Made by a program: the position numbers and the translations under genes. A model generated the notes under the pieces. The model did not search any database, was not told the origin of the DNA, and saw nothing but the letters and a program-made list of their open reading frames with translations. A stretch of 64,000 nt of DNA from [Bacillus] enclensis (GTDB lineage: Bacteria; Bacillota; Bacilli; Bacillales; Bacillaceae_B): NCBI RefSeq assembly GCF_001456935.1, contig NZ_KQ758483.1, positions 434,001 through 498,000 on the forward strand, written 5' to 3'. Below are positions 1-64,000 of the stretch, one piece after another. How positions within the stretch are numbered: the first letter of the stretch is position 1; each line of letters opens with the position of its first letter.

Positions 1-40
1 TTTTTCTTCCTTTCCCTGTCAGGAAAAGGAGGAAAAAGGA
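1..40. repeat. Imperfect inverted repeat at window edge
   Basis: A pyrimidine-rich run (TTTTTCTTCCTTTCC) is followed after a few bases by a nearly complementary purine-rich run (GGAAAAGGAGGAAAAA). It could be the terminator of a gene lying left of the window. It is cut by the edge and mostly low-complexity A/G and C/T sequence, so the call is weak. Confidence 0.25.
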
Positions 41-85
41 AACAGAAAATTAAAGGAAAAATTTTATAAAAAGAGAATTTAGAAA

Positions 86-133
86 ACAGTGGAGAAAAGT
101 GGGGGGATGTGGTACATTTGTGATAGAAAGTGG
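86..133 (+). promoter_or_regulatory. Probable MraZ operator (10-bp spaced GTGG boxes)
   Basis: GTGG occurs at 89, 99, 109 and 130, with GTGA at 120, so the boxes are spaced 10, 10, 11 and 10 bp. MraZ is a ring-shaped repressor known to bind direct repeats with a 10-bp period (TGGG-type or AAAGTG-type boxes) in front of its own gene in other bacteria. The position immediately before mraZ and the helical spacing fit autoregulation. No convincing -35/-10 pair was found beside it. Confidence 0.7.
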
Positions 134-144
134 GGGCAGTGCAT

Positions 145-576
145 ATGTTCATGGGCGAATATCAACATAACATTGATAATAAAGGCCGTTTAATAGTGCC
201 TGCCAAGTTCCGCGATCTACTCGGCGATTCTTTCGTCATCACCCGTGGTTTGGACCAATGCTTATTCGGCTACCCCATGGATGAATGGCGCGCACTTGAA
301 GAAAAGTTGAAAGCATTGCCTCTGACAAAGAAAGACGCACGTGCTTTTACACGCTTCTTCTTTTCTGGAGCAACAGAAAGTGAATTGGACAAGACTGGCA
401 GGATCAACATCCCTTCAACTCTTGTCAATTACGCAAAGCTGGATAAAGAATGCATCATCCTTGGAGTTTCCAATCGGATTGAGATTTGGAGTAAGGCTTT
501 ATGGGAAGACTACTTCACAGAGTCCGAAGATTCTTTTGCAGAGCTAGCAGAGAATATGATAGGATTTGATATTTGA
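145..576 (+). CDS. mraZ: Transcriptional regulator MraZ
   Basis: DNA-binding regulator of the division and cell-wall cluster, usually its first gene. The 143-residue product begins [15 protein letters not shown] and has two AbrB-like SpoVT/MraZ domains. The DxxGR motif appears twice, as DNKGR near residue 12 and DKTGR near residue 81. The length equals the B. subtilis protein. The ATG at 145 is chosen over an in-frame GTG at 130 because a GGGGG ribosome site lies just before it and known MraZ proteins start here. Five GTGG-like boxes upstream suggest it represses its own operon. rsmH follows after 37 bases. Confidence 0.95.
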
Positions 577-613
577 CAGCTCAAAAACGTTCGATTGGAA
601 AGGTGACGTCAAC

Positions 614-1549
614 ATGTTTAAACATACAACGGTATTATTAAAAGAAACAGTAGATGGATTGAATATCAAAGAAGATGGAGTTTATGTCGATTGTACACTG
701 GGCGGTGCGGGACATAGTGAATACCTGCTGAGCCAATTATCAGATAAGGGGCATCTATACTGCTTCGATCAGGATGAAACGGCAATCCGCCATGCAAGGG
801 AAAAACTTTCACCCTATAAGGGACAGGTGACCTTTGTTCAATCGAATTTCCGCAACTTGAAACATGAGCTTGGACAGCTCGGAGTACATAGTGTAGATGG
901 CATCCTGTATGATTTGGGTGTGTCATCACCGCAGCTTGATACACCGGAAAGGGGTTTCAGCTATCATCATGACGCCCCGCTGGATATGAGGATGGACCTT
1001 GAAGGGGATGTGAGTGCATTCGATGTTGTGAATCACTGGGCTTTCGAAGATCTTGTCCGTATCTTTTACCGGTATGGGGAAGAAAAGTTCTCAAAGCAGA
1101 TTGCCAGGAAGATCGAGGCCGCTCGTGAATTAAAACCGATCGAAACCACTGGAGAGCTTGTTGAATTGATTAAGGAAGGAATTCCAGCACCCGCTAGGAG
1201 AAAAGGAGGCCATCCTGCCAAAAGGGTGTTCCAGGCGATCAGGATTGCAGTCAATGATGAACTCGGGGCTTTTGAAGATTCCCTTGAACAGGCGATTGAT
1301 GTGCTTGGAAAAGGCGGAAGGGTGAGTGTCATCACGTTTCACTCGTTAGAGGACCGAATGTGTAAAACGATGTTTAAAGAGAAAGCATCGGGGCCTGATC
1401 TGCCGCCAGGGCTTCCCATCATCCCAAAGGAATACGAGCCGGTGTTAAAACTAGTCACGAGAAAACCGATATTACCAAGTGAAGAGGAACTCACAGAAAA
1501 TAATAGGGCAAGATCAGCAAAGTTAAGAATTGCAGAAAAAAATAGATAA
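614..1549 (+). CDS. rsmH: 16S rRNA (cytosine-1402-N4)-methyltransferase RsmH
   Basis: Methylates N4 of C1402 in 16S rRNA using S-adenosylmethionine, tuning the ribosomal P site. The 311-residue length matches the family. The N-terminal AdoMet-binding motif [12 protein letters not shown] lies at about residues 24-35. [10 protein letters not shown] and the C-terminal [10 protein letters not shown] stretch are also typical. The ATG at 614, giving [15 protein letters not shown], matches homologues and has an AAAGGTGA ribosome site. A longer reading from 566 would overlap the mraZ end and is unlikely. It lies second in the cluster as usual. Confidence 0.96.
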
Positions 1550-1574
1550 AAAAAGGAAATGGGAGGGAGTAACA

Positions 1575-1937
1575 ATGAGTAACTTAGCCAGAAAGGTTGA
1601 AAGGGAGCAAATGTCTGCCCAGACTGCGGGTGTGAATCCCCAGCCGCTTAGAAGAGAACAGCGATCTGTCATAACACCAGGGGAAAAGATTCTTGTTGCG
1701 ATTTTTGCGGTGGTGTTTTGCTTCTTGGCTGTTCAAATCGTACAGACTCAAGCAGCCATATATGATGTTAATAAAGAAGTGCAGGTAATGGAGACGGCTG
1801 TTGAAAAGCAGGAAAAGGCAAACAATGACCTTAAGCTTCAAATCAGCGAGTTAAGTACATATGAACGTATTTTGGAAAAAGCAAAGGAACTTGGACTTAA
1901 CTTAAAAGAAAAGAACGTGAAGGTTGTTGAACAATAA
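1575..1937 (+). CDS. ftsL: Cell division protein FtsL
   Basis: Small bitopic divisome protein that complexes with DivIC and DivIB at the septum and helps activate septal peptidoglycan synthesis. The 120-residue product has a basic cytoplasmic tail of about 37 residues, one membrane span at about 38-56, then an extracytoplasmic heptad-rich coiled coil (about 62-105). The start at 1575 (MSNLARKVE) is preceded by GGGAGGGAG. The sequence is variable in this family, so the call rests on size, topology and position between rsmH and pbpB. Its stop overlaps the pbpB start by one base (TAATG), implying translational coupling. Confidence 0.93.
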   Translation: MSNLARKVEREQMSAQTAGVNPQPLRREQRSVITPGEKILVAIFAVVFCFLAVQIVQTQAAIYDVNKEVQVMETAVEKQEKANNDLKLQISELSTYERILEKAKELGLNLKEKNVKVVEQ

Positions 1938-4138
1938 TGAAAAAGAGACCAAGCATGAACATAGGGGCAGCCATCCTTTTTGGGATTTTCGGCTTGCTCT
2001 TTTTTGTATTAATGGTTCGATTTATTACGATTCAGGTAACGGGCGAGGCAGAGGGGAAAGTGCTCGCTTCTCAGGCAGCTGAAAAATATATTAAAAGCCG
2101 GATACTGGAAGCCCACAGAGGAACCATTTATGATCAAAGAGGGGAAGTCATTGCAGAGGATACTTCAGCCTACACTCTGGTTGCCATACTGAGTCCGACA
2201 GTGACAAGTGACCCAGAAAACCCAAAACATGTAACCGATCCAAAAAAGACGGCAAGTGTACTTTCTGACTATATCGAGATGGACGAAAGTGAAATCTATG
2301 AAAAACTGACAACCGAAGGTGCTTACCAGGTTGAATTCGGTGCAGCGGGAAGGGCACTTACCCATCAGATGATGCTTGATATAAGAGATGAAGAGCTCCC
2401 TGGAGTTACATTCAGGAAAGAAGCGAAGAGGTTTTATCCCAATGGGACCTTTGCCTCCCACCTTATCGGGTTTGCTCAAAAGTCAACTGATGAGGACGGC
2501 AAGCCCGTGACAACAGGCAAGATGGGAATTGAAAAAAGCTTTAATGACGTCCTCGGCGGTGAAAATGGTTCAGTCGAATATAAAAGCGACGTATGGGGCT
2601 ATCTCCTTCCCAATTCTGAAGAGCATGTTTCCCCCCCGAAGGATGGAAATGATATTTATTTGACGATCGACAAGAAAATCCAGACGTTCCTGGAAGAAGC
2701 CATGAATCAAGTGCAAAAACAGTACAAGCCCAAGAATATGTTTGCGATTGTATCGGACCCTAAAACGGGAAAAATCCTTGCGATGTCACAGCGTCCGACC
2801 TTCCACCCCGATACGAGGGCGGGACTGACGGATAACTGGACGAATACCATTGTGGAAGAAACCATTGAACCAGGTTCCACGATGAAGTCCTTTTCGCTTG
2901 CAGCTGCAGTGAATGAAGGGAAATTCAATCCCAATGAAGCATACCAATCTGGGACTTATAAGGTGGATAATGTACCGAATCCCATCCGTGATCACAATGG
3001 CGGAGAAGGATGGGGGTCGATTTCTTTCCTTGAAGGCGTCCAGAGATCATCCAATGTTGCATTTGCCTATCTGTTGGATAAAATAGGATTTAAAGAATTT
3101 GAAGGATACCTTCACGATTTCGGATTCGGGGAACCTACGAATGTCGGCCTGCCCCATGAGGCTTCAGGATCTATTCTTTACCATTATCCAATCGAAAAAT
3201 ATACCACCATCTTCGGTCAGGGGACTACCGTTACCCCTCTGCAGATGATCCAGGCGGAATCAGCGATTGCGAATGATGGAAAGATGATGAAACCATATAT
3301 CATTTCAAAAGTGGTCGATCCGAATACAAAAGAAACAGTGAAAGAAACAAAACCTCAAGTGGCGGGTAATCCCATTACTAAGGAAACTGCCGAGAAAACG
3401 AGAAAATACTTAGAAACGACTGTCACATCAGAACACGGAACAGGTACTAGATTTGCGATAGAAGGGTACAGCGTGGCCGGCAAATCAGGGACTGCCCAAA
3501 TCCCAGACCCTGAAACAGGCGGTTATCAATATGGAAAGGAAAACTATCTGTTTTCCTTTATGGGGATGGCCCCGGCGGATGACCCTCAGTTGATTGTTTA
3601 CGTAGGGATTCAGCAGCCGGAATTAAAACCTACTGAAATCGGGTCCGACCCAGTCTCACAAGTTTTCAAACCTGTAATGCAAAACAGCCTGAAGTACTTA
3701 AATATCAAGCCGCAGGAAAAGGTGAATTTGAAACAGGAACAACTTCCAGATCTGTCAGGCATGAGTGTAGAAAAAGCAAAAGCTGAAATCGAAAAAGCAG
3801 GTGCGGAACCTTTCATTGTGGGGGACGGATCAGAAATAATCAGGCAGCTTCCTCAAGCAGGGAATGAGATCCTCGAAGGAGGAAAGGTCATTCTTAGAAC
3901 GGACGGAGAAGTGACCATACCGGATATGAGAGGATGGTCAATAAGGGATGTCTTCAAGGTAGCGAATATATCCGGTCTTAAAATAAATATGGTTGGCAAA
4001 GGATTTGCCGTAAGCCAAAATATACAGCCTGATTCTCCTGTGAAAGAGGATGAACCGCTCGTAGTGAATTTTGAAACTCCTGAAGAACAGCTGCAAAAGA
4101 AGGATGAAGCGGATGACATGGAAGAAGGAAGGCCATAG
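1937..4138 (+). CDS. pbpB: Penicillin-binding protein 2B, septal transpeptidase
   Basis: Class B PBP that cross-links peptidoglycan at the division septum. The 733-residue product has a short cytoplasmic tail, one membrane span (about 11-30), a PBP dimerisation domain (about 58-235) and a transpeptidase domain. Active-site motifs are visible: S314-TMK (nucleophile Ser314), S371-S-N and K516-S-G-T. Two C-terminal PASTA repeats start near residues 595 and 656, as in B. subtilis PBP2B. The start overlaps the ftsL stop. A strong terminator-like hairpin follows, separating it from the sporulation paralogue spoVD. Confidence 0.96.
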   Translation: MKKRPSMNIGAAILFGIFGLLFFVLMVRFITIQVTGEAEGKVLASQAAEKYIKSRILEAHRGTIYDQRGEVIAEDTSAYTLVAILSPTVTSDPENPKHVTDPKKTASVLSDYIEMDESEIYEKLTTEGAYQVEFGAAGRALTHQMMLDIRDEELPGVTFRKEAKRFYPNGTFASHLIGFAQKSTDEDGKPVTTGKMGIEKSFNDVLGGENGSVEYKSDVWGYLLPNSEEHVSPPKDGNDIYLTIDKKIQTFLEEAMNQVQKQYKPKNMFAIVSDPKTGKILAMSQRPTFHPDTRAGLTDNWTNTIVEETIEPGSTMKSFSLAAAVNEGKFNPNEAYQSGTYKVDNVPNPIRDHNGGEGWGSISFLEGVQRSSNVAFAYLLDKIGFKEFEGYLHDFGFGEPTNVGLPHEASGSILYHYPIEKYTTIFGQGTTVTPLQMIQAESAIANDGKMMKPYIISKVVDPNTKETVKETKPQVAGNPITKETAEKTRKYLETTVTSEHGTGTRFAIEGYSVAGKSGTAQIPDPETGGYQYGKENYLFSFMGMAPADDPQLIVYVGIQQPELKPTEIGSDPVSQVFKPVMQNSLKYLNIKPQEKVNLKQEQLPDLSGMSVEKAKAEIEKAGAEPFIVGDGSEIIRQLPQAGNEILEGGKVILRTDGEVTIPDMRGWSIRDVFKVANISGLKINMVGKGFAVSQNIQPDSPVKEDEPLVVNFETPEEQLQKKDEADDMEEGRP

Positions 4139-4157
4139 TATTCGTTAGAAGAAAGAT

Positions 4158-4245
4158 GGACGATTCGATGTGTTCACTCTTTGCTCAACCGGACGATTTT
4201 CCGAGGGGCAGGGGGCACTGTGAACGAATCGTCCTTTTCTTTTTG
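4158..4245 (+). terminator. Terminator between pbpB and spoVD
   Basis: GGACGATTC...GTTCAC pairs with GTGAACGAATCGTCC across a long loop, with a 5-base bulge in the left arm. TTTTCTTTTT follows the right arm. It would end vegetative transcription before spoVD. Confidence 0.75.
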
Positions 4246-4295
4246 CCCCGGGCAGCAGGGTGAATATCCCCCCTTTATATCGGCAGGCAGTGAAT

Positions 4296-4324
4296 GGTAT
4301 GTCCGATAAAGAAATACATACCCC
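4296..4324 (+). promoter_or_regulatory. Candidate sporulation promoter and inverted repeat before spoVD
   Basis: GGTATGT at 4296 and ACATACC at 4316 form a perfect 7-bp inverted repeat with a 13-bp gap. The right half contains CATAC, the core of a sigma-E -10 element, and the left half lies about 14 bp upstream, a sigma-E-like spacing. spoVD is a sigma-E gene in B. subtilis. The match is partial and the role is inferred. Confidence 0.35.
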
Positions 4325-4374
4325 TCTATGTCCAAGCATATAATGGAACGAGCCATAGAAGGGGAGGTCCATTT

Positions 4375-6291
4375 GTGAAAAGAGTATCGAACGTGACAGT
4401 AAGGAAGAGATTGGCGATTGCTCTGATTGTGGGAGTGTTGATATTTTCCATCATTGACTTGAGGCTTGGTTATGTGCAGTTTTTTATGGGGGATATGCTG
4501 ACAAGCCGTGCCAAAGATTCTTGGAGCCGGAATATCCCTTTTCAGCCTGAACGGGGGAAAATAGTGGACCGGAACGGGGTTGAGTTAGCAAGCAATCAAA
4601 GTGCCCCGACGATATTTGTCGTTCCAAGACAAATAACCGATCCGCAGGAAACCGCTGAGAAGCTGGCGCCAGTTCTTAATATTTCAGTAGAAACTGCATA
4701 TAAATATGTAACACAGAAGGCCAGTATGGTTTTGATTAAAGAAGCAAGGAAGATATCTTATGATAAAGCAAAAGAGGTCACTGAACTAAATTTGAAAGGG
4801 GTTTACCTTGGGGAGGACTCCAAGAGATATTATCCTTATGGAAGTTATTTGTCCCATGTGCTTGGTTTTGCGGGCATCGACAATCAGGGGCTGATGGGGC
4901 TTGAATTATCCTATGATGAAGAACTGACGGGAGATAAAGGGTATGTGAAGTTTTTCTCTGATGCGAAAGGGAAAAGGATGGGGGATATGGCGGATGATTT
5001 CGAAGATCCCGAGAATGGACTTGATCTGAAGCTGACAATTGATACGAAGGTTCAAACGATTGTAGAGAGGGAGCTTGACATTGCACAGGCAACCTACAAC
5101 CCGGACGGAATGATCGCCATCGCAATGAATCCAAAAAATGGTGAAATTTTAGCGATGGCCAGCCGCCCCACATTTGACCCTGCGAATTTCCGGAATGTGC
5201 CTCAGGAAATTTACAACCGGAATCTTCCGATATGGAGTACGTATGAGCCTGGATCAACCTTTAAAATTATCACTCTGGCTGCTGCCTTGGAAGAAAAGAA
5301 GGTAGATTTAAATAAAGAGACGTTTTATGATTCAGGTCATGTCGAGGTGGCAGGTTCTACACTTCACTGTTGGAAAAGAGGAGGGCACGGCAGTCAAACC
5401 TTCCTTGAAGTAGTCCAGAATTCTTGCAACCCGGGGTTTGTAGAATTGGGGGAACGCCTTGGGAAAGAAACATTATTTAAATATATAAAAGACTTTGGAT
5501 TCGGACAGAAGACAGGAATCGATCTTCAAGGTGAAGGGAAAGGGATTCTGTTTAATTTAGACCGTGTTGGACCTGTTGAACAGGCAACCACTGCTTTCGG
5601 TCAGGGGGTCGCCGTAACACCGATCCAGCAGGTGGCTGCCGTTTCCGCAGCTGTGAACGGGGGGACCCTATATCAGCCATACATTGCAAAAGAACTGATT
5701 GATCCCGAAACAAATGAAGTTGTGATGAGAAAGACGCCGCAGGTAAAGAGGAAAGTAATCTCGGAAGAAACATCCAAACAAATCCGTGAAGCGCTCGAAA
5801 GCGTAGTGGCACAGGGTACTGGCGGCAATGCTTTCGTTGATGGATACAGGGTAGGAGGAAAAACCGGGACTGCCCAAAAAGCCAAGGATGGAAAATACTT
5901 GGAGAATAATCATATTGTTTCATTCATGGGTGTGGCACCAGCCGATGACCCTGAGATCGTCGTGTATGTTGCCGTCGATAATCCAAAAGGTACCATTCAG
6001 TTTGGGGGAGTCGTAGCTGCTCCAATTGCGGGAAGCATCATCGGGGATAGTCTTGTTGCTATGGGTGTACCGAAAAGGAAAGATCAGATTGAGAAGAAAA
6101 TGAAATGGGATGATATCCCGTTGATCGAAACTCCTGACTTAATCGGTTTAAACAAAAAAGAGCTTCAGGAACAACTGGTCAACTTAAATCTTGATATCAG
6201 CGGAAGCGGTGATAAAGTCGTAAATCAGTCGCCTGACCCTGGTGTGAAAATCAAACAGGGATCCACAATCAGGATTTACCTGTCTGAATAA
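4375..6291 (+). CDS. spoVD: Sporulation-specific penicillin-binding protein SpoVD
   Basis: Class B transpeptidase needed for spore cortex peptidoglycan, acting with the SpoVE glycosyltransferase in the outer forespore membrane. The 638-residue product has a membrane span at about 11-29, a dimerisation domain and a transpeptidase domain. Motifs are S294-TFK, S350-C-N and K496-T-G-T, with one C-terminal PASTA repeat. The GTG at 4375 is chosen because GGGGAGG lies just upstream and the protein then begins KRVSNVTVRKRL like B. subtilis SpoVD. Upstream in-frame codons lack a ribosome site. It is separated from pbpB by a terminator, so it probably has its own promoter. Confidence 0.96.
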   Translation: MKRVSNVTVRKRLAIALIVGVLIFSIIDLRLGYVQFFMGDMLTSRAKDSWSRNIPFQPERGKIVDRNGVELASNQSAPTIFVVPRQITDPQETAEKLAPVLNISVETAYKYVTQKASMVLIKEARKISYDKAKEVTELNLKGVYLGEDSKRYYPYGSYLSHVLGFAGIDNQGLMGLELSYDEELTGDKGYVKFFSDAKGKRMGDMADDFEDPENGLDLKLTIDTKVQTIVERELDIAQATYNPDGMIAIAMNPKNGEILAMASRPTFDPANFRNVPQEIYNRNLPIWSTYEPGSTFKIITLAAALEEKKVDLNKETFYDSGHVEVAGSTLHCWKRGGHGSQTFLEVVQNSCNPGFVELGERLGKETLFKYIKDFGFGQKTGIDLQGEGKGILFNLDRVGPVEQATTAFGQGVAVTPIQQVAAVSAAVNGGTLYQPYIAKELIDPETNEVVMRKTPQVKRKVISEETSKQIREALESVVAQGTGGNAFVDGYRVGGKTGTAQKAKDGKYLENNHIVSFMGVAPADDPEIVVYVAVDNPKGTIQFGGVVAAPIAGSIIGDSLVAMGVPKRKDQIEKKMKWDDIPLIETPDLIGLNKKELQEQLVNLNLDISGSGDKVVNQSPDPGVKIKQGSTIRIYLSE

Positions 6292-6328
6292 AAGACGTCA
6301 GTGGAAAATTACGAACTAAGTTAAAAGG

Positions 6329-6357
6329 TTGATAGCTTTCAAGACTATTTTTATGTA
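6329..6357 (+). promoter_or_regulatory. Weak candidate promoter before murE
   Basis: TTGATA, a 17-bp spacer and TATGTA lie in the 105-bp gap between spoVD and murE. The -35 is good and the -10 poor. Vegetative expression of murE independent of spoVD would need a promoter here. Confidence 0.3.
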
Positions 6358-6396
6358 AAATATAAAAAGGTTGCTTTCTACCTGTGAGGAGTTGAA

Positions 6397-7860
6397 ATGA
6401 TGAGATTGCACGCTTTGCTGGAAGTACTGCCGTTTTACAAAGTACAGGGTGAAGGAAATCCGGCTATTTCAAACATCGCAAACCACCATAAGAAAGTAAG
6501 GAATGGGGATTTATTTATCTGTATCAAAGGTCTGGAGGTTGACAGCCATTCCCTCGCCCATGTTGCTGAGAAAAACGGTGCAGCTGCTATTCTTGCAGAA
6601 AGGGAAGTGGACGTTGACATACCCGTAATCATTGTGCCGGACACGAAAAAAGCTATGGCTGTCCTGTCGGATCATTTTTATGAACAGCCCTCACATCGTT
6701 TGTTGCTTGTTGGTGTGACGGGCACAAATGGCAAAACCACTACCACTAATCTGATTGATCAGATATTTACGGGTAATGGAATGAAGACGGGACTTATAGG
6801 GACGATGCATATAAAAGCAGGCGACGAGCTTGAGGTGAGTCATAATACGACGCCGGACAGCTTGACTCTGCAGCAGACGTTTCATCGGTTCTGCAAGAAA
6901 GGCGTCAAGTCTGCCATCATGGAAGTTTCCTCACATGCCCTCGATCAAGGGAGGGTGCATGGATGTGACTATGATATTGCCGTTTTCACCAATTTATCTC
7001 AGGATCATCTGGACTACCACCGATCAATGGATGAGTATCGGAATGCGAAAGGCTTATTGTTTTCACAATTAGGAAATACTTATTATAAAAAAACTCCTAA
7101 ATATGCCATCATAAACAAAGATGATCATGCCGCGGAATATTTCATCAGGTCCACAGCAGCTCATGTATTCACATATGGTTTATCAGCGGAAGCAGACTTC
7201 TGCGCACGGGACCTGCAATTGAAACCTTCTGAATCTTCCTTTACCCTGGTCAGTCCGTTCGGGGAGAAGGACATAGTCCTCCCGCTTGCCGGGAAATTCA
7301 ATGTGTATAATGCACTTGCCGCGATTGCTGCAGCTTCTGCTGCCGGCATATCCGTCGAACAAAGTGTTAGGCTGCTCGAAAACGCCCAAGGTGTAAGAGG
7401 GAGATTTGAATCGATTTCTGAGGGTCAGCCTTTCTCTGTGATCATTGATTATGCCCACACACCTGATGGGTTGAAAAATGTACTGGAAACCATTCAGTCG
7501 ATAGCGGCCGGCGAGATCATCGTCGTTGTGGGGTGCGGAGGCGACAGGGACAAAATCAAACGGCCGATCATGGCAGAAATCGCTTGTGAGTACGGGGATT
7601 TCGCTGTTTTCACATCAGATAATCCAAGGACGGAAAATCCTATCGATATTTTAAAAGATATGGAAGCCGGAGCCGTCGGAAAAGAATATAAGTTGATTAC
7701 TGATCGGAAAAATGCGATAAAAGAAGCCATCCTTCAGGCAAAAGAAGGGGACGTTGTCCTCATTGCCGGCAAGGGCCATGAAACTTACCAGATTATCGGG
7801 AATGATGTATATGATTTCGATGATCGGGAAGTTGCAAGACAAATTATAAGGGAGCTGTAA
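6397..7860 (+). CDS. murE: UDP-MurNAc-tripeptide synthetase MurE
   Basis: Cytoplasmic ATP-dependent ligase that adds the third amino acid to UDP-MurNAc-L-Ala-D-Glu. The 487-residue product has the N-terminal Mur domain, central ATPase domain with [13 protein letters not shown] at about 106-118, and a C-terminal ligase domain. D408-N-P-R matches the DNPR motif of enzymes that add meso-diaminopimelate, implying an A1-gamma cell wall. The ATG at 6397 has GAGGAG five bases upstream; a second ATG at 6400 is equally close. It starts a tight run murE-orphan-mraY-murD. Confidence 0.96.
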   Translation: MMRLHALLEVLPFYKVQGEGNPAISNIANHHKKVRNGDLFICIKGLEVDSHSLAHVAEKNGAAAILAEREVDVDIPVIIVPDTKKAMAVLSDHFYEQPSHRLLLVGVTGTNGKTTTTNLIDQIFTGNGMKTGLIGTMHIKAGDELEVSHNTTPDSLTLQQTFHRFCKKGVKSAIMEVSSHALDQGRVHGCDYDIAVFTNLSQDHLDYHRSMDEYRNAKGLLFSQLGNTYYKKTPKYAIINKDDHAAEYFIRSTAAHVFTYGLSAEADFCARDLQLKPSESSFTLVSPFGEKDIVLPLAGKFNVYNALAAIAAASAAGISVEQSVRLLENAQGVRGRFESISEGQPFSVIIDYAHTPDGLKNVLETIQSIAAGEIIVVVGCGGDRDKIKRPIMAEIACEYGDFAVFTSDNPRTENPIDILKDMEAGAVGKEYKLITDRKNAIKEAILQAKEGDVVLIAGKGHETYQIIGNDVYDFDDREVARQIIREL

Positions 7861-7862
7861 CC

Positions 7863-8279
7863 ATGCTCTTTTATGAAGATGTCAAGCAACTCTTTCCACA
7901 TACACGAGGAGTAGAGCTGACGGGGATGGTATTTAAAGCTGTTTCCCCGCTCCCGCACGTCAAACTGGAGAAGGGGTTATTTATTCCATTGGATTCTCAG
8001 ATGAAGCTTTTTGACAGCATCTCGAATGGTGCAGTCGCTTCTCTATGGAAAAGAAGTGAAACGGTTCCTCTATTTGTTCCGAATCACTTTCCTTTATTTC
8101 TGGTTGATGATGTTCATACAGCTTATCAAGAGCTTATACATTTTTATAATCAAAAAAACAAAGAAGAAAAGTGGGAAATTATGACGATGTTTATTTGTAA
8201 TAGTGAATCTGATTTAAAAACAGCAATGAACGAAGAAAACTTGGAAGATATGGACCAAGGTAAGAAAGGAGGGGAATAG
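7863..8279 (+). CDS. MurF N-terminal-domain-like orphan protein
   Basis: Unassigned 138-residue protein placed where many bacteria carry murF, between murE and mraY. Residues about 15-95 read like a MurF substrate-binding domain: GLFIPL near 39-44, [10 protein letters not shown] near 57-66, then [19 protein letters not shown]. It ends without the ATPase domain: no GTNGKT/GSNGKT P-loop and no C-terminal domain, but a polar, acidic-basic tail. So it cannot be a working ligase. It starts two bases after the murE stop with AAGGGAG in the murE end and abuts mraY, so it is translated in the operon. It may be a remnant of murF or a retained UDP-MurNAc-peptide-binding or scaffold protein. The resemblance is by eye. 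Confidence 0.65.
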
Positions 8280-8280
8280 T

Positions 8281-9255
8281 GTGCTAGAGCAAGTTATATT
8301 TTTCACAATTATTATGGCATTTCTCATCACCGTGCTGCTCTCTCCCGTTTTTATTCCCTTCTTGCGGAGGTTGAAATTTGGTCAGAGCATCAGGGATGAA
8401 GGTCCTCAGTCGCATCAAAAGAAAACGGGCACCCCTACAATGGGGGGGATTGTATTTCTTCTATCGATTGTCATCACGACCTTTGTCATGACAGGGAAAT
8501 ACTCAGAGCCGGGCGCTGAAACCTATCTTTTGCTTCTCGTGACAGTTGGATTTGGCCTCCTTGGTTTTCTGGATGATTTTATCAAAGTAGTCATGAAGCG
8601 TAACCTGGGCTTGACTTCCAAGCAGAAGCTCCTGGGCCAGATTGTAATCTCTGCAATATTTTATTTCATCTTTAAGCAGAATGACTTTCCGACCACTGTA
8701 TCCATTCCATTGACAGATATATCATTTGATCTTGGCTGGTTTTATGTAGTGTTCATTATATTCTGGCTGGTCGGTTTTTCAAATGCTGTGAATATTACAG
8801 ACGGACTGGATGGATTGGTATCAGGTACATCGGCTATTGCTTTTGGTGCTTTGGCAGTTCTTGCCTGGAATCAAGGTCAATATGATATAGCGATATTCGG
8901 GGTAGCAGTGGTAGGAGCCGTCCTTGGTTTCCTAGTGTTCAATGCACATCCGGCCAAGGTATTCATGGGCGATACCGGCTCACTCGCACTCGGAGGGGCA
9001 ATTGCTACGATTGCCATCCTTACGAAACTGGAGATCATCCTGATCTTGATCGGTGGAGTCTTTGTAATAGAAACACTGTCAGTCATTCTACAGGTTGCCT
9101 CTTTTAAAACAACGGGAAAACGAATCTTCAAAATGAGTCCCCTGCACCATCATTACGAGCTCGTCGGCTGGTCTGAATGGAGAGTGGTCGTGACATTTTG
9201 GACGGTTGGTTTGCTTTTTGCTGTATTAGGAATCTATATTGAGGTGTGGTTATAA
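8281..9255 (+). CDS. mraY: Phospho-N-acetylmuramoyl-pentapeptide transferase MraY
   Basis: Integral membrane enzyme that transfers phospho-MurNAc-pentapeptide to undecaprenyl phosphate, forming lipid I. The 324-residue length is identical to B. subtilis. About ten membrane spans are evident. Family motifs include the early [43 protein letters not shown] and C-terminal SPLHHHYEL. It starts with GTG at 8281, one base after the preceding stop, with AAAGGAGGGG upstream. Its stop touches the murD start. Confidence 0.97.
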
Positions 9256-10605
9256 TTGAAGAAAATTACGAAGTTCAAACATAAAAAAGTTCTAGTATTG
9301 GGTCTGGCAAAGAGCGGAGTGAGCGCCGCTTCATTACTACATAAGCTGGAAGCTTTTGTAACAGTCAATGATCAGAAGCCTTTGGCAGAAAATCCCGAGG
9401 CTCAGGGTCTCCTTCAAGAAGGGATCAAAGTGATATGCGGGAGCCATCCCATCGAATTATTGGATGAAGGCTTTGAATATGTCGTGAAGAATCCCGGCAT
9501 CCCTTATCATAATCCGCTTATAAAAAGGGCGGTTGAAAAGGGGATTCCGGTTCTTACCGAAGTGGAGCTCGCCTATTTAGTATCTGAGGCTGAAATGATC
9601 GGCATTACCGGTACAAATGGAAAAACGACCACAACGACACTGCTCTATGAAATCCTTAATGAAGGCGGACAGCGCCCGCTGATTGCAGGGAATATCGGGA
9701 CGGTTGCATCAGAAGTGGCGCAGACAGCGGCTAAGGATGAAAAAATGGTTGTTGAGCTTTCTTCGTTCCAACTAATGGGCACCCAGGAGTTTTCCCCTCA
9801 TATAGCCATTATAACCAATCTCTATGAAGCACACCTTGATTATCACGGAGATCTCGGGGAATATTGGCACGCGAAAGCAAATATTACAAAGAATCAGACT
9901 GAAGATGATTACTTGATCATCAATCATGACCAGGACCATCTCGTGAAGACTGTCGGTTTTACTAAAGCGTCCATTATCCCTTTCTCCACTACTCAGGAAG
10001 TGGAAGGGGGCGCCTATATAAAGGCAGGCGGAATCTATTTCAAAAAAGAACGCATCGGGGATTTGTCTTCTGTGGTACTGCCGGGTGCACATAATCTTGA
10101 AAATATACTTTGTGCCGTGGCTGCTGCTAAATTATATGGAGTATCGAACGAAAGCATTATGAGTGTGCTTGGAAAATTTGCGGGAGTAAAGCATCGTACT
10201 CAATTTGTAAAAGAAGTGAATGGACGGAAGTTCTACAATGATTCCAAAGCAACAAACACGCTGGCAACGAAAAGTGCACTCAATGCCTTTAACACACCGA
10301 CTATATTACTGGCAGGCGGGTTGGACAGAGGGAACGGATTCGATGACCTTATTCCACATCTTAAAAATGTTAAGACACTCATTACGTTCGGCGAGACGGC
10401 TGATAAATTGCAGCAAACGGGACAAAAGGCAGGGATAAAAACGATCCTCCGTGTCGATAATGTGGAAAAGGCAGTGCCGGCCGCTTTTGAAAACTCGGAA
10501 GAAGGGGATGTGATCCTGTTGTCCCCCGCATGCGCAAGCTGGGATCAATATCGAACTTTTGAAGAACGAGGTGACATTTTTATTAAAGCGGTGCATACCC
10601 TTTAA
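9256..10605 (+). CDS. murD: UDP-MurNAc-L-Ala-D-Glu synthetase MurD
   Basis: Cytoplasmic ligase adding D-glutamate to UDP-MurNAc-L-alanine. The 449-residue product has an N-terminal Rossmann-like domain ([10 protein letters not shown]), the ATPase domain with [12 protein letters not shown] at about 116-127, and a C-terminal domain with FYNDSKATN and [10 protein letters not shown]. The start is a TTG at 9256, immediately after the mraY stop, supported by GAGGTG inside the mraY end; no nearby ATG gives a full N-terminus. Expression is probably coupled to mraY. Confidence 0.95.
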
Positions 10606-10719
10606 TAAGGGCTTGTCATTATAAAGCAAGATTACTTAAACAACCAGAAAGGCATTCTTAGAAACTGAACGGTATGTATTGCTTGAAGCGGCTCAAATAC
10701 GTTTATTCGAGGTGTTAAG

Positions 10720-11820
10720 ATGCCTTTAAAAAAATCTACTCCGGATTTCATCCTTATCATCGTGACGCTTACACTTTTAGCTGTAGGATTGATCATGGTG
10801 TACAGTGCCAGCGCGGTATGGGCGGATTATAAATTCGATGATTCATTCTTTTTTGCCAAAAGACAGCTGCTGTTTGCGGCCGTCGGGGTATTTGCCATGT
10901 TTTTTATCATGAATGTGGAGTATTGGACATGGAGAAACTGGGCGAAAGTCCTTGTCATCATCTGCTTTGTACTGCTTGTACTTGTATTGATACCGGGAGT
11001 AGGAGTATTGAGGAATGGATCCCGGAGCTGGATAGGAGTAGGAGCCTTTTCCATTCAGCCTTCAGAATTCATGAAGCTGGCAATGATCGCTTTCCTGGCA
11101 AAATATTTATCTGAAAACCAAAAATATATCACTTCCTTCAGAAAAGGGGTCCTGCCTTCGCTGTTATTGGTATTTACAGCGTTCGGCATGATTATGCTCC
11201 AGCCTGATTTAGGGACAGGTACCGTCATGGTCGGCACCTGTGTGGTGATGATTTTCATCTCAGGAGCAAGAGTGATGCATTTTGCCTGGATGGGGCTGGC
11301 CGGCTTGGCCGGATTCGCTGCCCTGGTCGTATCTGCTCCATACAGGATCAAACGGATCACTTCCTTTCTGGATCCCTGGGAAGACCCTCTTAACAGCGGA
11401 TTTCAGATCATTCAATCGCTTTATGCAATCGGTCCCGGAGGACTTTTTGGTTTAGGGCTGGGTGAAAGCAGACAGAAGTTCTTCTATCTGCCTGAACCGC
11501 AGAATGATTTCATATTTGCGATATTGGCAGAGGAACTGGGGTTCATAGGAGGTACATTTGTCCTTCTCCTTTTCGCCCTGATTCTCTGGCGCGGAATACG
11601 TATCGCGCTGGGGGCACCCGACCTCTTCGGGAGTTTCCTTGCTGTAGGGATTGTATCCATGATCGCCATCCAAGTCATGATCAATGTCGGGGTCGTAACA
11701 GGCTTAATGCCGGTAACAGGCATCACACTGCCATTCCTCAGCTACGGGGGATCCTCCCTGACCCTCATGCTCATGGCAGTCGGCGTCCTCCTCAACATCA
11801 GCCGCTATTCAAGAAACTAA
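10720..11820 (+). CDS. spoVE: SEDS glycosyltransferase SpoVE
   Basis: Polytopic SEDS-family peptidoglycan polymerase for spore cortex synthesis, partner of SpoVD. The 366-residue protein has about ten membrane spans and the signatures YSASAVWADYKFDDSFFF, GVGAFSIQPSEFMKLA, QPDLGTGTV and LPFLSYGGSSL. It is nearly co-linear with B. subtilis SpoVE, which favours SpoVE over FtsW or RodA. The ATG has GAGGTG upstream. The 114-bp gap after murD contains a sigma-E-like AATACGTT stretch but no clear promoter. A strong terminator follows, where B. subtilis would continue into murG. Confidence 0.93.
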   Translation: MPLKKSTPDFILIIVTLTLLAVGLIMVYSASAVWADYKFDDSFFFAKRQLLFAAVGVFAMFFIMNVEYWTWRNWAKVLVIICFVLLVLVLIPGVGVLRNGSRSWIGVGAFSIQPSEFMKLAMIAFLAKYLSENQKYITSFRKGVLPSLLLVFTAFGMIMLQPDLGTGTVMVGTCVVMIFISGARVMHFAWMGLAGLAGFAALVVSAPYRIKRITSFLDPWEDPLNSGFQIIQSLYAIGPGGLFGLGLGESRQKFFYLPEPQNDFIFAILAEELGFIGGTFVLLLFALILWRGIRIALGAPDLFGSFLAVGIVSMIAIQVMINVGVVTGLMPVTGITLPFLSYGGSSLTLMLMAVGVLLNISRYSRN

Positions 11821-11822
11821 AG

Positions 11823-11896
11823 AGATTGGCTTCCAGTCATTCACTGTCAGAAACAACTGACAGAATGATTCGGAAGCCAATCTTTTTTGTTCTTTT
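11823..11896 (+). terminator. Strong terminator after spoVE
   Basis: A 12-bp perfect stem (AGATTGGCTTCC with GGAAGCCAATCT) encloses further pairing (CTGTCAG with CTGACAG), giving a long hairpin followed by TTTTTTGTTCTTTTT. It closes the murE-spoVE unit where the cluster lacks murG and murB. Confidence 0.9.
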
Positions 11897-12511
11897 TCAA
11901 TTCCTAGGTTGATTGCGAAGTTTTGCACGGAAATCAATAGCGGTGATAATGGAATCAGGTAAGTTAAGAAGTCAAAATTGATTCAATAATCAGGGTTGCA
12001 AAAAAACAAACAAAAATCAGAGCGGGATGAGTATGTGAAAAGGAATTTCTTCACGGGAAATGAAAGAAGTCAATAAGTAGAATTCTATTTTAGTGAAAAA
12101 AGAACTATTCAGTAAATTTTATTGAAATAGTAATAGGATATTCGGAGGTTAGATGTTACAATTAATTACATAAACGAAACGTGTGAAAGTACCTAAGGTT
12201 TTCAATATTATAGGAGATTATATTACTTTTTTTAACCAAAACTTTTACAATTCAATGACATCCTTTCATAACATGGAATTGGTGTTTAGAATAGAGGGAA
12301 AGAGTGTAATTAACTAAAGGTTATTCTCTTTATGATTCCATGGAATATACATAACGATCATTTGAAATTTTCATTATGTTTGATGCAGGTAAGGAAAGTA
12401 AATTGACTTTAAAATGATAACCGTCCTAATCTCTTTCACATGTCCTTCACATTCATTGGGAAGGAAGCCCGTATTGGAAAGAGTACTTTCATTTTTCAGG
12501 TGTGGTGAAAC
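11897..12511 (+). other. AT-rich non-coding gap in place of murG-murB
   Basis: About 615 bp with no convincing ORF, RNA gene or strong repeat. The region is clearly AT-rich. A possible promoter is TTTACA at about 12244 with CATAAC 17 bp downstream, but the match is modest; another TTGACT lies at 12403 with no good -10. In B. subtilis murG and murB occupy this site. No protein remnant of either is visible. Confidence 0.6.
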
Positions 12512-13378
12512 ATGCCCCATAAATACGAAATGAAATTGAGGAAAAACGTAATGAGAAAAGAAAATGTTGTTTCCATTGAAGAAAGAATTCCAAAACTGAA
12601 ACAGCACAGAAAGAAGAAAGCAAACAGAAGGCTGATATTCCTGCTCTCGCTTTTCCTGATCATGATTCTGTCTGTAATATACTTTCAATCTCCTCTCAGT
12701 CATGTCAAGAACATTGAAGTGAAAGGGAATGAGCTTGTCCCAAGCGAAACCATTATTTCCAAAAGCAAGATAAAGCAGGGAATGAATGTATGGAGCGTCA
12801 ATAAGAAAGAAACCTCCGAACGGCTGAATAAGCTTCCTGAAATCAAGAATGCCAAGGTGAAGATGTCATTTCCCAATTCTTTTGTAATTGAAGTGGATGA
12901 GCTGGGGAAGAAAGCCTATCTTCTTAAGGACAATAAGTTTCAAATCATTTTGGAAAACGGCAAGGTTCTGAATAAGGGAACAGAATCCATTCCGGTTGAT
13001 GCTCCTCTGCTGAGGGGATTCAAAGAGGATAAAGCATTGAAAAAAATGATTTCTGAATTGGGGGAGCTCCCGAAAGAGGTCCAGCACCTCATTTCAGAAA
13101 TCAACCTGACGCCGAAGAAGACGGACCAATACCACTTGACTCTATTTATGAATGATGGGTATGAAGTAAGTGCTACGATCAGGACATTTTCAGAAAAGAT
13201 GGAACATTACCCTTCGATTGTCAGTCAATTGGACCCTTCGCAAAAAGGGGTCATTGATTTAGAGGTGGGTTCTTATTTCCGATCATACGAATCTGAGGAA
13301 TCAGAAAGTGAAGCGGAACCAGCGGGTGATGCTGTAGAAGAAGATGAAGGTGAGGGGGATGCCGGGGATGAAAGTTAA
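12512..13378 (+). CDS. divIB: Cell division protein DivIB (FtsQ family)
   Basis: Bitopic divisome protein that stabilises FtsL and DivIC and supports septal peptidoglycan synthesis. The 288-residue product has a basic cytoplasmic tail, one membrane span at about 41-58, then a POTRA domain (SHVKNIEVKGNELVPSE from about 63) and beta domain. The last 30 residues are almost all Asp, Glu, Ser, Gly and Ala. The start is uncertain: 12512 is used, but the ATG at 12551 (MRKENVVSIEERIPK) aligns better with B. subtilis and has a weak AGG site. ylxW starts inside its 3' end. Confidence 0.92.
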   Translation: MPHKYEMKLRKNVMRKENVVSIEERIPKLKQHRKKKANRRLIFLLSLFLIMILSVIYFQSPLSHVKNIEVKGNELVPSETIISKSKIKQGMNVWSVNKKETSERLNKLPEIKNAKVKMSFPNSFVIEVDELGKKAYLLKDNKFQIILENGKVLNKGTESIPVDAPLLRGFKEDKALKKMISELGELPKEVQHLISEINLTPKKTDQYHLTLFMNDGYEVSATIRTFSEKMEHYPSIVSQLDPSQKGVIDLEVGSYFRSYESEESESEAEPAGDAVEEDEGEGDAGDES

Positions 13379-14072
13379 GGGTAAACATGTTATCCTCTCC
13401 CTCGTAAGCTTGGTACTGGGTTTCATCCTGGCTTTTTCTTACAGTATTGCCAACTCGGAAGAAAACGGTCAAGGTAAACGGAGCAACGGCCAATGGAAGC
13501 AGGAAGAAGAGCTGCGGGATCAAATTCTTTCCCAGCAGCAGAAGAATAATAATCTTCAGGAACAGCTTTACGAAAAACAGGAAAAAGTAGTCAATATGGA
13601 AAAGGAATTCTCTAAAGAAAAGCAAATCTATTTCAACCTTGCAGAAGAGGCGGAAAAATACCGCATGTTCTTAGGGAAGACCAAGGTCAAAGGTCCGGGA
13701 GTGAAAGTGACTCTTTCTGACGCTGACTATAAACCAAAAGAAGATAACGCAAACAATTATATTGTCCATGAACACCATATATTCAAGGTGATAAACGAAT
13801 TGTATATAGCCGGTGCTTCGGCGGTCGCCATAAACGGACAGAGGCTGAAGCATGATTCCTATGTGCTATGTAATGGACCGGTCATACAAATCGACGGAAT
13901 TGAATATCCCGCTCCGTTCGAAATTGCAGCAATTGGGGATTCGGAGGTTCTCTCTTCCGCAATGAATATTACGGGTGGAGTCAAGGATCAACTGGTCAAT
14001 GAAAATATTGAATTTTCTTTAGAAAAGAAAACAGAAATTGTTCTGGAACCATTGATCGGCGAATTGCAGTAG
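13368..14072 (+). CDS. ylxW: DUF881 family protein YlxW
   Basis: Membrane-anchored protein of the DUF881 family found in dcw clusters of Bacillaceae; its biochemical role is not established. The 234-residue product has a signal-anchor helix (about 6-26), a coiled coil rich in Gln and Glu (about 40-90), and a DUF881 domain containing AVAINGQRL and ITGGV-type stretches. The ATG at 13368 is chosen because GAGGGGG lies nine bases upstream; more upstream ATGs at 13344 and 13359 lack proper spacing. It overlaps divIB by 11 bases. Confidence 0.85.
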   Translation: MKVKGKHVILSLVSLVLGFILAFSYSIANSEENGQGKRSNGQWKQEEELRDQILSQQQKNNNLQEQLYEKQEKVVNMEKEFSKEKQIYFNLAEEAEKYRMFLGKTKVKGPGVKVTLSDADYKPKEDNANNYIVHEHHIFKVINELYIAGASAVAINGQRLKHDSYVLCNGPVIQIDGIEYPAPFEIAAIGDSEVLSSAMNITGGVKDQLVNENIEFSLEKKTEIVLEPLIGELQ

Positions 14073-14121
14073 TCTGCACTCCAATTTTAAAGAAAGTGAT
14101 CTGGAAGCAAGGTGAAGGGGA

Positions 14122-14850
14122 TTGGACAACAAGCTTAAAGCAAGTTTTACGGTTATCACCATTATCATCGGTTTCATGATTGCCATTCAATTTCAGACAG
14201 TCAAGGAACCTGTTGTCCGTGATACGAGAGACATATGGGAATTAAGGGATGCTCTCCTTAAAGAGAAAGAACTGAATTCCAGCCTTCTTGAGGAAATGCG
14301 AACTGTCGAAGAGAAGCTAGAAACTTATGAAACAGACAGAGAGGCAAGCCCTGAGCAGGCATTGAAACAGACTTTAGATGAACTGAAAACGGAAGCGGGT
14401 TTGACCGAGAAAAAAGGAACCGGTCTGATCCTTACCATTGAGCCCGCCATGGAAGAAATATTACTGGGTGAAAAAGTACAGACTGTATCCCCTCAGCTCC
14501 TCGAGAGGCTGGTCAATGAGTTAAATCAGTATGATGCGATGGATATTTCGATAGATGGACACCGGCTGATCAACACCTCAGTTATCCGTGATATTAACGG
14601 GGAAACAAATATCGACGGTTTTTCCATTACTAAAATCCCGTTTGAAGTCAGAGTATTGACAAAGGATCTTGAGACTGCACAGAAATTGTATAACCGGATG
14701 CAGGTATCGCAATCTGCGGAGGATTTCTTTATCGATAATCTCCGGGTATCCATATCCAAACCTTTGGAAGAAGTGGTATTACCATCATATGAGGATACAA
14801 TCCGGATCCGATATATGGAACCGGTCAGTGAAAGAGGAGGTAACGGATGA
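14122..14850 (+). CDS. ylxX: DUF881 family protein YlxX
   Basis: Second DUF881 protein, 242 residues, paralogous to the gene just upstream. A signal-anchor helix (about 7-24) is followed by a predicted coiled coil (about 35-75) and the DUF881 domain with DAMDISIDGHRL and INTSVIRDINGETNIDG. TTG at 14122 is the start, with AAGGTGA at about the right distance. Function is unknown; position between divIB and ftsA suggests a link with division or the envelope. Confidence 0.83.
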   Translation: MDNKLKASFTVITIIIGFMIAIQFQTVKEPVVRDTRDIWELRDALLKEKELNSSLLEEMRTVEEKLETYETDREASPEQALKQTLDELKTEAGLTEKKGTGLILTIEPAMEEILLGEKVQTVSPQLLERLVNELNQYDAMDISIDGHRLINTSVIRDINGETNIDGFSITKIPFEVRVLTKDLETAQKLYNRMQVSQSAEDFFIDNLRVSISKPLEEVVLPSYEDTIRIRYMEPVSERGGNG

Positions 14851-14851
14851 T

Positions 14852-15223
14852 ATGTGGCTTCCCATATTGGGACTGCTGGTAGGGGTCATACTCGGCCTTC
14901 TTACGGATATTAGAATTCCAGATGAATACTCGAATTATTTATCGATAGCAGTCCTGGCTGCACTGGATACGCTCTTTGGCGGAATACGTGCACACCTCCA
15001 AAATATCTACGATGATAAAGTTTTTGTTTCGGGGTTCTTTTTTAATATTTTACTGGCAGCAAGTTTAGCTTTTCTAGGGGTTCATCTTGGTGTAGACTTA
15101 TATCTGGCGGCTGTTTTTGCTTTTGGAGTCAGGTTGTTCCAGAACATAGCAGTCATAAGAAGGATACTTATTAGCAATTGGACGAATAATCAAGAAAAAA
15201 GAGAAAAAAATTCAGAATTTTAA
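14852..15223 (+). CDS. sbp: Small basic protein Sbp
   Basis: Small hydrophobic protein, 123 residues, with about three to four membrane segments and a basic tail. The stretches EYSNYLSIAVLAALDTLFGG and FGVRLFQNIAVIRR match B. subtilis Sbp (DUF1290) closely. Its role is not known, but it precedes ftsA in many Firmicutes. ATG at 14852 lies one base after the ylxX stop, with AGGAGG eleven bases upstream. A much longer upstream reading frame is only an overlap with ylxX. Confidence 0.9.
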   Translation: MWLPILGLLVGVILGLLTDIRIPDEYSNYLSIAVLAALDTLFGGIRAHLQNIYDDKVFVSGFFFNILLAASLAFLGVHLGVDLYLAAVFAFGVRLFQNIAVIRRILISNWTNNQEKREKNSEF

Positions 15224-15224
15224 A

Positions 15225-15250
15225 AGGGAATCGTTTTTGTTACGACGAAT
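15225..15250 (+). promoter_or_regulatory. Candidate sigma-H promoter for ftsA-ftsZ
   Basis: AGGGAAT at 15225 and GACGAAT at 15244 are separated by 12 bp. The sigma-H consensus is RnAGGAwWW, 11-12 bp, RnnGAAT. In B. subtilis the ftsAZ operon has a sigma-H promoter in this same gap that raises FtsZ at sporulation onset. Confidence 0.6.
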
Positions 15251-15331
15251 ATCTTATTTAAGATATACTTAGAATTGAGACTATCTAGGGGTTGTTGTTC
15301 CCATAAACATTTTTTAAGGAGGTGCCATAGA

Positions 15332-16633
15332 GTGAACAGCAATGAAATTTACGTTAGCCTAGACATCGGTACATCCACAGTGAAAGTGATCATTGGAGAA
15401 ATGTCAAATGATTCCTTGAACATTATCGGTGTAGGAAATGTAGAATCGGAAGGAATCAGAAAGGGTTCCATCGTAGACATAGACGAAACTGTTCAAACAA
15501 TAAAGAAGGCAGTAGAACAAGCAGAAAGAATGATCGGGTTATCCATTAACCAGGTCATCGTCGGCATTACCGGAAATCATGTTTCCCTCCAGAATTGTCA
15601 CGGAGTGGTGGCCGTTTCCAGTGAGAACCGTGAAATAGGGGATGAGGATGTCCTCAGGGTGATGGATGCTGCGCAAGTTGTATCGATTCCGCCTGAAAGG
15701 GAAATCATCAATGTCATTCCTAGACAATTCATCGTTGATGGATTGGATGAAATTACAGACCCGAGAGGCATGATTGGTGTGCGCCTTGAAATGGAAGGCA
15801 CAATCATTACGGGATCCAAAACAATATTACATAATACGCTGCGTTGTGTTGAAAAAGCAGGACTTGAAATTGTGGATATTGTGCTGCAGCCATTGGCAGC
15901 CGGATCAGTCGCTCTTTCCAAAGATGAAAAGAATCTGGGGGCGGCGCTGATTGATATTGGCGGTGGTTCCACAACGATAGCCGTTTTCGAGCACGGTCAT
16001 TTGAAGGCTACTACGGTACTGCCTGTTGGCGGTGAACATATTACAAAGGATTTATCCATCGGTCTAAGGACATCAACCGAAGATGCTGAGAAGATAAAGA
16101 CTAAATATGGACATGCTTTTTATGATCATGCATCAGAAGATGAAGTATTCAGTGTCCCGATTATCGGAAGTGACCAGCATCAACAATTTAATCAATTAGA
16201 AATTTCTGATATCATAGAAGCAAGGCTTGAAGAGATCCTTGACCTTATCAGCCATGAACTGAAGAGAATGGGTATCAGGGACCTGCCTGGCGGATATGTA
16301 TTGACTGGCGGTGTAGTAAATCTCCCAGGTGTGTTAGAATTAGCACAAATTGTATTCCAGAACAGGGTACGCGTAGCCATCCCGGATTATATCGGGGTGA
16401 GGGAGCCGCAGTATACGACAGCTGTCGGATTGATAAAATATGCACAGAAGAATGCCAGATTACAAGGAAAGACCGTAAGTGCAGAACCTGTGCCTGTTGA
16501 AGCATCCGAGAAAAGGCAGCAGCCGAAACAAACAAATAAGAAGCCGAAGCCAGCTAAAGTAACAGAAGAAACACATGAAGATGATAAGGCGATGTCAAAA
16601 GTGAAAAAGTTCTTTGGATACTTCTTTGAATAA
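15332..16633 (+). CDS. ftsA: Cell division protein FtsA
   Basis: Actin-like ATPase that tethers FtsZ to the membrane and recruits the divisome. The 433-residue product has the phosphate-binding loop [17 protein letters not shown] at about 6-22, a second phosphate loop in [14 protein letters not shown], and [17 protein letters not shown] Lys/Gln/Pro-rich linker leads to a C-terminal amphipathic helix, [12 protein letters not shown], the membrane tether. GTG at 15332 has AAGGAGGTG upstream; the in-frame ATG at 15275 gives an unrelated 19-residue extension. ftsZ follows 39 bp later. Confidence 0.97.
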
Positions 16634-16672
16634 TAAGGAATCCATTGATTCGACGAGTTAGGAGGATTTGTC

Positions 16673-17833
16673 ATGTTGGAGTTTGATACAAATTTAGATT
16701 CATTAGCAACCATAAAAGTTATCGGTGTCGGTGGCGGCGGAAACAACGCAGTCAACCGTATGATTGAGCATGGCGTCCAGGGTGTTGAATTTATTGCCGT
16801 AAATACAGACGCACAGGCTCTTAATCTATCAAAAGCCGAGATTAAGATGCAAATCGGCGGGAAACTGACGAGGGGACTTGGCGCAGGAGCCAACCCTGAA
16901 GTAGGTAAGAAAGCTGCAGAAGAAAGTAAAGAGCAAATCGAAGAAGCATTAAGAGGGGCGGACATGGTTTTCGTAACCGCAGGTATGGGAGGCGGTACCG
17001 GTACAGGTGCGGCACCTGTCATTGCTCAGATCGCACGTGAAATCGGTGCGCTGACGGTCGGTGTTGTGACCCGTCCATTCACATTCGAGGGCCGCAAGCG
17101 TTCAAATCAGGCAAGCGGCGGGATCGCTGCCATGAAGGAAGGCGTGGATACGTTAATCGTCATTCCTAATGACAGACTTCTTGAAATCGTTGACAAGAGC
17201 ACCCCGATGCTTGAAGCATTCAGGGAAGCGGATAACGTCCTCCGACAAGGTGTACAGGGTATTTCCGATCTTATCGCAACACCTGGATTGATCAATCTTG
17301 ATTTTGCAGATGTTAAAACAATCATGTCCAACAAAGGTTCCGCTTTAATGGGGATCGGAGCGGCATCAGGGGAGAATCGTGCTGCCGAAGCGGCTAAAAA
17401 AGCTGTCTCCAGCCCATTGCTTGAAACATCAATCGATGGTGCCCAGGGTGTATTGATGAATATCACCGGCGGTACAAGCCTGAGCCTGTATGAAGTTCAG
17501 GAAGCTGCAGATATCGTTGCTTCTGCATCCGACCAGGATGTTAACATGATTTTCGGTTCAGTCATCAACGAAGACTTAAAAGATGATATCATAGTAACTG
17601 TCATCGCAACGGGATTTAATGAAGAAGTATTACAGGCACCGAAACAGACACGTCCTACATTTGGCGGTGTAAAGCCAAATCCTGCTCCAACAGGACAGCA
17701 GGTTAAGCGTGAACAGCCAAAACGTGAGGAAACTCAACAACAGGAACCTGTACGCTCTTCATCCAATAATCAGGGTGCCGAGGAAACACTTGATATTCCT
17801 ACATTCCTTCGCAACCGAAACAGAAGACGATAA
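16673..17833 (+). CDS. ftsZ: Cell division protein FtsZ
   Basis: Tubulin-like GTPase that forms the Z-ring. The 386-residue product has [13 protein letters not shown] near the N-terminus, tubulin signature GGGTGTG at 106-112, and the T7-loop region [12 protein letters not shown] variable Gln-rich linker follows, and the C-terminal peptide [13 protein letters not shown] binds FtsA and SepF. ATG at 16673 has TTAGGAGGA upstream. A terminator follows and a group IIC intron sits immediately after it. Confidence 0.98.
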
Positions 17834-17874
17834 TCACTGTTTGAATCGACTGAGTTCAGTTAAATAACTTTCAC

Positions 17875-17907
17875 AAAAAAGACCCCGGTTCAGGGGTCTT
17901 TTTTTTT
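17875..17907 (+). terminator. ftsZ terminator (intron target)
   Basis: AAAAAAGACCCC and GGGGTCTTTTTTTTT pair around a six-base loop, a classical intrinsic terminator. The group II intron begins one or two bases after the T-run, so this hairpin is the likely insertion target. Confidence 0.93.
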
Positions 17908-18409
17908 GGTGTGCCAGGCATGGCAATTATCTAGGTGGTGAAAGTCCACTGTGGGGGTACACATCGACCAACCACTAAGGAAGCGCAAGGTACTTATCGT
18001 GAGGTAAGGGCTGGAGGAAGCGTGGAATAAAATCTTGGCTCGACGAACAGAAATCTGATACAAAGGCCTTGCATAGGGATAAGACTCCCAAACAAGTCAA
18101 AGTCCAAAAGATGTGCGTAACTTTGTAAGGTAAATCAGGCGAGTAAAAGAGGAAAGATAATTGTCTTACCCTGGGAGATCTTGTGGATGTACAGCAGTAC
18201 AGTCGGAAAAGGTTAGCCGCAAGAAGTCAGCAGAAGCCATAGTAGTGAAGTAAATTCATGAAGGGCGGAACAATTTATAGTGTTTCGAGTACCAGGAATG
18301 CGTAAGTGACCTACTCCGAATGTGTTAATGGTGAAAGTATGAGCGTATCTCAGAGGATAACCAAAATGGGAGATATCACTTACTACGTGAGAGGGAAGGA
18401 GAAACGAGT

Positions 18410-19684
18410 GTGGAACTTCTAGAACAAATCCTTAGTAATCAAAATATGAATGAAGCCTACTTGCGTGTTTACAAAAATAAAGGCGCTAGTGGGATAGATG
18501 GGGTAACAGTCGATGAACTGAAGCAATATCTGAAAGAGAACAAGGACGAATTACGGAGGCGCATCAGAACAAGAAAATATCATCCACAAGCTGCCTTAAG
18601 AGTGGAGATCCCAAAAGAAAACGGGAAGATGCGCAAATTGGGAATACCAACAGTAGTGGATAGAGTTGTTCAACAAGCAATTCATCAAGTTCTCAGTCCG
18701 ATATTTGAAGAGCAGTTCAGCGAATTTAGTTTCGGATTCAGACCAAAAAGAAGTTGTGAGATGGCAATTATTAAAAGCTTGGAATTTCTGAATGAAGGAC
18801 ATGACTGGGTTATTGATATCGATCTTGAAAGATTCTTCGACACAGTCCACCATGATAAACTGATGCGCATCATATCTCAGACAGTTGATGATGGAGATGT
18901 CATTTCATTAATTAGAAAGTACTTAGTTAGTGGAGTCATGGTAAATGGAAAGTATGAAGAGACACCTGTCGGTACTCCGCAAGGAGGAAACCTCAGTCCA
19001 CTACTGAGTAATATCATGTTGAACGAACTAGATACAGAACTTGAAAATAGAGGATTAAGATTCGTAAGGTACGCTGATGACTCACTTATTTTTGTGAAAA
19101 GCGAAAAAGCAGCGGACCGAGTAATGAAATCAATTGTGAGATTCATTGAGAAGAAATTAGGACTTATAGTCAACGCAGAGAAAAGCAGAATTGCCCGCCC
19201 CAAAGAACTGAAGTTTCTAGGATACGGGTACTATTACGACTATAAGAACAAGAAATATCAAGTGAAACCTCATCTAAGTTCAATACGGAGATTTCAAAGA
19301 AAACTTCGCCAGCTCACAAAACGAAATTGGAGTGTTCCACTAGATTTTCGAATTTTGAAATTGAAACAAGTCATTTTTGGATGGGTAAACTACTTCAGGA
19401 TTGCCAATATGAAAAAAGTGACCAAACAAATAGACCAGAAGCTCCGATCTAGAATAAGGGTCATCATCTGGAAACAATGGAAAGTTCCGAGTAAACAAAT
19501 CAAATCGCTTATTCAACTAGGGATTCCGAAGGAAGAAGCGAAAGGACTAACCTACTGCAGAAAAGGTTATCGGTTTATAGGACTTTCTAAAGTGGTCCAT
19601 AGAGCAATTTCAAATAAAAGACTAAAACAGAGGGGACTCCCCTCTGTTTTAACCCATTATCTAAAAGTACACACTGTAATATAA
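18410..19684 (+). CDS. Group IIC intron reverse transcriptase/maturase (LtrA-like)
   Basis: Intron-encoded protein of 424 residues that helps its intron splice and copies it into new sites. The order is RT domain 0 (GASGIDGVTVDEL near 25-37), RT fingers and palm with FGFRPKRSC (about 108-117), PQGGNLSPLLSNI (about 190-202) and catalytic YADD at 221-224. The thumb/X maturase domain includes GWVNYFRIA near 327-335. It ends soon after with no HNH endonuclease domain, as in class C proteins. GTG at 18410 has GGGAAGGAG upstream. The frame is intact and the catalytic Asp pair is present, so it may be active. Confidence 0.93.
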   Translation: MELLEQILSNQNMNEAYLRVYKNKGASGIDGVTVDELKQYLKENKDELRRRIRTRKYHPQAALRVEIPKENGKMRKLGIPTVVDRVVQQAIHQVLSPIFEEQFSEFSFGFRPKRSCEMAIIKSLEFLNEGHDWVIDIDLERFFDTVHHDKLMRIISQTVDDGDVISLIRKYLVSGVMVNGKYEETPVGTPQGGNLSPLLSNIMLNELDTELENRGLRFVRYADDSLIFVKSEKAADRVMKSIVRFIEKKLGLIVNAEKSRIARPKELKFLGYGYYYDYKNKKYQVKPHLSSIRRFQRKLRQLTKRNWSVPLDFRILKLKQVIFGWVNYFRIANMKKVTKQIDQKLRSRIRVIIWKQWKVPSKQIKSLIQLGIPKEEAKGLTYCRKGYRFIGLSKVVHRAISNKRLKQRGLPSVLTHYLKVHTVI

Positions 19685-19687
19685 GTT

Positions 19688-19768
19688 GAAGCGCCGTATA
19701 CGAGACCCGTACGTACGGTGTTGTGAGAGGGGCGAAAATAAAATACATTTATTTTCCCTCTACTCGAT
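19688..19768 (+). ncRNA. Group IIC intron domains V and VI
   Basis: Domain V (about 19688-19724) is a short hairpin in which GCGCCGT pairs with ACGGTGTT. CGC at 19692-19694 sits where the catalytic triad is expected. Domain VI is a hairpin of AAAATAAA with TTTATTTT above CCTC pairs; the unpaired A in CTCTACTC (19762) is the probable branch point. The intron ends at AT, 19767-19768. Confidence 0.82.
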
Positions 19769-19812
19769 TTTCCTCCATTTACTCTGTCTTTTTGAATCGT
19801 TCAAAGATGAAG

Positions 19813-19898
19813 TGACATATTTCGTTTCTTTCTCTTAAAAGTTTTCCGTCCTCCCATACATAAAATGACAAACTTTTAGAGGGGATGTACGATATACT
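19813..19898 (+). promoter_or_regulatory. spoIIG promoter, Spo0A-type with 22-bp spacer
   Basis: ATGACA at 19865-19870 and TATACT at 19893-19898 are separated by exactly 22 bp. The B. subtilis spoIIG promoter is a sigma-A promoter with an unusual 22-bp spacer that needs phosphorylated Spo0A. TGACAAA (19866), overlapping the -35, and TGACATA (19813) resemble the 0A box TGNCGAA, with one and two mismatches, and are about five helical turns apart. Confidence 0.72.
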
Positions 19899-19961
19899 TC
19901 CTATAAGTCAATCAGTTTTAATTGAGGCATAGGACTAGATGAAGTTTAAGGAGGGCAGGAA

Positions 19962-20885
19962 TTGACCTTATATTTAGATGTCATCTGGCTGCTGAATGTA
20001 TGTGTGGATTTTATATTGCTATGGCTAACAGGCTTGATCCTCAAGAGACAATATGCTCTGTGGAGAATTGCGATAGGGAGTTCAATAGGTTCCGCCATCA
20101 TCATTCTTTCGTTTTCTCCCTATGCATTTCTGGTAGGAAATCCTCTGGTTAAACTGTTATTTTCTTTGGTCATGGTATATTCTTCATTCGGGTTTAAGAG
20201 ACTTCGTTACTTCTTGACAAATCTTCTCATGTTTTATTTCGTTACGTTCTTAACAGGTGGGATCCTTATCGGTGCACATTACTTCCTGACGTTTGACCCG
20301 GGTTCTAAAACGACTGTTCTGCTCGCAAGCATCAAGGGTTTTGGTGATCCGATCAGCTGGGTATTCGTCATGCTCTCCCTTCCTGTCGCGTGGTATTTTT
20401 CTAAAAGCAGGATGGACAGTGTGGAGTACGTAAAGATCCAATATGATCAGCTGGTGGATGTCTCTTTGAATATCGGTGCATTTGAATGGACCGTCAAAGG
20501 GTTAATGGACAGCGGCAACCAGCTGCAGGACCCCATTTCCAAGGCTCCTGTCATGATCGTGTCGGTTTCCTCCTTAAAGGAAACTGTTCCGGAAGAGGTC
20601 ATTTTGTTATGTGAAGAAGCTGAAGATATTTTCTCAGGTCAACGTAATCTGAACGAAGAGTGGTCAGACCGGCTTAGAATCATCCCGGCTCAGTCAGTCG
20701 GAAGGAAAAGTCAGCTGCTCGCAGCGATAAAACCCGACTCCATAACTCTAAAAGATCATGAATCTTCGTGGCCGGCACACGGACTAATCGTTTTCAGGAA
20801 AGAACCGCTTTCTGCGGATGAAAGTTTTGGAGCGATCGTACATCCGAGGATGGCTGCCGGTAAGCCGGTACAGAATGTTTCGTAA
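19962..20885 (+). CDS. spoIIGA: Sporulation sigma-E processing peptidase SpoIIGA
   Basis: Membrane-bound aspartic protease of the mother cell that removes the pro-sequence of pro-sigma-E after septation, on a signal from SpoIIR. The 307-residue product has about five membrane spans in residues 1-150 and a cytoplasmic protease half. The catalytic motif MDSGNQL places the aspartate at residue 183. TTG at 19962 is the start, with AAGGAGGG upstream. It is first in the spoIIG operon with sigE 53 bp downstream; bpr, found before spoIIGA in B. subtilis, is absent. Confidence 0.95.
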
Positions 20886-20938
20886 TTCGAATACTACTAC
20901 TATACTCACATTCTAAAGAAATAGAAGGGGGAACAACG

Positions 20939-21658
20939 ATGAAAAAATTAAAAATCAAATTTTTATATGTCTGGTACAAATTATTAATCAAGCTTGGTAT
21001 AAAAACAGATGAAATTTACTACATAGGAGGCAGTGAGGCCCTGCCTCCCCCCCTTAGTAAAGAAGAAGAACAAGTACTTCTGAATAAATTACCTAATGGT
21101 GATAAAGCAGCACGATCACTTCTTATAGAACGGAACCTGAGATTAGTCGTATACATTGCAAGGAAATTCGAGAATACCGGGATTAATATTGAGGACTTGA
21201 TCAGTATAGGAACGATTGGCCTGATCAAAGCAGTCAATACCTTCAATCCTGAAAAAAAGATCAAACTAGCTACTTATGCCTCAAGATGCATTGAAAATGA
21301 AATACTTATGTATTTAAGAAGAAACAATAAAATCCGGTCGGAAGTTTCTTTTGATGAGCCCCTTAATATTGATTGGGACGGCAATGAATTACTGCTATCA
21401 GATGTTCTCGGGACAGATGAAGATATTATTACAAAAGACCTGGAAGCGACTGTGGATAAAAAGTTGTTGTTTAATGCGCTCCACCAGCTGTCAGAACGGG
21501 AAAAACAAATCATGGAACTGAGGTTCGGCCTTATGGGGGAAGAAGAAAAAACCCAGAAAGATGTAGCTGATATGCTGGGAATTTCCCAATCGTATATTTC
21601 CAGGCTGGAGAAAAGGATCATCAAAAGATTGAAGAAAGAGTTTAATAAAATGGTGTAA
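20939..21658 (+). CDS. sigE: RNA polymerase sporulation sigma factor E (pro-sigma-E)
   Basis: Mother-cell sigma factor made as an inactive membrane-associated precursor. The 239-residue length matches B. subtilis. The first ~27 residues form a basic, amphipathic pro-sequence ([20 protein letters not shown]) to be cut near the DEIYYIGG stretch. Region 2 contains [18 protein letters not shown] and [20 protein letters not shown]; region 4 contains [19 protein letters not shown] and a helix-turn-helix. The start has AAGGGGGAAC upstream. It is co-transcribed with spoIIGA and followed by a terminator. Confidence 0.97.
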
Positions 21659-21666
21659 AAGACAGG

Positions 21667-21697
21667 GCTGACTTTTAATGAAAAGTCAGCTTTTTTG
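21667..21697 (+). terminator. Terminator after sigE
   Basis: GCTGACTTTT pairs with AAAAGTCAGC around a four-base loop, followed by TTTTTTG. It separates the spoIIG operon from sigG. Confidence 0.92.
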
Positions 21698-21784
21698 ATT
21701 GTTAAAATAAAAAATTTCGTGTGTTTTTTTCTAGTATTTGTAAGGGGTTTTAAGGAATTCATGAGCAGACCGTCCGGATGAAAT

Positions 21785-21812
21785 GCATATTTTTCCTCTT
21801 CAAGGAAATACT
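21785..21812 (+). promoter_or_regulatory. Forespore (sigma-F/sigma-G) promoter of sigG
   Basis: GCATA at 21785-21789 fits the -35 GYATA exactly, and GGAAATACT at 21804-21812 fits the sigma-F -10 GGnrAnAnT exactly. The 14-bp interval is close to the usual value. The sigG gene of B. subtilis is switched on by sigma-F and then by itself. Confidence 0.65.
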
Positions 21813-21849
21813 GAATTTTGTACAACAGCTCCTGCAAGGAGGGGAAAGA

Positions 21850-22626
21850 ATGACACGAAATAAAGTTGAGATTTGCGGTGTAGATACTTCAAAATTACCA
21901 GTATTGAAGAATGAAGAAATGAGAGTGCTGTTCAAACAAATGCAAGCTGGTGATATATCAGCAAGAGAGAAGCTTGTGAATGGTAATTTACGTCTCGTCT
22001 TAAGTGTAATTCAACGCTTTAACAACCGTGGTGAGTATGTTGATGACTTGTTTCAAGTCGGATGTATCGGTTTGATGAAGTCAATCGATAACTTTGATTT
22101 AGGTCAAAATGTACGATTCTCCACCTATGCAGTACCGATGATCATCGGGGAGATTCGCCGCTACCTGCGCGACAATAACCCTATACGTGTATCGAGATCT
22201 CTGCGCGATATAGCTTATAAGGCCCTGCAAGTAAGGGAAAAGCTGATGGGTGAAACGTCCAAAGAACCGACAGCTGAGGAAATTGCCAAGGTTCTGGATG
22301 TACCGCATGAAGAGATTGTCTTTGCGCTCGATGCCATCCAGGATCCGGTTTCATTATTTGAGCCAATATATAATGATGGGGGAGATCCTATCTTTGTAAT
22401 GGACCAGCTTAGTGATGAACGGAACCGTGACTTTCATTGGATCGAAGAAATCGCATTGCAGGAAGGTATGCGTAGACTGAATGACAGGGAAAAGCTGATT
22501 ATCAGTAAACGCTTTTTCCAAGGAAAAACACAGATGGAAGTGGCTGACGAAATCGGGATTTCACAAGCTCAAGTATCCCGATTAGAAAAAGCAGCCATAA
22601 AACAAATGAATAAGAATATCCAATAA
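21850..22626 (+). CDS. sigG: RNA polymerase sporulation sigma factor G
   Basis: Late forespore sigma factor. The 258-residue product is nearly co-linear with B. subtilis SigG, beginning TRNKVEICGVDTSKLPVLKN and carrying region 2 (LVLSVIQRFNNRGEYVDDLF), region 3 and region 4 (KRFFQGKTQMEVADEIGIS). ATG at 21850 is chosen because AAGGAGGGG lies upstream and it matches homologues; an in-frame ATG at 21778 falls within the promoter. Followed by a terminator. Confidence 0.97.
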   Translation: MTRNKVEICGVDTSKLPVLKNEEMRVLFKQMQAGDISAREKLVNGNLRLVLSVIQRFNNRGEYVDDLFQVGCIGLMKSIDNFDLGQNVRFSTYAVPMIIGEIRRYLRDNNPIRVSRSLRDIAYKALQVREKLMGETSKEPTAEEIAKVLDVPHEEIVFALDAIQDPVSLFEPIYNDGGDPIFVMDQLSDERNRDFHWIEEIALQEGMRRLNDREKLIISKRFFQGKTQMEVADEIGISQAQVSRLEKAAIKQMNKNIQ

Positions 22627-22667
22627 GAGAAAAACATGAGAAAAATGGAACCTCTCATGGACAATCG

Positions 22668-22708
22668 AGAAAGGCAGATCCTTAATTCCCGGGTCTGCCT
22701 TTCTTTTT
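22668..22708 (+). terminator. Terminator after sigG
   Basis: GAAAGGCAGATCC pairs with GGGTCTGCCTTTC, with one G-U pair, around a nine-base loop, and is followed by TTTTTCC. Confidence 0.88.
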
Positions 22709-22727
22709 CCTGCATACAATATAATAC

Positions 22728-22810
22728 GGTGCAAAATGTTTACACCTAGGTGCAAAATGATTACACCTTGGTGCAAAATATTACACCTTGGTGCAAACAT
22801 TTTGCACTCT
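22728..22810. repeat. Four tandem palindromic 20-21 bp repeats
   Basis: Units begin GGTGCAAAAT and end ACACCTT at 22728-22748, 22749-22769 and 22770-22789. A diverged fourth, GGTGCAAACATTTTGCACTC, lies at 22790-22810. Each of the first three has GGTG and CACC as inverted ends; the fourth is palindromic through TGCAAA and TTTGCA. The spacing is about two helical turns. A perfect TATAAT at 22720-22725 lies directly upstream, so the array may cover a transcription start. It may be an operator array or a structured 5' leader for ylmC. Confidence 0.85.
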
Positions 22811-22843
22811 ATGCCATTCAAAAGCATGCGGGAGGGGAATCGC

Positions 22844-23125
22844 TTGGTACGAATTTCTGAATTCCAAGTCAAAGATGTTGTCAATATATCGGATGGGAAA
22901 AAACTGGGGAACATAGGAGATATTGAAATCAATCTGGATACAGGCAGGATTGAAGCCATCGTAATAGGAACCGGCGGCAAGTTATTAGGGTTCTTTGGCA
23001 AGGAAGAAGATGTTGTCATTCCTTGGAAAAGTATCGTGAAAATCGGGGAAGACGTCATCCTTGTTCGACATAAAGAGAGTCACTATGTACAGGGACAACT
23101 TGAGGAACCTAAAGAATCTCCTTGA
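22844..23125 (+). CDS. ylmC: YlmC/YmxH family PRC-barrel sporulation protein
   Basis: Small protein of 93 residues with a PRC-barrel fold; ISEFQVKDVVNISDGKKLG, GDIEINLDTGRIEAIV and FFGKEEDVVIPWKSIVKIGEDVILV match the family. YlmC/YmxH proteins are conserved in spore formers but their role is unclear. TTG at 22844 is preferred: GGGAGGGG lies just upstream and the protein then begins like homologues. An ATG at 22736 would translate through the palindromic repeat array and is rejected. Confidence 0.85.
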   Translation: MVRISEFQVKDVVNISDGKKLGNIGDIEINLDTGRIEAIVIGTGGKLLGFFGKEEDVVIPWKSIVKIGEDVILVRHKESHYVQGQLEEPKESP

Positions 23126-23184
23126 AAAATGACGAATATTCAGTATCTGTGGTACACTTATAAAAAAAAGAAGGAGATTCACTC

Positions 23185-24006
23185 GTGTCTATTGATCCTT
23201 TTTATAAAGAAACGGAATCCATCTATACCATCAAGACCTGGACTGATGTTATCCCGGGGCTGAAAGCAGGAATCACTTCCAGACATGGCGGGGAAAGCAA
23301 AGGGAGCTATACGTCTTTGAATATGGGACTGCATGTTGGTGATGAAAGCTCCGATGTGCTGAAGAATAGGGAAAAGATAGCCCAATCCCTTCAATTCCCA
23401 TTAGACACCTGGGCAGCTGCAGAACAGACCCATGGAAGCAGGGTTCATGAAGTCATTCCTTTGGAGCGCGGAATGGGAAGCACCTCATATTCCACGTGTA
23501 TAAAGGACACGGATGGTTTTATTACAAGCCATAAAAATATTTTACTGACGATGTGTTATGCAGATTGTGTGCCTATCTATTTCCTTGACAAACATACCGG
23601 TCTGATCGGTGTGGCCCACGCAGGCTGGAAGGGGACAGCAGGAGAAATCGGGCCGGCAATGATACACGGATTCATTGCAAGAGGTTCACGGGTCAGCGAT
23701 ATTGAAGCCGTCATTGGCCCCTCGGTATGCCGGAATTGCTATGTTGTTGATGACAGGGTGTTGGATGCAATAAAAAAAGTACTAGAAGATGGGAACGACT
23801 TACCCTATAATTTAAAGGAAGAGGGACAGTATCATCTGGATTTGAAAGAAGTCAACAGACTTTTGCTGCTTCAAAGCGGTCTGGATGAAAAACAGATCCA
23901 TACTTCTGGTTATTGTTCTTCCTGCAGCGATGATTTTTATTCCTTTCGGAGAGATGAGGGGAAAACAGGAAGAATGATGAGTTTTATCGGCTGGAAGGAG
24001 TTATGA
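23185..24006 (+). CDS. ylmD: Multicopper-oxidase-like YlmD (PgeF/YfiH family)
   Basis: Laccase-domain protein of 273 residues. Family members act on purine nucleosides or edit peptidoglycan precursors (PgeF); the activity here is not proven. Conserved metal-site segments are [40 protein letters not shown] and [14 protein letters not shown] at 23185 has AAGGAG upstream. It leads into ylmE two bases downstream, a gene pair conserved near ftsZ in many bacteria. Confidence 0.9.
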
Positions 24007-24007
24007 A

Positions 24008-24682
24008 ATGAAAGTAGCAGAAAAACTGGAAATGATAAATAATCAAATAATCAAAGCTTGCTCTAAAGTTGCAAGAGATCCCGATGAAATCAATATTGTT
24101 GCTGTAACCAAATATGTTTCGATCAAAAGAGCTGAAGAAGCCGTTCAGGCAGGTTTGATTCACTTGGGTGAAAACAGGGACTCGGGACTCATGGAGAAAT
24201 GGGAAGTATTAAAAGGGGAACCACAATGGCATTTCATCGGTACACTGCAATCGAGGAAGGTCAAAAATATTATTGATAAAGTTTCATACATACATTCTTT
24301 GGACAGGCTTTCCCTAGCCAAGGAAATCCACAAAAGAGCGGATAGGCCCGTGTCTTGTTTCGTTCAGGTGAATGTATCCGGAGAGGATTCGAAACATGGC
24401 ATGGATCCGCAGGAAGTAGCGGGGTTCATCAGGAATCTGGAAGATTACCCTAATATCAAGGTGGTCGGATTGATGACAATGGCGCCTCATACAGATGATG
24501 AGAATTTCCTGAGAAAATGCTTCCGCTCGTTAAGGGAACTTCAGGAGCACATACATTCCATGGAATTACCATATGCACCATGTACAGAGCTATCAATGGG
24601 GATGAGTAATGATTATACAATTGCTATTGAAGAAGGAGCCACTTTTATCCGTATTGGATCAGCGTTAGTTGGAAATGACTGA
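24008..24682 (+). CDS. ylmE: Pyridoxal phosphate homeostasis protein YlmE (YggS/PLPBP)
   Basis: PLP-binding protein of 224 residues with an alanine-racemase-like TIM barrel but no known catalysis, balancing B6 and amino-acid pools. The PLP lysine is in [11 protein letters not shown] near residue 37. [17 protein letters not shown] and [10 protein letters not shown] are typical. ATG at 24008, nearly touching ylmD, with GGAG upstream. Next gene is sepF. Confidence 0.93.
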
Positions 24683-24698
24683 GAGGGGATGTACGCAA

Positions 24699-25148
24699 AT
24701 GGGCATAAAATCAAAATTGAAAACGTTCTTTTTATTGGATGAGGAAGAATATGATTATGAAGAAGATGAAAGATACGAAGAGGAATTCGAGGAGAAGAAG
24801 AAAATGAAAACTCAACCCGCTGCGCAAACAAAACAAAATGTAGTCAGCCTTCAAAGCGTGCAGAAATCCTCAAAGGTGATCCTTGTGGAACCAAGGGTTT
24901 ATGCAGAAGCACAGGAAATTGCCGACCATCTGAAAAATAGAAGGTCCGTCCTTGTGAATCTTCAAAGAATCCAGCACGATCAGGCTAAGCGTATCGTTGA
25001 TTTCCTGAGTGGTACAGTTTATGCGATAGGCGGGGACATTCAGCGTGTAGGCATGGATATTTTCCTCTGTACACCGGATAATGTGGAAGTGAGCGGGAAC
25101 ATTTCGGAGTTCTTAAAAGAAGAAGACATATCTGATTCAAGGTGGTAA
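24699..25148 (+). CDS. sepF: Cell division protein SepF
   Basis: Membrane-anchoring protein that bundles FtsZ filaments and shapes the septum. The 149-residue product begins with an amphipathic helix ([13 protein letters not shown]), then a very acidic linker rich in Glu, Asp and Tyr (about 14-40), then the conserved SepF domain ([52 protein letters not shown]). ATG at 24699 is chosen by homology; GAGAGGGG lies about ten bases upstream. An in-frame ATG at 24669 lies in the end of ylmE. Confidence 0.95.
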
Positions 25149-25156
25149 TGTAAATT

Positions 25157-25420
25157 ATGGCATTCGTTTTTGACGTTTTATCTACACTCATTCAGCTTTA
25201 TTCATGGGCATTAATCATCTATATATTAATGTCATGGTTCCCTAACGCCAGGGAATCATCCATCGGCCAATTTCTTGCGAGGATCTGTGAACCATACCTA
25301 GAACCGTTCAGACGTTTCGTGCCTCCGCTTGGAATGATCGATATTTCGCCAATCGTCGCATTCATTGTCTTGAATTTGGCTCAGATGGGCCTTCGCCAAT
25401 TATTCTTTTGGTTCATCTAG
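25157..25420 (+). CDS. ylmG: YggT family membrane protein YlmG
   Basis: Small membrane protein of 87 residues with two hydrophobic spans (about 4-24 and 63-85) flanking a conserved loop containing [21 protein letters not shown] and [11 protein letters not shown], the YggT signature. It is conserved next to sepF in Firmicutes and in cyanobacteria and plastids; the function is thought to touch division or nucleoid placement but is unproven. A terminator follows. Confidence 0.9.
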
Positions 25421-25437
25421 ATTTTTGTAAAATGGTA

Positions 25438-25478
25438 AAGAGCTGAAACATACAGACCGGTTTCAGCTCTTTTATTTT
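25438..25478 (+). terminator. Terminator after ylmG
   Basis: AAAGAGCTGAAAC pairs with GTTTCAGCTCTTTT around an eight-base loop, followed by ATTTTG. Confidence 0.88.
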
Positions 25479-25514
25479 GCCGCTGATGCATCTTAAACAA
25501 TAGAGGGAAGTGAA

Positions 25515-26285
25515 ATGATGTCCATTTATCAACATTTCAGGCAGGAAGAAAAAGAATTTGTCGATGGGGTACTTGAATGGAGAGAACAGGTGGAAAACCA
25601 ATACGCACCAAAGCGGACTGATTTTCTTGACCCCAGGCAGCAGCATATCATTCAGTCAATCGTCGGGCAGAATGAAGAGGTGAAACTCTCCTTTTATCCA
25701 GTGGGTACGGAGAGAAAAAGGGCGCTTTTGTATCCCTCCTATTTCCAACCTCAGGAAGAAGATTATGGTATACGTTTATTTGAGATTGAGTACCCGGGCA
25801 AGTTTGTTACAATAGAACACAAGCACGTTTTGGGAAGCATCATGTCACTCGGGCTGAAACGTGAGAAATTCGGAGATATCCTTGCAGCCGGCCAGAAGCT
25901 CCAGCTGTTACTGGCTGAAGAAATATCAGAGTATGTCAGGCTGGAATTAACACAGATCGGGAAAGCAACGGTGACCTTGCAGGAAGTCCCGATGACTGAT
26001 CTGATTGAGACGATGGAAGAATGGCAGGAGAAGGTGACGACCGTAAGTTCACTGAGGCTCGATGCGGTTATGGCTGCAATTTATAACATTTCACGTCAGA
26101 AAGCCCAGACTTTTATCAAAAGCAATCTTGTGAAACTGAATTGGAAAGTCACCGAAAATGCATCCATTGAAGTAGAAGCGGGGGATGTTATATCGGTAAG
26201 GGGGTTCGGCAGAAGTAAGCTGATCTCGATCGAAGGAAGAACAAAACGCGAAAAATGGCGCATTTCTTTGGGGATTTTGAAATAA
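25515..26285 (+). CDS. ylmH: S4-domain RNA-binding protein YlmH (RqcP2-like)
   Basis: RNA-binding protein of 256 residues. B. subtilis YlmH binds stalled 50S subunits in the Rqc pathway, a job linked to RqcH, which is also in this window. The N-terminal half includes APKRTDFLDPRQQ and a ferredoxin-like region; the S4 domain covers about 180-250 (SLRLDAVMAAIYNISRQKA, KVTENASIEVEAGDVISV). Start 25515 has GAGGG seven bases upstream; the adjacent ATG at 25518 is also possible. Confidence 0.92.
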   Translation: MMSIYQHFRQEEKEFVDGVLEWREQVENQYAPKRTDFLDPRQQHIIQSIVGQNEEVKLSFYPVGTERKRALLYPSYFQPQEEDYGIRLFEIEYPGKFVTIEHKHVLGSIMSLGLKREKFGDILAAGQKLQLLLAEEISEYVRLELTQIGKATVTLQEVPMTDLIETMEEWQEKVTTVSSLRLDAVMAAIYNISRQKAQTFIKSNLVKLNWKVTENASIEVEAGDVISVRGFGRSKLISIEGRTKREKWRISLGILK

Positions 26286-26375
26286 TTTAAAGAAAAATAA
26301 AGGGATTTCCCCACATGCTGTCGAAATTTTAGTTATAATGAAAATGTAATTCACCAAGTACTGGAGGTGGCTCCC

Positions 26376-26891
26376 ATGCCTTTAACGCCGTTAGATATAC
26401 ATAACAAGGAATTCAGTCGCGGTTTTCGCGGCTACGATGAGGATGAGGTCAATGAATTTTTAGACCAGATCATTAAAGATTATGAGATCCTTATCCGTGA
26501 AAAGAAAGAAACCGAGGAACGGTTGAATGCGTTAAATGAACGTTTAGGTCATTTTACAACGATTGAGGAAACCCTCAATAAATCCATTGTCATCGCTCAA
26601 GAAGCAGGGGAAGAAGTAAAACGGAACGCTACTAAGGAAGCGAAATTGATCATCAAAGAAGCAGAAAAAAATGCTGACAGGATTGTCAATGAATCATTGT
26701 CAAAAGCCAGAAAGATTGCGATTGAAATCGAAGAACTTAAGAAACAGTCAAAAGTTTTCCGTACACGCTTCAAAATGCTGATCGAAGCTCAGCTCGATCT
26801 TCTGGGAACGGACGATTGGGATAAGCTGATGGAATTCGATTTGGATGCCACTGAATTAAAAACTTTGAAAGAAGAAGAGACACTGTCTTGA
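26376..26891 (+). CDS. divIVA: Septum site-determining protein DivIVA
   Basis: Coiled-coil protein that senses negative membrane curvature at poles and septa; it positions the Min system and anchors oriC during sporulation. The 171-residue product has the N-terminal lipid-binding domain (MPLTPLDIHNKEFSRGFRGY, DEVNEFLDQIIKDYE) and long coiled coils to about residue 140. ATG at 26376 has GGAGGTG seven bases upstream; the in-frame GTG at 26367 overlaps that site. A TATAAT at 26334 with a poor -35 lies upstream. Confidence 0.96.
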   Translation: MPLTPLDIHNKEFSRGFRGYDEDEVNEFLDQIIKDYEILIREKKETEERLNALNERLGHFTTIEETLNKSIVIAQEAGEEVKRNATKEAKLIIKEAEKNADRIVNESLSKARKIAIEIEELKKQSKVFRTRFKMLIEAQLDLLGTDDWDKLMEFDLDATELKTLKEEETLS

Positions 26892-26917
26892 CGAAAGCTG
26901 CGTTCTTTTCATATAAT
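26888..26917 (+). promoter_or_regulatory. ileS promoter
   Basis: TTGACG and TATAAT are separated by 18 bp, close to the sigma-A consensus. The -35 overlaps the divIVA stop codon. It would drive the T-box leader and ileS. Confidence 0.8.
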
Positions 26918-26937
26918 TGAAAAATAATCTAATTTGC

Positions 26938-27208
26938 CATAATAAAAGCTGGGATAGGGACAGTACGTTTCTACTTTTTATCCTATATAGCGAGCCGGGG
27001 ATGGTGGAAGCCCGGTAAGGAGATAGATGCGGAAGATCACCCTTGAGCTCCATGCATGAAATTATCCATCGAACCGGGATAACTAGTGTTTGGCGTTTAT
27101 TCACGTTACGAATGAAACGAGTGAAAATATCCCGTTGGATATTTTTATGAGGGTGGTACCGCGGGAAAGCTTTCTCGTCCCTTTTCAGGGATGAGAAAGC
27201 TTTTTTGT
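26938..27208 (+). ncRNA. T-box riboswitch upstream of ileS
   Basis: Leader RNA that binds uncharged tRNA and blocks termination. The hallmark T-box AGGGTGGTACCGCG is at about 27150-27163. It is followed by terminator arms AAGCTTTCTCGTCCC and GGGATGAGAAAGCTT plus TTTTTT, ending at about 27208. Stem I occupies about 26950-27080; an ATC at 27036-27038 in GGAAGATCACC is the likely isoleucine specifier. The 5' limit is approximate. Confidence 0.95.
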
Positions 27209-27282
27209 TGTTCTGATATGATTAAACACGTACCAAAGTAGAAAAAATGGCAATAACGATCATGCTGAAGGAGGATATAGCT

Positions 27283-30054
27283 ATGGAATATAAAGAAACA
27301 TTATTAATGCCGAAAACAGAGTTCCCGATGAGAGGGAACCTGCCTAAAAGAGAACCTGAAACACAACAGAAGTGGGAAGAGATGGATATTTATAAGAAGG
27401 TACAAGAACGCACACAGGGACGTCCTCTGTTTGTCCTTCACGACGGTCCTCCCTATGCAAATGGGAACCTCCACATGGGGCATGCCCTGAATAAGATCTT
27501 GAAGGACTTTATCGTACGGTACAAATCGATGAACGGTTTCCACGCACCATATGTGCCGGGATGGGATACGCACGGTCTTCCAATCGAGCAGGCACTTACG
27601 AATAAAGGGGTAAAAAGAAAAGAAATGACTGTTGCGGAATTCCGTAAGTTATGTGAAGAATACGCATATGAGCAAGTTGATATCCAACGAACTCAATTCA
27701 AACAGCTTGGCGTCCGCGGAGACTGGGAAAATCCTTATATTACGTTAAAACCTGAATACGAGGCACAGCAAATCAAGGTGTTCGGTGATATGGCGAAAAA
27801 AGGATATATTTATAAGGGGAAAAAACCTGTATACTGGTCTCCTTCCAGTGAATCCGCTCTGGCAGAAGCTGAAATTGAATACCAGGATAAGCGGTCCCCG
27901 TCCATTTATGTTGGATTCAATGTGACTGATGGAAATGGAATCCTAGAAGAAGGAACTCAGTTCATTATCTGGACGACAACCCCGTGGACGATTCCGGCGA
28001 ATCTTGGGATCGCGGTTCATCAGGATCTCACATACGTAGTAGTATCAATCAATGACAACTCCTATGTAGTAGCCGAAGATCTGCTTGAGGATGTTGCAGA
28101 AACCCTCGAATGGGCAGATTACAATGTAACGAAAAAAGTCAAAGGCGCCGAACTTGAGCGTTTGAAAGCGAAACATCCGCTTTATGACCGTGAATCACTT
28201 GTAATCCTTGGTGATCATGTTACAACAGACTCAGGTACAGGCTGTGTACACACTGCTCCGGGTCATGGGGAAGACGACTTCCTTGTCGGTAAAAAGTACG
28301 GATTGGACGTCTTGTGCCCTGTCGACGATAAGGGTGTAATGACTTCTGAAGCACCAGGATTTGAAGGTTTATTCTATGACAAAGCTAATAAACCTATTAC
28401 TGAAAAGCTTGAGGAAGCCGGGGCATTATTGAAGCTGAACTTTATCACACACTCTTACCCTCATGACTGGCGTACGAAAAAGCCGGTTATCTTCAGAGCG
28501 ACAGCACAATGGTTCGCATCAATTGATAAGTTCCGTGATGAGCTGCTGCAGGCTGTCAAGGATACGAAGTGGGTGCCAAACTGGGGTGAAACACGCCTCT
28601 TCAATATGGTAAGGGACCGCGGTGACTGGTGTATTTCAAGACAGCGTGCATGGGGCGTCCCAATCCCGGTATTCTACGCTGAAAACGGCGAGGAAATCAT
28701 CACGGATGAAACGATTGATCATGTGTCTGCATTATTCAGCAAGCACGGTTCTAATATCTGGTTTGAGAATGAAGCAAAGGATCTTCTGCCAGAAGGCTTC
28801 ACTCATGAAGGAAGTCCGAATGGCCGGTTCACGAAAGAACAGGACATCATGGATGTGTGGTTTGACTCAGGTTCTTCGCACCAGGCAGTACTTGAAGCCC
28901 GTGATGACCTGCAGCGTCCTGCAGACCTTTACCTTGAGGGGTCCGATCAATATCGCGGCTGGTTCAACTCATCACTTACGACAGGTGTGGCGGTCACAGG
29001 AAAAGCACCTTATAAAGGGGTACTGAGCCACGGATTCGCACTTGACGGAGAAGGAAGAAAGATGAGTAAATCACTTGGAAACGTAGTAGTACCGGAAAAA
29101 GTCATGAAACAGCTCGGTGCGGATATCCTCCGCCTATGGGTGGCTTCAGTTGATTATCAATCAGATGTACGCGTATCTGATTCGATTTTAAAACAAGTGG
29201 CTGAAGTATACAGGAAGATCCGCAATACGTATCGATTCCTCCTCGGTAACCTGGCTGACTTCGATCCAAAAGCCAATAAAGTATCATATGAGGATCTTCG
29301 TGAAGTTGATCAGTTCATGATGGTCAAACTGAATGACCTGGTCAAAAATGTGAAGAAATCATATGACAATTATGAATTTGCAAGCATCTACCATGCGGTC
29401 AACAACTTCTGTACTTTGGATTTAAGCTCATTCTATCTAGATTTTGCAAAAGATGTCCTGTACATCGAAGCTGAAGATAACTATGAGAGAAGAGCGATGC
29501 AGACTGTGTTATATGAAGCGTTGGTTGTTCTTGCGAAATTGATGTCACCGATTCTTTCTCATACAGCAGACGAAGTGTGGGCTCATGTCCCTGGAGTAGA
29601 AGGAGAAAGTGTACAATTAACGGATATGCCTGAATGGAAGGAAATCCCTAATGCCGAAGAGCTTAAAACAAAATGGAACGCATTCCTTGAAATTCGTGAT
29701 GATGTATTAAAAGCTCTGGAAGAAGCGCGTAATCAAAAGGTGATCGGAAAATCATTAACGGCAAAAGTGACTCTTTACGTAAATGATGAAACTCAATCTT
29801 TACTTAACTCCATTTCAGAGGATCTGAAACAATTATTCATCGTTTCAGCCATAGAAGTCGGCGGTGAAGCAGCTGATGCACCTGAACATGCATTGACAGT
29901 CGGACAAAACAAGATTGTCGTCGAAAAAGCTGAAGGCGAAACATGTGCCCGCTGCTGGGTAGTCACTCCGACAGTAGGGGAAGACAAAGATCACCCCGAA
30001 CTATGCACGCGTTGTGCTTCCGTTGTGAAAGAAAATTATTCTCATCTAGCATAA
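27283..30054 (+). CDS. ileS: Isoleucyl-tRNA synthetase
   Basis: Class Ia synthetase charging tRNA-Ile. The 923-residue product has the HIGH-type motif HMGH at 64-67, a CP1 editing domain with [12 protein letters not shown], the KMSKS motif at 593-597, and a C-terminal zinc-binding stretch (CARCW and CTRC). ATG at 27283 ([19 protein letters not shown]) matches homologues and has AAGGAGG upstream; an in-frame ATG at 27247 is not supported. The T-box leader controls it by uncharged tRNA-Ile. A terminator follows. Confidence 0.98.
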
Positions 30055-30096
30055 AATATATGTTAGTGATTGGAAAATAAAGTGTCTTGGTCTTAG

Positions 30097-30148
30097 CAAA
30101 ACCCTAACTAATTTGCCTCAGGTATGCAAAATAGTTAGGGTTTTTTTG
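30097..30148 (+). terminator. Terminator after ileS
   Basis: AAACCCTAACTA pairs with TAGTTAGGGTTT, extended by ATTTGC/GCAAAA pairing in the loop, and is followed by a T-run. Confidence 0.9.
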
Positions 30149-30189
30149 TTTAAATGTACAGTTAAATGTTAGCTCTTTCCAGCGGTTGA

Positions 30190-30426
30190 TTGGAGTGTAA
30201 GACGAAGACTCCTGCGGGTAGAGTAGCTTATAAGAAAAGCGAAAGGGCTTTGTTCAGAGGCGGGGGGCATAAGACGAGGCGGCCTGGAAGGCGCTCTTTG
30301 CCTTCTTGGCCGGTTTGGCTTATGACCTGTGCCTCTAAGCCCTGCAGCTGGACAGGTGAGAACCCGCAGGAGCGCAAGCTCTGAGGAGGCTCACGGGCTA
30401 CCCGCGGAAAGCGAAGTCTTGCACGC
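30190..30426. repeat. Composite interspersed repeat, copy 1
   Basis: Outer parts match a repeat at 46298-46425: GACTCCTGCGGG...GAGTAGCTTAT at the left and GAGGAGGCTCACGGGCTACC with CGCGGAAAGCG and GTCTTGCACG at the right. About 120 bp are inserted in the loop. The insert forms its own nested hairpin: AGAGGC with GCCTCT, CATAAG with CTTATG, CGGCC with GGCCG, GAAGGC with GCCTTC. No reading frame here is convincing. With the flanks it fills the 450-bp gap between ileS and the next gene. Confidence 0.85.
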
Positions 30427-30600
30427 ATTAGCGGAATTGCAACAGAACCATTTATGTTTTGGCTTTATTAAGCATGAAATCATTGACATATTTCTTTAAA
30501 TGGCGCAGTTATGTCATCGGCAGGCACAATTCCATAATTACTATATCTTGCAAGACAACTTTATTTTTCTTTCCTCCATACTATAAATGGAGGGATCAAG

Positions 30601-30888
30601 ATGACATATGACCGATACACATCCATCATTCAGGAATTGACAGCATCTTTAAAAGAGCTGGAGGCAAGTCGATCTCAACACCCGTTAATACAACATTTTA
30701 TTAAAGAGGAAATTTCAGATGTGAAACACGCGCTTCATCTTGCTTCTCAGGATCGTTTCGGACTATGTGAGATGAGCGGTGAAGAAATTCCCTTTGACCT
30801 GATTAAGATGAACCCGACTGTTACTTCATTGCGAGAGGCTAATGAATGGAGGCAATACGGGAAAATCCATGTGGGAAGGCAATCATAA
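30601..30888 (+). CDS. Short DksA/TraR-like protein (YlyA-like)
   Basis: Protein of 95 residues. Residues about 58-80, FGLCEMSGEEIPFDLIKMNPT, resemble the DksA/TraR zinc-finger region, but only one cysteine remains, so zinc binding is unlikely. The N-terminal part is a predicted helix. In B. subtilis the corresponding place between ileS and lspA holds ylyA, a DksA-like gene reported to affect RNA polymerase during late sporulation; this protein is probably its shortened counterpart. ATG at 30601 has GGAGGGATC upstream. Equivalence is inferred from position and motif. Confidence 0.7.
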   Translation: MTYDRYTSIIQELTASLKELEASRSQHPLIQHFIKEEISDVKHALHLASQDRFGLCEMSGEEIPFDLIKMNPTVTSLREANEWRQYGKIHVGRQS

Positions 30889-30912
30889 AACCATCTTTTC
30901 TCGCGGATTAAG

Positions 30913-30941
30913 TGTCTTTATTCTATTGTTTATGCTAAAAT
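30913..30941 (+). promoter_or_regulatory. Candidate extended -10 promoter for lspA
   Basis: TGCTAAAAT at 30933-30941 is an extended -10 element (TG, one base, TAAAAT) 40 bp before lspA. The -35 region is poor. Confidence 0.35.
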
Positions 30942-30980
30942 GCAAAGGTAATCATTTCTTACGATGTGGAGGTTGCCTTT

Positions 30981-31481
30981 GTGTTTTATTATTTAGTGGC
31001 TTTGGTTGTAATTGGATTGGATCAGCTGACGAAGTGGTTGGTTGTGAAAAAGATGCAAGAAGGGGAAAGTATAGAAATCATTCAAAACGTTTTCTACTTG
31101 ACTTCTCATCGGAATCAAGGTGCAGCATGGGGAATACTCCAGGGGCAAATGTGGTTTTTTTACATTATTACGTTAGTAGTAATTGTGGGAATTGTGTATT
31201 ATATGCAGGTCCATGCGAAAGGTAAGGCTTTATTCAGTATAAGCCTCGCATTTATGCTTGGGGGGGCAATTGGAAACTTTATTGACCGTATCTTCCGAAA
31301 AGAAGTTGTCGATTTTTTAAATACATATATTTTTTCCTATGATTTTCCGATATTCAATATTGCCGATGCAGCATTGACAATCGGAGTGGCACTATTAATC
31401 ATATACATGTATCTGGACGAACGAAAAGCAAAGAAGGAGAAACAAAATGGAAGTAATTCAACATATCATACAACAGAATGA
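30981..31481 (+). CDS. lspA: Lipoprotein signal peptidase LspA
   Basis: Membrane aspartic protease that removes signal peptides from diacylglyceryl-prolipoproteins. The 166-residue product has four membrane spans. The catalytic aspartates lie in [10 protein letters not shown] and [18 protein letters not shown] and [12 protein letters not shown] are also conserved. GTG at 30981 has GGAGG eight bases upstream and gives MFYYLVALV like homologues; an in-frame GTG at 30966 overlaps the ribosome site. Its 3' end overlaps rluD by 35 bases. Confidence 0.94.
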
Positions 31482-32358
31482 GCAGGGTGAACGGATCGAT
31501 AAGATAGTAAGCGGACTGAATAAAGAATGGTCCCGATCACAGGTCCAGCAGTGGATCAAGGACGGACACATCAAAGTTGATGAAGAAAAGGTCAAGCCAA
31601 ACTTTAAATGTCCTGCTGAATCAACAATCACAGTCACGATTCCAGAACCCGAGGGACTTGATGTCGAACCTGAGAATCTTCATCTGGATATTGCTTATGA
31701 GGATTCGGATGTCATTGTAGTGAATAAGCCAAAGGGGATGGTTGTCCATCCCGCACCAGGCCATTATTCCGGTACGATGGTGAATGGACTTATGTATCAT
31801 TGTAAAGATCTTTCCGGTATCAATGGTGTATTAAGACCCGGAATCGTGCATCGGATCGATAAGGATACATCCGGTTTATTGATGGTTGCAAAAAATGACC
31901 TGGCACATGAACATCTGGTCAATCAGCTGGTGGCAAAGACGGTAACGAGAAAATACACAGCAATCGTCCACGGGACCATCCCTCATGAATACGGGACAAT
32001 TGATGCTCCGATCGGCAGGGACCCCAAAGACCGCCAGAGTATGACGGTGGTGGACAATGGAAAGAATGCCGTCACTCACTTTAAAGTATTGGAGCGTTTC
32101 AAGGACTTTACATTGGTTCAGTGTGAACTCGAAACCGGCCGCACCCATCAAATTCGTGTCCATATGAAGTATATAGGTTATCCGCTCGCCGGAGACCCTA
32201 AATATGGTCCACGCAAAACGTTAAATATAAATGGACAGGCGCTCCATGCCGGAGTTCTCGGCTTCAACCACCCAAGGACTGAGGAATATATGGAATTCCA
32301 GGCTGAGCTTCCAAAGGAATTCGAGCAGTTGTTAGCACAGTTGAAAAATAACCATTGA
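31447..32358 (+). CDS. rluD: 23S rRNA pseudouridine synthase, RluD family
   Basis: Pseudouridine synthase of 303 residues (ylyB in B. subtilis). An N-terminal S4 domain (about 12-75: [18 protein letters not shown]) precedes the catalytic domain with [12 protein letters not shown] near residues 137-148, whose first Asp is the nucleophile. RTHQIRVHM is also conserved. ATG at 31447 has GAAGGAG upstream inside lspA, so the overlap looks real. The pyr promoter overlaps its last codons. The exact rRNA target cannot be read from sequence. Confidence 0.92.
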
Positions 32359-32383
32359 CAAACGTGGAGACAACCTGTACCAT
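32355..32383 (+). promoter_or_regulatory. pyr operon promoter
   Basis: TTGACA, a 17-bp spacer and TACCAT, the -35 overlapping the rluD stop. It is the only good sigma-A promoter before pyrR and would drive the ten-gene operon. Confidence 0.75.
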
Positions 32384-32399
32384 TTAGTTAATTGAATAA

Positions 32400-33091
<692 letters not shown>

Positions 33092-33097
33092 AGCATA

Positions 33098-33204
33098 ATC
33101 CTTTTAAGATTGGTCCAGAGAGGCTGACAAAGGATGGGAATGATGGGCTGAATGCCTTCTTATACCCTCTTTGTACCCTCTTACAGGACAAAGAGGGTTT
33201 TTTT
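33098..33204 (+). promoter_or_regulatory. PyrR attenuator 2 (pyrR-pyrP)
   Basis: Binding hairpin at 33098-33135: ATCCTTT and AAAGGAT flank GGTCCAGAGAGGCTG. The terminator is ACCCTCTTTGT at 33164 with GACAAAGAGGGT ending at 33198, then a T-run. Confidence 0.94.
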
Positions 33205-33242
33205 ATGAAAAAAAGCAAACAGATTCAAGGGAGGAACAAGTA

Positions 33243-34574
33243 ATGAACGAAAATCAAAAAATAGTACTTGATGTAGAAGAAAGACCGAATCCTGGGAAAT
33301 GGCTGACACTAAGCATACAGCATCTTTTTGCCATGTTCGGAGCAACGGTCCTGGTTCCTTTCCTCGTAGGATTGAGCCCGGGTGTTGCCCTGATATCAAG
33401 CGGGTTGGGAACATTGGCATACCTGCTCATCACAAAAGGGAGAATCCCGGCTTACCTTGGATCATCCTTCGCCTTCATCGCACCGATCCTTGCAGCGAAA
33501 AGTCTTGGCGGGCCCCAGGCTGCCATGATGGGAAGCTTCCTGGCAGGGATTGTCTACGGAATCGTGGCACTTCTTATTTCAAAACTGGGATTAAAATGGC
33601 TGACCAGGATTCTGCCGCCGATTGTGGTAGGCCCTGTAATCATGGTCATCGGTCTTGGTCTTGCAGGTACTGCAGTAGACATGGCGATGTATAAGAACCC
33701 GGGTGCAGAGAATCTGGTATACAGCAATACGCACTTCATGGTCGCGCTGGCAACGCTCGCGATCACCATCATCTGCTCGATATATTTCAAAGGTTTCCTC
33801 GGGATGGTCCCGATTCTTGCAGGGATTGTCGGAGGCTACATCATAGCGGTATTCGCCGGGCTGGTTGACTTCCAAAAAGTCATCGACGCTCCATTCTTTC
33901 AGATGCCGGATTTCTTCATCCCGTTTGTTGACTACACGCCAAGCTTTTCTTGGGAAATCGTCTCCATCATGGTACCTGTCGCCTTAGTAACGCTCGCGGA
34001 GCATACGGGTGACCAGATGGTATTGAGCAAAGTGGTAGGCAGGAACTTTATCGAAAAGCCGGGACTGCACCGCTCGATTCTCGGAGACGGGGTTGCAACT
34101 GTGATTGCATCCATGCTCGGAGGACCTCCTAATACTACTTATGGGGAAAACATCGGAGTCCTGGCAATAACACGGGTTTACAGCGTATTCGTCATCGCCG
34201 GGGCCGCGGTGCTTGCAGTCACATTCGGGTTCATCGGAAAAATCACGGCACTGATCGGCTCGATTCCATCAGCAGTAATGGGCGGTGTCTCCATCCTTCT
34301 TTTCGGAATCATCGCCTCCAGCGGGCTCCGGATGCTGATCGACAACAAAGTGGACCTTGGGAACAAACGCAACTTGGTGATTTCTTCAGTCATTCTAGTC
34401 ATCGGTGTCGGCGGAGCGTTCGTAAAAGTGAGCGATGAAGTTTCACTATCGGGAATGGCACTGGCCGCGATTGTCGGAGTAGTATTGAACCTGGTCTTAC
34501 CGGGAAGAGAAGAAAGTGAAGGAAACCAAAATTTATTCGAAGAAGAACAATCTTCAAAAAGTGAAGTCGCATAG
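33243..34574 (+). CDS. pyrP: Uracil permease PyrP
   Basis: Proton-coupled NCS2-family uracil importer with about 12-14 membrane spans. The 443-residue product has SIQHLFAMFGATVLVP, the substrate motif LAEHTGDQM near 260-268, and GGPPNTTYGENIGV. ATG at 33243 (MNENQKIVLDVEE) has GGGAGG upstream; the frame open from 33171 runs over the attenuator terminator and is rejected. It is second in the operon, letting cells salvage uracil under the same PyrR control. Confidence 0.95.
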   Translation: MNENQKIVLDVEERPNPGKWLTLSIQHLFAMFGATVLVPFLVGLSPGVALISSGLGTLAYLLITKGRIPAYLGSSFAFIAPILAAKSLGGPQAAMMGSFLAGIVYGIVALLISKLGLKWLTRILPPIVVGPVIMVIGLGLAGTAVDMAMYKNPGAENLVYSNTHFMVALATLAITIICSIYFKGFLGMVPILAGIVGGYIIAVFAGLVDFQKVIDAPFFQMPDFFIPFVDYTPSFSWEIVSIMVPVALVTLAEHTGDQMVLSKVVGRNFIEKPGLHRSILGDGVATVIASMLGGPPNTTYGENIGVLAITRVYSVFVIAGAAVLAVTFGFIGKITALIGSIPSAVMGGVSILLFGIIASSGLRMLIDNKVDLGNKRNLVISSVILVIGVGGAFVKVSDEVSLSGMALAAIVGVVLNLVLPGREESEGNQNLFEEEQSSKSEVA

Positions 34575-34577
34575 AAA

Positions 34578-35595
<1,018 letters not shown>

Positions 35596-35610
35596 TAGGG
35601 GGAATGGCAG

Positions 35611-36897
35611 ATGAACTGGATCATACGGAATGCTAATATCATCAATGAAAATGAAGAAATGGTACAAATTGATTTAAAGGTACAAGGAAATAAAATTACC
35701 GCAATGGGTCCGGAGCTTGCAAGCGGTAATCACGAGGAATTCGAAGCTGAAGGATTATTGATTTCCCCTGGATTTGTCGACCTTCATGTTCACTTGAGAG
35801 AGCCTGGAGGAGAACATAAAGAAACAATCAAAACCGGGACTGCAGCAGCTGCAAAAGGGGGATTCACAACGATTGCGGCCATGCCTAATACGAGACCTGT
35901 ACCTGACTCGGAAGAAACACTTGCAGCCCTGAATGAAAAGATTACTGAAACTGCCAGCATACGTGTCCTCCCATACGCTGCAATCACTGAAAGGCAGGCG
36001 GGTAAGAAGCTGAATGACTTTAAAACACTGAAAGAGGAAGGGGGATTTGCCTTCACGGATGACGGTGTTGGCGTCCAGTCTGCAGGAATGATGCTTGAAG
36101 CGATGAAACAGGCAGCAGGCATCGGGGCCTCAATTGTCGCACACTGTGAAGAGAACACCCTCATCAACAAGGGAGCGGTGCACGAAGGCAAATTTTCACG
36201 GAAACATGAAATCGCTGGAATCCCCTCTGTATGCGAAGCCGTACATATTGCACGGGATGTGCTGCTGGCTGAAGCGGCAGGCGTTCATTATCATGTATGT
36301 CATATCTCAACAAAAGAATCGGTAAGGGTAGTGAGGGATGCCAAAAGGGCCGGCATCAATGTCACTGCTGAAGTAACACCCCACCATCTTATTCTTTGTG
36401 AAGATGATATACCGGGTCTGGATCCGAATTTTAAGATGAATCCACCGCTTCGAAGCAAAGAAGATCAAGAAGCGTTGATTGAAGGTTTATTGGATGGAAC
36501 GATTGATTTCATCGCGACTGACCATGCACCGCATACGAAAGCTGAAAAATCAGAGGGAATGCAGCTGGCGCCATTTGGGATTACAGGACTTGAAACTGCC
36601 TTTCCGCTTCTATATACAAACTTTGTCGATAAGGGAATTTTCACTCTGAAGCAGTTAATCGATTGGATGACTGTCAAACCAAGCAAGGCATTCAATCTTC
36701 CATTCGGACGCCTGGAAGTCGGAGGGGAAGCGGATTTCACCCTCGTTAACTTATCAGAAAAGAAAACAGTGGATCCCGATCAATTTTTATCAAAGGGAAA
36801 AAATACACCTTTCAAAGGCTGGGAATGCAAAGGTTGGCCTGCAGCTACATTTTATCAAGGATCACTTGTATGGGAAAAAGGAGGAAATGAAGAATGA
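35611..36897 (+). CDS. pyrC: Dihydroorotase
   Basis: Zinc amidohydrolase that cyclises carbamoyl aspartate to dihydroorotate. The 428-residue length fits class I enzymes. The metal motif is D57-L-H59-V-H61-L-R-E-P-G; further zinc ligands lie in VAHCEENTL and YHVCHIST, and DHAPHT carries the catalytic Asp. ATG at 35611 has GGGGGAATG upstream. It overlaps pyrAA by four bases. Confidence 0.97.
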
Positions 36898-37985
36898 AAA
36901 GAAAACTCATATTAGACGATGGAACAGTATTCATTGGAGAAGGCTTTGGAGCGAATGAAGAAACAATCGGAGAGGTTGTATTTAATACAAGTATGACCGG
37001 CTATCAGGAAATTCTCTCAGACCCCTCCTATTGCGGGCAGCTTGTAACGTTAACATATCCCCTGGTTGGAAACTACGGCATCAACAGGGACGACTTTGAA
37101 TCGATCACCCCTGCCATCAAAGCATTCATCGTAAGGGAAGAGGCTGACTTCGCTTCGAACTGGAGAAACGAATCAACACTTGATGAGCTGTTGAAAGTGA
37201 AAGGGATCCCGGGGCTTGCAGAAATAGATACGAGGAAACTGACACGTATCATCAGAAAGCATGGGGCAATGAAGGGGATCCTATGTTCAGCAGAAATGGA
37301 TACAGAGGAAATGCTTGAAAAACTGCATCGGACTCCATTAAGAAGAGACCAAGTAGAGCAGGTTTCGACTCAAACGGCTTATGCAAGCCCGGGAAGAGGG
37401 TTCAGGGTCGTCCTGATGGATTTCGGCATGAAGCACGGAATACTGAGGGAACTCAATAAACGTGATTGTGACGTCATTGTGGTCCCTTACGATACTTCAG
37501 CAGAAGAAATCCGCAGGCTGCAGCCGGACGGCATCATGCTGTCGAACGGACCGGGAGATCCGAAAGATGTCCCCCAGGCAATTGAAACAATCAAATCGCT
37601 GCTAGGGGAGATCCCGCTCTTTGGAATCTGCCTGGGACACCAGTTATTCGCACTGGCTTGCGGCGGGGATTCTTTCAAGATGAAGTTCGGACACCGCGGG
37701 GGCAACCACCCTGTCAAAGACTTGAAAACCGGGAAAGTGGCATTGACTTCGCAAAACCACGGTTATTCTGTGGATGAGAAATCACTCGCTGGTACGAGGA
37801 TCGAAGTCACTCATATTGCCATCAATGATGGTACGGTGGAAGGCTTGAAACATTTGGATTACCCTGCGTTCACGGTGCAATATCATCCAGAAGCCTCACC
37901 GGGGCCGGAGGATTCCAACTATCTATTCGATGATTTCATGAAATTAATGGAAGATGAAAAAAGAAAGGAGCTTCAACATGCCTAA
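36894..37985 (+). CDS. pyrAA: Carbamoyl-phosphate synthase small chain (pyrimidine-specific)
   Basis: Glutamine amidotransferase subunit that supplies ammonia for carbamoyl phosphate. The 363-residue product has the N-terminal CPSase domain ([21 protein letters not shown]) and a class I GATase with FGICLGHQL (nucleophile C246) and the [10 protein letters not shown] histidine. ATGA overlap with pyrC and eight-base overlap with pyrAB suggest translational coupling. As part of the pyr operon it is the pyrimidine-linked form. Confidence 0.96.
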
Positions 37986-40900
37986 ACGTACAGACATTAA
38001 AAGTATTTTAGTAATCGGAAGCGGACCAATCATCATAGGACAGGCGGCAGAATTCGACTATGCGGGGACACAGGCCTGTATCGCCCTTAGGGAAGAAGGT
38101 TACCGGGTCATATTGGTCAACTCCAACCCGGCAACAATCATGACAGACGCTGAAATGGCTGACAAAGTCTATATTGAGCCTCTGACACTCGATTTCGTGA
38201 GCAGGATCATACGCAAAGAACGTCCGGATGCGGTCCTTCCGACGCTCGGTGGGCAGACCGGCTTGAATCTGGCTGTTGAGCTTTCAAAATCAGGAGTATT
38301 AGACGAATGCGGAGTCGAAATTCTCGGAACGAAATTATCTGCCATTGAAAAAGCGGAAGATCGTGATCTATTCAGGAATCTGATGAATGAGCTCAATGAG
38401 CCGGTACCTGAGAGCGAAATCATCCGCAGTGTGGAAGAAGCGTTTCACTTTGTCGATGGGGTGGGATTCCCGGTCATCGTAAGGCCTGCATACACACTTG
38501 GAGGTACAGGAGGCGGGATTTGCCATAATGAAGAAGAACTGATTGAAATCGTAAGCTCCGGGTTGAAATACAGCCCTGTGACACAATGTCTGCTTGAGAA
38601 AAGTATCGCAGGATTTAAAGAAATAGAGTACGAGGTTATGAGGGACGGAGCCGATAATGCGATCGTTGTGTGTAATATGGAAAACATCGATCCTGTTGGA
38701 ATCCATACAGGCGATTCGATAGTAGTTGCCCCAAGTCAGACCTTAAGTGACAGGGAATATCAAATGCTCAGGAACACAAGCCTGAAGATTATCCGAGAAC
38801 TGGGGATAGAAGGAGGCTGCAACGTTCAGCTCGCACTGGATCCCGACAGTTTCCAGTATTACATCATCGAAGTGAATCCGAGGGTGAGCCGTTCTTCGGC
38901 ACTTGCTTCAAAAGCAACCGGCTATCCGATTGCCAAGCTGGCAGCGAAGATCGCAGTAGGTCTTACGTTGGATGAAATGATGAATCCGGTCACTGGAAAA
39001 ACATACGCCGCCTTTGAACCGGCACTTGATTATGTGGTGACAAAGATTCCGCGCTGGCCATTTGACAAGTTTGAAGCAGCCAAACGGAATCTCGGCACCC
39101 AGATGAAAGCAACCGGTGAGGTGATGGCAATCGGTAGAACATTTGAGGAATCACTGTTAAAGGCCATCCGCTCATTAGAAAGCAATACGTATCACATGGA
39201 GTTAAGCGATGCGGAGCAAATGACCGATCAATGGATTGAGAAAAGGATCCGCAAAGCTGGTGATGAACGTCTCTTCTATGTAGGGGAAGCACTCAGAAGA
39301 GGAGTGAATATAGAAACAATTCACGAGTGGAGTAAGATTGACCTTTTCTTCTTATATAAGATGAATAGAATTGTAGAGTTTGAAAGAGAATTAAGGGACC
39401 ATCCGTTTAACGTGGAACTTGCTGAAAAAGCAAAACGTATGGGCTTCTCTGACATTACTGTCGCAAAACTTTGGGACTGTAAGGAAAATGAAGTCTATCA
39501 GTGGAGAAAAGAAAACAGCCTTCTCCCGGTATACAAGATGGTCGATACCTGTGCAGCCGAGTTTGAATCTGAAACACCATACTTCTATGGGACGTACGAG
39601 GATGAAAACGAATCGAAAGTCACTGAAAGAGAAAGTGTCATTGTTCTGGGCTCCGGACCGATCCGAATCGGTCAGGGTGTGGAATTTGATTACGCAACAG
39701 TCCATTCTGTCTGGGCGATCAAAGAAGCAGGATATGAAGCGATCATCGTAAACAACAACCCTGAAACGGTCTCAACAGATTTCAGTATTTCAGATAAGTT
39801 ATACTTTGAGCCGCTTACGGTTGAGGATGTGATGCACATCATTGATCTAGAGAAACCTAAAGGAGTTGTGGTCCAATTTGGAGGACAGACGGCGATTAAC
39901 CTGGCAGAGGAGTTGGTGAGAAGGGGAGTCACTATTCTTGGGACTTCACTTGAGGATCTCGACCGTGCCGAAAATCGCGACAAATTCGAACATACACTTA
40001 ACCAATTAGGGATTCCCCAGCCAGAAGGGAAAACCGCGGTTTCTGTAGAAGGAGCACTTGAAATTGCAGAATCCATCGGATACCCGGTACTGGTCAGACC
40101 TTCATATGTACTCGGCGGAAGGGCCATGGAGATTGTATATAGGAGAGAAGAACTCCTTCACTATATGAAAAACGCAGTAAAGGTAAATCCGCAGCACCCT
40201 GTACTGATCGACAGATACCTGATCGGAAAAGAGATTGAAGTCGATGCAATTTCAGACGGCGTCGATGTCGTTGTCCCTGGAATCATGGAGCACATCGAAC
40301 GGGCAGGCGTCCATTCAGGGGATTCCATCGCAGTGTACCCTCCGCAGCAGTTGACGCATGAACAAAAAGAAACATTAGTGGACTACACTACCCGCCTCGC
40401 AAAGGGGTTGAATATTGTCGGCCTGCTTAACATTCAATATGTCATATCAAAAGGTGAGATCTTTGTTCTGGAAGTGAATCCTCGCTCAAGCAGAACGGTG
40501 CCATTCATCAGTAAGATCACAAATGTGCCGATGGCCAATATGGCGACGAAATCAATCCTCGGAATATCTTTGAAAGAGCAGGGGTATGAATCAGGGCTTA
40601 TACCTGAAAAACAGGGAGTATATGTAAAAGTCCCGGTATTCTCTTTTGCAAAGCTGAGAAGAGTGGATATCACGCTGGGCCCTGAAATGAAATCCACCGG
40701 GGAAGTCATGGGGAAAGATTCTACTTTAGAGAAAGCACTGTACAAAGGAATGGTCGCTGCCGGGATGGAAATGAAGGAGCACGGATCCGTCCTGATGACA
40801 GTGGCGGATAAAGACAAGGAAGAAGCGGTGTTATTGGCTAAACGCTTCGTGAATATAGGCTATCAAATCCTTGCCACGAAGGGAACGGCTCAGCATTTGA

Positions 40901-41186
40901 TGAAAGCAGGTATCGGTGTCAAAGAAGTCGATAAGATCGGTTCTGAGGGGCCGACATTGCTTGACCTCATTCAAAGCGGAGAGACGCAGCTTGTCATCAA
41001 CACCCTTACTAAAGGAAAGCAGCCGGCCAGGGACGGTTTCAGGATCAGAAGAGAATCAGTGGAAAATGGAGTGCCATGTCTTACTTCTTTAGATACGGCA
41101 GAAGCGATCTTGCGGGTGATCGAATCCATGACCTTCTCGGCAGAGGCACTGGAAGCCTCGCCAGAAAAAAGAAAGGCGGTTCATCA

Positions 41187-41190
<4 letters not shown>
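37978..41190 (+). CDS. pyrAB: Carbamoyl-phosphate synthase large chain (pyrimidine-specific)
   Basis: Uses two ATP, bicarbonate and ammonia to make carbamoyl phosphate. The 1070-residue product has two homologous ATP-grasp halves, each opening with a GSGPI motif ([18 protein letters not shown] near 16 and [17 protein letters not shown] near 557), and a C-terminal MGS-like allosteric domain. ATG at 37978 has AAAGGAG upstream inside pyrAA. The start at 37954 is rejected by homology. It overlaps pyrK by four bases. Confidence 0.97.
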
Positions 41191-43579
<2,389 letters not shown>

Positions 43580-43583
<4 letters not shown>

Positions 43584-44203
43584 AAATAGAAATTGCCAAT
43601 AAACTATTAGACATCGAAGCTGTCTTTTTAAATCCTGCAGAGCCTTTTACATGGTCATCGGGGATTAAGTCGCCGATTTATTGTGATAACCGTTTAACCA
43701 TGTCCTATCCATCGGTGAGAAATGAAATTTCGAGCGGACTTTCAGAGGTGATAAAAAAACGCTTTCCCGAAGCAGAAGTGATAGCCGGTACAGCTACAGC
43801 AGGGATTCCGCATGCAGCCTGGGTAAGTGAAAAACTGAACCTTCCGATGTGTTATGTCCGATCCAAAGCAAAGGCACATGGAAAAGGAAATCAAATTGAG
43901 GGTAAAGTCGCTGCCGGCCAAAAAGTAGTGGTGGTAGAGGATCTGATATCAACAGGCGGAAGCTGCATCACAGCAGTTGAAGCATTAAGGGAAGCAGGGT
44001 GTGAAGTATTGGGGGTTGCTGCCATCTTCACTTATGAACTTGAAAAAGGCAAAGCAATGCTCGAAGAACATAACATCAATGTTCATGCATTATCGGGTTA
44101 CTCCAGTTTACTCCAAGTGGCACTAGAGCGTTCAATCATCAGGGAAGAAGAGCTGGAAAAATTGAATGCTTGGAAAGATAATCCCGAAGCATGGGGGAAT
44201 TAA
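43580..44203 (+). CDS. pyrE: Orotate phosphoribosyltransferase
   Basis: Joins orotate to PRPP. The 207-residue product has [24 protein letters not shown] and the PRPP motif [13 protein letters not shown] near 118-130. ATG at 43580 overlaps the pyrF stop, with GGGAGGG upstream. It is last in the operon and followed by a two-way terminator shared with rqcH. Confidence 0.97.
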
Positions 44204-44205
44204 CC

Positions 44206-44249
44206 CAAAAAAGCACTTTTACCAGGAAAACGGTAAAAGTGCTTTTTTT
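44206..44249. terminator. Bidirectional terminator between pyrE and rqcH
   Basis: AAAAAAGCACTTTTACC and GGTAAAAGTGCTTTTTTT form a long stem with A-run and T-run on opposite sides, so it can stop transcription of both convergent genes. Confidence 0.92.
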
Positions 44250-44250
44250 A

Positions 44251-45954
44251 TCAATCCTTTAAAGAACGTACAAGGTCCAAGTCAGGAGTAACATAAACCG
44301 TCTGCTGCCCTTCATAAATGACAAACCCGGGCTTTGCTCCTTTTGGCTTCTTAACTTGTCTGACGGCGGTGAAATCGACTGGAACTGAACTCGATTCACG
44401 TGCTTTGCTGAAATATGCAGCGATATTTGCTGCTTCTTTAATGGTTTGTTCGGATGGGTCGTTACTTTTGATCACCACATGAGACCCCGGTATATCTTTG
44501 GTGTGCAGCCAGATGTCATCCCTGCCTGCCGCTTTATTTGTTAAATAATCATTTTGCTTGTTGTTTTTTCCTACCAAGATTTGAGTTCCTTCACTTGAAG
44601 TATAGCTTTCAAGTACAGGCTTCCCATTTGTTTTCTTCTTTTTCGTCTGTTTACGGGCTCTCAGGTAGCCTTCTTCCTCTAACTCTTCCCGTATTTCCTC
44701 CACGTCCTTTGTGGATGCTGATTCAAGCTGCTGAAGCAGCCTCTCCAAATAAATGATTTCTTCTTTTGCTTTTTCAATCTGCTCATTCACAATTTCAACC
44801 GCATTTTTGGCCTTTTGATAACGGGAAAAATAAAGCTGAGCATTTTCAGAAGGAGATTTCTGGGGATTAAGAGGGATGGTGATGCTTCCCCCGTCCTCGT
44901 CATAGTAATTGACGACACTGACTTCAGTCATACCTCTTTCCACTGCATACAGATTTGAAGTAAGAAGTTCGCCTAATAATTGAAAGCGGTCAGCCTGTTC
45001 GGCATCTTTCAACGTTTGCTTCAGCTTTTCGATTTTATTTACGTTTTTATCCCGTTCATTCCTGATAAACCGCTCCAGGTCGTTTCCTTGCTGTTTCACG
45101 CGGTCCCTTGCCGCTTTTTGATAGAAGAATCGATCCAGTAATTCACTTAATGAAGTAAAAGCAAGCTTTTCTCCTTCCACATGTTCAAGGGCTGTCCAGT
45201 AAAATATTTCTTTCTCCCCCATGATGAGAGTGGGGGACACTTGATTTTCTTTGGCCTTCTTTACTAAATCAAGGAAGGACCGGGCGATTTCAGACTGTTT
45301 ACCAAGGCCGGCATGGTGGGTCACTTCTTTGGCAAACAACGGAGAGATACCGGCGAATGATTGAACGATTTGTTTATCCAGCTTCCCGGCGTTGAAGTCG
45401 AGGGCCTTCAGTACATCTTCACTTGTCGCTTCCAGCGGGTTTCTTTTGTCCTGCTGCGGCGGCATGACATACTCATGGCCCGGTAAAACGGTCCGGTGCG
45501 TATTCATGCTGGGAGAAATATGCTTGATGCTGTCCAGGATCATATTTCTTCCTTTATCGACTAATATGATATTACTGTGCCTGCCCATTATTTCAATGAT
45601 CAGCTGTTTATAAGAGACATCTCCTATTTCATTTCTTCCTTTTACCTCAAAAACGATCATTCGGTCTAGCGCCGATTGTTTAATATCTTCAATGATGTAC
45701 CCTTCCAAATGCTTGCGAAGAAGCATACAGAACATAGGAGGGACCGACGGATTCTCGTAATCTTCTTTCGTAATCTGAACCCTAGAATAACTAGGGTGGG
45801 CGGATAGGAGAAGCTTATGATTCTTACCGTTCGCCCGCACGATCATGATGATCTCATTCTTATAAGGCTGATGAACCTTATTGATCCTCCCATTCATCAC
45901 CTCATCCTTCAATTCCTTCGTCATAGCTCTAGTAAACAATCCATCAAATGACAT
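44251..45954 (-). CDS. rqcH: Ribosome quality control factor RqcH (NFACT/FbpA family)
   Basis: Binds stalled 50S-peptidyl-tRNA and recruits tRNA-Ala to add C-terminal alanine tails. The 567-residue product has an NFACT-N domain ([36 protein letters not shown]), coiled coils at about 280-430, and NFACT-R ([19 protein letters not shown] near 480-500). The start at 45954 is preferred over 45972: AGAGGA lies nine bases before it and homologues begin MSFDG. It is the only leftward gene in the window. In older literature it is a fibronectin-binding homologue (yloA). Confidence 0.95.
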
Positions 45955-46078
45955 AACCAACATCCTCTTCAAATTAACGTATTTTATATATTCTCTTAAT
46001 AATTTTCTTATAGATTTATCTTTTTTAATGGAAATGGAAAATCATCATTGCCCATTTCTTCCCGCTCCACTAGCCGCC

Positions 46079-46146
46079 TGAGCTGGACAAGTCCCGACCT
46101 TTCCTCTAATTCCCTCCGGAGTCAAGTGCCTTCCGCTCCAATCCAC
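46079..46146 (-). repeat. Degraded interspersed repeat copy 3
   Basis: Read on the minus strand it gives ATTGGAGCGGAAGGC, then GACTCCGGAGGGAA, resembling the left end of copies 1 and 2 (TTGGAGTG, GACTCCTGCGGG). AGCTGGACA is shared with the insert of copy 1. The right half is not recognisable. Likely a decayed member in opposite orientation. Confidence 0.4.
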
Positions 46147-46297
46147 TCTGTATTTTTCAATGAGTAAATAATAACAAATTCACGATGTGGATTTCTTTAA
46201 TTACCTGATTCGATAAAGCATGTTTCTACTTATGGTTCTAAAATTTGATTGCTTAATAATTCCTTGTAAACCTTATAGATGATTTAGGGCGTCTCCA

Positions 46298-46425
46298 GCT
46301 TTTGGTTGGAGTGCAAGACGGAGACTCCTGCGGGAAGAGTAGCTTATGTGAGACCCCGCAGGCGAAAGCCGAGGAGGCTCACGGGCTACCCGCGGAAAGC
46401 GTAGTCTTGCACGGAAACCAAAAGC
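46298..46425. repeat. Interspersed palindromic repeat, copy 2
   Basis: A 128-bp element bounded by perfect 10-bp inverted ends (GCTTTTGGTT and AACCAAAAGC), with inner TGCAAGAC and GTCTTGCA. Inside are CCTGCGGG and CCCGCAGG, and GAGGAGGCTC, all able to fold. It matches copy 1 at both ends but lacks the 120-bp insert. G+C is much higher than the flanks. Confidence 0.88.
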
Positions 46426-46585
46426 GGTGTTCAAAGCTGATCCCCTATTATACAGGAGGAATGTAATTAATCAGCCAAGCCTAAAATTCATAATTAAATC
46501 ATATCATTTTTTAGGACGAGTCTGAATAAGAATGCTAAGAGAAGAACAACTTTTCGTTATCGTAGGAGGAGAGTGAATTGGTTGA

Positions 46586-49264
46586 ATGAAATATCATGAG
46601 ATGAGACAGGAAGATATAGAAAAGTCACTAAACACCAACTATACCAATGGCTTGTCAGAAGAAGACGTATCTCTAAGAAGGAAACAATTCGGCTACAATC
46701 AGCTTGAAGAAGCAGAAAAACAATCAAATTTATTATTGTTCTTCAGCCAATTTAAAGATTTCATGGTGCTTGTATTACTCGCAGCCACTCTCATTTCTGG
46801 ATTATTGGGAGAATATATTGATGCGGTCGCCATCATTGCCATTGTGCTTATCAACGGTTTCCTCGGTTTCTTCCAGGAACGAAAAGCTGAAAAGTCGCTT
46901 CAGGCACTCAGAGAGCTGTCGGCTCCTCAAGTGAACGTACTCCGTGATGGAAGCTGGGTGAAAATCCTTTCCAGAGAAGTGACCGTGGGAGATATCATCC
47001 GCTTCGCGAGCGGAGATAGAATAGGAGCGGATGTACGCCTGATCAATGCCAATAACCTTGAAATTGAGGAATCTGCATTGACTGGTGAATCTGTGCCTGT
47101 TGCGAAATCGATAAATCCTGTTACAGGGGATCATGTCAGCCTTGGGGATTTGGAAAATATGGCTTTCATGGGGACGATGGTTACAAGGGGGAACGGTACA
47201 GGTGTTGTCACGGCAATCGGAATGAAAACGGCAATGGGACAGATTGCGGATATGCTTCAAAAAGCGGAATCTATGGTCACGCCTTTGCAGCGGAGACTAG
47301 AGGAATTAGGGAAAATCCTCATTACAGTCGCTTTGATTCTTACCGCTCTGGTTGTAGGGGTAGGGGTGATCCAGGGGCATGATATTTATACGATGTTCCT
47401 TGCAGGTGTGTCTCTTGCAGTTGCGGCCATACCTGAAGGCCTTCCTGCAATCGTGACAGTCGCGCTGTCTCTAGGTGTACAGAGAATGATCAAAAAGAAG
47501 GCAATCGTCAGAAAACTTCCGGCTGTAGAAACTCTCGGATGTGCTTCTGTCATCTGTTCAGACAAGACAGGGACCCTTACTCAGAATAAGATGACCGTGA
47601 CCCATCTGTGGAGCGGAGGAAAGACCTGGTCTGTAACCGGGACAGGGTACGAACCGGACGGGCAGTTTTACAGCGGCGAGGAAAGGGTCTCGCCTAACAA
47701 CCAGAAAGCTCTCAATCAATTGCTGACATTCGGGATGCTCTGTAATCACGCCGAACTGGTCACCAGGGATGACAGTTTCATGGTGGATGGTGATCCCACT
47801 GAAGGAGCCCTTCTGGTCGCCGGATTAAAGGCGGGATTAAACAGGGACCTCCTGCTGCAAAAATTTAAAATTATAAAAGAGTTTCCGTTCGATTCTACGA
47901 GGAAGATGATGAGTGTCATTGTAATCGATCAAAACGGAAAACAATTTTCGGTAACAAAAGGAGCCCCCGATGTGCTTGCTGCCAAGAGCGAGTCCATTCT
48001 CTGGGATAACAGGCTTCAAATGAAAACAGGTGAATTGTTTAAAGAGGTAGAGTCGGCTATCGGCGAAATGTCATCGAATGCTCTTAGAAACATCGCGATT
48101 GCCTATAAACCATTAAATGGTATAAAGGCTGAAACGTTATATGAAAAAGACGTGGAAGAAGGATTTACTTTCATCGGGCTTCAAGGCATGATCGATCCGC
48201 CAAGGCCTGAAGTGAAACAAGCAGTCAGGGAATGTAAGGCTGCCGGGATCAAGACCGTGATGATTACTGGAGATCATGTCTTAACGGCAAAAGCCATAGC
48301 CGCGCAGTTAGGGATTTTAAAAAAGAATGATAAAGTCCTCGATGGTAAAGCCCTGAATGAAATGGATGTGGAAGAACTTCAGGAAGTGGTTGAAGATGTC
48401 TCTGTATTTGCCCGAGTATCACCGGAACATAAATTGAAGATTGTGAAAGCCTTGCAAAACAGGGGGCATGTGGTGGCGATGACCGGGGATGGTGTAAATG
48501 ATGCCCCTGCCATTAAATCTGCTGATATAGGAGTGGCCATGGGGATTACAGGGACCGATGTGGCAAAGGAATCCTCTTCACTCGTCCTTCTCGACGATAA
48601 TTTTGCCACGATAAAATCCGCCATTCAGGAAGGGCGGAATATCTATGAAAATATCCGGAAATTCATCAGGTACCTACTGGCATCCAATGTAGGCGAAATC
48701 CTCGTCATGCTGTTTGCCATGCTGCTTGCTTTGCCGCTTCCGCTCGTACCGATTCAAATTTTATGGGTCAATCTTGTCACTGACGGACTCCCGGCAATGG
48801 CACTCGGACTTGATAAGCCGGAAGATGATGTCATGAAGAGAAAGCCAAGGAATATGAATGAAGGCGTTTTTGCCAGAGGCCTGGGATGGAAAGTCGTTTC
48901 AAGGGGGTTCCTCATCGGCCTGGTCACGCTCTTCGCGTTCATGCTTGCTTATAAGGCGCATCCTGATCATCTTGCATATGCCCAAACGGTCGCTTTTGCG
49001 ACACTGGTAATGGCTCAATTGATTCATGTATTCGACTGCCGCAGTGAAGTTTCTGTATTCTCAAGGAATCCATTCGGCAATATGTATCTGGTCTGGGCGG
49101 TCCTTTCATCACTTGTTTTGATGCTGCTGGTCATATATATCCCGTCCCTGCAGCCAATTTTCCATACAGTCCCGATCCAGCTGAAGGACTGGATGCTGAT
49201 CATCGGTTTGAGCTCAGTACCGACGTTTTTGCTGGCAGGGTCATTTTTTGCAAGAAAAAAATAG
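46586..49264 (+). CDS. Calcium-transporting P-type ATPase (SERCA-like, YloB)
   Basis: Membrane pump of 892 residues, probably exporting Ca2+. Cation-ATPase N-domain, actuator with ALTGES, PEGLPAIV in M4, phosphorylation motif S-D326-KTGTLTQNKM, MTGDGVNDAPAIK, and M6 with NLVTDGLPAMALG typical of type IIA calcium pumps. About ten membrane spans. An in-frame TGA lies just upstream, so ATG at 46586 is the earliest ATG; GGAGGAGAG is about 12 bases away. B. subtilis YloB is a sporulation-expressed calcium ATPase. Ion choice is inferred. Confidence 0.9.
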   Translation: MKYHEMRQEDIEKSLNTNYTNGLSEEDVSLRRKQFGYNQLEEAEKQSNLLLFFSQFKDFMVLVLLAATLISGLLGEYIDAVAIIAIVLINGFLGFFQERKAEKSLQALRELSAPQVNVLRDGSWVKILSREVTVGDIIRFASGDRIGADVRLINANNLEIEESALTGESVPVAKSINPVTGDHVSLGDLENMAFMGTMVTRGNGTGVVTAIGMKTAMGQIADMLQKAESMVTPLQRRLEELGKILITVALILTALVVGVGVIQGHDIYTMFLAGVSLAVAAIPEGLPAIVTVALSLGVQRMIKKKAIVRKLPAVETLGCASVICSDKTGTLTQNKMTVTHLWSGGKTWSVTGTGYEPDGQFYSGEERVSPNNQKALNQLLTFGMLCNHAELVTRDDSFMVDGDPTEGALLVAGLKAGLNRDLLLQKFKIIKEFPFDSTRKMMSVIVIDQNGKQFSVTKGAPDVLAAKSESILWDNRLQMKTGELFKEVESAIGEMSSNALRNIAIAYKPLNGIKAETLYEKDVEEGFTFIGLQGMIDPPRPEVKQAVRECKAAGIKTVMITGDHVLTAKAIAAQLGILKKNDKVLDGKALNEMDVEELQEVVEDVSVFARVSPEHKLKIVKALQNRGHVVAMTGDGVNDAPAIKSADIGVAMGITGTDVAKESSSLVLLDDNFATIKSAIQEGRNIYENIRKFIRYLLASNVGEILVMLFAMLLALPLPLVPIQILWVNLVTDGLPAMALGLDKPEDDVMKRKPRNMNEGVFARGLGWKVVSRGFLIGLVTLFAFMLAYKAHPDHLAYAQTVAFATLVMAQLIHVFDCRSEVSVFSRNPFGNMYLVWAVLSSLVLMLLVIYIPSLQPIFHTVPIQLKDWMLIIGLSSVPTFLLAGSFFARKK

Positions 49265-49283
49265 TGGAATGTGGTATAATCCA

Positions 49284-49320
49284 AAAGGTAATAGAGTTTT
49301 GTCCTCTATTACCTTTTTTC
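49284..49320 (+). terminator. Terminator after the calcium ATPase gene
   Basis: AAAAGGTAATAGAG pairs with CTCTATTACCTTTTTT around a seven-base loop. Confidence 0.92.
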
Positions 49321-49432
49321 ATATATTCCGACTGTTCATTTTGATTCCCGCCAAGAAAGAAAGCCGGGAGTTTTTATACATATCGAACAACATTACATAC
49401 ACTAATACACATAAAGATTGGAAGTGAGCGTA

Positions 49433-50308
49433 ATGGTTGTCAGCATGACAGGCTTTGGAAGAAGCAATCTGAATTCTGGACGACATACTGTAACAGTCGA
49501 AATGAAATCGGTGAACCACCGGTTTCATGAATGTACGATCAGGCTGCCGAGGCAGCTGATGAAGCTTGAAGAAAAAATCAAGAAACAGATTTCAGGATTC
49601 ATCAAAAGAGGGAAGGTGGATATTTTCATCACCATTTCCGGTGAAGGTCTTGTACATAGGAATCTGCGTATTGACTGGAAACTCATTCAAGATTATTATC
49701 AGTTAGTACATGAAGTCAAAGACCGCTTCTCCTTGAAGGGTGCAGTGGAACTGGATCAGATATTATCACGGGAAGAGTTCATTACGATTGAAGAAATGGA
49801 AGAAGAAAACGAAGAACTTGAACAAATGGTATTGAATGCAGTGCAATTGGCTGCAAAGGAATTAAGGGAAATGAGATTGAAGGAAGGAGAAACCCTTGAA
49901 GTGGATTTCCACCTTCACTTGAATCAATTTGAACAAAAAGTTTCCGAACTCAGCATTATATCACCGCGTGTCATCACGGAATACAGGGACAGACTTGAAA
50001 AGAAAATGATGGAATACAGTGAAGGTGCCATCGATGAAAGCCGTTTGATGAATGAGGTGGCCATCATGGCGGACAAATCCGATATCACGGAAGAATTGAC
50101 CCGCTTGAAAAGCCATATCCTTTATTTCCGTTCTACTATGGGTCTGAATGAACCCATTGGCCGAAAATTGGATTTCTTGATTCAGGAAATGAACAGGGAA
50201 GTGAACACCATTGGTTCCAAGTCGAATGATTCCAGTATCACAGCATTGGTGGTAGAGTTGAAGTCCACGCTTGAAAAGCTTCGGGAACAAGTACAAAATG
50301 TTGAATAA
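49433..50308 (+). CDS. yloC: YicC family endoribonuclease (YloC)
   Basis: Protein of 291 residues, same length as B. subtilis YloC. Conserved stretches are SMTGFGRSN at the N-terminus, [18 protein letters not shown], and the C-terminal DUF1732 with [35 protein letters not shown]. YicC proteins have been reported as RNases acting on RNA in E. coli; the Bacillus substrate is unknown. ATG at 49433 has AAGTGAG upstream; the GTG-led frame at 49418 is less likely. remA follows in the same direction. Confidence 0.9.
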
Positions 50309-50364
50309 GAAGTTTAGTTTACCGTCCATACGGAGAAACTAAGCTATTGATTAGGAGGAGCGTC

Positions 50365-50637
50365 ATGTCTATTAAGCTCATCAATATAGGATTTGGAAAT
50401 ATTGTATCAGCTAACCGGATCATCTCGATTGTTAGTCCAGAATCTGCGCCGATCAAGCGTCTGATTCAAGATGCAAGGGACCGGGGTACTTTAGTGGATG
50501 CTACATACGGAAGGAGAACGAGGGCAGTCATCATCACAGACAGCGACCATGTGATTTTATCGGCTGTTCAACCGGAGACCGTTGCTCACCGCTTAACGGA
50601 TAAAGATGATTTGCAAGAAGAAGGGCAGGGTAAATAA
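50365..50637 (+). CDS. remA: Extracellular matrix regulatory protein RemA
   Basis: DNA-binding regulator that activates matrix operons in B. subtilis. The 90-residue product begins [20 protein letters not shown] and contains [18 protein letters not shown] and [18 protein letters not shown], near-identical to RemA. ATG at 50365 has AGGAGGAG upstream; 50347 is an upstream in-frame start without support. gmk starts immediately after the stop. Confidence 0.95.
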
Positions 50638-51252
<615 letters not shown>

Positions 51253-51474
51253 ATGTTATATCCATCCATTGACTCATTGATGAAAAAAATCGATTCCAAA
51301 TATTCTTTAGTAAGTGTCGCTGCTAAGCGGGCAAGAAATCTTCAGGATACCGGTGATTTCCGCCTTGAAAAGTATTCTTCTCAAAAATTTGTTGGAAAAG
51401 CACTTGAAGAGATACATGCTGGTCAATTATCCATGAAAGAAAGAGACGAAAAAGCTGTTTACTCTGATGAGTAA
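51253..51474 (+). CDS. rpoZ: RNA polymerase omega subunit
   Basis: Small RNA polymerase assembly subunit, 73 residues. MLYPSIDSLMKKIDSKYSLV and AAKRARNLQD are the conserved N-terminal segments; GKALEEIHAGQL follows. ATG at 51253 is next to the gmk stop, with GGAGG upstream in gmk. Confidence 0.95.
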   Translation: MLYPSIDSLMKKIDSKYSLVSVAAKRARNLQDTGDFRLEKYSSQKFVGKALEEIHAGQLSMKERDEKAVYSDE

Positions 51475-51504
51475 AAAAGACAATTCGACTTTATGAAAAA
51501 TCAG

Positions 51505-51560
51505 AGGGTTGACCCGGAAGATTTTATGAATCTTTTCGGGACAGCCCTATTTTCTTTTTT
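51505..51560 (+). terminator. Hairpin/terminator between rpoZ and coaBC
   Basis: AGGGTT with AGCCCT and CCCGGAAGATT with AATCTTTTCGGG form an extended imperfect stem around TTATG, followed by ATTTTCTTTTTT. It may be partial, since the next gene lacks an obvious separate promoter. Confidence 0.65.
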
Positions 51561-51612
51561 ACTCAAAATCCTTCATAATAAAAGGAAGTATAAAGGAACT
51601 GGGGGAAGTTCG

Positions 51613-52836
51613 ATGAATCAGGGGAAAAAAATATTATTATGTGTAACCGGTGGAATCGCCGTATATAAAGCCGCTGCTCTGACAAGTAAGCTTGTGCAAA
51701 GCGGTGCGGAAGTTAGAGTCCTCATGACAGAATCCGCACAGAAATTTGTCACTCCTCTTACGTTTCAGGCACTTTCCAGACAGGATGTCTACTGGGACAC
51801 ATTTGACGAAAAGGATTCTTCTAAAATAGCACATATCGATTTGGCAGATTGGCCTGATTTGATTCTTGTTGCCCCGGCGACTGCGAATATCATAGGAAAG
51901 CTGGCTAATGGCATTGCCGATGATATGATTTCGACAACCCTGCTCGCCACGACTTCACCTGTCTGGATGGCACCGGCAATGAACGTACATATGTATGACC
52001 ATCCCGCGGTCCAGAGGAATATCCAGAGGCTGTATGATGACGGGTGCCGTTTCATAGAACCCGGCGAAGGTTATTTAGCCTGCGGGTATGTCGGGAAAGG
52101 AAGACTAGAGGAACCCGAAAGGATCGTTGAACTCATCCAAGACCACTTTATGGAAAAGATGACGGAGCAAAGGCTGCTTGAAGGGAAACGCATTGTGATT
52201 ACTGCCGGCCCGACAAGGGAAATGGTGGACCCCGTCCGCTTCTTCACCAACCGCTCAACGGGAAAGATGGGCTATGCATTGGCTGAAGCCGCTTTGCAGC
52301 TCGGAGGGGATGTGACACTGATTTCCGGTCCCACTGATTTATCCCCGCCAAGAGGAGCACATTTTATTCAAGTGAATTCTGCAGAGGAAATGTATGAGGC
52401 GGTCCATTCCGGATTCAATCAAGCGGATATCGTGGTCAAGAGTGCCGCAGTTGCTGATTATCGGCCAAAAGAGATCCTCGATGAAAAATTAAAGAAGCAA
52501 GAAGGCAGTCTGGTTCTTGAATTTGAACGGACCAAGGATATTCTTAAAAGTCTTGGCGAACGTAAAGACGGTCAATTCTTGATCGGGTTCGCAGCGGAAA
52601 CAACAAATGTAGAAGAATATGCCAAAGCGAAACTGCATAAAAAGAATGCGGATATGATTGTCGCTAATAACGTGAAAGAAGCAGGGTCAGGCTTTGGAAC
52701 GGATACGAATAAAGTATCCATCGTCACGGCGGATTCTGTCCGTCATTTGCCGCTGCTTTCAAAACAGGAGGCTGCAAAGGAAATCTTTAAGGCAGCCATT
52801 CACCAAATGAGGGGTCAGCATGAAGAACGTAGCTAG
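51613..52836 (+). CDS. coaBC: Bifunctional phosphopantothenoylcysteine decarboxylase/ligase CoaBC
   Basis: Two steps of coenzyme A synthesis in one 407-residue protein. The CoaC flavoprotein half (about 1-185) has VTGGIAVYKA, IAHIDLADWPDLILVAPATAN and APAMNVHMY; the CoaB half has TAGPTREMVDPVRFFTNRST, KSAAVADYRP and GFAAET. ATG at 51613 has GGGGGAAG upstream; a frame open from 51493 crosses the preceding hairpin and is rejected. It overlaps priA by 17 bases. Confidence 0.95.
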   Translation: MNQGKKILLCVTGGIAVYKAAALTSKLVQSGAEVRVLMTESAQKFVTPLTFQALSRQDVYWDTFDEKDSSKIAHIDLADWPDLILVAPATANIIGKLANGIADDMISTTLLATTSPVWMAPAMNVHMYDHPAVQRNIQRLYDDGCRFIEPGEGYLACGYVGKGRLEEPERIVELIQDHFMEKMTEQRLLEGKRIVITAGPTREMVDPVRFFTNRSTGKMGYALAEAALQLGGDVTLISGPTDLSPPRGAHFIQVNSAEEMYEAVHSGFNQADIVVKSAAVADYRPKEILDEKLKKQEGSLVLEFERTKDILKSLGERKDGQFLIGFAAETTNVEEYAKAKLHKKNADMIVANNVKEAGSGFGTDTNKVSIVTADSVRHLPLLSKQEAAKEIFKAAIHQMRGQHEERS

Positions 52837-55246
52837 TGTCATAGTCGATGTTCCGGCCATGCAGACGGACCGTGCTTACGACTATCTTGTACCTGAAGAA
52901 TGGCTGGGAAGCATTTTACCTGGTATGAGAGTCGTCGTCCCATTCGGACCGAGGAAGATTCAGGGCTTTGTGATGGAACTGAAAGAAAAAGGTGAGGTTT
53001 CCAAGCTTAAAGCAATCTCTGAACCAATGGATCTCGTCCCGGTACTGAACGAAGAGCTTTTATCGTTGGGAAACTGGCTCACTGATAAAACCTTATGCTT
53101 TAAAATATCTGCGTTTCAAGCAATGCTGCCTGCAGCCATGAAAGCAAAATATGAAAAGTTTTTCAGGTTGGAAGAGATGACCAGATTGGATGAACTGCCT
53201 GACCCCTTGCCGGATTTATTTAGGAAAAACAGTGAAATCTCATGGAAGGCGGCCCAGGAGGCGGGGATTCTTCCCCTCATCCAAAAACAGGTGAAACAAG
53301 GAAAAGTTGATGTCATTTATAAAGTCAAAGCCCGGGCAAAGAAAAAAACGGTAAGAAAAATACTGCCGGCTTTCAACAGGGATCAGCTTGAAGGGATTCT
53401 TGAAAGCCTGCCTCCCCAAGCCAGCAAACAAAAAGAAGTCCTGCGTTACGTTTCCGATGCGTCAAATGAAGGTGCGCCTTTGCTTGTTAAACAAGTCATT
53501 GAAAATGCCGGGACGACAGCCTCCACTATTAAAACGCTTGTAAATAAAGGTTTGCTGGTGGAAAAAGAGGAAGAAGTATATCGTGATCCATTTGAAGACA
53601 GGTTATTTGAACAGACCTCGCCACTGCCTCTGACGGAGCAGCAGTCCCAAGCAATTAAACCGATTGTGGACGTGATCGATCAAAACCTTCATCGGACGTT
53701 TCTTCTTTATGGAGTGACAGGAAGCGGAAAGACAGAAATTTATCTTCAATCCATCCAGAGGGTATTGGAAGAAGGAAAAGAAGCGATTGTTCTTGTGCCC
53801 GAGATTTCCCTTACCCCTCAAATGGTCCATCGTTTCAAAGGAAGATTCGGTGACGATGTTGCCGTCCTTCACAGCGGCTTATCGGTAGGGGAGAAATATG
53901 ATGAATGGAGAAAGATCCAGAGAAAAGAAGTGAAAGTCGTGGTGGGGGCACGATCGGCTATCTTTGCCCCTTTTGAAAATATCGGGATCATCATCATTGA
54001 TGAAGAACACGAGACAAGCTACAAGCAGGAAGAAAACCCCCGCTATCATGCCAGGGATGTGGCGGTGCAGAGGGCTGAGACCCATAAATGCCCGGTAATC
54101 CTGGGCAGCGCCACTCCTTCTCTGGAGACGTTTGCACGTGCTTCAAAAGGGGTCTATCAGTTGTTGACATTAAGTAAGCGGATGAATGATGGGGATCTGC
54201 CCCATGTATCGGTCGTTGACATGAGGGAAGAATTGAGAAATGGAAATCGTTCAATGTTCTCGCAGGAATTGTTTGATAAGCTTCAGACGCGCCTCGAGAA
54301 AGGGGAACAGACTGTACTTTTCTTAAACAGGAGAGGCCATTCATCATTTATTATGTGCAGGGACTGCGGTTTTGTCGTCCAATGCCCGAATTGTGATATT
54401 TCACTGACGTACCATCGCTTTTCAAATGGGATGAAGTGCCACTATTGCGGTTACGAAGAAGCTGTGCCAAATACTTGTCCGGAATGCACCAGTGAACATA
54501 TCCGCTATTTTGGAACCGGGACACAAAAAGTGGAAGAGGAGCTTACTAAACTTCTTCCGGGGGCAAGGATCATCCGGATGGATGTCGACACGACCAGCAG
54601 GAAGGGATCGCACGAGAAACTTCTTACCGCATTCGGGGAAGGGAAGGCAGATATCCTTCTTGGCACTCAAATGATCGCCAAAGGTCTTGATTTTCCGAAT
54701 ATCACTTTGGTCGGTGTCCTCAGTGCCGATACGATGCTTCATTTACCTGATTTCCGTGCAGCAGAAAAGACCTTTCAACTCCTGACCCAGGTTAGCGGAC
54801 GAGCCGGCAGGCACACACTGCCGGGGGAAGTGGTGGTTCAAACCTATACCCCCGAGCATTACTCGATCGAGTTGGCGGCAGAGCATGATTATGACCGTTT
54901 TTATTTGCAGGAGATGGCGATGAGGAAAATGGGAGCCTACCCGCCTTTCTATTACATTACCATGATTACAATGAGTCATGAGGATTTGATGAAAGTCGTT
55001 GCAATCGCAGAGAAATTATCCGCTTTTGTCCGGTCGAGGCTGTCCGAGTCCACGATCATCCTTGGTCCTGCAGCGTCTCCGATTCCCCGGATAAAAAATA
55101 GATATCGTTACCAATGTTTGATAAAATACAAGCGGGAACCGAATCTCACTCCCACATTAAAAACAGTGCTGGATCAATTTCAGCAGCAATATGCATCCGG
55201 AGGGTTGACGATTTCAATTGATGTAAACCCCTATATGATGATGTAA
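52820..55246 (+). CDS. priA: Primosomal protein N' (replication restart helicase PriA)
   Basis: 3'-5' DNA helicase that reloads the replisome at stalled forks. The 808-residue product has the N-terminal DNA-binding domain (VPAMQTDRAYDYLVP), Walker A GVTGSGKT at 298-305, DEEH at 394-397, and a zinc-binding insert of CxxC pairs (CRDCG, CPNC, CHYCG, CPEC) near residues 513-560. The C-terminal part has QVSGRAGR. ATG at 52820 lies inside coaBC with GAGGGG upstream. Confidence 0.96.
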   Translation: MKNVASVIVDVPAMQTDRAYDYLVPEEWLGSILPGMRVVVPFGPRKIQGFVMELKEKGEVSKLKAISEPMDLVPVLNEELLSLGNWLTDKTLCFKISAFQAMLPAAMKAKYEKFFRLEEMTRLDELPDPLPDLFRKNSEISWKAAQEAGILPLIQKQVKQGKVDVIYKVKARAKKKTVRKILPAFNRDQLEGILESLPPQASKQKEVLRYVSDASNEGAPLLVKQVIENAGTTASTIKTLVNKGLLVEKEEEVYRDPFEDRLFEQTSPLPLTEQQSQAIKPIVDVIDQNLHRTFLLYGVTGSGKTEIYLQSIQRVLEEGKEAIVLVPEISLTPQMVHRFKGRFGDDVAVLHSGLSVGEKYDEWRKIQRKEVKVVVGARSAIFAPFENIGIIIIDEEHETSYKQEENPRYHARDVAVQRAETHKCPVILGSATPSLETFARASKGVYQLLTLSKRMNDGDLPHVSVVDMREELRNGNRSMFSQELFDKLQTRLEKGEQTVLFLNRRGHSSFIMCRDCGFVVQCPNCDISLTYHRFSNGMKCHYCGYEEAVPNTCPECTSEHIRYFGTGTQKVEEELTKLLPGARIIRMDVDTTSRKGSHEKLLTAFGEGKADILLGTQMIAKGLDFPNITLVGVLSADTMLHLPDFRAAEKTFQLLTQVSGRAGRHTLPGEVVVQTYTPEHYSIELAAEHDYDRFYLQEMAMRKMGAYPPFYYITMITMSHEDLMKVVAIAEKLSAFVRSRLSESTIILGPAASPIPRIKNRYRYQCLIKYKREPNLTPTLKTVLDQFQQQYASGGLTISIDVNPYMMM

Positions 55247-55272
55247 AGTACTATAGAAAGTCGAGGATTCAC

Positions 55273-55758
55273 ATGGCCATACTACCGATTGTAATGCATC
55301 CTGATCCGATCTTGGAAAAAGAATGTGAGAAGGCAACTGCATTTGATAAGAAACTTAAAAAATTACTCAATAATATGTACGATACAATGATCGAAGCAGA
55401 CGGTGTCGGACTCGCAGCCCCTCAGGTAGGTGTTGATCTGCAGGTTGCAATAGTCGATATAGGTGATGACAGCGGCACGATCGAGTTGATCAATCCAGAG
55501 ATTGTAGAGAGTGATGGGACACAGACAGATCTCGAAGGCTGCCTCAGTTTTCCTGGTCTGTATGGAGAGGTTACGCGCCCCTCATCGATCAAAGTGCGTA
55601 CGTATAACAGAAAAGGCAAGCTGGTGGAATTCAAAGCAAAAGATTTCCTTGCACGCGCCATACAGCACGAAATCGATCATCTGCATGGGGTCCTTTTTAC
55701 AACGAAAATAGAAAAATATATTACTGAAGAAGAACTGGAAGGATATGAAGCGGAATGA
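55273..55758 (+). CDS. def: Peptide deformylase
   Basis: Removes the formyl group from nascent proteins. The 161-residue product is a type 1 deformylase. Motifs are [10 protein letters not shown] at 44-53, EGCLS at 88-92 (metal Cys90) and HEIDH at 132-136 (metal His and catalytic Glu). ATG at 55273, AGGA upstream. ATGA overlap with fmt couples removal and addition of the formyl group. Confidence 0.96.
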
Positions 55759-56696
55759 CAAAAATTGTTTTTATGGGAACACCGGATTTTTCAGTGCCTG
55801 TCTTACAGGCATTGCTGGAGGAAAATTATGAAGTGGCAGCGGTGGTAACACAGCCTGACAGGCCGGTCGGAAGGAAGAGAGTGTTGACACCCCCGCCTGT
55901 TAAAGCAGAGGCAATGAAGCACGGGATCCCGGTTTATCAACCTGAGAAAATCAGGAATCAGGAGGATTTGGATGAAATTCTTGCATTGAATCCAGACCTG
56001 ATCGTAACCGCTGCATTCGGCCAGATCCTTCCAAAGGAACTGCTGGAAGCCCCGAAATACGGATGTATTAATGTCCATGCTTCCCTGCTCCCAGAACTGA
56101 GAGGCGGAGCACCTATCCATTACTCCATTATTCAGGGCAAGGAAAAGACAGGTGTCACGATTATGTATATGGTTGAAAAGCTGGATGCAGGTGATATGAT
56201 CAGTCAGGTTGAAGTAGAAATCGAAGAAAAGGATCATGTCGGCACTCTTCATGATAAACTGAGTGCTGCCGGTTCCAACCTTCTGATCGAGACCCTTCCT
56301 GATCTATTGGACGGAAAGCTAACCCCGGAGAAACAGGATGATTCAAAAGCGACCTTTGCGCGCAATATCAAAAGAGAACAAGAAAAGATCGACTGGTCTA
56401 AATCAGGAGAAGAAATCTATAACCATATCCGGGGGATGCATCCCTGGCCGGTTGCCTATACCACACTGGACGGCACGGTCATGAAGATATGGTGGGGTGA
56501 AAAAGTCAGCAGTCATTCTTCAAGTCCTGGAGAAATCACCGGAATTGAAAAGGATGGCTTCATCGTGTCGACCGGGAACGAAACAGCGATAAAAATAACA
56601 GACCTGCAGCCTTCGGGAAAGAAAAGGATGAGTGCTGTTGACTACCTCCGTGGAGCAGGTGGTCATTTAGAAGAAGGAATGAGGTTGGGAGAATAA
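55755..56696 (+). CDS. fmt: Methionyl-tRNA formyltransferase
   Basis: Formylates initiator Met-tRNA using 10-formyltetrahydrofolate. The 313-residue product has [15 protein letters not shown] at the N-terminus, the catalytic stretch [16 protein letters not shown] near 106-121 and EKLDAGDMI. The C-terminal domain begins near residue 205. Overlaps def by four bases; rsmB follows one base after the stop. Confidence 0.97.
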
Positions 56697-56697
56697 G

Positions 56698-58038
56698 ATG
56701 AGTAAAAAAAAGAAAAGTGTCAGGGAAGCTGCACTGGATGTCATTGAAGCAGTAGAGAAGAATCAATCATACAGCAATCTGTTATTGAACTCCGTGATTG
56801 AAAAAAATGAGCTTCCCCAAAAAGATATCGGCCTCTTGACGGAACTGACATATGGAACGATACAGAGAAAAATGACATTGGATTATTTTCTTGCCCCCTT
56901 CCTAAAGGGAAAGCTGGATCACTGGGTTCGGCAATTATTAAGGTTATCCCTTTACCAGATTGTCTATCTTGACCGCATCCCTGACAGGGCGGTACTCCAT
57001 GAAGCAGTCGAAATCGCAAAGAAGAGGGGACATAAAGGAATTTCAGGTTTGGTGAACGGTGTCCTGCGTTCGATTCAAAGAAAAGGGGTTCCTTCCCTGG
57101 AAGAGATTAAAGATCCGATCGAAAGGGTTTCCATAGAAACAAGTCATCCTTTCTGGCTGGTGAAACGCTGGGCGGATCAGTTCGGATTGGAAAAGACAAA
57201 GGAAATGTGCGAAATGAATTTGGTTGCTCCAAAACAGACAGCGCGTGTCAATGTGACAAAGTTGTCCAGGGATGAACTAATACATAACTTAAGCGGAGAA
57301 GGCGTAGAAGTAAAGCCGAGTCCAGTCGCTGGAGAAGCTGTTCAAACACTGCGCGGAAATCTGGTGAAGACGGAAGCTTACCGGAACGGAGAGCTGACCA
57401 TCCAGGATGAGAGCTCCATGCTGGTTGCACATGCCTTGGATTTAAAGAAGGACATGAAGGTCTTGGATGCATGCGCTGCCCCTGGAGGTAAAACCACTCA
57501 CATCGCTGAACTTCTTGGAGGGACCGGAGAAGTGCAGGCACTTGATTTACACAAGCATAAAGTCAAGCTGATTGATGAGAACGCTTCACGGCTGGGACTT
57601 GCAAATGTTTATACAGACACACTCGACAGCAGAAAAGCCGGTGAGAAATTCAAAGAGGGAAGCTTTGACAGGATCTTGGTTGATGCCCCTTGTTCCGGTC
57701 TCGGGGTGCTTCGAAGAAAACCTGATATCAAATATGCAAAGAAAGAACAAGATTTGCATTCCCTTCAAAAAATTCAGCTCGACATATTATCAGCGGTTGC
57801 TCCTCTGCTTAAAGAAGGCGGAATATTGGTATACAGTACATGTACAGTTGACAAGAATGAAAATGAGGGAACAGTCCGCTCATTCTTAAGTGACCATACT
57901 GAATTCAAAGAATTTCATCTTAAAAATCTTCCTGAGACAGTACAGGCTTTTACAGAAGGCAATCAACTTCAAATATTCCCACAGGATTTTGGAGGCGACG
58001 GTTTTTACATTTCCAGCTTCATTAAAACGGGTTCTTAA
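56698..58038 (+). CDS. rsmB: 16S rRNA (cytosine-967-C5)-methyltransferase RsmB
   Basis: Methylates C967 of 16S rRNA. The 446-residue product has an N-terminal NusB-like RNA-binding domain (about 1-140), AdoMet motif DACAAPGGKTTHIAELL near 258-274, and two catalytic cysteine motifs, DAPCSGLGVLRRKPDIK and YSTCTVDKNENE. ATG at 56698 follows the fmt stop. In B. subtilis rlmN follows; here a 238-bp gap leads directly to prpC. Confidence 0.95.
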   Translation: MSKKKKSVREAALDVIEAVEKNQSYSNLLLNSVIEKNELPQKDIGLLTELTYGTIQRKMTLDYFLAPFLKGKLDHWVRQLLRLSLYQIVYLDRIPDRAVLHEAVEIAKKRGHKGISGLVNGVLRSIQRKGVPSLEEIKDPIERVSIETSHPFWLVKRWADQFGLEKTKEMCEMNLVAPKQTARVNVTKLSRDELIHNLSGEGVEVKPSPVAGEAVQTLRGNLVKTEAYRNGELTIQDESSMLVAHALDLKKDMKVLDACAAPGGKTTHIAELLGGTGEVQALDLHKHKVKLIDENASRLGLANVYTDTLDSRKAGEKFKEGSFDRILVDAPCSGLGVLRRKPDIKYAKKEQDLHSLQKIQLDILSAVAPLLKEGGILVYSTCTVDKNENEGTVRSFLSDHTEFKEFHLKNLPETVQAFTEGNQLQIFPQDFGGDGFYISSFIKTGS

Positions 58039-58164
58039 ACGAAAACCATCGTATTTTGAAAGAATTTGTATTTTGCAAGCAGGAAAACGCCAGATATAAG
58101 TCGTACATTTACTAGAAGTACGGCATAACTTTATGGGCAAAATGTAATAATGTTATGTTCCATT

Positions 58165-58226
58165 CATCTTTTGCCCCCGACGAAGGGTTCTTTGGTCCTT
58201 AAAATAGACAAGATGACGGGGGAAGG
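58165..58226 (+). promoter_or_regulatory. Structured element upstream of prpC
   Basis: CTTTTGCCCCCG pairs with CGGGGGAAGG across 37 bases, with AAGG and CCTT pairing inside. It lies 50 bp before prpC in a 238-bp gap. It is not followed by a T-run, so it is not a usual terminator; it may be a leader RNA fold. Role unknown. Confidence 0.4.
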
Positions 58227-58276
58227 TTGATGGAGCTTCTGCATAGGGGAGCGGAAAGAAGAGAAGAGGTGACCTA

Positions 58277-59026
58277 GTGAAAACTGTTTTTTATACGGAT
58301 AAAGGGAAAGTGCGTCAACATAATGAAGACAGTGTCGATGTATTCAAAAATTCACATGGAGACTATCTCGCAGTCGTAGCCGATGGTATGGGCGGACATC
58401 GTGCAGGCGATGTGGCAAGTCAATTGGTTATTTCCAGCTTGAAGGACATGTGGAAAAATACGGAGAAATTCGAGACTGCAGACCAGGCTGAAAATTGGTT
58501 AAAAACGACTATTAACGAAGTAAATAAAGAAGTTTATAGTTATTCTCAATCCCATAGTGAATGTGAAGGGATGGGAACGACGCTTGTAGGCGCAATCTGT
58601 ACTTCCCTGTTTGCTACGATTGTGAATATTGGTGACAGCAGGGGCTATATCTTAAATGAAAACGGATTTCATCAGCTGACCGAGGACCACACTTTAGTGA
58701 ATGAACTGGTCAGAAGCGGTGAAATCTCCAAGGAAGATGCAGAGCATCATCCACGGAAAAACGTGATCTTGAGAGCAATCGGGACAGAGACAACAATCAC
58801 GATGGATATCAAGACGATCATGTTTGAAGACGATGATGTATTGCTCTTATGCTCCGATGGTTTATCGAATAAAGTTTCAGAACAAGAAATGAAAGAGATC
58901 TTATCAAATGATGACTCTCTCGGGAACAAAGGCGAGAAGCTCGTTCATTTGGCTAACGATTACGGCGGGGAAGATAATATCACCGTCCTGATTGTTGAGT
59001 ATGCCGCTGAAACGGAAAGCGGGTGA
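58277..59026 (+). CDS. prpC: PP2C-type protein phosphatase PrpC
   Basis: Metal-dependent Ser/Thr phosphatase opposing PrkC. The 249-residue product has TDKGKVRQHNEDSV, metal motif VVADGMGGH, GMGTTLVGA, NIGDSRGYI, LLCSDGLSN and GGEDNITVLIV, all PP2C signatures. GTG at 58277 has AGAGGTGA upstream. prkC begins seven bases after its stop. Confidence 0.96.
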   Translation: MKTVFYTDKGKVRQHNEDSVDVFKNSHGDYLAVVADGMGGHRAGDVASQLVISSLKDMWKNTEKFETADQAENWLKTTINEVNKEVYSYSQSHSECEGMGTTLVGAICTSLFATIVNIGDSRGYILNENGFHQLTEDHTLVNELVRSGEISKEDAEHHPRKNVILRAIGTETTITMDIKTIMFEDDDVLLLCSDGLSNKVSEQEMKEILSNDDSLGNKGEKLVHLANDYGGEDNITVLIVEYAAETESG

Positions 59027-59032
59027 TAGTAA

Positions 59033-61036
59033 ATGATGAATGGAAAGCGCATCAGCGGCCGATACAGGATCATTAAACTGATCGGCGGCGGGGGAATGGC
59101 CAACGTATATCTTGCGCATGACATGATCCTTGATCGTGAAGTGGCCATTAAGATGCTTCGAATGGATTTTGCCAATGAAGAAGAATTTATCAAACGGTTC
59201 CAGCGCGAGGCGCAATCTGCAACAAGCCTTGTCCATCCGAATATCGTAAGCATCTATGATATCGGTGAAGAAGATGATCTTTATTATATCGTAATGGAAT
59301 ATGTTCAAGGAATGACCTTGAAACAGTACATACAGCAGCATTCACCTGTCGATATCGATACGGCTTTGGATATTATGAAACAGCTGACCCTGGCTATTTC
59401 ACATGCCCATCAGAACCATATCGTACACAGGGATATTAAGCCACATAACATATTGATCGATGAGGAGGGCACGGTCAAGATCACTGATTTCGGTATTGCG
59501 ATGGCCCTCAGCGCCACGTCCATCACACAGACCAATTCAGTTCTCGGCTCCGTGCATTATCTGTCTCCTGAGCAGGCGAGAGGCGGAATGGCAACGAAAA
59601 AATCGGACATTTATTCACTGGGGATCGTCATGTTCGAATTACTCACCGGCCGTCTCCCATTTTCCGGGGAATCAGCCGTCTCAATCGCATTGAAGCATTT
59701 GCAGTCGGAAACCCCATCGTTGAGAAGATGGAATCCCGACATCCCGCAAAGTGTAGAAAATATTGTTCTTAAAGCCACGGCAAAAGATCCTTTCAGAAGA
59801 TATGACAGCCTGGAGGAAATGGATGAAGATCTTACAACGGCCCTTGATCCGAGCCGTGTGAATGAACCTAAGTTCTCTGTCCCGATGGATGATGAAGCCA
59901 CTAAGGCAATCCCGGTCATTACGGATGACCAAGGATCTTCAAATCTGGACGATACCATCATCCATACCCAGTCAAGCATAGACACCAAGCCTGCAGTACC
60001 TCTCAATGCTGACAAGGACGCCAAATCAGCTAAAGGGAAAAAGAAGAAAAAGCCCAAAGAGAAAAAGAAGAGGAAGTGGCCGGTGCTGATCATCAGCTTG
60101 TTCTTTTTGCTTATTTTGCTGGGGGTTGCTGCTGTGACTCTAGTTCCTGACTTACTGGGGCCTAAAGAAATTGAAGTTCCGGATGTCACCGGGAAAAAAG
60201 ATTCAGAAGCTGTTTCGATTCTCATTTCTGCCGGATTTGTGGTCGGGGAAACAAAAGAGCGTCCGGATGATAAAGTGCCCGAGGGACAAGTCATCAATAC
60301 AAACCCTAAAGCAGGCCGCATGGCCAATGAGGGGTCCTCTATAGACATGTATGTAAGTACGGGGAAAGAAAAAACCGAAGTGGAAGATTATGTAGGCAAG
60401 AACTATGATGATGTTGTTTCTGACCTTGAAGATCAAGGATTCAAAGTTGAAAAACTTGAAGAATCCTCCAATGAAGTCGGAGATGGGACAATCCTTAGCC
60501 AAGACCCTTTACCTGGCGAAAGTGTGGTTGCCGGTGAGACTACGATTAAACTGACAGTCAGTACTGGTCCTGATTCCTTCGAATTAAGAGATTTATCAGG
60601 CTACGATCAAAAATTACTTGATGAATATGCTGACTTGAGGGGCATATCAATAGAAAAAAACGGTGAGGAATATTCCGATGAAATCCCTGAAGGACATGTG
60701 ATGAGCCAACAAACTAAAGCTGGCACTCCTACCTATCCAGGTGATACAGTGTACGTTGTGATGTCCAAGGGGCCAGAGCCGCCTAAAGAGAAAGAAGAAT
60801 CTCTTGAAATCGAAGTCAAGTATGAGGGAGACGGAACAAAGCCGCAGTTTGTTGAAATCTTCATCGAAGACAAGGACAGTACGTATGAAGACAGTGAAGA
60901 AAAAACAGGAATTACGGAAGATACCACGTTCACACTGAACTTCTTACTGGAAGATGGCAAGCAGGGGAAATATAAGATACTTGTAGACGATAAAGAGTAT
61001 AAATCTGGAACCGTTGAGTATCCTAAAGACGAATAA
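59033..61036 (+). CDS. prkC: PASTA-domain Ser/Thr protein kinase PrkC
   Basis: Membrane kinase that senses muropeptides and takes part in germination and wall homeostasis. The 667-residue product has an N-terminal kinase domain with GGGGMANVYLA, K40 in VAIKML, HRDIKPHN at about 131-138 and TDFGIA; then a Lys-rich juxtamembrane segment, a membrane span at about 348-370, three PASTA repeats (about 379-575) and an Ig-like C-terminal domain ending VEYPKDE. ATG at 59033 is followed by another at 59036. It pairs with prpC. Confidence 0.97.
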   Translation: MMNGKRISGRYRIIKLIGGGGMANVYLAHDMILDREVAIKMLRMDFANEEEFIKRFQREAQSATSLVHPNIVSIYDIGEEDDLYYIVMEYVQGMTLKQYIQQHSPVDIDTALDIMKQLTLAISHAHQNHIVHRDIKPHNILIDEEGTVKITDFGIAMALSATSITQTNSVLGSVHYLSPEQARGGMATKKSDIYSLGIVMFELLTGRLPFSGESAVSIALKHLQSETPSLRRWNPDIPQSVENIVLKATAKDPFRRYDSLEEMDEDLTTALDPSRVNEPKFSVPMDDEATKAIPVITDDQGSSNLDDTIIHTQSSIDTKPAVPLNADKDAKSAKGKKKKKPKEKKKRKWPVLIISLFFLLILLGVAAVTLVPDLLGPKEIEVPDVTGKKDSEAVSILISAGFVVGETKERPDDKVPEGQVINTNPKAGRMANEGSSIDMYVSTGKEKTEVEDYVGKNYDDVVSDLEDQGFKVEKLEESSNEVGDGTILSQDPLPGESVVAGETTIKLTVSTGPDSFELRDLSGYDQKLLDEYADLRGISIEKNGEEYSDEIPEGHVMSQQTKAGTPTYPGDTVYVVMSKGPEPPKEKEESLEIEVKYEGDGTKPQFVEIFIEDKDSTYEDSEEKTGITEDTTFTLNFLLEDGKQGKYKILVDDKEYKSGTVEYPKDE

Positions 61037-61045
61037 TAAGCGAGC

Positions 61046-61100
61046 GGGACTGTACCCCGGGTTAATGTTGACCTTAGGGGACAGTCCTCTTATTTTCCTT
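61046..61100 (+). terminator. Terminator-like palindrome after prkC
   Basis: GGACTGTACCCC pairs with GGGGACAGTCC (one bulge) across an 18-base loop, followed by TCTTATTTTCC. The GGACTGT...ACAGTCC palindrome may be an interspersed element serving as a terminator. Confidence 0.65.
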
Positions 61101-61171
61101 TATAATGGAATTATGATATAAAATGAAGATATACATACGAGAATGTTTAAAGAAATAAAAGGAGGTCCCGA

Positions 61172-62053
61172 ATGGCAGAAGGGAAGATTATCAAAGCATT
61201 AAGCGGGTTTTACTATGTTCTCTCTGAAGGGCAAATTACTCAATGCCGCGGCAGAGGGGTGTTTCGAAAGAATAAGGTGACCCCGCTTGTAGGGGATTAT
61301 GTGGAATTCCAGGCAGAGAACGAAACCGAAGGATATATCTTGAAAGTATTTGAACGCAAGAATGAACTGGTGCGCCCTCCGATTGCGAACGTGGATCAGG
61401 CCATTTTGGTTTTTTCCGCCCGGGAACCGGATTTCAGCACAGGATTACTGGACCGTTTCCTTGTTTTAGTCGAAAGCAAGGAAATCGACCCGCTTATCTG
61501 TATCACCAAAATGGACTTGCTTAAACAAGATGAAATACAAGAAGTGGAAAAGTATGCAGAACAATACCGTTCTTTTGGGTATGAAGTGGTGGCCACGTCA
61601 TCGAAGACTGAAGAGGGAATTGAAGAATTGGCTCCTTACATGAGAGATAAGACTTCTGTATTTGCAGGGCAGTCGGGGGTGGGTAAATCAAGCTTATTGA
61701 ACGTGATCAAACCTGAACTCGAATTGAAAACAGCCATGATCTCATCTCATTTGGGGAGGGGGAAGCATACGACCCGCCACGTTGAACTGATTCATATCGG
61801 GGATGGCTTGGTGGCTGACACCCCTGGTTTCAGTTCCCTAGAATTCACAGACATTGAAGTTGAAGACCTGCCGCACTATTTTCCTGAAATGGTGGAAGCT
61901 TCCGAGCAGTGTAAATTCAGGGGATGCCTTCACATCAACGAGCCGAAATGCGCGGTAAAGAAAGCAGTTGAAACAGGGGACATACCAGGCTACCGGTATG
62001 ATCACTACCTAACATTCCATCAGGAAATAAAAGACAGAAAGCCGAGGTATTAA
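61172..62053 (+). CDS. rsgA: Ribosome small subunit-dependent GTPase RsgA
   Basis: Circularly permuted GTPase in 30S maturation (CpgA in B. subtilis). The 293-residue product has an OB-fold (about 1-70), then G-motifs in permuted order: ITKMDL (G4) before GQSGVGKSS at 166-174 (G1) and DTPGFSS (G3), and a C-terminal zinc site (CKFRGCLHINEPKC). ATG at 61172 has AAAGGAGG upstream. A TATAAT-like sequence at about 61102 may be its promoter. rpe follows closely. Confidence 0.96.
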   Translation: MAEGKIIKALSGFYYVLSEGQITQCRGRGVFRKNKVTPLVGDYVEFQAENETEGYILKVFERKNELVRPPIANVDQAILVFSAREPDFSTGLLDRFLVLVESKEIDPLICITKMDLLKQDEIQEVEKYAEQYRSFGYEVVATSSKTEEGIEELAPYMRDKTSVFAGQSGVGKSSLLNVIKPELELKTAMISSHLGRGKHTTRHVELIHIGDGLVADTPGFSSLEFTDIEVEDLPHYFPEMVEASEQCKFRGCLHINEPKCAVKKAVETGDIPGYRYDHYLTFHQEIKDRKPRY

Positions 62054-62056
62054 GAA

Positions 62057-62710
62057 ATGAAGATAGCACCATCAATACTTTCTGCAAATTTTGCAGAACT
62101 GGGGAAAGAAATCAAGGACGTCGAAAATGGGGGAGCCGATTACATCCATATCGATGTGATGGACGGTCACTTCGTCCCGAACATCACAATGGGCCCGATG
62201 GTTGTCAAAGCGGTACGGCCGCTCACGGACCTGCCGCTGGATGTTCACCTTATGATCGAGGATCCGGACCAGTATATAGAGGCATTTGCCGATGCCGGAG
62301 CGGACTATATCACTGTACATGTCGAGGCAGCAGCCCACTTGCACAGAACCATCCAGCTGATCAAAAGCAAAGGTGTAAAAGCCGGAGTCGTTCTAAACCC
62401 GGCCACTCCTGCTGAATGGGTGAAACCGATTCTTCAAGATATCGATATGGTCCTGTTAATGACGGTTAACCCAGGCTTTGGAGGCCAGTCATTCATCCCG
62501 TCGGTCGTACCGAAAATAAAGCAAATACGCAGCTGGGCAGATGAAATCAACCCGAAACTTGAAATTGAAGTGGACGGCGGCATCAACACGGACACAGCAG
62601 CGGTCTGTGCTGAAGCGGGAGCGGATGTATTTGTTGCCGGTTCCGCCATTTATAATAAAAATGACAGAGAGGCTGCGATCCAAGATTTAAGAAAATCGCT
62701 GTCCAAATAA
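62057..62710 (+). CDS. rpe: Ribulose-phosphate 3-epimerase
   Basis: Pentose phosphate pathway enzyme interconverting ribulose 5-phosphate and xylulose 5-phosphate. The 217-residue TIM barrel has APSILSANFAEL, HIDVMDGHFVPNITMGP, LDVHLMIEDP, VNPGFGGQSFI and EVDGGINTDTA with metal His and Asp residues. ATG at 62057, three bases after the rsgA stop. Confidence 0.97.
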   Translation: MKIAPSILSANFAELGKEIKDVENGGADYIHIDVMDGHFVPNITMGPMVVKAVRPLTDLPLDVHLMIEDPDQYIEAFADAGADYITVHVEAAAHLHRTIQLIKSKGVKAGVVLNPATPAEWVKPILQDIDMVLLMTVNPGFGGQSFIPSVVPKIKQIRSWADEINPKLEIEVDGGINTDTAAVCAEAGADVFVAGSAIYNKNDREAAIQDLRKSLSK

Positions 62711-62717
62711 TTTTAAT

Positions 62718-62746
62718 GACTGATCCAGTAGTAATATGGATCAGTC
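62718..62746 (+). terminator. Hairpin between rpe and thiN
   Basis: GACTGATCC pairs with GGATCAGTC around an 11-base loop. The following TATTTAATA is a poor T-run, so it may slow transcription or protect RNA ends rather than terminate fully. Confidence 0.45.
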
Positions 62747-62770
62747 TATTTAATATGTGAGGTGCAGAAA

Positions 62771-63427
62771 ATGGAATTTTGTATCGTAGCCGGGGGACCG
62801 GAGAGGTATTTGCCGGATTTGAAAAAGTTCAATAATACAAATGTAAAATGGGTTGGTGTGGACCGGGGAGTATTCACCCTTCTGGAAAACGGCCTGGAAG
62901 CAGAGGGTGCGTTCGGTGATTTTGATTCAGTGAGTTCAGCTGAATGGTCATTGATCACTGATCGAGTTGAAAAAGTAAACACATACAAACCCGAAAAAGA
63001 TGAAACGGACTTAGAGCTTGCCTTAAACTGGGTCCTCGGCCAAAACCCAGATTCCATCAAAATATTTGGAGCTACAGGAGGGCGTCTCGATCATTTCATG
63101 GGGAATGTCCAATTATTGATGCAGCCGACCCTTATAGATTCAGGAATAAAGAGCGAATTGATCGATGTTCAAAACCGTTTATGGGTCGTAAAGGCAGGAG
63201 AGCATGAAGTGATTGAACTCCCTTCCCATCAGTATATTTCATTTGTCCCAATGACCGGATCCGTCGAGGATCTTACACTTACCGGCTTCAAATACCCGCT
63301 AAAAAACCGGAATATTTTCCGCGGATCAACACTATGTATTAGTAATGAACTTATACAATCATCTGGTACTTTTTCTTTTACAAATGGCATATTAATGGTG
63401 GTAAGAAGCAGCGACAGCACTTCTTGA
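62771..63427 (+). CDS. thiN: Thiamine pyrophosphokinase ThiN
   Basis: Transfers pyrophosphate from ATP to thiamine. The 218-residue product has IVAGGPERYLPDL, GDFDSVS, the substrate motif KDETDLELAL near 78-87 and GATGGRLDHFMGNV. ATG at 62771 has GAGGTG six bases upstream; an in-frame GTG at 62762 falls in that site. It corresponds to yloS of B. subtilis. Confidence 0.93.
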   Translation: MEFCIVAGGPERYLPDLKKFNNTNVKWVGVDRGVFTLLENGLEAEGAFGDFDSVSSAEWSLITDRVEKVNTYKPEKDETDLELALNWVLGQNPDSIKIFGATGGRLDHFMGNVQLLMQPTLIDSGIKSELIDVQNRLWVVKAGEHEVIELPSHQYISFVPMTGSVEDLTLTGFKYPLKNRNIFRGSTLCISNELIQSSGTFSFTNGILMVVRSSDSTS

Positions 63428-63528
63428 CCCAATTCAAAAAGAAGACGTACTTACATGCAACTGCTTGAATAGACTGAAATGATGTCAAGCGAAACATTAT
63501 GTTCTTTAGATTGCGGGGAGGGACTAAA

Positions 63529-63609
63529 ATGCGATTTTATACAATCAAATTACCAAAGTTCTTGGGCGGGCTTGTTCGAGCGATGTTAGGAACATTCAAA
63601 AAGGAATAA
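63529..63609 (+). CDS. spoVM: Stage V sporulation protein M (SpoVM), 26 residues
   Basis: Amphipathic peptide that recognises the convex forespore membrane and anchors the spore coat through SpoIVA. The frame reads MRFYTIKLPKFLGGLVRAML then GTFKKE, differing from the B. subtilis peptide at a few residues only. The key proline at position 9 is present. ATG at 63529 has GGGGAGGG upstream. It lies after thiN as in B. subtilis and would probably be missed by a length cut-off. Confidence 0.96.
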   Translation: MRFYTIKLPKFLGGLVRAMLGTFKKE

Positions 63610-63619
63610 TGTTGGGTTT

Positions 63620-63650
63620 GAAGGCAGCAGGGGGCTGTCTTCTTTTTTTG
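63620..63650 (+). terminator. Terminator after spoVM
   Basis: GAAGGCAGC pairs with GCTGTCTTC, with one G-U pair, around a five-base loop, followed by TTTTTTT. Confidence 0.88.
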
Positions 63651-63820
63651 ATTTAGATTGCAATTCTGTATTTGAGTGATTGATTTGTTTTGAAAAGAGT
63701 TTTTTTGGATGAGATCAATGGTTTTTTTATTATAAATGAAAAAAGTAAACGGATTCCAAACGTAAACATGGGTTTTCAGGATGAATTGGCAGTTGGTGTT
63801 ATACCCGTGCAGGTGTTTGT

Positions 63821-63942
63821 GATCCGGTTTTCAAGATTTACGGTCCACTTTTGAAAAATACAAGCCACTTTTCAGATTTACAGGCCAGATCTCGAAAATA
63901 CGATCCACTTTCACCGAAATACGAGCAACTTGTCGAAAAATC
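63821..63942. repeat. Six degenerate tandem repeats of 20-21 bp
   Basis: Units start at 63821, 63842, 63862, 63882, 63902 and 63923. The consensus is roughly RRKCCACTTTTSRAAAATAC: a CCACTT-like core and a terminal TTTAC or AATAC. Lengths are 21, 20, 20, 20, 21 and 20 bp. No spacers, so not CRISPR. No ORF spans it convincingly. It lies in the last 350 bp, which otherwise shows nothing. Confidence 0.8.
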
Positions 63943-64000
63943 TTTAAGCTTCAAGGATTCAGCGGCCTTCATGACTCGGTTAAATGGTTAAGTGATTTCG

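Follow-up and report, generated by a model that had tools for sequence, protein, structure and literature searches.

The window analyzed here comprises 64,000 nucleotides of the [Bacillus] enclensis genome (assembly GCF_001456935.1, contig NZ_KQ758483.1, positions 434,001 to 498,000). In its dcw cluster, the place between murE and mraY is taken by a short gene (ORF138; Table 1) that encodes a stand-alone counterpart of domain 1 of MurF (UDP-N-acetylmuramoyl-tripeptide--D-alanyl-D-alanine ligase). Two nucleotides separate the stop codon of murE from the start of ORF138 and one nucleotide separates its end from the GTG of mraY. Because the Shine-Dalgarno site of mraY sits in the last codons of ORF138, the protein ends in KKGGE (conserved as KGGE). 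Among 62 loci from named genomes, a Shine-Dalgarno-like site lay within 20 nt of both starts, that of the ORF138-type gene and that of mraY, in all 62, compared with 20% of 20-mers drawn at random from these loci; the gap to murE was −14 to +8 nt in 59/62 and the gap to mraY −16 to +3 nt in 61/62. The initial annotation of this DNA had proposed tight coupling to murE and mraY, and these near-zero gaps and ribosome-binding sites agree with it, their spacing suggesting coupled translation. ORF138 is far beyond a chance open reading frame, as a short open frame recurs in the same slot.

Table 1. Coordinates of ORF138, its sequence elements and neighboring genes in the window, and of the second MurE of the same genome
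Feature	Location	Strand	Remarks
murE, upstream neighbor of ORF138	6397..7860	+	NHH at codons 29-31, DSH at codons 49-51
AAGGGAG, Shine-Dalgarno-like site of ORF138	7848..7854	+	Within 3' end of murE
ORF138, stand-alone MurF domain-1 protein	7863..8279	+	ATG start, 138 aa, stop codon included
ORF138 codons 1-100, MurF domain-1 fold	7863..8162	+	ω = 0.19 (16 pairs)
ORF138 codons 101-138, tail	8163..8276	+	Weaker constraint, low-confidence predicted structure
AAAGGAGGGG, Shine-Dalgarno site of mraY	8265..8274	+	Within ORF138
mraY, downstream neighbor of ORF138	8281..9255	+	GTG start
Second MurE of the window genome	G000 contig 2, 281428-282900		DSR and DGH present, DDPR instead of DNPR

ORF138 had initially been likened to the substrate-binding domain of MurF, and its identity as MurF domain 1 was borne out by hhalign comparison with full dcw MurF, by alignment of its AlphaFold model to PDB structures and by a tree of domain-1 sequences. 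The protein has the domain-1 fold of MurF, and the fold matches (alignment over Foldseek's top 1000) include LpxD N-terminal domains and MurE. In the AlphaFold model of the tail, block pLDDT drops from 70 to 39; a derivation of the tail from some other portion of MurF was not supported (profile comparison probability 0.5%). ORF138 itself matched no Pfam family and no NCBIfam family at E ≤ 10, and thus not TIGR01143. Sixty rows, made up of ORF138 and the proteins of 59 of the 62 named loci, were aligned. Six of the 60 relatives matched TIGR01143 weakly (E ≤ 0.01, best E = 3.7 × 10−5), Pfam returned scattered weak matches only, and PDB sequences searched with the alignment as a profile gave no match at E ≤ 1. 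The best 25 of the 26 Pfam families matched by these relatives did not include PF01225, which we take to be the Pfam Mur_ligase catalytic domain.

The reading frame ends before any ATPase motif, as was noted at the outset: the 138-residue product lacks domains 2 and 3 and the motif TGSNGKTTTK, which the nine full dcw MurFs have (at residues 113-122 in the first row). Relative to MurF, ORF138 thus lacks the ATPase and C-terminal domains and the DSR and FDGH motifs, but has its own start and stop and an extra tail. Two motifs of domain 1, D-[ST]-R and G..[DN]GH, are conserved with single exceptions (DAH, L051) in 10 dcw MurF rows (L136 left out) and six MurF rows of the ddl-linked type, the arginine of the former being present in 10/10 dcw rows and 5/6 ddl-type rows (lysine in the sixth); the solved Streptococcus pneumoniae MurF carries both. 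We take these residues to be uridine contacts. In 35 stand-alone rows, D-[ST]-R is not conserved and the GH stretch is shortened, deleted or replaced. What short and full rows have in common are columns of the fold core, among them G56, A57, W62, P69, P73, P77 and Y95. A further motif, PNHFP, is invariant in the 60-sequence alignment, an invariance biased by the fact that the loci were fetched by that very pattern; in genomes found without it, the N and H vary. ORF138 is therefore homologous to an enzyme whose catalytic parts it has lost. The initial annotation had suggested that the protein binds UDP-MurNAc-tripeptide or passes it from MurE to a distant MurF. This was left unsupported, as both DSR and GxxFDGH are gone.

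Whether such a domain is decaying can be read from its substitution pattern, and dN/dS across relatives, which had been put forward as a check, indicated purifying selection. In 16 species pairs in which both members carry the short form, ω was 0.251 for the whole of ORF138 (2ΔlnL against ω = 1 of 223.4) and 0.189 for codons 1-100 (2ΔlnL = 243.5); the gene has thus been held by purifying selection after loss of its catalytic parts. For the tail, ω was 0.644 (2ΔlnL = 4.6) when divergence was fitted per region, which disagrees with the value of 0.34 obtained with divergence shared across regions. Constraint on ORF138 is clearly weaker than on its neighbors (same 16 pairs; murE: ω = 0.079; mraY: ω = 0.023). 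Nine windows of 15 codons covering codons 1-135 gave ω between 0.13 and 0.48, all below 1, with the minimum at codons 46-60. Relaxation of the old ligand loops was expected and was not borne out (ω = 0.24 vs 0.22 in the rest of the domain, shared divergence). These loops may therefore still touch something. For the PNHFP loop, both conservation and ω are biased by the pattern used to find the named loci. Among 22 single pairs (including L112/L113, which had no usable fit), ω was near 1 in three (L062/L063, L063/L064 and L082/L083) and two more just missed the 5% line (L066/L068 and L086/L087), so that five in total did not reject ω = 1. The tail is shortened in the R. marisflavi type (L035-L037, L080) and frameshifted in L120, with the domain intact in both. 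Together with the ω values, this makes the domain the unit most clearly under selection.

To the distribution of the short form, several overlapping sets of genomes contributed. The closest named relative of ORF138 is a protein of Rossellomorea aquimaris SAMM (80% identity). Across 50 loci, the slot between murE and mraY held the short form in 41 and a full-length murF in nine, and the domain was free of stops in 41/41 of the stand-alone loci. In the genus of the window, 35 of 36 genomes carry the short form, its frame open and free of stops; the 36th (G008) was not assessable, its contig starting inside mraY. Conservation of the stand-alone domain, a proviso of the initial annotation, is therefore seen in every assessable genome of the genus. 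When named genomes were scanned with one pattern, PNHFP[LV]Fx[VT], 122 stretches matched, of which 62 were confirmed as loci. In all 62, murE and mraY flank a short ORF (108-163 aa) whose domain is without stops, and the genomes include Rossellomorea, Neobacillus, Cytobacillus, Fredinandcohnia, Litchfieldia, Heyndrickxia, Robertmurraya, Anoxybacillus, B. methanolicus and others. Since the pattern favors the short form (full MurFs mostly lack PNHFP) and many of the genomes overlap the other sets, 62/62 cannot be taken as an independent count. Within the order as a whole, the short frame occurred in at least 59 of 299 genomes and at least 13 of 47 families among the matches listed (E values to ∼2 × 10−14), a count that is based on open-frame length, includes one genome with a frameshifted tail (G256), and had flanking genes checked at fetched loci only. 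Many other genomes of the 299 matched via a frame of ∼450-490 aa. A plasmid collection contained no match to ORF138.

Thirty further genomes were hand-picked mainly for a weak match or none, so that their proportions are not a census; upstream of mraY they held a full murF (8), a dead 302-aa murF (1), a tail-only remnant (2), a copy split over two frames (1) or nothing recognizable (17), and one was not assessable. An ORF138-type gene can evidently be lost, as some of these genomes hold nothing, a tail only or a split copy. Decay by frameshifts in close relatives had been named initially as the mark of a fading remnant: within the genus it was absent (35/35 open), but in some distant lineages decay was present, as the split copy, the two tail-only remnants and the 17 empty slots attest. 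In two genomes of one family, ORFs of 47 and 54 aa lie just before mraY on its strand (L152, 1355-1498; L153, 1321-1485) and resemble the NLFLIKN..ETYDIAVV-type tail, domain 1 being gone.

The distant MurF that the initial annotation had assumed does exist: contig 10 of the window genome (G000) carries a 462-aa frame that scores above the TIGR01143 cut-off, and the ORF upstream of it, recognized by eye, is presumably ddl-like. Eighteen genomes were searched with this protein at E ≤ 1 × 10−40, a threshold at which a distant MurF would be missed. Where the dcw cluster holds a full murF, that gene was the sole match (11/11 genomes), and genomes with the short form had one full MurF elsewhere, 54-56% identical to that of the window genome (5/5). 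All 299 genomes had some match to the MurF model, 278 of them above cut-off; by comparison of E values, the 21 below cut-off include none of the listed 59 short-form genomes. In the domain-1 tree, which has few columns and many unresolved forks, the 35 short rows formed one group (100/99) and the six ddl-type rows another (100/98). The short rows fell with nine of the 10 dcw MurF rows (89/90, not starred), and the tenth lay on the ddl side. A single stand-alone group spread over several GTDB families fits one old truncation. The simplest account is that a ddl-linked MurF displaced the dcw MurF and that domains 2 and 3 were lost once, in the ancestor of the short form. ORF138 is almost certainly the remnant of a full murF between murE and mraY that has been kept by selection.

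The neighbor of ORF138 is itself unusual in this genus. At 34 of the 35 loci read, the dcw MurE carries NHH where DSR is usual and DSH instead of DGH; the 35th, L044, has a broken frame. In the other genera read, DGH is found along with DSR, DNR or something close to these in most cases (L085, L097 and L104 had no row). A second MurE (Table 1) is found in 35/36 genomes of the genus, 72-100% identical to that of the window genome and missing only from the incomplete G008, and its best match among 25 genomes of other families was 46% identical. Because the dcw MurE retains TGTNGKTTT and DNPR and is strongly constrained, we do not call it dead. Within the genus, then, dcw MurE and ORF138 both lack DSR, and other copies of both enzymes lie elsewhere. 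It is conceivable, if quite unlikely, that dcw murE and ORF138 form a non-canonical pair and that the second MurE and the ddl-linked MurF do the housekeeping. If so, the MurE-ORF138 pair would serve another task, such as regulation or positioning of lipid I synthesis at MraY, or a special wall (in sporulation, say). At one locus of the genus (L044 of G010, ∼1533-2995), dcw murE is split over two frames that overlap near codons 39-45, which could reflect faulty sequencing or genuine decay.

By homology, loss of catalytic parts and continued purifying selection, and as far as sequence can tell, ORF138 is a pseudoenzyme domain, itself a known class of thing. The computed evidence supports ORF138 as the residue of an ancestral full-length murF between murE and mraY, with the second, ddl-linked MurF as the present enzyme. 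We suggest that what selection keeps would be a binding surface and not chemistry. Domain 1 may then serve for docking without catalysis: probably synthesized alongside MurE and MraY through coupled translation, it would keep its position in a cytoplasmic assembly of Mur enzymes, MraY, MurG and MreB by contacting MurE, MraY, MurG or MreB; alternatively, it could pair with the now unlinked MurF. A binding module is the simplest proposal for a folded domain that has no chemistry, is under selection and is placed for co-production with MurE and MraY. According to two earlier papers, cytoplasmic Mur enzymes are suspected to form a membrane-side assembly, contacts of MurF with MraY and with MreB exist in certain species, and MurG scaffolds Mur ligases (PMC4929429, PMC6420597). 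The docking mechanism taken alone is plausible at a little short of an even chance, and for the explanation as a whole, a murF remnant under selection that works as a docking module, we consider the chances evenly balanced.

Other explanations were weighed against this. ORF138 might be a truncated gene on its way out, with no present protein function; the empty slots, two tail-only remnants and one split copy of other lineages, the frameshifted tail in L120, an ω about three times that of murE and the five of 22 single pairs that do not reject ω = 1 would all be in keeping with such a fate. Against it, codons 1-100 have ω = 0.19 (2ΔlnL = 243.5) between species that both have the short form, the domain is without stops in 41/41 and 62/62 loci (overlapping sets) and in 35 of the 36 same-genus genomes (36th not assessable), and a single stand-alone tree group extends over several GTDB families; we regard ongoing loss as unlikely, while granting it a real chance. 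Only the coupled reading might matter, for stoichiometry or as the carrier of the mraY Shine-Dalgarno site, and not the protein. The gaps of mostly a few nucleotides to both neighbors and the position of that site inside the ORF fit a spacer of this sort, which would not, however, hold amino acids, yet ω is below 1 in all nine windows (0.13 to 0.48), and 17 of the 30 picked genomes have mraY after murE with nothing recognizable between. Translational spacing as the sole function is thus highly improbable.

Two further proposals assign the protein a more specific task. ORF138 could carry substrate, binding UDP-MurNAc-tripeptide (or pentapeptide) and handing it from MurE to MurF or MraY. In Mur ligases, the uridine site lies in domain 1, both in Staphylococcus aureus MurE (residues 1-98; PMC3829189) and in MurF, whose N-terminal domain has a uridine-ribose pocket (PMC11569785); the fold is matched by LpxD N-terminal domains and MurE, among others, and the old ligand loops are constrained like the rest of the domain. 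Nonetheless, DSR and GxxFDGH, conserved in the enzymes compared, are lost or deleted from ORF138-type domains, which disfavors a substrate-binding role and leaves transport of the nucleotide precursor very doubtful. As a special case of docking, ORF138 may tune the activity of one enzyme, either the unlinked MurF or MurE of the dcw cluster, by pairing with it. Pseudoenzyme domains often regulate their relatives, and within the genus, where the dcw MurE lacks DSR and a second MurE is also encoded, murE and ORF138 could be a joint unit. Outside the genus, however, the dcw MurE beside ORF138 mostly keeps DSR, DNR or a variant together with DGH, which argues against a general link between MurE and ORF138, and we give allosteric pairing a slim chance. 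Docking in the wider sense remains our preferred reading.

In open-licence PMC literature (titles and abstract openings), we found no description of a stand-alone MurF domain. A precedent for reuse of a Mur ligase relative as a subunit is plant PAP11, a relative of MurE that serves the plastid RNA polymerase as one of its subunits (PMC9456514); PAP11 derives from MurE, is larger (8r6s_Q chain, 539 residues) and belongs to plant plastids, with no gene-level relation to ORF138. Similarly, the fusion of MurE and MurF in Bordetella pertussis, with MurG as a scaffold, physically couples MurE, MurF and a membrane-side partner (PMC6420597). There, MurF sits in a bifunctional fusion enzyme, whereas ORF138 is domain 1 only. 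The short form amounts to a natural domain deletion of MurF across a branch of Bacillaceae and relatives, in which the chemistry has moved and one domain has stayed under selection. The retained domain is therefore a candidate docking surface that is small, specific and open to testing, and it comes from environmental bacteria.

The short form is not the only dcw MurF to have lost its catalytic function. Dead full-slot versions occur at L122 (1980-2921, 313 aa), L123 (1977-2918, 313 aa) and L167 (427-1335, 302 aa), with the P-loop destroyed in L122 (VTGDEGVDMTQN) and L167 (VTGTDCPTEAAS). The genomes with the 313-aa version (G241 and G284) gave no match at E ≤ 1 × 10−40 to the full MurF of the window genome; their best matches to the MurF model were frames of ∼530 aa off the dcw slot, aligned from model position 72 and below cut-off. 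The genome with the 302-aa version (G060) likewise has a distant ∼530-aa candidate below cut-off, and a full dcw MurF above cut-off occurs in G070, which belongs to the genus of G241 and G284. The ∼530-aa proteins may be the working MurF of these three genomes, though they score below the MurF cut-off. Like ORF138, all three dead copies are dcw MurFs without a P-loop in genomes with a distant MurF candidate elsewhere; unlike it, L122 and L123 keep a degenerate middle domain and have a separate origin in the tree. There, they join a full dcw MurF of their own genus (98/75), and so probably died separately from the short form (L167 was outside the tree). The L122/L123 pair gave ω = 0.37, with 0.375 in domain 1 vs 0.376 in the rest, so that domain 1 is not singled out for constraint in every case. 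With three dead versions known (short form, 313-aa pair and 302-aa copy), a working MurF cannot be inferred from position in the dcw cluster. Elsewhere in the window, a 424-aa ORF with a YADD motif (18410-19684, forward strand), located between ftsZ and a spoIIGA-like ORF, is presumably group II intron reverse transcriptase-like.
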